Shown: in pieces, positions 1 through 37,548 of the stretch | Position numbering within the stretch: the first letter of the stretch is position 1 | Layout of the letters: each line of letters begins with the position of its first letter | Assembly (NCBI GenBank): GCA_023701265.1 | Contig: JAMPXI010000008.1 | Location: 1-37,548 of the forward strand | Origin: Desulfuromonadales bacterium | GTDB lineage: Bacteria; Desulfobacterota; Desulfuromonadia; Desulfuromonadales; BM103 | Direction of reading: 5' to 3' | DNA: 37,548 nucleotides | Translations under genes and position numbers: made by a program | The notes under the pieces: generated by a model | Seen by the model: the letters and a program-made list of their open reading frames with translations, nothing else | What the model was told of the DNA's origin: nothing | Databases searched by the model: none

Positions 1-717
1 AGCCGCCCCGGCGTCACCAGTCGGGTGCTCACCCCGGAACAGGCGGTGGAGCGGGTGCGCCTGGTCAAGCGCCACATGGAGAAGCAGGGTGGGGCGCAGC
101 TCAAGGTGGTCGGCATCGCCGGTCCCGGCGACCCCTTGGCCAACCCGCGGACCTTCGAGACGTTCCGGATGGTTCGTGCCGCGTTCCCGGAGATGACCCT
201 GTGCCTGTCGACCAACGGCCTGCGCCTGCCGGAGATGATCGATACCCTCAAGGAACTCGACCTGCACAGCCTGACCGTGACCATCAACGCCCTGACGCCC
301 GAGACCGGTGCGCGCGTTTACGAGTGGATCAAGGTCGACGGCCGGAAAATGGCGGGGGAGGATGCAGCGGCGCTGCTGCTCGCGCGGCAGTTCGCAGGGG
401 TGCAACTGGCGGCGGCGGCCGGGTTGCTGGTCAAGATCAACCACGTCACCATTCCCGGGGTCAACGACCACGAGACCCTCGACCTGGCGGTCAAGGTGCG
501 CTCCCTTGGGGCCACCATGATGAACATCATCCCGGTGATCCCTCTCGGCCTGTTCAAGGGGGTCGAGCCACCGTCGGCGGCGCTCATGGAGATGGTGCGC
601 AATCAGGCCGAACTGATCCTCTCCCAGGCCCGTCACTGCAAACAGTGCCGCGCCGATGCGGCCGGGGTGGTGGGGGAGGATCTGGACCTCGAAGCGATCT
701 CAATGATGGCGTCGTAG
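1..717 (+). CDS. nifB: Nitrogenase cofactor biosynthesis radical SAM protein NifB (C-terminal part, 5' truncated by window)
   Basis: NifB is a radical SAM enzyme that builds NifB-co, the 8Fe-9S-C core of FeMo-co. The reading frame is open to the left edge and begins with SRPGVTSRVLTPEQAVERV, the stretch that follows the CxxxCxxC cluster motif in NifB, so the catalytic cysteines lie just outside the window. Visible landmarks are KVVGIAGPGDPLANP, LCLSTNGL, KINHVTIPGVNDH, IIPVIPLG and, near the end, HCKQCRADAAGVVGED, the conserved NifB cysteine motif. The protein ends about 12 residues after that motif, so it is the short form without the NifX-like domain seen in many proteobacterial NifB. It lies next to the nifEN and nifV genes, which supports the assignment. 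The true start is not visible. Confidence 0.96.
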   Translation, partial: SRPGVTSRVLTPEQAVERVRLVKRHMEKQGGAQLKVVGIAGPGDPLANPRTFETFRMVRAAFPEMTLCLSTNGLRLPEMIDTLKELDLHSLTVTINALTPETGARVYEWIKVDGRKMAGEDAAALLLARQFAGVQLAAAAGLLVKINHVTIPGVNDHETLDLAVKVRSLGATMMNIIPVIPLGLFKGVEPPSAALMEMVRNQAELILSQARHCKQCRADAAGVVGEDLDLEAISMMAS

Positions 718-773
718 CGATTTGATACCTTGAGCTTTGTCATCCCAAAGACGCCCTGAAAGGACTTTGCATC

Positions 774-905
774 ATGACCCTGCTGATCCATTTTCTCATG
801 TGCCTGACGACGATATTTGAACGTCGTGTGCCGCCGGAGAAACTGTCCTCTGATGCTCAGCCCTTTTCTGAAGAGACATCATCCAGAGAACCGGAAATAT
901 GGTGA
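774..905 (+). CDS. Possible 43-residue membrane micropeptide
   Basis: This short frame begins ATG ACC CTG CTG ATC and ends with TGA at 903-905. The predicted peptide starts MTLLIHFLMCLTTIF, a hydrophobic N-terminus, followed by a charged, Ser/Glu-rich tail ending EPEIW. An AAAGGA Shine-Dalgarno-like sequence at 759-764 sits 9 nt before the ATG. The stop is only 4 nt before the proposed start of the downstream permease, so translational coupling is possible. I recognise no family. It may be a leader peptide or a chance ORF; its placement and ribosome site are the only support. Confidence 0.35.
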   Translation: MTLLIHFLMCLTTIFERRVPPEKLSSDAQPFSEETSSREPEIW

Positions 906-909
906 AATT

Positions 910-1647
910 ATGTCAGCTGAACTTCTTCCTCTGCTCGCCGTCTGCATCTTCGTGGTCGCCATGCTCTACGCCAGCGTCGGGCATGGCGGCGCCTCCGGCT
1001 ACCTGGCAACGATGGCGTTGTTCAGCCTGCATCCGGCGGCACTGAAGCCGACCGCCCTGGTGCTGAACATCGTCGTCGCCGGAGTCGGCACCTGGCTGTA
1101 CTGCACGGCGAAGCAGTTCTCCTGGCGGCTCTTCTGGCCCTTCGCCATCACCTCGATCCCCGCCAGTTTCCTCGGCGGCTGCTTCAATCTGCCGCCGCAC
1201 CTCTACCGGCCGTTCCTGGGGGTGGTGCTGCTCTTCGCCGCCTGGCGTCTGTTCGTCCGCACCGAGCGGCGGGAAGGGGAGATATGCCCGCCGCGGCTGC
1301 CGGTGGCCATGGCTGTCGGGGCGGTGCTCGGTTTCGCTTCGGGACTGATCGGCGTCGGTGGCGGGATCTTCCTCAGCCCGCTCATGGTGCTGCTCGGCTG
1401 GGCGCGGGTGCGCGAGGTCTCGGGGATTGCCGCCCTGTTCATCCTGGTCAATTCCGCGGCCGGGTTGCTCGGGCATGTCAGCAGCCTGCAGCAGATTCCC
1501 GGCTATGCCCCGCTACTGGCGGTCATGGCCCTGGCCGGCGGTACCCTCGGGGCGCTGGGGGGGAGCCGGCACCTGCCGGTCCCGGTGATTCTCAAGGCGA
1601 TGGCGATGGTGCTGGTGATCGCCGGCGGGAAGATGATTCTGGTCTAG
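910..1647 (+). CDS. TSUP/TauE-SafE family membrane permease
   Basis: Predicted integral membrane transporter of the sulfite exporter TauE/SafE (TSUP, DUF81) family, which moves sulfur-containing or organic anions; the substrate cannot be read from the sequence. The 245-residue protein has about seven to eight hydrophobic segments and the repeated glycine-rich motifs of the family (ASVGHGGASGYLATMALF near the N-terminus and GLIGVGGGIFLSPLMVLLG in the second half), as expected for two inverted repeats. I chose ATG 910 (MSAELLPLL) because hydrophobic sequence begins there. An in-frame upstream start at 817 would add 31 charged residues unlike the family. It lies between nifB and a CDGSH protein on the same strand. 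A role in sulfur or molybdate supply for nitrogenase would be speculation. Confidence 0.85.
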   Translation: MSAELLPLLAVCIFVVAMLYASVGHGGASGYLATMALFSLHPAALKPTALVLNIVVAGVGTWLYCTAKQFSWRLFWPFAITSIPASFLGGCFNLPPHLYRPFLGVVLLFAAWRLFVRTERREGEICPPRLPVAMAVGAVLGFASGLIGVGGGIFLSPLMVLLGWARVREVSGIAALFILVNSAAGLLGHVSSLQQIPGYAPLLAVMALAGGTLGALGGSRHLPVPVILKAMAMVLVIAGGKMILV

Positions 1648-1778
1648 ACGGCACTGTCGTTGCGGGGCCTGGGACATCCTCACGTGATGTTGCAAGACAA
1701 GCGCAAATGCTTTGCTACAATTGTTATGTCATCAGGAGAGAGATCCTTGGTGCTTATGTGCATAAAGGGAGAGGGTCG

Positions 1779-2021
1779 ATGAGCAAGATGAATATTGAGG
1801 CCGGGATGCCGATTGCGCTGACCCTGGAGCCAGGTACCTATTACCGGTGCACCTGTGGCAAATCGCAGCACCTGCCGTTCTGCGACGAATCCCACCGCGG
1901 AGGCGACAGTCAGCCGCTCCGCTTTGAAATCAGGTCGCGGCAGAAGGTTTACCTGTGCAGCTGCGGCAAGACCGGGAAAGCTCCCTATTGCGATGGCAGC
2001 TGCGGGTTTTCGCCGCCCTGA
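1779..2021 (+). CDS. CDGSH-type iron-sulfur protein with two motifs, second one His-to-Cys
   Basis: A small 80-residue protein with two CDGSH (mitoNEET-type) 2Fe-2S motifs, probably a cytosolic redox or cluster-transfer protein. Motif 1 has C24, C26, C35 and H39 (CTCGKSQHLPFCDESH). Motif 2 has C60, C62, C71 and, where the single histidine ligand is expected, C75 (CSCGKTGKAPYCDGSC). The ATG at 1779 is preceded by AAAGGGAGAGGG, a good ribosome site. A longer open frame extending upstream overlaps the permease gene and is not supported. The gene ends 12 nt before the convergent pirin gene. The family assignment is firm; the physiological role is unknown. Confidence 0.9.
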   Translation: MSKMNIEAGMPIALTLEPGTYYRCTCGKSQHLPFCDESHRGGDSQPLRFEIRSRQKVYLCSCGKTGKAPYCDGSCGFSPP

Positions 2022-2033
2022 TGGTCGGAACGG

Positions 2034-2936
2034 CTACTTGACGAATGTGCCGTTGTGAAACTCCTCGAAGGCGATGCGCAGCTCTTCCCGGGTGTTCATG
2101 ACGATCGGTCCCTGCCAGGCCACCGGTTCGTTCAAGGGGCGGCCGGTCAACAGCAGGAAGCGCACCCCCTGGTCACCTGCCGTCACCCGGATGCCTTCGC
2201 CCTCACGCGCATAGAGCACCACCGTTTCGGGACCGAAGGAGCAGGCCCGTTCCAGGTCGAGCCAACCGCTGCCGGCGTAGTCGAAGCTGAACGGGTCGCG
2301 GCCCTCGTCGAAATGTCCGGCGCCGGCCAGCACGTAGGCGACCACGGTGTGCCCATGCTTGACGGCGTGGGTGAAAACCCCGCCGGCCGGCACGGTCACA
2401 TCCATCAGTTCCGGGTCGATGACAATGTCCCGGACCGGCCCCGTGACCCCGTCCAGCGTGCCGCTGACCACTTTTACGCGGGTGCCGGAGGCGAGCACGA
2501 CCTCCGGGATTGTTGCCGCCGGCACGTCACGATAGCGCGGTGGCATCATCTTCCGGTCGGCCGGCAGGTTGGCCCAGTACTGAAACCCCCACATGGTCCC
2601 GGTCGGGCTCTGCTGGGGCATCTCCTGGTGGATAACGCCGCTGCCGGCGGTCATCCACTGCACATCGCCGGCGCCGATCACGCCCTTGTTGCCCATGCTG
2701 TCGCCATGCTCCACCCGTCCTTCGAGAATATAGGTGATCGTCTCGATCCCGCGGTGCGGGTGCCAGGGGAAACCGGCCAGGTACTCGGCGGGATTGCTGG
2801 TATGGAAGTCGTCCAGCATCAGGAAGGGGTCGAACAGCGGCACCTGGTGGTAGCCGAAGGCCCGCTTGAGATGGACACCGGCCCCCTCGATGGTCGGGGC
2901 GCTCCGGAACACCTTGAAGATCTTGCGAATGGTCAT
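2034..2936 (-). CDS. Pirin family protein
   Basis: A bicupin of the pirin family, 300 residues, cytoplasmic. The N-terminal cupin carries the diagnostic block FPWHPHRGIETITYILEG followed by HGDSMGN and MTAGSGVIHQEMP, containing the His/Glu metal ligands. The C-terminal cupin (about residues 170-290) is more divergent, as is usual. Bacterial pirins are iron- or quercetin-type dioxygenase-like proteins with varied roles; no specific function can be assigned here. The gene is convergent with the CDGSH gene and lies 98 nt downstream of the nifU/nifQ fusion on the same strand, so read-through from the nif operon is possible. Start codon ATG at 2936 gives MTIRKIFKVF, typical of pirins. Confidence 0.93.
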   Translation of the reverse strand: MTIRKIFKVFRSAPTIEGAGVHLKRAFGYHQVPLFDPFLMLDDFHTSNPAEYLAGFPWHPHRGIETITYILEGRVEHGDSMGNKGVIGAGDVQWMTAGSGVIHQEMPQQSPTGTMWGFQYWANLPADRKMMPPRYRDVPAATIPEVVLASGTRVKVVSGTLDGVTGPVRDIVIDPELMDVTVPAGGVFTHAVKHGHTVVAYVLAGAGHFDEGRDPFSFDYAGSGWLDLERACSFGPETVVLYAREGEGIRVTAGDQGVRFLLLTGRPLNEPVAWQGPIVMNTREELRIAFEEFHNGTFVK

Positions 2937-3035
2937 GGCTTGTGCCTTTCATCGGTTGGCTGCCGGGAAACGCTAGCTTGCCCTCACGTCGTGGAAACTA
3001 TAGCAGATCGCCCGCGATTCGCAGCCTTGCCGTGA

Positions 3036-4043
3036 CTACTCCCCGCCAAAACACAGCGCATGATCGCTGCATGTCCCACAGTCCGGCGTCTTGCACATTG
3101 TCCCGCCGCTCCGGTCGCAAAGCTGCTTGAAAAGGAAGCGCTTCCAGCGCATTCCGTTGCCGTTGGCGGCGGCCAGGGCGGGGAGGTGGCGGCGGATTAC
3201 CGCGGTCAGCTCCGGACGGGCGAACAGGCCCATGGTCAGCCAGAGATGGCCGGGGCGCGCGGCGCGGGCGGCGAGGATGCGGGCCAGCCAGAAGGAGGTC
3301 GCCGCCGTCCAGCCCTCGGCATCCCGGGGAAGGTAGGAGAGCAGCAGATCGAGAATCTCGGGATTGGCTTGCGGGCAGTCTGCGGAGGCTGAAGCGGAAG
3401 ATGTTTTCCAGCTCGCTGGGGTGACTGCGGGGAAGTAGAAGGAGAGAAGGTCCGCCAGTTCGTCTTCGTTCAGGCCGAGGGCTGCGTTGATGGCACATGG
3501 TTCTCCGGCGGCGACGGCAAGCAGGCAGGCAACGAGATGGCGATCCTCGGCAGGCGCGTCGGGCGGAGCCGGGCTGTCGATGAGCAGACGGTAGACCGGG
3601 TCGGCGGCAGAGACGCGCGGGGCATGGTCGTCGTCCGCCGCGATCGTTGCCGTGACGGGCTGGTGGCTGTTACGGGCGCTCTTGACTGCGGCCTGCAGGG
3701 CTTCGACCGCCAGTACGGCGCAATAGTCGCGATCCGGCGGCAGGCCGGCGAGGGTGGCTTCGACCCAGGCAGGTGCGATGGCGACGACCTCGGCCAGGGC
3801 GTGCCCTTCGGCCAGTTCCGCCGCCGCGGCGCAGGCGGCAATGGTGAAGCCGCAGCCGAACACCTGATAGCGCACGGTTTCAATCCGGTCGTCGCGGACG
3901 CGCAGGGTGAAACGCACCGCCAGTCGCCGGCCGGCCTCTCCCTCGCCCAGGCCGACTTCGCCGATGCCGTCGGCGTCAGGGAGCGCCCCGGCGCGGCGGG
4001 TGTCGGTGGCCCAGCGGCGGATGGTGTCTGTATAGTTGGCCAT
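3036..4043 (-). CDS. nifQ: Fusion protein: IscU/NifU-like scaffold domain plus NifQ molybdenum-donor domain
   Basis: A 335-residue two-domain protein. Residues 1 to about 125 resemble the IscU/NifU N-terminal Fe-S scaffold: YQVFGCGFTIAAC (C64, matching the YGCGSAIASS cysteine) and LPPDRDYCAVLAVEALQAAVK (C108, matching the third IscU cysteine). The first IscU cysteine and its partner Asp (ACGD block) are not present. Residues about 160-335 are NifQ: RWKRFLFKQLCDR leads into the hallmark C317-x4-C322-x2-C325-x5-C331 motif (MCKTPDCGTCSDHALCFG). NifQ carries a Mo-Fe-S cluster and donates molybdenum to NifEN. The gene is third in nifE-nifN-this gene, 58 nt after nifN across a palindromic repeat. 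The domain calls are from motifs; the combined function is inferred. Confidence 0.85.
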   Translation of the reverse strand: MANYTDTIRRWATDTRRAGALPDADGIGEVGLGEGEAGRRLAVRFTLRVRDDRIETVRYQVFGCGFTIAACAAAAELAEGHALAEVVAIAPAWVEATLAGLPPDRDYCAVLAVEALQAAVKSARNSHQPVTATIAADDDHAPRVSAADPVYRLLIDSPAPPDAPAEDRHLVACLLAVAAGEPCAINAALGLNEDELADLLSFYFPAVTPASWKTSSASASADCPQANPEILDLLLSYLPRDAEGWTAATSFWLARILAARAARPGHLWLTMGLFARPELTAVIRRHLPALAAANGNGMRWKRFLFKQLCDRSGGTMCKTPDCGTCSDHALCFGGE

Positions 4044-4066
4044 GGTTCTTCATCCCTGCTGTGAGA

Positions 4067-4106
4067 CATAGGACCGATCGGACGCATAAGTCCAATAGGT
4101 CCTATG
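4067..4106. repeat. Palindromic intergenic repeat, CATAGGACC/GGTCCTATG family, between nifN and the nifU/nifQ fusion
   Basis: Perfect 9-bp arms CATAGGACC (4067-4075) and GGTCCTATG (4098-4106) flank a 22-nt centre. The right arm overlaps the nifN stop codon (TAG, minus strand, 4102-4104), so the element provides the end of nifN. A related element with the same TAGGTCC/GGACCTA words occurs at 21861-21896 after hdrA. In RNA it would fold into a hairpin between two cotranscribed genes. Confidence 0.7.
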
Positions 4107-5397
4107 GGTGCCCGGGTTCTCTCCGCATCTGTTCCGCTGCATTCGCCACCTCGAATAGAAAGTACGCCCCGCCCTCGTAGAGCACATCGTTTTTGAGCTG
4201 GTTGCCGAGGGTTTCCCAGTCGGGGAAGCCGCGCGGCACTACTCCTTTGTGATGGCGGTGGGCGAGGGCCTCGACGTGGCCGTTGCCGACGATCAGGTCA
4301 AATCCGTCGCGCAGATCCTCGGCATCCTCGAGGTCGCCGACCAGCACCCGGCCGGCGGGGAGCCCGTCCAGTTGCGGCGAGTCGACGGTGGCGATGGCGA
4401 TCTCGACCTTCGCCCCGGCTTCGGTCAGCAGCGTGCAGGCCCCGGCCAGGAAGTCCGGCTCGCCAGCCACCAGGATGCGGGTCTGGCCGAGGGCGAAGTG
4501 GCAGTCGAGCAGGGCATCCTGCAAGCGCTGGCGCCAGCGCACGATATCGGCAACGGGGCGTTCGCGGCCGGTTGCTGCCAGGAGCAGTGCCGCCAGGGCG
4601 TCGGTGGCCGCCAGCCCCAGCAAGTGGGGGAAATGGTGGTGGCGGATCGCCGGATTCTTGGCCTGCAGGGCCCTGGCACAGGGGAGCATCGATGCGCCGA
4701 CGCTGATGACCAGGCCGGCATCGGCCAGGGCGCGGATCTCCTCGACGGAGATGCCGCCGCTGGAAAGGGTGCTCTGCTTCTCGCCGAGATGGCCGTCGAG
4801 GCTGGTGGAAAGGTCGGGAAGCGCCAGGACTTCGAAGCCGTAGGCGGCGATGAAGTCTTTGAGTTTTTCTACCTCGATCGGCTGCAGCGAAACGTGCGGC
4901 AGCAGCACCACCTTGTTGTCGTCGACAGCCTGGGTCGGCGCGGTCAGCTGTTCGATCAGCATCCTGGCCGCCAGCGCCCAACCGCTTTCCAGTCCGCCTT
5001 CGAAATCCGGGGTGTTGACCCAGACCAGGGGATACTCGACCTGGGAGGCGACGCCGCGGATGTCGTCCCCCTTGGTTTCGGTCAGCCCGGTGGTGTACAG
5101 GCCGATCAGCGCGGGCGCCACTTTTTCGGTGACGTTCCGCACTGCGGCGACGATGTTGTGGTCGCCGCCGTCGAGAACCGCGGTAATATCGGTGACCGCG
5201 GTGGTCTGGATGGCGATCGGTTCGCAGAAGTGCCGGGTGAAGTAGACCTTGGCGAAGGAGGTGCATCCCTGGGCACCGTGCATCAGCGGCATGCAGCGGT
5301 CGACGCCGAGAAAGGCCAGCGTCGCCCCCAGCGGCTGGGAGAGGCGGATCGGGTTGACCTGCAGCGGCTTGACCGGTTTGCGGCTCACGGCTCCCAT
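4102..5397 (-). CDS. nifN: Nitrogenase iron-molybdenum cofactor assembly protein NifN
   Basis: NifN is the beta-type subunit of the NifE2N2 scaffold on which NifB-co is matured into FeMo-co. The 431-residue protein shows RKPVKPLQVNPIRLSQPLGA, LHGAQGCTSFAKVYFTRHF-type sequence (here LMHGAQGCTSFAK, cluster-ligand cysteine), TTAVTDITAVLDGGDHNI and TTGLTETKGDDI, all typical of NifN rather than NifK. The C-terminal half has the Rossmann-like nitrogenase component 1 fold signature VEALAHRHHKGVVPRGFPDWE. The start ATG at 5397 overlaps the 3' end of nifE by 13 nt, indicating translational coupling in a nifEN operon. Length is normal for the family (about 430-460). Confidence 0.96.
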   Translation of the reverse strand: MGAVSRKPVKPLQVNPIRLSQPLGATLAFLGVDRCMPLMHGAQGCTSFAKVYFTRHFCEPIAIQTTAVTDITAVLDGGDHNIVAAVRNVTEKVAPALIGLYTTGLTETKGDDIRGVASQVEYPLVWVNTPDFEGGLESGWALAARMLIEQLTAPTQAVDDNKVVLLPHVSLQPIEVEKLKDFIAAYGFEVLALPDLSTSLDGHLGEKQSTLSSGGISVEEIRALADAGLVISVGASMLPCARALQAKNPAIRHHHFPHLLGLAATDALAALLLAATGRERPVADIVRWRQRLQDALLDCHFALGQTRILVAGEPDFLAGACTLLTEAGAKVEIAIATVDSPQLDGLPAGRVLVGDLEDAEDLRDGFDLIVGNGHVEALAHRHHKGVVPRGFPDWETLGNQLKNDVLYEGGAYFLFEVANAAEQMRREPGHP

Positions 5398-6731
5398 GGT
5401 GCCCTCCTTGCAGCGTTGCGGAATACCGGGGTTTCCAGGGCGTTTTTCAGATCCTCGGCGAGGTTGAGCAGCCCCTGGTAGCCGCCGTAGCTCTTCTTCT
5501 TCTCCTGGTTGACGTCGGCGAAAGCGATCCCTTTCTTGAGTGCCGTGTACAGGCTGCGGCCGCCGGCCAGCAACAGGTGCGCCCCGGTCTCGTCAATGAT
5601 TTTTGCCTGTTCCTGCCCCGGCCTGGTCATCAGCACCCCGTTTGGTCCAAGGTACTCACGGGCTTTGGCGCGGTCGTCCGCCGTCGACTTGCCGACGGCG
5701 GTTGCCACCACCTCGAGGCCAAGATCCTGAAGTGCCGCGGCGATCGACCAGGACTTGTTGCCGCCGGTGTTGAGCACCGCCTTCTTGCCGCGAAAAAATT
5801 CGCGGTAGGGGGCGAGGCGTGCCTCCAGCGCCGCCTCCTCGCGGGCGACCAGTGCTCGCGTGCGTTCGATCAGGGCGGCGTCGCCGAGCGCTTCGGCAAT
5901 CGCCAGCAGGCCAAAGCTGGTGTCGCGTTTGCCGTAGAAGGAGACCGAGATTGATGGAATGCCGTAGCGCTCCTCCAGCTTGCGGGTCAGCGACACCAGC
6001 GATTTGGCGCAGACCAGCACGTTGAGCCGGGCGCGGTGGGCAGTGCGGATCTGTGCCACCCGGCCGTCGCCGCTCAAGGTGGAGAGGACGCGAATGCCAA
6101 GTTCCTCGAGCAGCGGGGTGTACTGCCACATGTCGCCGGTGACGTTGTATTCGCCGATCAGGTTGATGTCGAAGGGGGTGGTTTCCGTCGGCTCCAGGGT
6201 GCCGATCAGATGCCGCAGGACCGCTTCGCCGGCGAGGCGGCTGCCAAGGTTCTTGCTGCCGACGAAGCCGGGGGCGTGGACCGGGACGACCGGCAGCCCG
6301 TGGGCAAATTCGGCGCGTCTGCAGATGGCATCGAGGTCGTCGCCGATCATGGCGGTGACGCAGGTGGCGTAGACGAACACCGCCTGCGGGGCATAGCGGG
6401 CGACTACGTAGTCGATGGCTTTGGCGAGTTTCTCCTCGCCGCCGAAGACCACGTCGTTGTTGGTGATGGCGGTAGTGAAGCCCATCTGGGTGAGATCGCG
6501 GCCGCGCCAGCTGGTCCTGGTGGCGCGCGTCTCCCAGGAGGCGCCGAGGCAGGTGAGGGGGCCATGTACCAGGTGGGCGGCGTCGGCGTAGGGGAAGAGG
6601 GAGATCTGCGCCCCCTCGAAGGCGCACCCGCCGGTGGTCGCCCCGGGGGTCGGCGCGTTGCAGGCGGCTTTCTTCGCCGGGCTGTGAGTGCAGGCGCTCT
6701 CGTTGAGCAGTTCGCGGATCTTTGGTTTCAT
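5385..6731 (-). CDS. nifE: Nitrogenase iron-molybdenum cofactor assembly protein NifE
   Basis: NifE is the alpha-type subunit of the NifEN cofactor scaffold in the cytoplasm. From ATG 6731 the protein has 448 residues and starts MKPKIRELLNESAC. Diagnostic segments are TTGGCAFEGAQISLFPYADAAHLVHGPLTCLGASWETR, cut here into its key words GGCAFEGA, HGPLTC and ASWETR, then TCVTAMIGDDL, INLIGEYNVTGDMWQ and the C-terminal NQEKKKSYGGYQGL. An in-frame start 39 nt upstream exists, but ATG 6731 has a GAAAGGAG ribosome site about 11 nt upstream and matches the family N-terminus. A sigma-54-type promoter lies about 78 nt upstream of the ATG (TSS estimate). It forms an operon with nifN and the nifU/nifQ fusion. 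Confidence 0.96.
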   Translation of the reverse strand: MKPKIRELLNESACTHSPAKKAACNAPTPGATTGGCAFEGAQISLFPYADAAHLVHGPLTCLGASWETRATRTSWRGRDLTQMGFTTAITNNDVVFGGEEKLAKAIDYVVARYAPQAVFVYATCVTAMIGDDLDAICRRAEFAHGLPVVPVHAPGFVGSKNLGSRLAGEAVLRHLIGTLEPTETTPFDINLIGEYNVTGDMWQYTPLLEELGIRVLSTLSGDGRVAQIRTAHRARLNVLVCAKSLVSLTRKLEERYGIPSISVSFYGKRDTSFGLLAIAEALGDAALIERTRALVAREEAALEARLAPYREFFRGKKAVLNTGGNKSWSIAAALQDLGLEVVATAVGKSTADDRAKAREYLGPNGVLMTRPGQEQAKIIDETGAHLLLAGGRSLYTALKKGIAFADVNQEKKKSYGGYQGLLNLAEDLKNALETPVFRNAARRAPWEP

Positions 6732-6756
6732 TCCCGGGCGCGCTCCTTTCGGGACA

Positions 6757-6802
6757 GTGCGGCTTCGCACCGTTTTGTTCCGTCGCGCCGTTGGGAGGGA
6801 AC
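6757..6802 (-). promoter_or_regulatory. Two inverted repeats in the nifE leader RNA
   Basis: On the minus strand the predicted nifE leader holds GTTCC/GGAAC arms (6777-6781 and 6798-6802) followed by a tighter hairpin GTGCG-AAGC-CGCAC (6757-6770). The second hairpin ends about 25 nt before the start codon. In Geobacter, nif genes are known to be controlled through leader-RNA antitermination by an ANTAR-type protein. The loop here lacks the A at position 1 expected of a canonical ANTAR hexaloop, so that role is only a possibility. Confidence 0.3.
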
Positions 6803-6819
6803 CGTTGCATCTTAATCAT

Positions 6820-6835
6820 TGCAAAAGTCTCGCCA
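6820..6835 (-). promoter_or_regulatory. Sigma-54 (-24/-12) promoter for nifE operon
   Basis: The minus strand reads TGGCGAGACTTTTGCA. It has the invariant GG and GC pairs separated by exactly 10 nt and a perfect TTGCA -12 box. The predicted transcription start is near 6809, leaving a leader of about 78 nt before nifE. No TGT-N10-ACA NifA site was found upstream in the divergent gap, so the activator is not obvious. Confidence 0.65.
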
Positions 6836-6988
6836 GCAGGCTTTGCAGCCATAAACCGGTTTTTTGCAGGGGTTGCGGAGTCAGTTGATGTGCACACCGG
6901 CAAGAATGTGCCGTTTATTTGTGCAGAATTGTGGGGAGGAACCGACCCAGTCAACAGAATCCTGCCGGTTTTCGTGCGAATTTCCATC

Positions 6989-7004
6989 TGGCCACGATTT
7001 TGCA
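6989..7004 (+). promoter_or_regulatory. Sigma-54-type promoter upstream of the glutamine amidotransferase/nifV group
   Basis: The plus strand reads TGGCCACGATTTTGCA, with GG-N10-GC spacing and a perfect TTGCA -12 box. The predicted start site (about 7015) is only two or three bases before ATG 7017, so a transcript would be almost leaderless. This, and the poor ribosome site there, lowers confidence that it is used as drawn. Confidence 0.45.
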
Positions 7005-7016
7005 AAAAGCTTGGGC

Positions 7017-7697
7017 ATGAGAAAACAGGTCGACATCATCCAGAGCGATCCCGAGGTGCCCGCAGGGGTGTTCGAGGCATTGCTGAGCGAGTGGCAGGTG
7101 CCGTTTCGCATCCTCCGGCCGGATCTCGGTGAAGCGCTTCCGGCCAACGCCGCTGCCGTCATCGTCCTCGGTGGAGTCATGGGGGTGCATGACGAGGCGC
7201 GGCATCCCTTTCTCCGGGCGGTCAAGGAGTTCATGGGCCGGGTGCTGGCTGCCGGGACACCGCTTTTCGGCATCTGTCTCGGTGGACAGTTGTTGGCCGA
7301 CGTGGCCGGGGGCGTGGTCAGCAGCAACCGTTGCGGCGAACGGGGGCTCGTTGCTGTCGGCCTGACCGCCGCCGGCGCGGCCGATCCTCTGTTTGCAGGG
7401 ATCAACGAGCGGTTCCAGGCCTTTCAGTGGCACAACGACAGCTTCACGATCCCTCCCGGCGCGGCGCATCTGGCCAGCTCAAGCGTCTGCCCCGGTCAGG
7501 CGTTCCGGTTTGGCAACGCCTGGGGAGTGCAGTTCCACCCGGAGGTCGACAGCAGCATCGTCGCGTCCTGGAGCAGACGCAACCCGGCCCAGATCCAATT
7601 GACCGATGAATTCGCCGCCGCCGAGGCTGCCCACCGGGCATTGGCCCGGCAACTGCTGGCCAACTTCCTGGCAACGGCCGGGATGCGCTTCAGCTGA
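7017..7697 (+). CDS. Class I glutamine amidotransferase (GMP-synthase-like)
   Basis: A 226-residue stand-alone class I GATase domain. The nucleophile elbow FGICLGGQLLA places Cys87, and GVQFHPEV supplies His174 and Glu176, completing the Cys-His-Glu triad for glutamine hydrolysis to ammonia. The oxyanion-region motif VLGGVMGVHDE matches the GMP synthase (glutamine-hydrolysing) GATase-like group (GATase1_GMPS-like). There is no synthetase domain, so the acceptor is unknown; such proteins act on varied substrates. ATG 7017 (MRKQVDIIQSDPE) matches family N-termini. An in-frame extension upstream to 6864 runs through the promoter region and is rejected. It lies divergent from nifE and 111 nt before nifV, so it may belong to the nitrogen-fixation regulon. 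Confidence 0.85.
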   Translation: MRKQVDIIQSDPEVPAGVFEALLSEWQVPFRILRPDLGEALPANAAAVIVLGGVMGVHDEARHPFLRAVKEFMGRVLAAGTPLFGICLGGQLLADVAGGVVSSNRCGERGLVAVGLTAAGAADPLFAGINERFQAFQWHNDSFTIPPGAAHLASSSVCPGQAFRFGNAWGVQFHPEVDSSIVASWSRRNPAQIQLTDEFAAAEAAHRALARQLLANFLATAGMRFS

Positions 7698-7724
7698 CGC
7701 AGCCGGCAAGCGCCAACTGATAAC

Positions 7725-7746
7725 GTTCCGGCACTGGTGCCGGAAC
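7725..7746. repeat. Perfect 10-bp inverted repeat between the amidotransferase gene and nifV
   Basis: GTTCCGGCAC (7725-7734) and GTGCCGGAAC (7737-7746) form a perfect palindrome with a 2-nt centre. There is no T-run after it, so it is not a standard intrinsic terminator. It could be an RNA hairpin or an operator between the amidotransferase gene and nifV. Confidence 0.6.
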
Positions 7747-7808
7747 AAGGGCAGAGTCGCCCCTAGACCAGCAAGGTCCGGGGGCATTTTGCGTTTTGGA
7801 GGCACACC

Positions 7809-8951
7809 ATGAAGCCGTTCGACGACAAAGCCATCATCATCGACGACACCACCTTGCGTGACGGCGAGCAGACCGCCGGGGTGGTCTTCTCCCTCGCAGA
7901 GAAGATTGCGATCGCCCGGATGCTCGACGCCATCGGCGTCCAGGAGATCGAGTGCGGCATCCCGGCGATGGGGGCGGAGGAACAGGCATCGGTCCGGGCC
8001 CTGGTCGATCTCGGCCTGAACGCGAGGCTGATCACCTGGAACCGGGCGGTGATCGGCGATATCCAGGCATCCATCGACGCCGGGGTCACGGCCGTCGACA
8101 TCTCCCTGTCGGTCTCCGATATTCATATCCGCCACAAGCTGCGCAAGGACCGCGCCTGGGTCAAGGAGCAGCTCAAAATTGCCCTCGGCTTTGCCAAGGC
8201 GCATGACCTTTACGTTTCGGTCGGCGGCGAGGATGCCAGCCGTGCCGATCTCGATTTTCTGGTCGAACTGCTGGAGATCGCCCGCGGTCTGGGCGCCGAC
8301 CGTTTCCGTTTCTGCGACACCCTCGGCGTCCTCGACCCGTTTGCCACGTTCGACAAGGTCAGTTTCCTGCGAACCAGGGTTCCGGGGCTCGATCTCGAAG
8401 TGCACACCCACAACGACCTCGGCATGGCCACTGCCAACGCCATCGCCGGCATCCGTGCCGGGGCGCGCTTCGTCAACACCACGGTCAACGGCCTCGGCGA
8501 ACGGGCCGGCAACGCCGCGCTGGAAGAGGTGGTGATGGCGCTCAAGCACGCCTGCGGCATCGATCCCGGCGTCGATACCCGCCGCTTCGTCGAGCTGTCC
8601 CGACTGGTCGGGCAGGCCAGTTGCCGGCCGGTGCCGGAATGGAAGGCAGTGGTCGGCGAACGGGTTTTTGCCGTTGAATCCGGGCTGCACGCCGACGGTG
8701 TGCTCAAGCATCCCGGCAACTACGAGGGGTTCGATCCGGCCGAGGTCGGGCTCGACCGGCAGATTGTGCTCGGCAAGCATTCCGGCCGTCACGGTCTGCT
8801 CTACCGGCTCGCGGCCCTCGACATCGTGCTCGCCCCGGCCGAGGTCCTTCCCTTCATGGCACGGGTTCGCTGCCGCAGCCAGCAGTTGAAACGCCCGTTG
8901 AGCGACAGTGACCTGCTCGTGCTGATGACGGAGCGTGCCGATGCTGCCTGA
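7809..8951 (+). CDS. nifV: Homocitrate synthase NifV
   Basis: NifV condenses acetyl-CoA with 2-oxoglutarate to give homocitrate, the organic ligand of FeMo-co. The 380-residue protein has the DRE-TIM metallolyase signature DTTLRDGEQTAGVVFS near the N-terminus, the HTHNDLGMATANAIAGI metal-binding His motif, NTTVNGLGERAGNAALEEV and the GLHADGVLK and LGKHSGRHG segments. These fit homocitrate synthase rather than 2-isopropylmalate synthase, and length and lack of a LeuA regulatory domain agree. ATG 7809 follows a strong TTTTGGAGG site. Its neighbours, nifB and nifEN, support the nif role. The 3' end overlaps the next gene. Confidence 0.95.
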   Translation: MKPFDDKAIIIDDTTLRDGEQTAGVVFSLAEKIAIARMLDAIGVQEIECGIPAMGAEEQASVRALVDLGLNARLITWNRAVIGDIQASIDAGVTAVDISLSVSDIHIRHKLRKDRAWVKEQLKIALGFAKAHDLYVSVGGEDASRADLDFLVELLEIARGLGADRFRFCDTLGVLDPFATFDKVSFLRTRVPGLDLEVHTHNDLGMATANAIAGIRAGARFVNTTVNGLGERAGNAALEEVVMALKHACGIDPGVDTRRFVELSRLVGQASCRPVPEWKAVVGERVFAVESGLHADGVLKHPGNYEGFDPAEVGLDRQIVLGKHSGRHGLLYRLAALDIVLAPAEVLPFMARVRCRSQQLKRPLSDSDLLVLMTERADAA

Positions 8952-9810
8952 ACCGCTCGCTTCAAACTATGCGATCGATTCACCCGGTGTGATCGGTTCG
9001 CCGGTCCCACGGGAGTGGGAAAATTTCCTGGCCTGGGCAGAGCTGGAAGGGTGGCGGGTGCCGGTGCGGGAGCTGTCGGTCTACCGCAACGAACTGGCTG
9101 ACTGCGTTTTCGTCCTGCGCGACGCGGATGCCTGCCCGCGCGGTTTCGTCACCGTCTGTCGCCACCAGCGCAGCGCCTGGATTGGCAATCTGATCATCGA
9201 CCCCGCCTGTCGCGGACAGGGGCTTGGTCGCCGGTTGTTCGAGCATGCCGTCGGCCATCTGTCTGCCCGCGGCACCGCCACCCTCTGGCTGACCGCCTCC
9301 CAGCAGGGGCGTCCGCTCTATGAGGGCTGCGGCTTCCGTGAGGTCGGGCGGATTGAGCGCTGGCTGTGGCGCGGCGACAGCTTGTCGTCCACCAGGGCCG
9401 ATGACGTGCGCAACGGGGATCTCTACTCGCTGGTCCGGGCCGATGCCGCCGCCTGGGGGCACTCCCGGGCCGAGTTGCTGACGTTGCTGGCGCGCGGCGG
9501 ACAGATCTTCACTTCCGGCAGCACGGCAGCCCTGTTGCAGCCCGGCAGCAGTCTGCGCGTGCTCGGCCCATGGCTGTCGGCGAACCTCTGTCCGCGTGCC
9601 AACCGGAATATCCTGTCCCGGGTTCTGGACGCGCTTGACGGCGGCGGCGAGGTTGCCGTCGATCTGCTCGGTGGCTCCCCGGTGGGGGCACTGCTGCCTG
9701 TGGCAGGTTTCCACCCGGCCGGCGAAACCGTCCTGATGATGCGCGGCGCAGCGGGGATGGTGCGGCTTGGCGAAGTGGTGGCACTGGCCAGCCTGGGGAG
9801 CATGGGGTGA
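8941..9810 (+). CDS. GNAT family N-acetyltransferase with C-terminal extra domain
   Basis: A 289-residue protein with an N-terminal GNAT fold: FVTVCRHQRSAWIGNLIID (beta strand 4) followed by the acetyl-CoA pyrophosphate loop CRGQGLGRRLFEHAV, then LTASQQGRPLYEGCGFREV. Residues about 150-289 form a second module resembling the Acetyltransf_18-like C-terminal region of YitH-type acetyltransferases. The substrate is unknown. ATG 8941 overlaps the nifV stop by 11 nt; an in-frame GTG at 8935 is an alternative. The overlap implies translational coupling with nifV, and hence expression under nitrogen-fixing conditions, but no direct role in nitrogenase maturation is established. Confidence 0.82.
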   Translation: MLPEPLASNYAIDSPGVIGSPVPREWENFLAWAELEGWRVPVRELSVYRNELADCVFVLRDADACPRGFVTVCRHQRSAWIGNLIIDPACRGQGLGRRLFEHAVGHLSARGTATLWLTASQQGRPLYEGCGFREVGRIERWLWRGDSLSSTRADDVRNGDLYSLVRADAAAWGHSRAELLTLLARGGQIFTSGSTAALLQPGSSLRVLGPWLSANLCPRANRNILSRVLDALDGGGEVAVDLLGGSPVGALLPVAGFHPAGETVLMMRGAAGMVRLGEVVALASLGSMG

Positions 9811-9926
9811 CACAAATCGACGGCCAGTGCGGGTATTTGCACGTTCTCGTCTTGCATTAGCGCCGATTGTTGGTCAAACTGTCAGCAATTGTCCTGACTG
9901 CAATCGAACCTTGCAAGGAGATGCAC

Positions 9927-11168
9927 ATGCACGCCTACGACAACGTGGGGAAAAGTACGATTGCCATGGTTCTGGCCGGAGGGAAGGGGGAGCGGCTCAG
10001 CCCGCTGACTCTGCGCCGGGCCAAGCCGAGCGTGACCTTTGGCGGCAAGTACAAGATCATCGACTTCGTCCTGAGCAACCTGTTCAATTCCGGAATCAAG
10101 AAGGTCTATATTCTGACCCAGTACCGGGCCTACTCATTGACCAAGCATATCCGCGAGTCCTGGGGCAAGTGGACCGGTCTGGGAGAGTTCTATGTCGCCA
10201 TCTCCCCCGAGACACGCAACGAGAGTGAGGAGTGGTTCAAGGGAACGGCCGACGCCATTCTGCAGTACCTGCGCTTTGTCGAGTACTCGGATGCCGATTA
10301 CGTGGCAATCTTCGGTGGCGACCACATCTACAAGATGGATGTCGGCCAGATGATCGGCAGCCACCGAATGAACCGTGCCGACATCACCATTGCCGCCCTG
10401 GAAGTGCCTTTCGCAGAGGCTAGCCGGTTCGGCGTCTTTTCCGTGGACGACGGTTTCCGGGTGACCGGCTTTGCGGAAAAGCCCGACGAACCTGAAAAAA
10501 TTCCGGGAAGGGAGACCTGCTTCGCCTCCATGGGGAACTATATCTTCTCCACCAAGAAGCTCATCGAGGTGCTGCAGGAGGGGAAGAAACTCCACGAAGA
10601 TCTGGATTTCGGCAAGCACGTGATCCCGATGATGCTGGAAAAGGGCGATCGGGTCTTCGCCTACAACTTCAACGACAACGTGATCCCCGGTATGAACGCC
10701 GAGGAGCGGGGCTACTGGAAGGATGTGGGGACGATCGATTCCTACTACGAGGCCAACATGGATCTCATTCATGTTTCCCCGCAACTGAACCTCTACAATT
10801 ACAAGTGGCCGATCCTCACCAACCAGGGGAATCTGCCGCCGGCCAAGACCGTGTTCGACGACGATGACCGTCGCGGTCAGAACCTCGATTCCTATGTGTG
10901 CGCCGGTTGCATCACCAGCGGCGGCACCGTGAGGCGCTCGATCCTCGGTCCCTTGTGCCGGGTCAACAGCTACAGCCTGGTGGAAGATTCCATCCTTTTC
11001 GAAAACGTCACCATCGGGCGCCACGTCAAGATCCGGCGGGCCATCATCGACAAGAATGTGACGATACCTGATGGCTTGAACATCGGCTACGACCACGCCG
11101 AGGATCGAGCCAGGGGGTATACGGTTACAGAATCAGGCATCGTCGTCGTCCCCCGCCCGGATAAGTAG
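9927..11168 (+). CDS. glgC: Glucose-1-phosphate adenylyltransferase GlgC
   Basis: Makes ADP-glucose from glucose-1-phosphate and ATP, the committed step of bacterial glycogen synthesis. The 413-residue protein starts with the nucleotidyltransferase motif MVLAGGKGERLSPLTLRRAKP followed by FGGKYKIIDFVLSN, both diagnostic. FGGDHIYKMD and the catalytic/sugar-binding FAEKPDEP follow, then YWKDVGTIDSYYEANMDL and a C-terminal left-handed beta-helix region (GCITSGGTVRRSILGP). I chose ATG 9927 because AAGGAG ends 6 nt before it; ATG 9921 abuts the site. A strong terminator lies 220 nt downstream after a repeat. The fructose-bisphosphatase at the far right belongs to the same carbon-storage logic but is not linked. 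Confidence 0.96.
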   Translation: MHAYDNVGKSTIAMVLAGGKGERLSPLTLRRAKPSVTFGGKYKIIDFVLSNLFNSGIKKVYILTQYRAYSLTKHIRESWGKWTGLGEFYVAISPETRNESEEWFKGTADAILQYLRFVEYSDADYVAIFGGDHIYKMDVGQMIGSHRMNRADITIAALEVPFAEASRFGVFSVDDGFRVTGFAEKPDEPEKIPGRETCFASMGNYIFSTKKLIEVLQEGKKLHEDLDFGKHVIPMMLEKGDRVFAYNFNDNVIPGMNAEERGYWKDVGTIDSYYEANMDLIHVSPQLNLYNYKWPILTNQGNLPPAKTVFDDDDRRGQNLDSYVCAGCITSGGTVRRSILGPLCRVNSYSLVEDSILFENVTIGRHVKIRRAIIDKNVTIPDGLNIGYDHAEDRARGYTVTESGIVVVPRPDK

Positions 11169-11330
11169 ACGTCCGCTTTTGCGCCATCCCGGCGGTGCCC
11201 GTCGGGTCGCTCTTGTGCGGCGTAGCGCTGCTACGCCTCCGCGCCGTCGTGTAGACGTCCGCTTTTGCGCCAAGCCGGTGTTGCCTGTGTCATCGCTTGT
11301 GCGACGTAGCCCTGCTACGTCTCCGCGCTC
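11165..11330. repeat. Two tandem ~85-bp units with covarying hairpins, downstream of glgC
   Basis: The words GTAGACGTCCGCTTTTGCGCC begin at 11165 and again at 11251, and each unit carries a hairpin about 53 nt further on. Unit 1 has GGCGTAGC-GCT-GCTACGCC (11219-11237). Unit 2 has GACGTAGC-CCT-GCTACGTC (11303-11321). The G-C pair in the first is replaced by A-T in the second on both arms, so base pairing is kept. The first unit overlaps the glgC stop codon. The family is probably a dispersed REP-like element. Confidence 0.75.
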
Positions 11331-11385
11331 TTCCTTGGCGCCGCCGCCTTGGCATCAAAATCGAACGCCTTGGACTTTCTACCCA

Positions 11386-11442
11386 CCCCCAAAAACAACA
11401 ACAGCCCCCGTTTTTCGAAGGGCTGTTGTTGTTTTTTAGGGG
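11386..11442. terminator. Bidirectional intrinsic terminator between glgC and the triheme lipoprotein
   Basis: A 17-bp perfect stem pairs 11391-11407 (AAAAACAACAACAGCCC) with 11420-11436 (GGGCTGTTGTTGTTTTT) around a 12-nt loop. The A-run on one side and T-run on the other make it work for both strands. It separates the convergent glgC and cytochrome genes. Confidence 0.92.
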
Positions 11443-11462
11443 ATGCAGGTGAATGTGCTGGA

Positions 11463-11987
11463 TTATTTCTTGTGGCAGTCCCCGCAGGCGGTTGGCCCTT
11501 TGCTTTTTGCCTTGTGGCAGTCGCGGCAGAGGGCATGCGCCGTATCCTTGGTCAAATCGATCTTCCCCGGGGTGCCATTGCCGTGGCAGGTGGCGCAGGG
11601 GAATGATTTGGCATGGGCGAGATGGGGGAAACTGACCTGCCCCTGGCTGGCGGGCAGGATCAGGTTGTCCGGAGCGTCCGGGATTTTTACGGCGGGCTTG
11701 GCCGGTGCCGGTGCGGCCGGTGCTGGTGGTTTGGCCGGGGCTGCCGAAGGTTCAGGAGCCTTTGGTGCTTCGGCGACCTTGGGAGCTTCCGGTGCCGGCG
11801 CGGCGGGTGTGGCAACCTCGGCCGGTGGTGCCGGAGCGACCGGCGCGGCAGGCGGTGCCGGAGGAGTGGGCTCTGCAGCCGGTTTCATCTCTGCTTTGGG
11901 TTGAGCCGGGGCAGAAGCCTTCTCCTGACCGCAGCCGGTGATGAACATGCCTGTAACGATCAAGGCGACGAAGAGCGTCCGGTTCAT
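11463..11987 (-). CDS. Triheme c-type cytochrome lipoprotein with Pro/Ala-rich linker
   Basis: A 174-residue secreted lipoprotein. MNRTLFVALIVTGMFITGC is a lipoprotein signal peptide with lipobox ITGC and lipidated Cys19. Residues about 24-105 are almost entirely Pro, Ala, Glu and Lys, an extended tether. The C-terminal 60 residues carry three CXXCH haem sites: CATCH (131-135), CRDCH (154-158) and CGDCH (168-172), with FPHLAHAK supplying likely axial His. This resembles a cytochrome c7/class III fold as in Geobacter periplasmic cytochromes. ATG 11987 has a GGGAGG ribosome site; upstream in-frame sequence is not signal-like. Probably an electron carrier tethered to a membrane in the periplasm or at the surface. 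No operon partner is visible. Confidence 0.87.
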   Translation of the reverse strand: MNRTLFVALIVTGMFITGCGQEKASAPAQPKAEMKPAAEPTPPAPPAAPVAPAPPAEVATPAAPAPEAPKVAEAPKAPEPSAAPAKPPAPAAPAPAKPAVKIPDAPDNLILPASQGQVSFPHLAHAKSFPCATCHGNGTPGKIDLTKDTAHALCRDCHKAKSKGPTACGDCHKK

Positions 11988-12063
11988 GGCGACCTCCCTG
12001 GGCGATTGAACGATATTGCCCAAGTCTAGCAGGCCGCCGGGTGCCGGCAACTGCTCCGCCGTC

Positions 12064-12618
12064 TTATTTATCGATTTCCCCCCTCGGGATAAAAACCATG
12101 GCCGCCGAATTCATGCAGTAGCGCAGTCCGGTCGGTTTCGGCCCATCCGGAAAGACATGGCCGAGATGGGCGTCACAGCGGCTGCACAGCACTTCGGTGC
12201 GAGTCATGAAGAATCCGCGATCTTCGGCCGTGGCGATATTCTCGGCGGCGACCGGTTCGGTGTAGCTCGGCCAGCCGGTCCCTGATTCGAACTTGGTGCG
12301 CGAATCGAACAGATCCTGACCGCAGCAGACGCAGCGGTAGACACCGTCGGCGTGATTGTTCCAGTCCTTGCCGGTATAGGCCCGCTCGGTGCCCTTCTCG
12401 CGGGTGACGTGGTATTGCTCCGGGGTCAGTTGGCGCCGCCAGTCGTCGGCGGTCTTGGTGACCTTGTCAGTCATGACATATCCTCCTGCGGCAACGGACC
12501 AGACGCGCAACGAGCCGCTGCTGACGTTTTGGGGTGCCGCCCACAGGTCATATGGCTTGCCGACGGCCAACAGGACGGCTGCCGCCAGGGTTAGCTTCAG
12601 GGCAGTTCTCCGTTGCAT
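12064..12618 (-). CDS. msrB: Exported peptide-methionine (R)-S-oxide reductase MsrB
   Basis: Reduces the R-epimer of methionine sulfoxide in proteins. The 184-residue protein has the full MsrB pattern: zinc pairs CVCC and CSRC (Cys145, Cys148), [12 protein letters not shown], the [10 protein letters not shown] block and the catalytic RYCMNSAAM with Cys168. Unlike the usual cytosolic enzyme it starts [19 protein letters not shown], a signal-like hydrophobic segment after a twin arginine, so export (possibly Tat) to the periplasm is predicted. ATG 12618 follows GAAGGAGCG. It is divergent from the bacteriohemerythrin gene and downstream of nothing obvious. A role in repairing oxidised periplasmic proteins such as cytochromes is an inference. 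Confidence 0.93.
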
Positions 12619-12753
12619 GGCACGCTCCTTCGGCTTTTGATTTATCCTACCACACCCGTGACCGCCCGGTCATGGCCGGCCGGCCCGGAATTTGCTTTTT
12701 GATTGAATTGCGATAAATTGTCTCAACATTAACCGGCGTTTATAGGGGGAGCC

Positions 12754-13158
12754 ATGCCGCTGTTCATCTGGAAGCCGAGCTATGAGACGCATATCCCCGA
12801 AATCGACTACGATCACCGTCAGCTGGTTGGTTTGATCAACGAGCTCTATGAGGCAATGAAACAGGGCCAGGGTTACGATTTGATGAACGAGACCCTCAAC
12901 CGCCTGATTGACTACGTCAGCCAGCATTTCGAAACCGAAGAGGGGTTCATGCGTGCCGGGAATTACCCCGGCATCCTTGATCATCAGAAGGAGCATCAGC
13001 AGTTCCGTGCCAGCATCCTGGAGATGGACGTGCGTCGTCGCGCGGGCCATGCCCCGCCGTCCATCGAGTTGCTGACCTATCTCCGCGACTGGCTGCGGGA
13101 TCATGTCACGACAACTGACAAGGAACTGGGCAGGTATCTGAAAAAAATGCAGAATTGA
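12754..13158 (+). CDS. Bacteriohemerythrin
   Basis: A 134-residue single-domain hemerythrin with a non-haem di-iron centre that binds O2, for oxygen sensing, storage or detoxification in anaerobes. All ligands are visible: H21 (DHRQLV), H58 and E62 (HFETEE), H77 and H81 (HQKEH), H117 and D122 (HVTTTD). Length is typical for stand-alone bacteriohemerythrins and no signal peptide or sensor domain is attached. ATG 12754 follows AGGGGGA. The gene diverges from msrB, and both could be part of an oxidative stress response. The downstream methyltransferase-like gene starts 89 nt later on the same strand. Confidence 0.95.
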   Translation: MPLFIWKPSYETHIPEIDYDHRQLVGLINELYEAMKQGQGYDLMNETLNRLIDYVSQHFETEEGFMRAGNYPGILDHQKEHQQFRASILEMDVRRRAGHAPPSIELLTYLRDWLRDHVTTTDKELGRYLKKMQN

Positions 13159-13247
13159 CGGCCTTCTTGCCGCCCGAACCATGCCGCCGATCAGGCCGGC
13201 TGCTTATCCATTTTGCGCCGATAAAGTGCCGACTTAGAAGGAATGCC

Positions 13248-13928
13248 TTGACCAGACCCTGGGTCACTATCGACAGCGCCGCGACCGACGATGGCCGGCT
13301 CGAACTGCGCCGGCGCGGCGAGCGTGATTTTCTGATCACCCTGGATGGCCTGGTACTGATGAACAGCGTGGCCAATCGCTCGGAAATCGTGCTTGGTCAA
13401 CGCGGCTGCAGTCACCTGCGCAGCCGTTCCTCCGCGCGGGTGCTGGTCGGTGGACTGGGAATGGGGTGCACGCTCCGGGCAGTGCTCGACACCTTGCCGG
13501 CGGATGCCAGGGTGGTGGTCGCCGAACTCAACCCGGTGATCCTCGCCTGGTGTCGCGGGCCGCTGGCCGGACTGACCGGCGGAGCCGCGAATGATCCCCG
13601 GGTCGACGTCGAGATCGTCGATGTGGCCGAGCGGGTTCGGGTTGCCGCCAACGACGAGACCGGCAACTTCGATGCGATCATCTTCGATCTCTACCGTGGC
13701 CCGCACTTCCGTACCGACCGCCTGAACGATCCGCTCTACGGCAGCAGGGCTATTGCCCGGGTCCGCCAGGCCCTGACGCCCGGCGGGATATTTGCCGTCT
13801 GGGGGGAGAACTACGACGAAGGCTTTGCCCACCGCCTGGAAGCGGGTGGTTTTGCGGTGAAGACCGAACGGCCCGGACGCGGTGGCCTGCGTCACGTGGT
13901 CTTCATCGCTCAACAACTCCGGCCCTAG
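13248..13928 (+). CDS. Spermidine synthase-like methyltransferase-fold protein
   Basis: A 226-residue protein with a SAM/dcSAM-binding Rossmann fold like spermidine synthase. The glycine-rich loop VLVGGLGMGCTLRAVLD is followed by VVVAELNPVILAW (acidic residue at the end of beta 2), then NFDAIIFDLYRGP and GGIFAVWGENYD. It is shorter than true SpeE and lacks an obvious tetramerisation domain, so polyamine synthesis is not certain. I chose TTG 13248 because AGAAGGA lies 5 nt before it; longer in-frame starts reach into the hemerythrin stop and have no good ribosome site. The initiation codon choice is therefore moderately sure, the fold very sure. Confidence 0.78.
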   Translation: MTRPWVTIDSAATDDGRLELRRRGERDFLITLDGLVLMNSVANRSEIVLGQRGCSHLRSRSSARVLVGGLGMGCTLRAVLDTLPADARVVVAELNPVILAWCRGPLAGLTGGAANDPRVDVEIVDVAERVRVAANDETGNFDAIIFDLYRGPHFRTDRLNDPLYGSRAIARVRQALTPGGIFAVWGENYDEGFAHRLEAGGFAVKTERPGRGGLRHVVFIAQQLRP

Positions 13929-13956
13929 CCAGATCTCTTCCGCAGGACGACGGCAC

Positions 13957-14334
13957 ATGAACTCCCGCCTCGCCGCCGACTTCATCGTGCTGATGCATCT
14001 GGCGTTCATCACCTTTGTCATCCTCGGCGGCCTGCTGGCGCTTCGTTGGCGCCCGGTTGTCCTGCTCCATCTCCCGGCTGTTCTTTGGGGCGCGCTGATC
14101 GAATTCACTGGCGGCATCTGCCCCCTGACTCCTCTGGAGCAGCAATTGCGCCGGACCGCCGGGGAAGCCGGCTACGGTGGCGGCTTTGTCGACCACTACG
14201 TGATTCCCGTCATCTACCCCCACTGGCTGAGCCGCCCAACCCAACTGGCCCTCGGCCTGTTCGTCATTGCCATCAACCTTGCCGTCTATGGCTGGCTGGC
14301 GTGGCGATGGCGATGCTTTCGCCGCCGTCAATAG
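13957..14334 (+). CDS. DUF2784 family membrane protein
   Basis: A 125-residue integral membrane protein with about three hydrophobic segments (DFIVLMHLAFITFVILGGLLAL, trimmed here as residues 7-28; HLPAVLWGALIEF; and LALGLFVIAINLAVYGWL). The motif GGICPLTPLEQQLRR and the segment VDHYVIPVIYP are characteristic of the uncharacterised DUF2784 family. The function is unknown. ATG 13957 follows an AGGA site and lies 28 nt after the preceding methyltransferase-like gene on the same strand, suggesting cotranscription. Confidence 0.85.
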   Translation: MNSRLAADFIVLMHLAFITFVILGGLLALRWRPVVLLHLPAVLWGALIEFTGGICPLTPLEQQLRRTAGEAGYGGGFVDHYVIPVIYPHWLSRPTQLALGLFVIAINLAVYGWLAWRWRCFRRRQ

Positions 14335-14433
14335 GATGAGGTTCTCCGCGCCGGGTGATGGCACTCTCCTGTCGTTGAGATTGGGGGTATAATCAAACGA
14401 TCAGCGCAAACAATTTGCAGGAATGTGACAGCG

Positions 14434-15342
14434 ATGCCCATTGTCCAGGTCGAATCCCTCCGCAAAAGCTATGGTACGCTACAGGCGGTCGACGGCATCT
14501 CCTTTACCGTAAATAAGGGGGAGTGCTTCGGCCTGCTCGGCCCGAACGGTGCCGGCAAGACCACCACCATCCGCATGCTCTACGGCTACACACCGCGCGT
14601 TGCCGGCCATCTCGAGTTGTTCGGGCTGAACATCGATCGCGACCTGCGCGAGATCAAACAGCACATCGGCATCTGTCAGCAGGAGGATTCCCTCGACCCG
14701 GACCTGAACGTACGCGAGAACCTGGTCGGTTTCGCCCGCTACTTCTCGATCCCCCGTCCTGCAGCGGAGCGGCGCGCTGACGAACTGCTGGAGTTCTTCG
14801 CCCTGCACAATCGCGCCAATGACAAGATCGCCACCCTCTCCGGCGGGCTGAAGCGCCGCCTGATGCTGGCCCGTGCCCTGATCAATACGCCCGATCTGCT
14901 GATCCTCGACGAGCCGACCACCGGCCTCGACCCCCAGAGCCGCCAACTGCTCTGGGAGAAACTCGTCGATCTGAAAGAGGCGGGCCTGACCATTCTGCTC
15001 ACCACCCACTACATGGAGGAGGCCGCGCGTCTGTGCGACCGGCTGGTGATCATCGACCACGGCCGGATCCTGGTGGAGGGGACGCCAGCGGCGCTGGTGC
15101 GCGAGCAGGTCGGCCAGGCGGTCCTGGAGATCAATGATCCCGACCAGGCGGTGCGCGCATTCCTGGCGAGGGAAAGGTGTCGGGTAGAAGATCTCGGCCG
15201 CCGCCTGCTGGTGCATCTCGACGATGGCGATGCACTTTTCCTCAGGTTGACCCGCGAAGTGCGCGCCGAAGGGTGCACCCTGCGCCCGGCGACCCTGGAA
15301 GACCTCTTTCTCAAACTCACCGGGCGGGAGTTGCGTGAATGA
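14434..15342 (+). CDS. ABC-2 type transporter ATP-binding protein
   Basis: The ATPase subunit of an ABC exporter of the DrrA/NodI type, 302 residues. Walker A is GPNGAGKT (36-43), the Q-loop is IGICQQEDSLDPDLNV, the signature is LSGGLKRR, Walker B is LLILDEPTTGLDP and the H-loop is TTHYMEEA. A C-terminal region of about 80 residues (after VEGTPAALVRE) is the usual DrrA-type extension. I chose ATG 14434 over GTG 14425 because the AGGA at 14419-14422 is too close to the GTG. The stop overlaps the permease start by 4 nt (ATGA), so the two subunits are coupled. The exported substrate cannot be inferred. Confidence 0.93.
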   Translation: MPIVQVESLRKSYGTLQAVDGISFTVNKGECFGLLGPNGAGKTTTIRMLYGYTPRVAGHLELFGLNIDRDLREIKQHIGICQQEDSLDPDLNVRENLVGFARYFSIPRPAAERRADELLEFFALHNRANDKIATLSGGLKRRLMLARALINTPDLLILDEPTTGLDPQSRQLLWEKLVDLKEAGLTILLTTHYMEEAARLCDRLVIIDHGRILVEGTPAALVREQVGQAVLEINDPDQAVRAFLARERCRVEDLGRRLLVHLDDGDALFLRLTREVRAEGCTLRPATLEDLFLKLTGRELRE

Positions 15343-16130
15343 AGTGGCCGTGTCCATCAGCGATCAGCGCCCGCGCCTGGCGGGTCTGGCAGCGCAACTT
15401 CAGCGTCTACCGCCAGACCTGGAAGATCTCCTTCATTCCGCCACTGCTCGAGCCACTCCTCTACATTCTCGCCTTCAGCCTCGGGTTGGCGGTTATGGTG
15501 GGCGATCTGCAGGTGGGCGGGCGCAGCATCCCCTACACCACGTTCATCGCTCCGGCGTTGATCTCGGTTGCGATCATGTACAATGCGTTTTTTGAAACGA
15601 CCTATAACAGTTTCGTCCGCATGTATTATCAGAAGACGTTCGACGCGCTGCTGGCCACGCCACTCAACATCGAGGAAATCATTCTCGGCGAGATGCTCTG
15701 GGCGGCAACCAAGGCGGTCATCGCCACCGTACTGATGGGGACGGTCCTCGCCCTGTGCGGGCTACTCGATTTTCCCGGATCCCTGCTGCTTATCCCTCTG
15801 GCACTGCTCGGCGGGCTACTCTTTGCCGCTCTTGGGATGATCTGCACCGCGCTGTCACCGGGGATCGAGACCTTCAATCTGCCGATCTTCCTCTTCATCA
15901 CGCCGATGTTTCTGTTCAGCGGCACCTTTTTCCCGCTGCAGAATCTCCCCGGTTGGGCACAAGGTGTGGCGCAGGCACTGCCGCTTACCCACCTGGTCAC
16001 CCTGGTGCGCGGCTGTGCTCTGCAGCTTTGGTCGGGCTCCCTGTGGCTCAGTCTTCTCTATCTCCTGTCCGTCACCCTTGTCGCCCTGCCGTTCGCCATT
16101 GCCCTGATGGTGCGGCGGATTGTGCGCTGA
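15339..16130 (+). CDS. ABC-2 type transporter permease
   Basis: A 263-residue integral membrane protein with about six hydrophobic segments, partner of the preceding ATPase. The sequence YQKTFDALLATPLN followed by GEMLWAATKA resembles NodJ/ABC-2 permeases, as does FLFITPMFLFSGTFFPL before the last two segments (the ABC-2 signature region). The start ATG overlaps the ATPase stop (4 nt), confirming an operon of two genes. Family membership is clear; whether it exports a polysaccharide, lipid or drug is unknown. Confidence 0.92.
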   Translation: MKWPCPSAISARAWRVWQRNFSVYRQTWKISFIPPLLEPLLYILAFSLGLAVMVGDLQVGGRSIPYTTFIAPALISVAIMYNAFFETTYNSFVRMYYQKTFDALLATPLNIEEIILGEMLWAATKAVIATVLMGTVLALCGLLDFPGSLLLIPLALLGGLLFAALGMICTALSPGIETFNLPIFLFITPMFLFSGTFFPLQNLPGWAQGVAQALPLTHLVTLVRGCALQLWSGSLWLSLLYLLSVTLVALPFAIALMVRRIVR

Positions 16131-16204
16131 ACAATTTTCGCATAAGCTGTCGACATGGGCGCTCCCGCAGTCCCGCCAATTTCAATTGACGCAAGGACTT
16201 TCTG

Positions 16205-16885
16205 ATGATCATCGGTTTCGCCGGCAAGGCCGCTTCAGGGAAGACCACCGCCGCCAGACATCTGCAATCCTGTCTCGACGGGGAGGCGCTCATCGTGCCG
16301 ATGGCCATGGTGCTGCGCGACGAAGTCGAGGATTTCCTGCGCCTGGTCGGTGCCGATCCCTTTCTCCCCCTGGTCCATGGTTCGCAGGAGGACAAGGTCC
16401 GGGTCTTCCATGTCGATGCGGTTCGAGCGCAGGCTGCCTGCAGGCAGTGGACGCATTTCATGGAAGAGCATCGCGACATTCAGGAACGGTCGGGGATGAC
16501 TTCCGTGACCGTGCGGCGTCTCCTGCAGTGGTGGGGGACCGAATACCGCCGGGCGCAGGACCCGGACTACTGGACCAAGGCCTGGGGACGCAAGATCGAG
16601 CAGTACGACCTGACCCGGACCCCCATTCTGGTCGACGACGTGCGCTTCATGAACGAGCTCGAGGTTATACGAACGCATGGCGGACTGATCGTCAAGATCG
16701 AGCGCCCCGGCTTTTCCGGCGCCAACAATCATAGCAGCGAAACGTCGCTGGATGGCTTCAATAATTGGGACGCTGTCGTGGTCAATAATGGGACGTTGGA
16801 AGAGTTCCGGGCGAAGATCGGGACGCTCGACAAGCTCCTGAAAAATGATCGAGTTGATATCTGGCAAAGCCCTTCTGTGAAGTGA
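16205..16885 (+). CDS. P-loop nucleotide kinase-like protein (dNMP kinase family)
   Basis: A 226-residue cytosolic protein beginning MIIGFAGKAASGKTTAARHL, with Walker A G7-x4-GKT. Further segments VRRLLQWWGTEYRR and DYWTKAW, then ILVDDVRFMNELEVIRTHGG and IVKIERPG, resemble the deoxynucleoside monophosphate kinases of large bacteriophages and related chromosomal proteins. The C-terminal HSSETSLDG segment and VNNGTLEEF also fit that group. Phage-type kinases in a chromosomal setting suggest horizontal origin, but no other phage gene is nearby. Start ATG 16205 has CAAGGACTTTCTG upstream (AAGGA). Substrate is inferred from resemblance only. Confidence 0.7.
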   Translation: MIIGFAGKAASGKTTAARHLQSCLDGEALIVPMAMVLRDEVEDFLRLVGADPFLPLVHGSQEDKVRVFHVDAVRAQAACRQWTHFMEEHRDIQERSGMTSVTVRRLLQWWGTEYRRAQDPDYWTKAWGRKIEQYDLTRTPILVDDVRFMNELEVIRTHGGLIVKIERPGFSGANNHSSETSLDGFNNWDAVVVNNGTLEEFRAKIGTLDKLLKNDRVDIWQSPSVK

Positions 16886-16966
16886 GTTGATCATTCCAGT
16901 CTGATTGGAGACGGAGTGACTCGTCTGGCTGGGCAACATGTCAGCTTCCGGCAGCAAATCAATTAA

Positions 16967-16992
16967 AATCCTTCGTTTTTTCCGAAAGTCAG
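16967..16992 (-). terminator. Weak hairpin near the end of the MBL-fold gene
   Basis: On the minus strand CTTTCG and CGAAGG can pair around an A-rich loop, followed by ATTTTAATT. It lies just downstream of the MBL gene stop. The stem is only 6 bp with one G-T pair, so this is a weak terminator at best. Confidence 0.3.
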
Positions 16993-18080
16993 GCGGGACT
17001 TGACCATGGTAGTTCCGTGAGCAGTTTCGGCCGGGGTGTCACATAATCCGGCAGGCGCAGCAACCTGGTCCCGTCCGGGGTGATCAACTCGGCATACAGG
17101 TCGTAGGGTCTGCGGATATAGGCCTTGGAAAGGTGCATCGGCAGCAGTGCCTTGGGATGCAATACCGCGGTCAGGCGATTGATGTCGCTGCTGCACAGGT
17201 GGTGGGAGACGCGGGCCTTTGCCTCGTCAGTGGCGAGGAACGTGCACTCGCAGCAGAGGAGGCTGACTCCCGTCAAGAGCCCTTGCAATAGCTGTCGGTT
17301 GCCATCGGTGAAGCCGACGTCGGTGACGTAGCCGAGGCTGGCCGCAGGCCGGTCGGCCCGCAGTCGGCGATAGAGCGCGGCATCGTCCGTGACTGTTGCC
17401 GCTTGTGTCCCGTCATTGGCTGAGATCATGACCTCGATTGGTTGAGCACCGAGTCGGTCGTTCTTCCAGCGGTCTTTCAACTCGCGCAGCCAAGGCCCGG
17501 GGTGCAGGCCCTCAATGGCCAGCATGGCTGGATCGATAGAGAAAATCTCCCGTTCGGTGAGCCGGAAAATGAGGACCGGCAGGCCATGATCACAAAGTTG
17601 CGCGGAAACCGTGAGGTACGCATTGGCGTAAATCTCCGTTCCCTTGCGCGGTTCGCCGCCCAGGCTTTCTTCCCGGAAACCACGAGCCCCGGCGAACCGG
17701 TAATGCCCGGTCCAATCTTTGTGCACCTCGTGCACAAAGATTGTGCGCCACCATTCCTCGGCCAGGTTCCAGTCGTAGCCGGCCAGCTTGTGTGCAACCC
17801 GTGCCGCAATCCCCGGTGGCCCGAACAGGTCGAGTGGGCGGGGCGAAACGTGGGTGTGGCGCACCAAGTGGTCGAGCCCCATGAAGTGGTCCATGTGGGC
17901 ATGGGTGACGAAGACCGCATCGATCGAGCGCAGGGTGCGTTTGGCCAGATGGTGGAGTTGGCCGCAGTCGAACAACAGGCTGCGGCCGGTGGGGCGGACG
18001 CGTACCAGCAGCAGCGGGTCGTCGAGCAACCCCGAACAGAAGTGCGGCTCGATGGTATGGAAGAGACGCAGAGCAGTCAT
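16989..18080 (-). CDS. MBL-fold metallo-hydrolase (RNase Z-like)
   Basis: A 363-residue cytosolic hydrolase of the metallo-beta-lactamase superfamily. The HxHxDH zinc motif is FVTHAHMDHFMG (H60, H62, D64, H65), preceded by LLFDCG. Later metal ligands are probably the GYVTDVGFTD Asp region and H in VLHPKALLPMHLSKAY. The overall layout resembles RNase Z/ElaC (tRNA 3'-processing), but the long middle region and C-terminus differ, so the substrate is unassigned. ATG 18080 lies at the boundary of the divergent promoter region of the hdr-flx operon. The gene is monocistronic as far as seen. Confidence 0.82.
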   Translation of the reverse strand: MTALRLFHTIEPHFCSGLLDDPLLLVRVRPTGRSLLFDCGQLHHLAKRTLRSIDAVFVTHAHMDHFMGLDHLVRHTHVSPRPLDLFGPPGIAARVAHKLAGYDWNLAEEWWRTIFVHEVHKDWTGHYRFAGARGFREESLGGEPRKGTEIYANAYLTVSAQLCDHGLPVLIFRLTEREIFSIDPAMLAIEGLHPGPWLRELKDRWKNDRLGAQPIEVMISANDGTQAATVTDDAALYRRLRADRPAASLGYVTDVGFTDGNRQLLQGLLTGVSLLCCECTFLATDEAKARVSHHLCSSDINRLTAVLHPKALLPMHLSKAYIRRPYDLYAELITPDGTRLLRLPDYVTPRPKLLTELPWSSPA

Positions 18081-18113
18081 GCCTTAGGGGGCCATCGTTG
18101 GCCTGTTTGTTGC

Positions 18114-18131
18114 TTCGACCGAATGGTCGAA
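18114..18131. promoter_or_regulatory. Inverted repeat, possible operator upstream of hdr-flx
   Basis: TTCGACC (18114-18120) and GGTCGAA (18125-18131) form a perfect 7-bp palindrome around GAAT. It lies 45 nt upstream of the sigma-70 -35 box and 34 nt from the divergent MBL start codon, in the position of an operator or activator site. No regulator is identifiable. Confidence 0.4.
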
Positions 18132-18175
18132 ACCTTTTATTGTTTACAAAAATAGTCTTTTATGAGCTGCTTTTC

Positions 18176-18205
18176 TTGACAGTAGAAGTTGTAAAGCCGT
18201 ATAAT
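18176..18205 (+). promoter_or_regulatory. Sigma-70 promoter of the hdr-flx operon (consensus -35 and -10)
   Basis: TTGACA (18176-18181) and TATAAT (18200-18205) are both perfect consensus, with an 18-nt spacer. The expected transcription start is about 18212, leaving an AT-rich leader of about 110 nt before the TTG start of hdrC. The surrounding DNA is much more AT-rich than the coding DNA. This predicts strong constitutive initiation, tuned by any operator nearby. Confidence 0.85.
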
Positions 18206-18321
18206 TTTAGTGTTGCTTAAAACTTTCCCATCATTTGGGGAACGATATTTATTATCGCTAAAATTATTACAAATAGTGGGTCTGATTTATAGCCCGGTTG
18301 TCGTTTGAGAGGATTTCTTCC

Positions 18322-18906
18322 TTGAAAAATACCAAAATGACCCTCTCCGCGCGGACGATGAATCTCGATTTCGTCCACAAGGTGGAACACCTCTCCGGCA
18401 GTTCGGTGCGCCGCTGCTTCCAGTGCGGCAAGTGCTCGGCCGGTTGCCCGATGCGTTCCTTCATGGAGCATCCACCCAACCGCGTCGTGCGTCTGCTGCA
18501 GCTCGGTCAGTACGAACGGGTGCTGGCCGGCCGCTCCATCTGGTATTGCGCCTCCTGTGAGACCTGCTCGACGCGCTGCCCCAACAAGGTCGACCTGGCG
18601 GCGATCATGGATGCCCTGCGCAAGTGCTCGTGGGATGCCCAGGGGCCGTCGAAGGAAAGTTTCGTACAGTTGGCCAACCGCATCTTCATCGAGAATGTCC
18701 GCACCTACGGGCGCCAGTACGAGATGCGCCTGGCGGCGGTGTTCAACGTCAAGTCCGGTCAGTTCCTCAAGGATATCATGCTTGGCCCCACCTTGCTGAC
18801 CAAGGGGAAACTCAGGATGTTCCACCAGAAGAACCGCAACATTGGTGAAATTGAAAAAATCTTCGCCCGGATCGAGGCGCTGCGCAAAAAAGGAGAGGCA
18901 CTGTGA
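18322..18906 (+). CDS. hdrC: Heterodisulfide reductase subunit C-like iron-sulfur protein HdrC
   Basis: A 194-residue electron-transfer subunit with two 4Fe-4S motifs: CFQCGKCSAGCP and CASCETCSTRCP, as in HdrC of methanogens and the Flx-Hdr complex. It passes electrons from HdrA to HdrB in the cytosolic complex. I chose TTG 18322 because GAGAGGA lies 8 nt before it; ATG 18337 (MTLSARTMNLDF) is an alternative. It is the first gene of hdrC-hdrB-hdrA-flxD-flxC-flxB-flxA and overlaps hdrB by 4 nt (GTGA), so these two subunits are translationally coupled. Length is normal for the family. Confidence 0.92.
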   Translation: MKNTKMTLSARTMNLDFVHKVEHLSGSSVRRCFQCGKCSAGCPMRSFMEHPPNRVVRLLQLGQYERVLAGRSIWYCASCETCSTRCPNKVDLAAIMDALRKCSWDAQGPSKESFVQLANRIFIENVRTYGRQYEMRLAAVFNVKSGQFLKDIMLGPTLLTKGKLRMFHQKNRNIGEIEKIFARIEALRKKGEAL

Positions 18907-19793
18907 CCACGCACAAGCACGTGCTCGACTACTCCTACTACCCCGGTTGCTCGCTGCACGCTTCGGCCAAGGAGTACGACGAGTCGACACAGAGGCTGTT
19001 CCGCGCCCTTGACATCGGCCTGCAGGAAGTTCCCGACTGGTTCTGCTGCGGCGCCACCCCGGCCCATAACGTCGACGAACTGCTGTCACTCTCGCTCTGC
19101 GCCAAGAACCTGGAACTGGCCGGTGGTGTCGAGGGGGATCTGGCCGTGGCATGCGCCGCCTGCTTCTCGCGGCTGAAGACCACCCAGCACAAGCTGGCCG
19201 TCGATCCGGAAAAGCGGCGCCAGGTGGAATTTGCCATCGATGCCCCGGTGCCGGAGGGGAAGCGGGTCAAGCACCTGCTGGAGATTCTCGCTCGGGACTT
19301 CGGACTGGAACGCCTCAACGCCGCGGTAAAGAAGCCGCTGAGTGAACTGAAGGTGGCCTGCTACTACGGTTGCCTGCTGACCCGGCCGCCGGAAGTTCCC
19401 GAACTGGACTGCGTCGAGGCGCCGACCATCATGGAGCAGGTCGTTGAAGCCGTTGGAGCGCAGACCGTCAACTGGAGCCACCGGCTCGAATGTTGCGGGG
19501 CGAATTTTACCCTGTCGCGCCCCGGGGTGGTTCTCAAGCTGTCCGGTGAGATTTTGGCATCGGCCCGCGATGCCGGCGCCAACTGCATCATGGTTGCCTG
19601 TCCCCTGTGCCACGGCAACCTCGACATCCGCCAGCAGGGGATCGAGGAAGCGACCGGCGAGCATTTCGGCCTGCCGGTCTTCTATATGACCCAGCTGCTG
19701 GCCCTGGCGGTGGGAGTGCGGCCGTCGAAGCTCGGTCTGGACAGCATGATCGTCAACCCCGAGCCGCTGCTGAAAGAGAAAAATCTATTGTAG
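18903..19793 (+). CDS. hdrB: Heterodisulfide reductase subunit B-like protein HdrB
   Basis: A 296-residue catalytic-type subunit with two CCG domains (Pfam CCG/DUF224) that hold the noncubane 4Fe-4S clusters for disulfide reduction. Domain 1 shows YYPGCSLHASAKEYDES, DWFCCGATPAHN and ACAACFSRLK. Domain 2 shows YYGCLLTRPPEVP, LECCGANFTL and VACPLCHGNLD. Because bacteria lack CoM-CoB heterodisulfide, the bacterial substrate is uncertain; a DsrC-type or other thiol protein has been proposed for Flx-Hdr. GTG 18903 overlaps hdrC. The stop codon TAG (19791-19793) lies within a GTAGGGGC palindromic element. Confidence 0.94.
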   Translation: MTTHKHVLDYSYYPGCSLHASAKEYDESTQRLFRALDIGLQEVPDWFCCGATPAHNVDELLSLSLCAKNLELAGGVEGDLAVACAACFSRLKTTQHKLAVDPEKRRQVEFAIDAPVPEGKRVKHLLEILARDFGLERLNAAVKKPLSELKVACYYGCLLTRPPEVPELDCVEAPTIMEQVVEAVGAQTVNWSHRLECCGANFTLSRPGVVLKLSGEILASARDAGANCIMVACPLCHGNLDIRQQGIEEATGEHFGLPVFYMTQLLALAVGVRPSKLGLDSMIVNPEPLLKEKNLL

Positions 19794-19840
19794 GGGCGGG
19801 TTTCAAACCCGCCCGGGGCAGGTCACAGACCCGCCCCTAC
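19790..19840. repeat. GTAGGGGC-family palindromic element between hdrB and hdrA
   Basis: The 51-bp element has outer arms GTAGGGGCGGGT and ACCCGCCCCTAC (12 bp) and an inner hairpin GGGCGGGTTT-C-AAACCCGCCC. The hdrB stop codon is the TAG of the left arm. Related elements lie at 22409-22460 and 24537-24564 in the same operon. The ribosome site for hdrA (AGAGGAA) begins just after it. Confidence 0.85.
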
Positions 19841-19854
19841 AGAGGAAATAATAA

Positions 19855-21852
19855 ATGTCCCGAATCGGCGTATTCGTCTGTCACTGCGGAGAAAACATCT
19901 CCCGAACAGTTGATGTGGAAAAGGTGGCGGAAGCCTCGCTCCATCTGCTCGGCGTGGCCCATGCCTGCGACTACAAGTACATGTGCTCCGACCCGGGGCA
20001 GTCGCTGCTGAAGAAGGCGGTCGCGGAACACCGGCTTGACGGTGTCGTCGTGGCCGCCTGCAGCCCGCGCATGCATGAGAAGACCTTCCGCAAGGCTGCC
20101 GAGCAGGCCGGGCTCAACCCGTTCCTGTGCGAGATGGCCAACATCCGCGAGCACTGCTCATGGGTGCACGAGGACCGCGACGAGGCGACCGCCAAGGCGA
20201 TCGACATCGTCCACATGCTGGTCGAGCGGGTGAAGCGCAACCGCAAGCTGCAGCCGATCAGCGTGCCGGTCACCAAGCGCTCGCTGGTCATCGGCGGCGG
20301 CATCGCCGGGATCCAGGCGGCGCTCGACATCGCCGATTGCGGTCACCAGGTGGTGCTGGTCGAGCGCGAGCCGTCGATCGGCGGGCACATGGCCCAGCTC
20401 TCCGAGACCTTTCCGACCCTCGACTGTTCGCAGTGCATCATGACACCGAAGATGGTCGACGTCGCCAACCACCCGAACATCACCCTGCACACCTTCAGCG
20501 AACTGGAGGAAGTAGAGGGTTATATCGGCAACTTCCAGGTGAAGATCCGCAAGAAGGCCCGCTCGGTGGACATGGCCAAATGCACCGGTTGTGGCGTGTG
20601 CATGGCCAAATGCCCGCAGAAAAAGATCCCCAACAGCTTTGATCAGAACCTGGGGATGCGGTCGGCGATCTACGTGCCGTTCCCCCAGGCGGTCCCCAAC
20701 GTGCCGGTCATCGACCGGGCCAACTGCACGTATTACCAGAGTGGCAAGTGCGGAGTCTGCGCCAAGGTCTGCGGTCCGGGGGCAGTCGACTACGCCCAGC
20801 AGGACGAGATCGTCGTCGAGCAGGTGGGGGCCATCGTCGTGGCTACCGGCTTCAAGCTCTACGACATCGGCGAAAAACCGAAAGGCTCGCCGATCAAGGG
20901 CTACGGCGAGTTCGGCCACGGCAAGATCCCCGACGTCATCGACGGCCTGACCTTCGAACGCCTGGCGTCGGCCAGCGGCCCCACCGGCGGCAAGATCATC
21001 CGCCCCTCGGATGGCAAAGAGCCGAAGCAGGTGGTCTTCGTCCAGTGCGTCGGCTCGCGGGCCAGGGAGAAGGGGATCTCCTACTGCTCGAAGATCTGCT
21101 GCATGTACACCGCCAAGCACACCATGCTCTACAAACACAAGGTGCACGATGGCCAGGCCTATGTGTTCTTCATGGACGCCCGCACCCCCGGCAAGGGGTA
21201 CGACGAGTTCTGGCGCCGCTCCATTGAAGAGGAAGAGGCGGTCTACATCCGCGGCATGGTCTCGCGGCTCTATCAAAAGGGTGACAAGATAGTGGTGATG
21301 GGGAGCGACATTGCCGTCGGCATCCAGGTGGAGATCGAGGCCGACCTGGTGGTCCTGGCCACGGCGGTCCAGCCCCGGGCCGGCGCCGACCAACTGGCCC
21401 AGAAGCTCGGTATCTCCTACGACCAGTACCAGTTCTACTCCGAGGCCCACGCCAAGCTGCGGCCGGTGGAGTGCGCCACCGCCGGCATCTACCTGGCCGG
21501 TGCCTGCCAGGGACCGAAGGATATCCCCGACACGGTCAGCCAGGCGTCGGCGGCCGCGGCCAAGGTCATGACCCTGTTCGCCAAGGATCAGCTGGAGCGC
21601 GAACCGATCGTGGCGCGGGTCAACGAGCGCTTCTGCGTCGGCTGCTTCGCCTGCAGGAAGGTCTGTGCCTACGGGGCGGTGGAGGAGAAGGAAATCCGCG
21701 ACCGCCAGGGGAACCTGCTCAAGGTGGTGGCCTACGTCAATCCCGGCGTGTGCGGTGGCTGCGGCACCTGCCAGGCGACCTGCCCGTCGAAGAGCGTCGA
21801 GTTGGACGGGTATACTGACGAACAGATCCTGGCCATGATCGAAACTTTGTAG
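19855..21852 (+). CDS. hdrA: Heterodisulfide reductase subunit A-like flavoprotein HdrA
   Basis: The 665-residue FAD-binding electron-bifurcating core. The N-terminus has CHCGENI; the FAD dinucleotide loop is LVIGGGIAGIQAALD (GGGIAG at 147-152) with EREPSIGGHMAQL. Iron-sulfur sites are SQC in TLDCSQC, CTGCGVCMAKC (243-253), the CGVCAKVC set (291-306), CVGSRAREKGISYCSKICC, and a C-terminal ferredoxin pair CVGCFACRKVC (594-604) and CGGCGTCQATC (633-643). Such HdrA proteins split electron pairs between a low- and a high-potential acceptor. It lies between hdrB and flxD across palindromic elements. No signal peptide; the complex is cytosolic. Confidence 0.96.
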   Translation: MSRIGVFVCHCGENISRTVDVEKVAEASLHLLGVAHACDYKYMCSDPGQSLLKKAVAEHRLDGVVVAACSPRMHEKTFRKAAEQAGLNPFLCEMANIREHCSWVHEDRDEATAKAIDIVHMLVERVKRNRKLQPISVPVTKRSLVIGGGIAGIQAALDIADCGHQVVLVEREPSIGGHMAQLSETFPTLDCSQCIMTPKMVDVANHPNITLHTFSELEEVEGYIGNFQVKIRKKARSVDMAKCTGCGVCMAKCPQKKIPNSFDQNLGMRSAIYVPFPQAVPNVPVIDRANCTYYQSGKCGVCAKVCGPGAVDYAQQDEIVVEQVGAIVVATGFKLYDIGEKPKGSPIKGYGEFGHGKIPDVIDGLTFERLASASGPTGGKIIRPSDGKEPKQVVFVQCVGSRAREKGISYCSKICCMYTAKHTMLYKHKVHDGQAYVFFMDARTPGKGYDEFWRRSIEEEEAVYIRGMVSRLYQKGDKIVVMGSDIAVGIQVEIEADLVVLATAVQPRAGADQLAQKLGISYDQYQFYSEAHAKLRPVECATAGIYLAGACQGPKDIPDTVSQASAAAAKVMTLFAKDQLEREPIVARVNERFCVGCFACRKVCAYGAVEEKEIRDRQGNLLKVVAYVNPGVCGGCGTCQATCPSKSVELDGYTDEQILAMIETL

Positions 21853-21860
21853 GCACTTCA

Positions 21861-21896
21861 TAGGTCCAATATGACCTATAGGACCCATAGGACCTA
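21861..21896. repeat. Palindromic element between hdrA and flxD, TAGGTCC/GGACCTA family
   Basis: Arms TAGGTCC (21861-21867) and GGACCTA (21890-21896) enclose further copies of the same words (GACCTATAGGACCC). The same family with CATAGGACC/GGTCCTATG arms lies between nifN and the nifU/nifQ fusion at 4067-4106, about 18 kb away. The element fills most of the 50-nt gap before the flxD ribosome site. Confidence 0.65.
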
Positions 21897-21908
21897 GTAA
21901 GGATGAGC

Positions 21909-22412
21909 ATGCACCCAGAAAAGCAGTCCCACGACTTCGAACCGAAACTCGTCGCCTTCGTCTGCACTTGGTGTACCTACGCCGGGGCCGACCTGGCGGG
22001 GACCAGCCGGATGCACTACCCGAGCAACGTGCGGGTGGTGAAGTTCCCCTGCACCGGGCGGATCGACCCGGTCTTCATCCTGCGTGCCTTCCAGAAAGGG
22101 GCCGACGGGGTGCTGGTCTCCGGCTGCCATCCCGGCGACTGTCACTACATGGCCGGCAACTTCCATGCGCGCCGCCGCTTCGCCGCTTTTCGTCAGCTCC
22201 TCGATTTCGTCGGCGTCGATCTCAATCGCCTGCAGTTCTCCTGGGTCTCCGCCGCCGAAGGGGGGAAGTGGGTGGAGGTCGTCTCGGAGCTGACCGGGCG
22301 GGTGCGGGATCTGGGGCCGATGCGTGAATTCCGTGAACTGGAAGCCGCGGAACACTGGTCGGCGCAGTTGGATGAACCGGAACTGAAGGCGGTTTATCAA
22401 TCGATATCGTAG
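21909..22412 (+). CDS. flxD: MvhD-like iron-sulfur subunit FlxD
   Basis: A protein of 167 residues in the MvhD/HdrA-linked 2Fe-2S family (F420-non-reducing hydrogenase subunit D), which connects an electron donor module to HdrA. Conserved cysteines are in FVCTWCTYAGAD, VKFPCTGRIDP and VSGCHPGDCHYM. I chose ATG 21909 because TAAGGA (21898-21903) sits 5 nt before it; ATG 21903 overlaps that site. In Desulfovibrio vulgaris flx-hdr this protein is FlxD. The stop TAG (22410-22412) lies inside a GTAGGGGC element, as for hdrB. Confidence 0.9.
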   Translation: MHPEKQSHDFEPKLVAFVCTWCTYAGADLAGTSRMHYPSNVRVVKFPCTGRIDPVFILRAFQKGADGVLVSGCHPGDCHYMAGNFHARRRFAAFRQLLDFVGVDLNRLQFSWVSAAEGGKWVEVVSELTGRVRDLGPMREFRELEAAEHWSAQLDEPELKAVYQSIS

Positions 22413-22460
22413 GGGCGGCCCCCTGTGGCCGCCCTGGGCAGGCACAGGGCCTGCCCCTAC
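22409..22460. repeat. GTAGGGGC-family element with two hairpins between flxD and flxC
   Basis: The 52-bp element starts GTAGGGGC and ends GCCCCTAC. It holds two adjacent hairpins: GGGCGGCC/GGCCGCCC (from 22413) and GGGCAGGC/GCCTGCCC (from 22436). The flxD stop is the TAG in the left end. The AAGGGCAC ribosome-like site for the next gene begins at its right edge. Confidence 0.85.
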
Positions 22461-22475
22461 AAGGGCACAAACTAC

Positions 22476-23423
22476 ATGACTGTCAACAACCAGAACATTG
22501 ATACCTCTCCCCTGGTCGATCCGGCCTGCTATGCGGCGGCGACGGCGGCAATCCGGGCTGAGGCGGCCCGCCTGTTCGAGACCGGCGAAGTGACGGCGGT
22601 GGTCGGCTACCGGGCCGGTCGGCGCGCCGGCACCGTCATGCCGGAAGTCGCGGTCACCGCGGAAGCGGCGGCGCAGCTGATTTTTTCGCCGGGCTGCCAG
22701 AACAACCTGACACTGTTCCTCTCCAAGGCCAAGCGCGACGCGCTCCCCAAGGGGAAGGTGGCGATCGTCGTCAAGGGATGTGACCTGCGGGCGTTGGCCG
22801 GGCTGATCGGCGAGTCCCAGCTCAAGCGTGACGAGGTCCACGTCATCGGCGTGGCCTGTCCCGGTGTCTACGGTGCGGCCGCCGACCATTCACGGCCACT
22901 GACCGCTGATTCCGCTGCAAAAAAGTGCCGCGAGTGCAAGGTTCATCTCCCCGAAGGGGTCGACCTGGTGGCCGGCACCTTGCCGGAACTCAAGGAACTC
23001 CCGCCGCTGGAGGCCCAGGAACTGGCCCGGTTGGAGGCGATGACGCCGCAGGAGCGCTGGGCCTTCTGGACCGAGCAGTTTTCCCGCTGTATCCGCTGCC
23101 TGGCCTGCCGGCAGGTCTGCCCGTTCTGTTTTTGCACCCAGTGCCTGTGCGACCGCAATCGGCCGCAGGCGGTCGACACCTCGCCGCGTCCTGCCGGCAA
23201 CACCGCCTGGCACCTGGTGCGGGCCATGCATCTGGCCGGGCGTTGCTCGGGGTGCGCCGAGTGCGAACGAGTCTGCCCGATGGATATCCCGCTCAACCTG
23301 CTCAACCGCAAGATGGCCCAGGAACTGTATGAGCTGTACGGGTTCGAGGCCGGGACGCAGCCGCAGGAGCAGGGGGCACTGACTTCGTATCGCGACGACG
23401 ACGACGAATCGTTCATTAAATGA
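22476..23423 (+). CDS. flxC: Flx-Hdr complex iron-sulfur protein FlxC (4Fe-4S dicluster)
   Basis: A 315-residue protein with an N-terminal region resembling the coenzyme F420 hydrogenase beta-subunit family (VVGYRAGRRAGTVMPEV, KVAIVVKGCDLRALAGL) and a C-terminal cysteine-rich part. This part has CIRCLACRQVCPFCFCTQCLC and CSGCAECERVCPMDIP, two 4Fe-4S sites plus extra cysteines. It is an electron-relay subunit of the Flx-Hdr complex. The order here is the mirror of flxABCD-hdrABC of Desulfovibrio. ATG 22476 (MTVNNQNID) follows AAGGG; an upstream in-frame start would sit in the palindromic element. Naming FlxC rather than B is by position and cysteine pattern. Confidence 0.85.
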   Translation: MTVNNQNIDTSPLVDPACYAAATAAIRAEAARLFETGEVTAVVGYRAGRRAGTVMPEVAVTAEAAAQLIFSPGCQNNLTLFLSKAKRDALPKGKVAIVVKGCDLRALAGLIGESQLKRDEVHVIGVACPGVYGAAADHSRPLTADSAAKKCRECKVHLPEGVDLVAGTLPELKELPPLEAQELARLEAMTPQERWAFWTEQFSRCIRCLACRQVCPFCFCTQCLCDRNRPQAVDTSPRPAGNTAWHLVRAMHLAGRCSGCAECERVCPMDIPLNLLNRKMAQELYELYGFEAGTQPQEQGALTSYRDDDDESFIK

Positions 23424-23428
23424 TGGTT

Positions 23429-23512
23429 AACCCCCCTTTGCAAAAGGGGGGCAGGGGGGATTTCATGTTTGGTAAAATCCCCCTAATCCCCCTTTCACAA
23501 AGGGGGACTTTA
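23429..23512. repeat. CCCCCTTT-family complex inverted repeat between flxC and flxB
   Basis: This A/C/G/T-tract rich gap has three nested inverted repeats: CCCCCCTTTGC/AAAAGGGGGG (23431-23451), GGGGGGATTT/AAATCCCCC flanking a 12-nt centre, and CCCCCTTTCAC/AAAGGGGG (to about 23507). It is a third repeat family, different from the other two, in the same operon. It fills nearly all the 105-nt gap between the flxC stop and the flxB start. Confidence 0.8.
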
Positions 23513-23528
23513 AACACAGGAAACCCTG

Positions 23529-24533
23529 ATGCCTAAGACAATCACCGAGCAGAACCTTCATCATCTCATCGACGCCCTGCTGGCCGAGGGGGTGCGCGTG
23601 ATCGGACCGAAGCGCGCCGACGCGCTGACCATATATGCACCGCTGGCCAATGGTGAAGAACTCGATCTCGATCAGTTGCCGCGCCGTTCGGCCAAGGAAG
23701 CCTTCTTCCCGCCGTGCGAGACGATCCTTTCCTTCGAAAAGCGCGATGGCAAGATCACGGTCAGCGATCCCGATCTCAACCGGCTCCCCGAGACGGTGCT
23801 GATCGGTGTGCGTCCGTGCGATGCGGTGGCACCGGGGATTCTCGACGCGGTCTTCTCATGGGATTACGACGATCCCTTCTACCTGGAGCGGCGCAAGCGT
23901 ACCACCATCATCGGCATCGCCTGCACATCAGCCGATGATGCCTGTTTCTGCACGGCGGTCGGCTGTTCTCCCGATGCCCGCAAGGGGTCCGACCTTTTCC
24001 TGGTGCCGTTGCAGGGCGGCGGGTTTGTGGTCGAGGCCATGGATGGCAAGGGCTCGGCGCTCAAGGCTCGTTATGAAGCACTGCTCGCTACCAGCGGCAG
24101 TGCCCAGCCTCTGCCGCTGGCTGTTCCGGCTGTCGACTCGCTCGACCTGGAGAAGATCCGTACCTGGCTGGCCGGCAACTTCGAACACCCCTTGTGGCAG
24201 GAGATCGCCAGCCGCTGCGCCGGTTGCGGCGCCTGCGCCTTCCTCTGCCCGGCCTGCCACTGCTTCGACATTGTCGATGAGGGCGGCGAGGCTGGCGGCT
24301 GTCGGCGCAAGCACTGGGACGCCTGCGGCTTCGGTAAGTTCACCATGCACGCCTCGGCGCACAACCCGCGTGATGTGCAGCCGCAGCGCTACCGCAACCG
24401 GATCATGCACAAGTTCAAGTACTACGCCGACAAGTTCAATCAGACCCTGTGCACCGGCTGTGGCCGCTGCATCCGCTGGTGTCCGGTCGGCATTGACATC
24501 AAGGCCGTGCTTGATGAAATCAATAAAAAATAA
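23529..24533 (+). CDS. flxB: Flx-Hdr complex iron-sulfur protein FlxB (sulfhydrogenase beta-like)
   Basis: A 334-residue protein of the 4Fe-4S dicluster family related to HydB/HyhB (sulfhydrogenase beta) and AsrA. Its C-terminal clusters are CAGCGACAFLCPACHC and CTGCGRCIRWCPVGIDI, with RCxxKHWDAC-type sequence CRRKHWDACGFGKF between them. The N-terminal region shows FEKRDGKITVSDPD and VLIGVRPCDAVAPGILD, conserved in this family. It shuttles electrons between FlxA and the other subunits. ATG 23529 follows CACAGGAAA. It precedes flxA across a perfect palindrome. Confidence 0.88.
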   Translation: MPKTITEQNLHHLIDALLAEGVRVIGPKRADALTIYAPLANGEELDLDQLPRRSAKEAFFPPCETILSFEKRDGKITVSDPDLNRLPETVLIGVRPCDAVAPGILDAVFSWDYDDPFYLERRKRTTIIGIACTSADDACFCTAVGCSPDARKGSDLFLVPLQGGGFVVEAMDGKGSALKARYEALLATSGSAQPLPLAVPAVDSLDLEKIRTWLAGNFEHPLWQEIASRCAGCGACAFLCPACHCFDIVDEGGEAGGCRRKHWDACGFGKFTMHASAHNPRDVQPQRYRNRIMHKFKYYADKFNQTLCTGCGRCIRWCPVGIDIKAVLDEINKK

Positions 24534-24536
24534 CCC

Positions 24537-24564
24537 GTAGGGGCACGGCGCGCCGTGCCCCTAC
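24537..24564. repeat. GTAGGGGC-family perfect 28-bp palindrome between flxB and flxA
   Basis: A perfect palindrome of 14-bp arms, GTAGGGGCACGGCG and its complement, with no spacer. It lies 3 nt after the flxB stop and ends 12 nt before flxA ATG. The arms share the first eight bases with the elements after hdrB and flxD, but the centre differs. Confidence 0.88.
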
Positions 24565-24576
24565 AACAGGTTCGAT

Positions 24577-25422
24577 ATGTGCATCCCTGACAAAAACATC
24601 TACAAGCCCCACCTCGCCACCATCGAGTCGATCGTCGACGAAACCCCGGACGTGCGCACCCTGCGCCTGGTCTTCCAGGACGAGGCGGTGCGCGAGAACT
24701 TCGCCTTTCGTGCCGGCCAGTTCGCCGAGTACTCGGCCTTCGGCTCCGGTGAATCGACCTTTTGCATCGCTTCGGCACCGACCCGCGGCGGCTACATCGA
24801 ATGCTGCTTCCGCGCCGTTGGCCGAGTCACCGAAGCGCTGCGCCGGCTGGAAGTCGGCGAGACGATCGGCGTGCGCGGCCCCTACGGCAATTCCTTTCCG
24901 ATCGAAGCGTTTTTCGGCAAGAACCTGGTCTTCGTCGCCGGCGGCATCGCCCTGCCGCCGCTGCGCACCCTGATCTGGCAGTGCCTCGACTGGCGTGACA
25001 AATTCGGCGACATCACCATTATCTACGGGGCGCGGACCGAGAGTGATCTGGTCTACAAACACGAGTTGGCCGAGTGGCAGCAGCGTAGCGATGTCCGCCT
25101 GGTTCGGACCGTTGATCCCGGCGGCAACGGCCCGGAGTGGGACGGCCAGGTCGGCTTCGTGCCGACGGTGCTGGAACAGGTCGCGCCGAGCGCTGACAAC
25201 ACCATCGCCCTGGTGTGCGGCCCGCCAATCATGATCAAGTTCACCCTGCCGGTGCTTGAGAAGCTTGGCTTTACCGACAACGCGATCTATACCACCCTGG
25301 AGAACCGGATGAAGTGCGGTCTGGGCAAGTGCGGACGCTGCAACGTCGGCAACGTCTATGTCTGCAAGGACGGTCCGGTCTTCACCGCCGCCCAGGTCAA
25401 GGCGATGCCGCAGGAGTTCTAA
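24577..25422 (+). CDS. flxA: FAD/NAD(P)-binding oxidoreductase FlxA (NADH-oxidising subunit)
   Basis: A 281-residue ferredoxin-reductase-fold protein related to HydG and AsrB. The FAD region holds FAFRAGQFAEYS, STFCIASAPT (in place of the usual RxYS) and GVRGPYGNSF. The NAD(P) Rossmann part has FVAGGIALPPLRTL and ALVCGPPIMIKF. The C-terminus binds a 2Fe-2S cluster through CGLGKCGRCNVG followed by YVCKDGPVFT, as in PyrK. It oxidises NADH and feeds the Hdr module, so this is the electron entry of the complex. ATG 24577 is last in the operon. MCIPDKNIYKPHLA is a typical N-terminus for the family. Confidence 0.92.
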   Translation: MCIPDKNIYKPHLATIESIVDETPDVRTLRLVFQDEAVRENFAFRAGQFAEYSAFGSGESTFCIASAPTRGGYIECCFRAVGRVTEALRRLEVGETIGVRGPYGNSFPIEAFFGKNLVFVAGGIALPPLRTLIWQCLDWRDKFGDITIIYGARTESDLVYKHELAEWQQRSDVRLVRTVDPGGNGPEWDGQVGFVPTVLEQVAPSADNTIALVCGPPIMIKFTLPVLEKLGFTDNAIYTTLENRMKCGLGKCGRCNVGNVYVCKDGPVFTAAQVKAMPQEF

Positions 25423-25612
25423 GGCCGATTCCGGCCGAAACACCAGTCAAAACAAGTGCATGTCTGCCGGAGGTCGTGCTATAGTCTGCGGGATTTTTAT
25501 CCCCAGCGGACCCAGCTGGCATGACGACGTCACGGCCCCCCGGATGAGCCCGTCGGTAGAGACTCCGGCGCGGCGAGGCGCCTCTGCCTGGTCTGCTGTT
25601 TGCGAGGCTGTC

Positions 25613-26851
25613 ATGTCCGATCCCCATTCCAACCCGCTGCGCACCATCTTCTCCCTGCCGGTCATCGTTGCCGCCCTCGGCTACTTTGTCGATATCTACG
25701 ACCTGGTCCTGTTCAGCATCGTGCGGGTACCGAGTCTCAAGGCTTTTGGCCTGGAGGGGCAGGCGCTGATCGACAAGGGTGTCTTCCTGCTCAACATGCA
25801 GATGGCCGGGATGCTCCTGGGCGGGATTCTGTGGGGGGTGCTCGGCGACCGCAAGGGGCGTCTGAAGATCATGTTCGCCTCGATCTTCCTCTACTCGCTG
25901 GCCAACCTGGCCAATGCGGCCGTCACCTCGCTCCCAGCCTACGCCGTCCTGCGCTTCGTCGCCGGTGTCGGTCTGGCCGGGGAACTGGGTGCCGGCATCA
26001 CGTTGGTCGCGGAAATCCTGCACAAGAGCGTGCGCGGCTACGGAACGATGATCGTCGCTTCCGTCGGTGTTTCCGGGGCGGTTCTCGCCAACCTGGTGGC
26101 CAAGACCTTCGACTGGCGCACCGCTTTCGTTATCGGCGGAATTCTTGGTCTGCTGCTGCTGATCACCCGGATTTCGGTGGCCGAATCCGGCATGTTCAAG
26201 CAGATGGAAAACGCCAGCGTCACCAAGGGAAACTTCCTGGCATTGTTCACCGACCGCAATCGCTTCTCCCGCTATGTCAATTCGATCATGATCGGACTGC
26301 CGTCGTGGTTCGTGGTCGGCGTCCTGATCACCTTTTCCCCTGAATTTGCCAAAGCCTTGGGGGTGCAGGGAACGATCAGTGCCGGCAACGCGGTGATGTA
26401 CTGCTACATCGGCCTGGTGGTCGGAGATCTGGCCAGCGGTCTGCTCAGCCAGTTGCTGAAAAGCCGGCGCAAGGCCGTGCTGCTGTTCCTGCTTATGACG
26501 GTTGCGGCTGTCGCCGCCTACTTCCTGGCAACCGGGGTCAGCGTCACGACGTTCTATACAATCTGCGGGGCGCTGGGTTTCGGCATCGGCTACTGGGCAA
26601 TCTTCGTCACCGTGGCCGCCGAGCAGTTCGGCACCAATCTGCGTGCCACCGTGGCGACCACCGTCCCCAACTTTGTGCGCGGCATGACCGTGCCGATCAC
26701 CATGCTCTTCCAGTTTTTCCGCCAACCGTTCGGCCTCGAGGGCGGCGCGCTGGCGGTCGGCGCGCTCACCCTTGCCATCGCGCTCTTTTCACTGTGGCGG
26801 CTGGAGGAGACCTTTCACAAGGATCTCGACTACTTCGAGGAGTTTATCTGA
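25613..26851 (+). CDS. Major facilitator superfamily transporter
   Basis: A 412-residue protein with about 12 hydrophobic segments. The MFS loop motif GVLGDRKGRLKIMF follows TM2, and RFVAGVGLAGELGAGI marks TM4. The second half has SRRKAVLLFLLM. The start region (MSDPHSNPLRTIF) and D in YFVDIYDLVLFSI are like the metabolite/H+ symporter group, but no substrate can be assigned. ATG 25613 has GAGG upstream; a longer frame from 25358 overlaps flxA and is rejected. It lies 190 nt after flxA; no terminator was noticed between, so cotranscription with the Flx-Hdr operon is possible. Confidence 0.9.
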   Translation: MSDPHSNPLRTIFSLPVIVAALGYFVDIYDLVLFSIVRVPSLKAFGLEGQALIDKGVFLLNMQMAGMLLGGILWGVLGDRKGRLKIMFASIFLYSLANLANAAVTSLPAYAVLRFVAGVGLAGELGAGITLVAEILHKSVRGYGTMIVASVGVSGAVLANLVAKTFDWRTAFVIGGILGLLLLITRISVAESGMFKQMENASVTKGNFLALFTDRNRFSRYVNSIMIGLPSWFVVGVLITFSPEFAKALGVQGTISAGNAVMYCYIGLVVGDLASGLLSQLLKSRRKAVLLFLLMTVAAVAAYFLATGVSVTTFYTICGALGFGIGYWAIFVTVAAEQFGTNLRATVATTVPNFVRGMTVPITMLFQFFRQPFGLEGGALAVGALTLAIALFSLWRLEETFHKDLDYFEEFI

Positions 26852-26938
26852 CTGGTTTCTTCAAGCAGACGGGCGAGCAATAGCGGCGTTGTCCTGACAA
26901 ACGCTCCATGACCTTAAGCTTGCCGGGGGCTTCATTGT

Positions 26939-28729
26939 ATGTATGGACTGAACGACCTGCTTCTGGAAGTCCTTCGTGCTACCTTTCTTGCCGCGCTGCT
27001 TTTTTATCTCGTTGTCGGCGCGCGGCACTCGCGGTTTGCAAGGCTTCCCGGCGCCCGGTTCATCGTTGTGGGGTTCAGCCTGCTTCTGCTGGCGACCCTG
27101 CTCGACATCACCGATGAAATTCCGGGGCTCGAGCGCTATGTCGTCATCGGCGCCACCCAAACGGAAGCGTATATCGAGACGATCTTCGGGTACCTGGCCG
27201 CCTTCGCCACCCTCTTTGTCGGCTTCATCAAAATCATCCCTTCCATCGCCAAAATCGAAGAGGTTAGTCAGGAACTGCGCGAGAGCGAAGAAAAGTTCCG
27301 CTCCGTCTTCGAGACGATCCCCGATGTCATCAGCATCACCCGCCTGAGCGACGGTCTGGTGGCGGATCTGAACCCGGCGATTCAGGAACTTTCCGGTCTG
27401 CCCCGCGAACATTTCATCGGGCGCTCGTCGATCGATTTGAAGACTTGGGCAAACCCGGCCGACCGCGAGCGGATGGTCCAGAGCGTCCTCAAGGGTGGTT
27501 CGATCCGCAACATGGAGGCACAGCTCAACACCGGGGGCGGGCAACTGCGCGATTGTCTGGTCTCCGCACGGCTGATGCACCTGCAGGGCGAGCCGCATAT
27601 TCTGGCGGTCTTCAAGGATATTACCGAACGCAACGAAGTCCTGCGCGCCTTGCGTGACAGCGAGGCCCGCTTTCGCCTGATCTTTGAACTTAGTCCGGAC
27701 CCCCTGATCATCGCAAAAGCCAACGGCGGAGGGATTGTCGACGTCAACCGGGCCTTCGTTGCCGAGACCGGCATCTCGGTCGAAGAGGCACAGGGGAAGA
27801 ACTCGGTCGAACTCAACATCTGGGCCGACCCGGAACAGCGCAGTATATTCCTCGACCTGCTGCGGCAAAACGGAGCGGTCATCAATCTGGAAGCCGGTTT
27901 TCGCATGAAGGACGGGGCGATTCGCACCGGGCTGGTCTCGGCACAACTGGTTGAGCTGGGTGCGACTCCCTGCATCCTCATCGACATCCGCGACATCACC
28001 CAACAGAAGCAGGCCGAGCAGGCCCTGCTGGAAATGGACCGGATGAAAAGCGAGTTCATCTCGACTGCCGCCCACGAATTGCGCACGCCGCTGGCAACGA
28101 TGCTGGGCTACACTGAGCTGATCCGTTCACCGGACGAATTCGGTGGCTTCAACGAGGAGCAGCGCGAGGATTTCCTTGCGGAAATTTATCTGAAGGGCGA
28201 GACGCTCAGCCGCATCATCGATGAGATGCTTGATATCAGCCGGATCGAGAGCGGGCATCCTATTGCTCTCGACCGGCAGCCCCATGAACCCGCAGCCCTG
28301 TTGTCAAAGGTCCTGCGGCGCTTCGAAATGCAGAGTCCCAAGCATCTCTTCCAAAGTGAATTCCCCGGTAAGCAGCCCGAGGTGATTCCCTGTGACCTGC
28401 ACCGCATCACGCAGGTGCTCGAGAACCTCCTGAGCAATGCCGTCAAGTACTCGCCGCAGGGCGGATCGATCACGGTGCACGGCGAAACCGTCGGTACCGA
28501 TTATGTCATCAGCATTGCCGATCAGGGGATCGGCATGGCTCCCGAGCAGTTGGAGCGGGTCTTCGACAAATTCTACCGGGCCGATTCTTCGAATACGGCC
28601 ATTAGTGGCCTTGGGTTGGGAATGAGCATCGCCCGTCAGATCATCGAAGCGCACTCCGGGCGGATCTGGATGAAGAGTGAGCCGGGAGTCGGAACCACGG
28701 TGACATTCAGTATGCCACTCGTCCCCTAG
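26939..28729 (+). CDS. Membrane-bound PAS-PAS sensor histidine kinase
   Basis: A 596-residue two-component sensor. Residues 1-100 hold three hydrophobic segments, followed by two PAS domains (about 115-235 and 240-360, each starting with a SE(E/A)(K/R)FR sequence and ending in DITE/DITQ). The HisKA helix is FISTAAHELRTPLATMLGY with phospho-acceptor H379. The HATPase has the N-box ENLLSNAVKYSP, the G1 box DQGIGMAPEQLE, the F box FDKFYRAD and the G2 box GLGLGMSIAR. The final segment GVGTTVTFSMPL is standard. No response regulator is next to it, so it is an orphan kinase here. ATG 26939 (MYGLNDLLLEVL) starts just before the first hydrophobic segment. A fragment of a close relative lies 570 nt downstream. 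Confidence 0.93.
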   Translation: MYGLNDLLLEVLRATFLAALLFYLVVGARHSRFARLPGARFIVVGFSLLLLATLLDITDEIPGLERYVVIGATQTEAYIETIFGYLAAFATLFVGFIKIIPSIAKIEEVSQELRESEEKFRSVFETIPDVISITRLSDGLVADLNPAIQELSGLPREHFIGRSSIDLKTWANPADRERMVQSVLKGGSIRNMEAQLNTGGGQLRDCLVSARLMHLQGEPHILAVFKDITERNEVLRALRDSEARFRLIFELSPDPLIIAKANGGGIVDVNRAFVAETGISVEEAQGKNSVELNIWADPEQRSIFLDLLRQNGAVINLEAGFRMKDGAIRTGLVSAQLVELGATPCILIDIRDITQQKQAEQALLEMDRMKSEFISTAAHELRTPLATMLGYTELIRSPDEFGGFNEEQREDFLAEIYLKGETLSRIIDEMLDISRIESGHPIALDRQPHEPAALLSKVLRRFEMQSPKHLFQSEFPGKQPEVIPCDLHRITQVLENLLSNAVKYSPQGGSITVHGETVGTDYVISIADQGIGMAPEQLERVFDKFYRADSSNTAISGLGLGMSIARQIIEAHSGRIWMKSEPGVGTTVTFSMPLVP

Positions 28730-28747
28730 TCAGCGGGCCGGCGCTTT

Positions 28748-28792
28748 AAAAGAATGGCCACCAGGCTTGATCGCCGGGTGGCCATTCCTGTT
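28748..28792 (-). terminator. Intrinsic terminator between the kinase and the zinc-ribbon gene
   Basis: GAATGGCCACC (28752-28762) pairs perfectly with GGTGGCCATTC (28777-28787). On the minus strand the stem is followed by TTTTAAAG, so it terminates the zinc-ribbon gene. On the plus strand no T-run follows, so it would be weak for the kinase. Confidence 0.75.
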
Positions 28793-28818
28793 GGGCAGGA
28801 GTCGTGAGGCAATATCGA

Positions 28819-29202
28819 TTAAAGAGTGTTGTAATCGTCTGATTCCACGGCGTCGCCGGCGGATCCCAGAAAAGACCCCTTTTGCGAATCTTTAACGACG
28901 ACCACTTTGTCATGCGTAACGGAACAAACCGTTCCGCAGACGGTACACTCATAGAGTGCTTCGTGAAACTGGAAGGCCTCGAGGTCGGTTTCATAGCTGA
29001 CCATGAACTTGCATGTCGGGCAGACGAAGTCAGTTTGCACCTTCTGTGGTTGCTGAACCTTCCCCTTGATGATTTTCAGGTGCTCGCCGGAAAAGGTCCA
29101 AATGCCCCCGCACTTCCCGCATTCACGCGCATCCTGGGAAAATCCTTCCGCATGCAGGTTGATTTCCACATGTTCCCGACTCTTGCATAACGGACACTTC
29201 AT
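28819..29202 (-). CDS. Zinc-ribbon protein of unknown function
   Basis: A 127-residue cysteine-rich cytosolic protein. Eight or nine cysteines occur in CxxC pairs: C3/C6 (KCPLCKS), C28/C31 (CGKCGG), C61/C64 (CPTCKF) and C86/C89 with C93 (CTVCGTVC). This suggests at least two zinc ribbons. The C-terminal tail (KDSQKGSFLGSAGDAVESDD) is acidic. I do not recognise the family; zinc ribbons occur in regulators and metal-binding stress proteins. ATG 29202 follows GAAGGAG. It points back toward the kinase and sits between that gene and the partial kinase copy. It has its own terminator. Confidence 0.75.
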   Translation of the reverse strand: MKCPLCKSREHVEINLHAEGFSQDARECGKCGGIWTFSGEHLKIIKGKVQQPQKVQTDFVCPTCKFMVSYETDLEAFQFHEALYECTVCGTVCSVTHDKVVVVKDSQKGSFLGSAGDAVESDDYNTL

Positions 29203-29297
29203 GGTTACTCTCCTTCTCGCGGTTTTATTAAGATGCTTGTATTTAATGCTAACTGACAAGGACTGGCAACGCAAATCATCACGAGAGGAGAAATCAA

Positions 29298-29513
29298 GAA
29301 GGGAAAACGCTCAGCCGCATCATTGACGAGTTGCTCGATATCAGCCGGATCGAAAGCGGGCATTCGATTTCCCTCGATCTGCATCCTCAGTCGCCGCTGG
29401 CCCTGCTCCACAAAGTGATTCGCCGCTTTGAACTGCAGAATTCCAGGCATGTCTTTCAGTTGATATTTGCTGAAAACCAGCCGGAGGCCTTGCTCTGCGA
29501 TCTGCACCGCATC
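29298..29513 (+). pseudogene. Remnant of a histidine kinase gene (dimerisation-to-ATPase boundary)
   Basis: In frame, this 72-codon piece reads EGKTLSRIIDELLDISRIES onward and ends CDLHRI. It aligns without a gap to 28193-28408 of the upstream kinase. By my count 47 of 72 residues are identical. Sequence before and after the fragment does not continue the kinase, so it is truncated at both ends: no sensor domain, no phospho-His helix start, no ATP-binding boxes. The level of identity means a diverged paralogue rather than a recent copy. It may be all that is left of a second kinase gene. Confidence 0.8.
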
Positions 29514-29886
29514 GATCCCGGGAAAGACGACAAAAATTGTCAGCATATCTCGGCCAAACGGCGTAGTCTATTCTCTGGATTTGGCCATAATTGTGTCAAA
29601 GATTAACAAAGCTTCGCCATCACCTGTGACTGCAATGAAAAAGGCACGCAAAATTGATTGGTTGGAAGTTATCAAGTCGGCTGTCGCCCCTGATGGACGG
29701 CAACCGTCGTATCTGGTTTGAATTACAGAAGTCTTGATAATTAGCCTTTCCCCCGCCTGTTCATATCCGCTGTTTCCCTCTTGCCACAATGCGTCAAGCG
29801 GCTCTGTGGCTATGCGCAACCGGCCCCCGTCTGCTTGAATTCTTTTTGCTGGGCATCCCCGCAAAAACACCGAATCAGGAAATTTT

Positions 29887-29902
29887 TGGAATTCCTTTTG
29901 CG
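29887..29902 (+). promoter_or_regulatory. Possible sigma-54 promoter for the riboswitch-cytochrome transcript
   Basis: TGGAATTCCTTTTGCG has GG-N10-GC spacing and a TTGC -12 box, but the bases after the GG (AAT for CAC) are off consensus. A start at about 29913 would give a leader of about 335 nt that contains the riboswitch. It has the same TTTTGC -12 context as the two nif-region candidates. Confidence 0.35.
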
Positions 29903-30008
29903 ATATTGTCTGGCACGCCACGGCGATCGGCGCTAGCCAGTCGGCCGGCGAACACCACGGAAAGGAGGTGTACATAATTCTGAAAATGGTTGTTCCACGC
30001 ACCAGTTG

Positions 30009-30091
30009 TACATCGACAATACTCAACCATTCGCGAGGATGGGGCGGAAAGCCTATAGGGTCTCATCGAGACAGCCGGGTTGCCGAAATGT
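30009..30091 (+). promoter_or_regulatory. GEMM-I cyclic-dinucleotide riboswitch (predicted GEMM-Ib, cyclic AMP-GMP type)
   Basis: The leader of the cytochrome gene matches the GEMM-I aptamer. CCATTC-GCGA-GGATGG (30027-30042) is the P1b-type stem with a GNRA tetraloop, followed by GGCGGAAAGCC (cf. GACGCAAAGCC). The second arm is AGGGTCTCATCGAGACAGCC then GGGTTGCCGA (to about 30086). These strings are the most conserved parts of the family. Anchoring on the CC of the first stem, the base equivalent to position 20 of the V. cholerae Vc2 aptamer is A (30021), where c-di-GMP-binding members have G; A there is characteristic of the Geobacter cyclic AMP-GMP class. The ligand call depends on that alignment. 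Confidence 0.85.
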
Positions 30092-30103
30092 CTCCGTGAA
30101 ATA

Positions 30104-30110
30104 GGCTGTC
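30104..30110 (+). promoter_or_regulatory. Candidate anti-aptamer strand of the GEMM switch
   Basis: GGCTGTC (30104-30110) is exactly complementary to GACAGCC (30070-30076), a conserved aptamer segment. Pairing would break the aptamer's second arm, so the two folds are mutually exclusive. A hairpin TTCCCTT/AAGGGAA near 30168-30187 lies downstream but has a poor T-run, so I cannot say whether the output is transcriptional or translational. Confidence 0.45.
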
Positions 30111-30247
30111 CCTCTCCAGATATCTGGACGAAATGAATCGGGGATGCCATTCCGAAGGAGGATCGTTCCCTTAAGTGCAAGGGAATAATTTCCGGCCAAC
30201 GGCCATAAACTTCAACGACAACTCAAAACAAGGAAAGAGGAAAAAAC

Positions 30248-30772
<525 letters not shown>

Positions 30773-30791
30773 ATTGCCACAGGACGTTCCA

Positions 30792-30822
30792 ATGCCCTCC
30801 CTTTAGGGAGGGCATTTTTTTT
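30792..30822 (+). terminator. Strong intrinsic terminator of the cytochrome gene
   Basis: ATGCCCTCCC (30792-30801) pairs with GGGAGGGCAT (30806-30815) around TTTA, followed by eight T residues. It sits 20 nt after the cytochrome stop. The convergent TolC gene ends just beyond it. Confidence 0.95.
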
Positions 30823-30824
30823 GC

Positions 30825-33041
30825 CTATCCATCCCCCTGCCGGATCTCGATGGCAAACCCTTGCCGCTTAAGTTTTTCTGCGTTCGCACTGGCAACGTCC
30901 ATGGAGGGGAAACTGCCGGCTGTCAACAGATAGGTCGGCAGGGCGACAGACACTTTGCGCAGGCTCAGGGTAATGCCCCGTTCGGCAAGCCGCGTCTGTT
31001 CAACCATTGCATCATGCCGGGTGAAGAAGGCGCCGGCGAAGGCATCATAGCCTCCCGCCATGTTTTTCAGGATAAATCCGCGACTCTTGGTGCCTTTCAG
31101 TGATTTGAGTGCCTGGTTGGCTGAATGCAGATCCTTGTATTCCCCGATCAGCAGTCGGATGACCTCCCGTTCCCGTTTTTGTCTCTCAGTTACCACCGGG
31201 ACCAGCCCGGCCTGTTTGACTTTCTTCTTTGCCGACGCTAATTCCGTCGAAAAGTATTCCCCAATGTGCAAAGTAAAGAGACCGGTTCCGGTCCTCCCTG
31301 CCATGGTTGCGGCAGCCTCGTTACGGTTTTCGGCCGAGTTCATCGGTTCGGCTGCAGTTTCAGGCACTATCTCTGTTGTTTGCGTGGTGCTGTCGGATGG
31401 GGCCGACCTTTCGTTCCTGCTGAGGGGGTGGGACACCATCGGCCCGGCCGGAATCTCGGAACGAGCCGTGCCAACGGCTGGTGTCGTGGCGGGTGAAATA
31501 GTATTTTCGCTGCCAGGATCGGGGTTGGGGTGCGCCGTTCCGGTAACCTGCTCCGGATCGGTCGTGTCAATGCGGATATTCTGCCGTTCGAGCAGTACGC
31601 CAACGTCTCTCCAGAACCTGGCAACCTGGAAGGCAAAATTTTCGATGGCATTGAGCTCTAGATTCCGAGCGTAAATCAAATCGTTCTCCGCATCGATCAG
31701 ATCCTTGACTGTGGCGGTTCCTATCCGGCGGTTTTTCTGGTACTGGGCTACCCGCTCTTCGGCCAGGATTTTCGATTTGGCGGTCGACTGCAATTGCAGT
31801 CGCGCCGAGATCAATGAACGGTTGTCATCCTGAATGAGGTCGCGAACTTTCCATTCGGCGGCGCTGATCTGTTTTTTCAGTTGCTCACTGCGCAGTTTGT
31901 TCCTCAGGTATTCACTCTCTGCCAGATCGTTGCCAATCGGTAAATGAAAGAGCAGTCCGGCAGCCCAGTACCTCCCGTTGCCGTCACTGATCTGGTCGGT
32001 AGTGTCGCTGAAACTCCCGTCCGCGGCATATCCACGGTAGCCGCCGCTGGCTGAAAGTGCCAGGGTCGGCCACAGGTTTTTCCTGGAGACCCTTTCCCGC
32101 AACTCGCTGGACTGCAACTGGATGCGCATCTCTTTGAGGTCGTGTCGCTCTGCAAGAGCCAGGGCGATCGCTTCCGGTTCGGTTTCCAGGGGTTCTTCCC
32201 GTGACGGAGGGTCGAGCGGTATGATATGGGTCTTCTCCTCGAGCCCGATGAGATAGCGCACAAGGGCAGCCTTGCTGTTCACCTGCCGTTCCGCCTCAAT
32301 GAGCTCTGTCTGCCGCTGGCTCAGGGCGTAGTCTGCATTGGAAACCGCAATTTTGTGGCTGGTGTCCGAGGTGGGCATGGCGTTGATTTCATCCAGAAGC
32401 CGCTGTGCGGACTGCAAGGCCTCTTTCCGTGATTCGAGCAGCTGGTACAGGACATATAGACGATTGTATTCGGTAACGACCTGATAGACCGTTGTGATGA
32501 CATTGTCCCTGAATTTTTCGAGCGAGCCTTCGTAGGCATAGGTATCCTGGGAAATGCCGAGTTCCGTGGCCTCCCTTCCGGCATTCTTCAACAGCGGCTG
32601 GTAAATGGTGATGCCGATTGCGGTCGCCCAGTCGGTGTAGTCGTACAGGGGGTCTGAATACGCACTGGTAGGGCCGGTCCGGGTCGAGACGGACACGGTG
32701 GCGCCGGTCGGGAGCAGTTGGGTAAGGCCCAGCGCGCCGGACGTATTCTCGGTGCCGAAGTCTTCCCCGGCCACATTGGTTTGAGAGTAATCGATGGAGG
32801 CGCTCAGTGCCGGATTGTAGATCGACCTGCTCGTCATGATGTCGGTTTTTGCCAACGACGAATCAATCGCCCGCACCTGCAGATCGATGTTGTTGCGTAT
32901 GGCCAGGGCCATGGCGTCAGTCCGCGACAGGGTAATAGTCGGCGTTTCATCCTGGCAGGAGCCGTCGACCACCATCACCACGAAAGGAGTCAACAGTACC
33001 ATCAGCCGCATAACGGACATCCAAAGGGTCTGGGTATTCAT
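30825..33041 (-). CDS. TolC-family outer membrane protein with C-terminal SPOR-like region
   Basis: A 738-residue protein with a signal peptide (MNTQTLWMSVMRLMVLLTPF). Residues about 40-490 are an OEP/TolC-type outer-membrane efflux channel: LSRTDAMALAIRNNIDLQVR, FGLTQLLPTG-type GALGLTQLLPTGATVSV, LLESRKEALQSAQRLLDEI and AQYQKNRRIGTATVKDLIDAEND. A Pro/Ser/Thr-rich linker (about 500-590) follows. The last 150 residues include a SPOR-like repeat, FTLHIGEYFSTELASAKKKV then IRLLIGEYKDLHSANQAL and YLLTAGSFPSMDVASANAEKL. SPOR domains bind denuded septal peptidoglycan. ATG 33041 follows AAGGA; the longer frame to 33092 is not signal-like. The fusion is unusual. Confidence 0.86.
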   Translation of the reverse strand: MNTQTLWMSVMRLMVLLTPFVVMVVDGSCQDETPTITLSRTDAMALAIRNNIDLQVRAIDSSLAKTDIMTSRSIYNPALSASIDYSQTNVAGEDFGTENTSGALGLTQLLPTGATVSVSTRTGPTSAYSDPLYDYTDWATAIGITIYQPLLKNAGREATELGISQDTYAYEGSLEKFRDNVITTVYQVVTEYNRLYVLYQLLESRKEALQSAQRLLDEINAMPTSDTSHKIAVSNADYALSQRQTELIEAERQVNSKAALVRYLIGLEEKTHIIPLDPPSREEPLETEPEAIALALAERHDLKEMRIQLQSSELRERVSRKNLWPTLALSASGGYRGYAADGSFSDTTDQISDGNGRYWAAGLLFHLPIGNDLAESEYLRNKLRSEQLKKQISAAEWKVRDLIQDDNRSLISARLQLQSTAKSKILAEERVAQYQKNRRIGTATVKDLIDAENDLIYARNLELNAIENFAFQVARFWRDVGVLLERQNIRIDTTDPEQVTGTAHPNPDPGSENTISPATTPAVGTARSEIPAGPMVSHPLSRNERSAPSDSTTQTTEIVPETAAEPMNSAENRNEAAATMAGRTGTGLFTLHIGEYFSTELASAKKKVKQAGLVPVVTERQKREREVIRLLIGEYKDLHSANQALKSLKGTKSRGFILKNMAGGYDAFAGAFFTRHDAMVEQTRLAERGITLSLRKVSVALPTYLLTAGSFPSMDVASANAEKLKRQGFAIEIRQGDG

Positions 33042-33242
33042 CGGCTTTGTCCTTGAGAGGTGTGTTGATGCGTGCCCAAGCACTTGCTTCAAGGGGTTGG
33101 AGCAGGTCGGAACGGACCGCCTGGGGCCCCCGGATCACAAACATTTCGATCGATACCTGTGGAATGCAGTCAGCCAGGGAATCAAGTATACCATGCAGAA
33201 TCTGTCCAGGCGGCAAGTCGCATAATCCGGGGACGCGAACGA

Positions 33243-33275
33243 TAAAAAAGGGGCCCCGCAACCGGAGCCCCTCTC
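33243..33275 (-). terminator. Intrinsic terminator of the ammonium transporter gene
   Basis: On the minus strand a GGGGCTCC/GGGGCCCC-type stem (with one mismatch) is followed by six T residues (complement of AAAAAA at 33244-33249). It lies 20 nt after the amt stop codon. Confidence 0.8.
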
Positions 33276-33295
33276 GCTGCGCATGACTGTGCAAG

Positions 33296-34513
33296 TCAGC
33301 GCGAGACCGCATCCTCCGGATAAGCGTTGATATGGTGAATGGCAAGGTCGGACCCGCGGAATTCGTCTTCCTGCTCAAGGCGCAGTCCAAAGGTCCTGAC
33401 AATCACGAAGTAGACGGCAAAGCCGGTCGCCAGGGCATAGCCGATGGCCAGCAGGGTGCCAACCACCTGGGAAACGAAGCTGACGCCGCCCATGCCGCCG
33501 AGGCCGGCATAGCCGAAGATCCCCGCGGCAACCCCCCCCCAGCTGCCGATCATTCCGTGCAGCGGCCAGACGCCGAGCACATCGTCAATCTTGAGTTTTT
33601 CCTGTTCCCACTGGAAGCCGTAGACGAAAATCAGGGCGCCGAGGCCGCCGATGAAGAAAGCGGCAATCGGGTGGACCAGGTCGGAGCCGGCGCAAATCGC
33701 AATCAGGCCGGCCAAGGCACCGTTGTGGGTAAAACCTGGGTCGGCCTTGGTGGCGATGACGGCAAAGATCACCCCGCCGACCATGGCCAGCAGGGAGTTG
33801 ACCGCCACCAGCCCGGAGATGCCCCCCAGCGTCTGGGCGCTCATGACGTTGAAGCCGAACCAGCCAACCGCGAGGATCCAACTGCCCAGCGCCAGGAAGG
33901 GGATATTGCTGACGGGAATGGCATGGCTTTTCCCCCGGACCCAGCGGCCCATGCGCGGGCCGAGCAGCAGCACTGCCGGCAGGGCCAGCCAGCCGCCCAT
34001 GGAGTGGACCACCACGCTGCCGGCGAAGTCATGGAATGGCGCGCCGAAGGTTATCTTGAACCACCCCTGCAGGCCGCTGCTGTGCTGCCCCCAGATGATC
34101 GATTCAAACAGCGGGTAGGTGAGCCCGGCAAAGATCGCCCCGGCCAGGACCTGCGGCCAGAAGCGGGTCCGTTCGGCGATCCCGCCGGAGATGATGGCCG
34201 GGATGCAGGCAGCGAAGCAGAGCAGGAAAAAGAAACGCACCAGCTCATAGCCCTGGTTGTTGCCCATCAGCTGCCCGGCCGGGACGAGGAAACTGACCCC
34301 GTAGGCAATCGGGTAGCCGATCAGGAAATAGACGACTGTCGAAACCGACCAGTCGGTGAGGATCTTGACGAGGGCGTTGGTCTGGTTCTTGCGGCGGACC
34401 GTGCCGACTTCGAGGAAGGCGAAACCGGCGTGCATGGCGAAGACCATGACTGCGCCGAGCATCAGAAAGAGGACATCCCCGGAACGAGAGAGGGAGTGGA
34501 CAGCGTTATCCAT
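33296..34513 (-). CDS. amt: Ammonium transporter Amt
   Basis: A 405-residue polytopic ammonium channel. The N-terminal block FLMLGAVMVFAMHAGFAFLEVGTVRRKN and DFAGSVVVHSMGG (with the first pore His) are diagnostic, as is PLHGMIGSWGGVAAGIFG (second pore His). GFTHNGALAGLIAICAGSDL is also typical. The C-terminus LRLEQEDEFRGSDLAIHHINAYPED is the cytosolic PII-binding tail. No glnK or PII gene is next to it in this window, although amt-glnK pairing is common. ATG 34513 follows AAGGAGG, so an upstream in-frame ATG at 34549 is not used. It would bring in ammonium when N2 fixation is unnecessary. Confidence 0.96.
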   Translation of the reverse strand: MDNAVHSLSRSGDVLFLMLGAVMVFAMHAGFAFLEVGTVRRKNQTNALVKILTDWSVSTVVYFLIGYPIAYGVSFLVPAGQLMGNNQGYELVRFFFLLCFAACIPAIISGGIAERTRFWPQVLAGAIFAGLTYPLFESIIWGQHSSGLQGWFKITFGAPFHDFAGSVVVHSMGGWLALPAVLLLGPRMGRWVRGKSHAIPVSNIPFLALGSWILAVGWFGFNVMSAQTLGGISGLVAVNSLLAMVGGVIFAVIATKADPGFTHNGALAGLIAICAGSDLVHPIAAFFIGGLGALIFVYGFQWEQEKLKIDDVLGVWPLHGMIGSWGGVAAGIFGYAGLGGMGGVSFVSQVVGTLLAIGYALATGFAVYFVIVRTFGLRLEQEDEFRGSDLAIHHINAYPEDAVSR

Positions 34514-34777
34514 GTGGTCGACCTCCTTGGCGTTTGCCCCGGACGGCATTGTCCGTGACGCAGTTAGCCATTACAAACCGCGTGCCGATCTGTATCATAT
34601 TGAAATGATTGGTTATAGTTTCTCTGCTAAGGGGATGTCTCCGCTTCGCCCGGGATGGTTGCTCAATATTTGCATGGTGTTGCCTGGAAAAGCGGCAAGT
34701 GGCCGGGGGATGGAGTGCTGCGGCGATCTGTGCTAGCTTTGACTGAGAAACCCCTGAAAAGAATGGCAGGAGTGACT

Positions 34778-35545
34778 ATGCGCGAGACCTTGCTGCTCGC
34801 CGCCAGCGAAGCGGGGCGGATATTGATGGAGAAATACGCTACCGGGGTGACGGTTGCCTACAAGGGGGCCATTGACCTGGTCACCGAAGCTGATCTGGCA
34901 TCCGAACAGGCCATCGTCGCCATCCTGCGCACCCGGCACCCGGAGCACGACATCCTGGCCGAAGAAGGGGATTACGGCCGGCGGGGTGCCGACCAGCGCT
35001 GGATTGTCGACCCCCTTGACGGGACCACCAATTTTGCTCATGGCTTCCCCTGGTTTGCGGTGTCGATTGCCCTGGAACTCCGCGGTGAGGTTGTTCTGGG
35101 GGCGGTGTTCAATCCGTACAACAACGAACTGTTCGTTGCCGAACGGGGAAAGGGCGCAACGCTCAACGGGCGGCCGCTGCGGGTGTCGTCCACCGATACT
35201 CTCGAAAGGGCGCTGCTGGCGACCGGCTTTGCCTATGACCACAGGGTTAACCCGGAGAACAACTACAGCCACTTCGAGCGGTTCCAGCGCGCGGCCCAGG
35301 CTGTCCGCCGGGCCGGGGTGGCCAGTCTCGATCTTGCCTGCGTAGCGGCAGGACGTTTCGACGGTTTCTGGGAGCTGAAACTGAAGCCTTGGGATGTTGC
35401 CGCCGGGGTGCTGCTGGTGGAGGAGGCCGGCGGCCGGGTCAGCGACTATCGCGGTGCCCCGATGCCGCTGGATCGTGGCGAAATCCTGGCCAGCAATGGC
35501 CACCTGCATGTCGCCATGCAACGCGTTCTGCGAGGCGCAGAGTGA
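34778..35545 (+). CDS. Inositol monophosphatase family protein (SuhB-like)
   Basis: A 255-residue metal-dependent phosphatase. The metal-binding motif DPLDGTTNFAHGFPWFAVSIAL is complete (here DPLDGTTNF), with LAEEG upstream (Glu ligand) and KPWDVAAGVLLVEEAGG near the end (Asp ligand). The N-terminal AIDLVTEADLASEQ is also typical. It could be inositol-1-monophosphatase, a fructose-1,6-bisphosphatase-like enzyme or the SuhB rRNA-processing factor. I chose ATG 34778, which follows AGGAG by 5 nt; an ATG at 34763 is an alternative. The stop overlaps the next start codon. Confidence 0.92.
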   Translation: MRETLLLAASEAGRILMEKYATGVTVAYKGAIDLVTEADLASEQAIVAILRTRHPEHDILAEEGDYGRRGADQRWIVDPLDGTTNFAHGFPWFAVSIALELRGEVVLGAVFNPYNNELFVAERGKGATLNGRPLRVSSTDTLERALLATGFAYDHRVNPENNYSHFERFQRAAQAVRRAGVASLDLACVAAGRFDGFWELKLKPWDVAAGVLLVEEAGGRVSDYRGAPMPLDRGEILASNGHLHVAMQRVLRGAE

Positions 35546-36765
35546 AGTCTGCCCGATATTGCCTGTTGGCCCCCGTTCTTCTGCTGCTTCTGCCTTTGCT
35601 GGCTGCGGCCGGCGCCGAATCTCTGTTGAGCAAGGGGAGTGACTTGCTCAATGCCGGCCAGATCAGCGAGGCGATTGCGGTTCTGCACGATGCCGAACGC
35701 CAGCTTCCCGACCGCTCCCAGGCATCCGGGCTGCTCGGGGAAGCCTACCTGAGGCTTGGCATGCAGCGCCTGAATGCCGGGGGTGAATCGACCGCGCGCG
35801 AGGCCTTTGCCAACGCCAAGAGCTATCTGCCCGACGATCCCCGGCCATGGCAGGGAACCGCCATAGCCTGGCTGCATGCCGGTCAGGCTGCCGCGGCCAT
35901 CGGCGAACTCCATGAAGCGCTGGCCCTGGCTGGCGAACAACCGGAGTTGCTCATCCTTCTCGGTCGGGCCCATTATGCCGTCGGCGACCTGCTCCAGGCC
36001 GAAGAGAATTGGCAGAAAGCGACGGAACTCGGCGGGACCGGGGAAGTGACGGCGCTCCTGGAAAAAGTCCGCCGTGAGCGCCAGGCGGAATCGACCATGC
36101 GCCGCAATCTCGCCGGGCGCTTTACCCTTGCCTATGCGCCCGGCGTCAGCGATTCTCTGGCATCTGCGGTTCTCGACACCCTTCAGGATGCTTACAACGA
36201 CCTGGGCGCCGATCTCGGCTATTATCCGGAAGCCGATATCCCGGTGCTTCTCTATGCCCGTGAAGATTTTGCCGCGGTGACCCGTTCGCCGCAGTGGGCG
36301 GGCGGGCTTTACGACGGCAAGATTCGCGTGCCGCTCGGCGGCGTGCAGCGCATGGACAACTCGTTGAAAGCGCTGCTCTACCATGAATATATGCACGTGC
36401 TGGTGCGATTCCTTGGCAAGGGCAGGGTGCCGATCTGGCTTAACGAGGGGCTCGCCGAGATCGGCGGCCGGCGCCATTTCAAGCCGCCGCAGCCTGAAGT
36501 GCCAGCCGGGAGGAGCCTCGATCCGGCTGCCTTGGAGCGATCTTTCGCGGAACTCCCGGCGGAAATGGTGCCGCTCGCCTATGCGCAGAGCCATGCCCGG
36601 GCGCAGCGTCTGGTCGACCTCTGTGGCTGGCCGCCCATCGGCGAGCTGCTGCAGCGCCTGGGCACGGGAGAACCCTGGGACCAGGCCGTTGCCGGTGCCT
36701 ATGCCCCGTGCGGATACGATTGGCCACGCCTGCAAGTCGAACTGGGCGGCGATTTCTCCCGATGA
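35542..36765 (+). CDS. Exported TPR protein with peptidase MA-like domain
   Basis: A 407-residue protein beginning with a signal peptide (ARYCLLAPVLLLLLPLLAAAGA). Residues about 25-165 are TPR-like repeats (LLNAGQISEAIAVLHDAERQ; LHAGQAAAAIGELHEALALA; YAVGDLLQAEENWQKATEL). Residues about 180-340 hold a peptidase MA-like gluzincin domain with HEYMH (HExxH) and PIWLNEGLAE, the glutamate third ligand. GTG 35542 overlaps the phosphatase stop codon (GTGA), so the two are an operon. The protease substrate is unknown; the location is probably periplasmic. Confidence 0.85.
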   Translation: MKSARYCLLAPVLLLLLPLLAAAGAESLLSKGSDLLNAGQISEAIAVLHDAERQLPDRSQASGLLGEAYLRLGMQRLNAGGESTAREAFANAKSYLPDDPRPWQGTAIAWLHAGQAAAAIGELHEALALAGEQPELLILLGRAHYAVGDLLQAEENWQKATELGGTGEVTALLEKVRRERQAESTMRRNLAGRFTLAYAPGVSDSLASAVLDTLQDAYNDLGADLGYYPEADIPVLLYAREDFAAVTRSPQWAGGLYDGKIRVPLGGVQRMDNSLKALLYHEYMHVLVRFLGKGRVPIWLNEGLAEIGGRRHFKPPQPEVPAGRSLDPAALERSFAELPAEMVPLAYAQSHARAQRLVDLCGWPPIGELLQRLGTGEPWDQAVAGAYAPCGYDWPRLQVELGGDFSR

Positions 36766-36888
36766 TTTCACAACCGGGCGGTAGCGGGGACAATGGCGCC
36801 TCCTAACGGTCTTGCCCGTCAGGATGAATTGCATTAAACTACCAACATTTGCACTGCTTCCTGAAGCTTTTCAAAGGAGAGAAATCCC

Positions 36889-37548
36889 ATGCGGCAAGCC
36901 GGAACCACCCCCCTGCACGTCGACCTGCGCCGTCACCTGCGCGAAAACGACGAAGATCGCGACCTCACCCGCCTGATCTGCGAAATCGCCGATGCTTCCA
37001 AGTACATCATCAACGCCATTCGCACCGGTGAGCTCGGCATGGCCGGTACCTCCAATCTCTACGGAGAAGCCCAGTTGGCTCTGGATGTCCTCTCCGACCG
37101 GATCATCCGCAAACGCCTGATCTATTCTGGCGTGGTTGCCAATATCGCCTCCGAGGAGAGCAATGAGATCATCCAGGTCGATCCGGATTGCGAGCACAAA
37201 TACTCGGTTGCCTACGATCCCCTGGACGGTTCCTCGCTGGTCGATGTCAACCTGGCGGTCGGCACCATCGTGTCGATTTACAAGGGGTGTGACGTACTCA
37301 GGCCCGGCCGTGAACAGGTCGCGGCGATGTATATCCTCTACGGGCCGCGCACCACCCTGGTCTACTCCACCGGCCGCGGTGTCCACGAATTCGCCATGAA
37401 CAGCCTGATGGAATACACTCTCAATCACGAGAACATCCGCATGAGCAACGGACCGGCCAAGATCTATTCGCCGGGCGGCCTGCGCAACAAGTATTCCGCC
37501 GGGACCGAAAAGTTCGCCCAACAGCTGGAATCCGGCGGTGCCAAGCTG
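36889..37548 (+). CDS. fbp: Fructose-1,6-bisphosphatase class I (5' part, cut by window edge)
   Basis: Hydrolyses fructose-1,6-bisphosphate to fructose-6-phosphate in gluconeogenesis. The visible 220 residues show LICEIADASKYI, NLYGEAQLALDV, SGVVANIASEESNE and the metal-site block AYDPLDGSSLVDVNLAVGTI. These fix class I. The frame runs open off the right edge, so the C-terminus is missing. ATG 36889 follows CAAAGGAGAG. It lies 123 nt after the preceding gene on the same strand and has no visible promoter. It complements glgC in carbon storage. Confidence 0.95.
   Translation, partial: MRQAGTTPLHVDLRRHLRENDEDRDLTRLICEIADASKYIINAIRTGELGMAGTSNLYGEAQLALDVLSDRIIRKRLIYSGVVANIASEESNEIIQVDPDCEHKYSVAYDPLDGSSLVDVNLAVGTIVSIYKGCDVLRPGREQVAAMYILYGPRTTLVYSTGRGVHEFAMNSLMEYTLNHENIRMSNGPAKIYSPGGLRNKYSAGTEKFAQQLESGGAKL

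Follow-up and report, generated by a model that had tools for sequence, protein, structure and literature searches.

What can an IscU/NifU-like scaffold domain do when it is fused to NifQ, the molybdenum donor, and has lost most of the residues with which such scaffolds bind iron? This question is raised by a gene of a Desulfuromonadales bacterium (GCA_023701265.1), for which we analysed positions 1 to 37,548 of contig JAMPXI010000008.1 on the forward strand; this whole stretch of 37,548 nucleotides is called the window below. The gene and its parts are arranged as follows:

3036..4043, minus strand: NifU_N-NifQ fusion gene, 335 aa, start codon ATG (open reading frame, Pfam, homologues)
3678..4034, minus strand: IscU/NifU N-terminal-like domain (N-domain), residues 4-122, without equivalents of Cys35, Asp37 and His103 (Pfam NifU_N, predicted fold, column counts)
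3534..3677, minus strand: variable linker, residues 123-170 (mean pairwise identity 0.357)
3045..3533, minus strand: NifQ domain with C-x4-C-x2-C-x5-C (Pfam NifQ; motif cysteines invariant in intact copies)

The original prediction of a scaffold fused to NifQ, with the full NifQ cysteine motif at its C-terminus, was borne out by two Pfam profiles. NifU_N matched residues 4-122 (E 2.8e-17, 63.5 bits against a cut-off of 22) and NifQ (PF04891) matched residues 171-333 (E 2.9e-43, 148.5 bits against a cut-off of 27), and the motif C317-x4-C322-x2-C325-x5-C331 is complete in the window protein. The N-domain scored far below the cut-offs of the NCBIfam equivalogs for NifU or IscU, TIGR03419 (72.7 vs 187.9), TIGR02000 (72.1 vs 273.3) and TIGR01999 (46.5 vs 192.4). 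A survey of other genomes recovered 56 non-redundant relatives, and the identical frame, architecture and losses in 56/56 rule out a gene-call artefact, a frameshift, chance or a sequencing error. The NifQ cysteine motif was found in 54 of these relatives, the other two being cut or frame-shifted at the motif. Relative G077 (L016:5896-6936 and L073) presents a frameshift near the NifQ C-terminus, with the cysteine motif in another frame. In a single metagenome-assembled genome (L010:6001-7317, JAACTI010000160.1), the fusion continues in frame into CowN (PF20543, E 2.6e-33), which yields a NifU_N-NifQ-CowN frame of 439 aa. Apparently larger proteins at L024 and L054 (frames of 794 and 665 aa) were rejected as merely open frame across nifN.

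The predicted structure has a mean pLDDT of 80, with lower values near the new loop of the N-domain and the NifQ cysteines. The predicted fold of the N-domain is that of IscU (4eb5_C, the IscU of A. fulgidus, superposes on 121 residues with Z 20.9 and rmsd 2.0), and a fold predicted this well suggests that partner surfaces could be kept. SufE and CsdE, which are sulfur acceptors and not cluster scaffolds, matched the predicted model at a middling level (Z 7-8) and with low identity (9-17%); the SufE family model gave no match in Pfam or NCBIfam searches of the window protein at E up to 10. For NifQ, a PDB search with an E limit of 1 gave no sequence match to a solved structure.

The fusion is already published, and its altered site is apparently undescribed. 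PMC11605450 (J Biol Chem 2024) reports NifQ as the C-terminal part of proteins with an IscU/NifU-like N-domain in some deltaproteobacteria, e.g., Geoalkalibacter ferrihydricus and Malonomonas rubra. These fusions have the same architecture as the window protein, and that of Malonomonas rubra DSM 5091 (L011) is 50% identical to it over 335 aa. It is suggested from the fusion in PMC11605450 that the [4Fe-4S] cluster of NifQ is made in the NifU N-terminal part. The paper also reports that apo-NifQ of A. vinelandii is bound by NifU and NifS and receives iron from NifU, contacts which fit the earlier idea of an Fe-S-type domain joined to the molybdenum donor, and for the entry of molybdenum into the NifQ cluster it speaks of an unknown protein. 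In the literature searched, the available parts of PMC11605450 included, we found neither the lost metal site nor an invariant Cys71 described, and no further publication pairs NifQ with Geoalkalibacter there.

To compare the scaffold site, we aligned the 56 non-redundant fusions and, from the genomes that carry them, 30 ordinary NifU/IscU domains. Its main features in the window protein are:

3921..3950, minus strand: replaced CGD loop, residues 32-41 (LGEGEAGRRL), 4 residues longer than in NifU, G38 invariant (alignment)
3852..3854, minus strand: Cys64 codon, equivalent of Cys61 (FGCG), invariant (56/56)
3831..3833, minus strand: Cys71 codon, an extra invariant cysteine, Ser in 30/30 ordinary NifU/IscU (alignment)
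3720..3725, minus strand: Tyr107-Cys108 codons, equivalents of His103-Cys104, with His replaced by Tyr and the persulfide-acceptor Cys retained (56/56)

The equivalents of Cys35, Asp37 and His103 were present in 30/30 ordinary scaffolds and in 0/56 fusions, which present R, S, T, K and others at the first position, L, I, P or V at the second and Tyr at the third (56/56). The Lys found two residues ahead of His103 in ordinary scaffolds is Arg in all fusions (56/56). Only the equivalents of Cys61 and Cys104 are common to both sets (30/30 and 56/56 for each), and seven residues past the former every fusion carries a new cysteine, Cys71 in the window protein, where all ordinary domains have Ser. 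In the fusions, the loop ahead of the lost Cys has four additional residues and contains an invariant Gly; residues 32-41 stand where the genome's own IscU-type NifU reads NASCGD. Inside this extended loop the alignment may be off by a few residues, and the loss of Cys35 is independent of it because no conserved cysteine exists anywhere in residues 1-63. A third cysteine in that segment was rejected, as the few cysteines present there are sporadic among the 56 fusions. Cys64, Cys71 and Cys108 are the sole invariant cysteines of the N-domain (56/56). Two of the three scaffold cysteines had thus been read correctly (FGCG and YC, without the CGD block). As for a third cysteine elsewhere that completes the site, an extra one does exist in Cys71, and it may play a part there. 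Overall, the N-domain resembles the NifU N-terminal domain and IscU in its fold, its identity of about 30% and the Cys61 and Cys104 equivalents, and differs from them by the three lost residues, the four-residue insertion and the Ser-to-Cys71 change.

In ISCU, the iron ligands are C35, D37, C61 and H103, and the persulfide goes to C104; the iron-cysteine site is abolished when C35, D37 or C61 is singly substituted and nearly abolished when H103 is (PMC6687725). With three of these four ligands replaced, the iron-loading site appears to be gone from the fusions, and the N-domain would retain only the roles of C61 and C104, i.e., one iron ligand and the persulfide cysteine, besides the cysteine that it gained. 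This counts against the assembly of a cluster as in NifU. The NifU_N match above cut-off and the IscU fold would suit an ordinary scaffold that builds the [4Fe-4S] cluster of NifQ in cis, as PMC11605450, where the domain is called highly homologous to IscU/NifU, suggests from homology. However, three of the four ligands are missing from 56/56 fusions, and the corresponding ISCU substitutions destroy or nearly destroy the site; we regard ordinary cluster building as very improbable. The view of the fused domain as a working cluster builder, which was drawn from homology, is corrected by the altered site. The claim that cluster binding differs from that of NifU is well supported, by more losses than the original prediction knew of. 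Its suggestion of an Fe-S cluster made or held by the protein itself is to be divided: making one is unlikely with the iron site lost, and holding one may still be achieved via Cys64, Cys71 and Cys108.

Such holding could involve a metal or cluster site remodelled from these three cysteines, possibly where two monomers meet or with NifQ cysteines taking part, in which a cluster would be bound unlike in NifU. This is close to the view first taken of the protein. The invariance of the three residues and the absolute change from Ser to Cys at the helix position favor a remodelled site, as does the model, in which Cys71 sits where the predicted helix 65-78 begins, seven residues after Cys64 and on about the same helix face. 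Yet the alpha carbons of Cys64 and Cys71 would be two helix turns or ~10.5 A apart (from ideal helix geometry, i to i+7, and not from model coordinates), which is wide for one cluster, and the Asp and His ligands are both lost. These two residues could share a single cluster only if the geometry were bent or the site spanned a dimer, and we consider the remodelled site a doubtful explanation that still deserves some weight.

Alternatively, the N-domain may be a sulfur relay similar to SufE/CsdE: Cys108 would take the persulfide from NifS and, with Cys64 and Cys71, deliver it to the site in NifQ, either as cluster sulfide or to sulfurate molybdate. The active cysteine of SufE is usually in the region of Cys61 and not at Cys104, which counts against this possibility, and the middling fold match to SufE/CsdE counts for it. 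C104 of ISCU is the persulfide receptor and is dispensable for the main iron site, but persulfide transfer in ISCU requires metal (PMC6687725) and the metal site is lost in the N-domain. A relay would also fit the reported suppression of Klebsiella nifQ mutants by cystine, which has been taken to mean that molybdenum encounters a sulfur donor at an early step of the pathway (cited in PMC6361004). On balance, we find a sulfur relay improbable.

A survey detected NifQ in 59 of the 277 genomes of the class, and among 395 sampled genomes of the phylum above-cut-off NifQ was confined to the window's order. Every NifQ copy of the order that could be read with its upstream sequence is a fusion with the N-domain, and the idea that the fusion is a rare oddity was rejected on this ground. 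One weak, sub-cut-off NifQ-like match with an internal TAG lies in another class of the phylum (G633:C3:13961-14068) and is perhaps a pseudogene or a chance match. Contig-end-cut pieces aside, no stand-alone variant N-domain was seen in the 277 genomes: the matches to the N-domain drop from E 1e-39 for a contig-cut fusion to 2e-28 for a 126-aa frame in the size class of ordinary IscU, and the 30 NifU/IscU proteins of such size or longer that were read all possess CGD. Proteobacterial stand-alone NifQ shares the NifQ domain and cysteine motif with the window protein, whereas the copies on 123 plasmid records, mostly rhizobial, have no N-domain; the plasmid matches listed start no earlier than about residue 168, and 0/123 covers 80% of the query.

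All N-domains cluster as one group against ordinary scaffolds (100/100 support). Judging from these sequences, the fusion of an IscU/NifU fold to NifQ arose once, in the ancestry of the order. Mean pairwise identity among the fusions is 0.556 for the N-domain and 0.528 for NifQ. The N-domain dN/dS (omega) is 0.09-0.26 and lower than that of NifQ in each of four pairs (simple counting method), which indicates purifying selection on the N-domain, apparently stronger than on NifQ. A remnant kept merely for the folding or stability of NifQ might explain the lost scaffold residues and the N-terminal position, but its identity and omega relative to NifQ, its invariant Cys, Tyr and Arg positions and the plasmid NifQ proteins that manage without it make us give this explanation hardly any credence.

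The neighboring genes place the fusion in a nitrogen fixation region, as follows:

4102..5397, minus strand: nifN, directly upstream of the fusion with a 58 bp gap (TIGR01285, 404.6 bits)
5385..6770, minus strand: nifE (TIGR01283, 531.2 bits)

The placement right after nifEN was therefore confirmed, on the same strand. It also recurs elsewhere: scanning some 85,000 species gave 14 related loci, 12 of which present the order nifE-nifN-fusion (one of them displaying only the end of nifN). In the two exceptions, the contig begins inside the fusion (L012) or the fusion is upstream of nifE (L013). Divergent from nifE and nifN are nifV and a class I glutamine amidotransferase gene (6864-7697, plus strand) that lies between nifE and nifV, is found in L005 and is absent from most other loci. 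A GNAT-type acetyltransferase gene (8935-9810, plus strand) overlaps the end of nifV and adjoins nifV in most related loci. The window starts with a nifB fragment, and between this fragment and the fusion is a membrane protein gene (817-1647, plus strand) named TauE/TSUP-like by its look and without a family match. A similar gene stands beside nifB in L008, L009, L013 and L015 (70-77% identity), and it may encode a nif-region transporter for sulfur or an oxyanion. In the same genome, nifDK is on another contig and a cysteine desulfurase is next to the IscU-type NifU on contig C58; at least one further NifU_N protein was found in 42 of the 44 fusion-bearing genomes. This is the setting of an ordinary Mo-nitrogenase organism.

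The reading that we favor, tentatively and at close to an even chance, is that the N-domain is an IscU fold put to a new use, the docking of NifQ to NifS/NifU and the transfer of a cluster or sulfur, and is not a builder like NifU. An IscU/NifU fold would have been fused once to NifQ in the ancestry of the order, would have lost the iron-loading half of its scaffold site and would then have been retained as a dedicated module for docking and hand-off. It would bring the C-terminal cysteine motif of NifQ to NifS and to a separate, fully equipped NifU/IscU-type protein; the cluster or its sulfur would pass from the N-domain to this motif, where a [3Fe-4S]/[4Fe-4S] cluster would take up molybdenum for NifEN. 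The docking, the hand-off and the partner proteins are what we infer: the kept fold and the published contacts of NifU and NifS with NifQ favor docking and hand-off in cis, and a docking module is further supported by the separate complete NifU in the genome, the lower omega of the N-domain and its absence without NifQ. On the other side, three invariant cysteines exceed the need of a pure docking module, which indicates some thiol chemistry, and the conserved Arg/Lys pattern (R40/K, R44, R105) may be there for a ligand and not for a partner.

We hold another account to be possible but rather unlikely: an order-specific domain of the molybdenum pathway that evolved from an Fe-S scaffold as the iron site was lost and a Cys64/Cys71/Cys108 thiol center with a conserved basic loop was acquired. 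The NifQ attached to this domain would be supplied by it with prepared sulfur or molybdenum, or else with an unusual cluster. If this account were true, iron, sulfur and molybdenum would meet in one polypeptide before NifEN. A fusion that discarded the iron site and kept the persulfide cysteine narrows the possible roles of its scaffold half, and it offers a single polypeptide in which both Fe-S hand-off and molybdenum loading may be tested.
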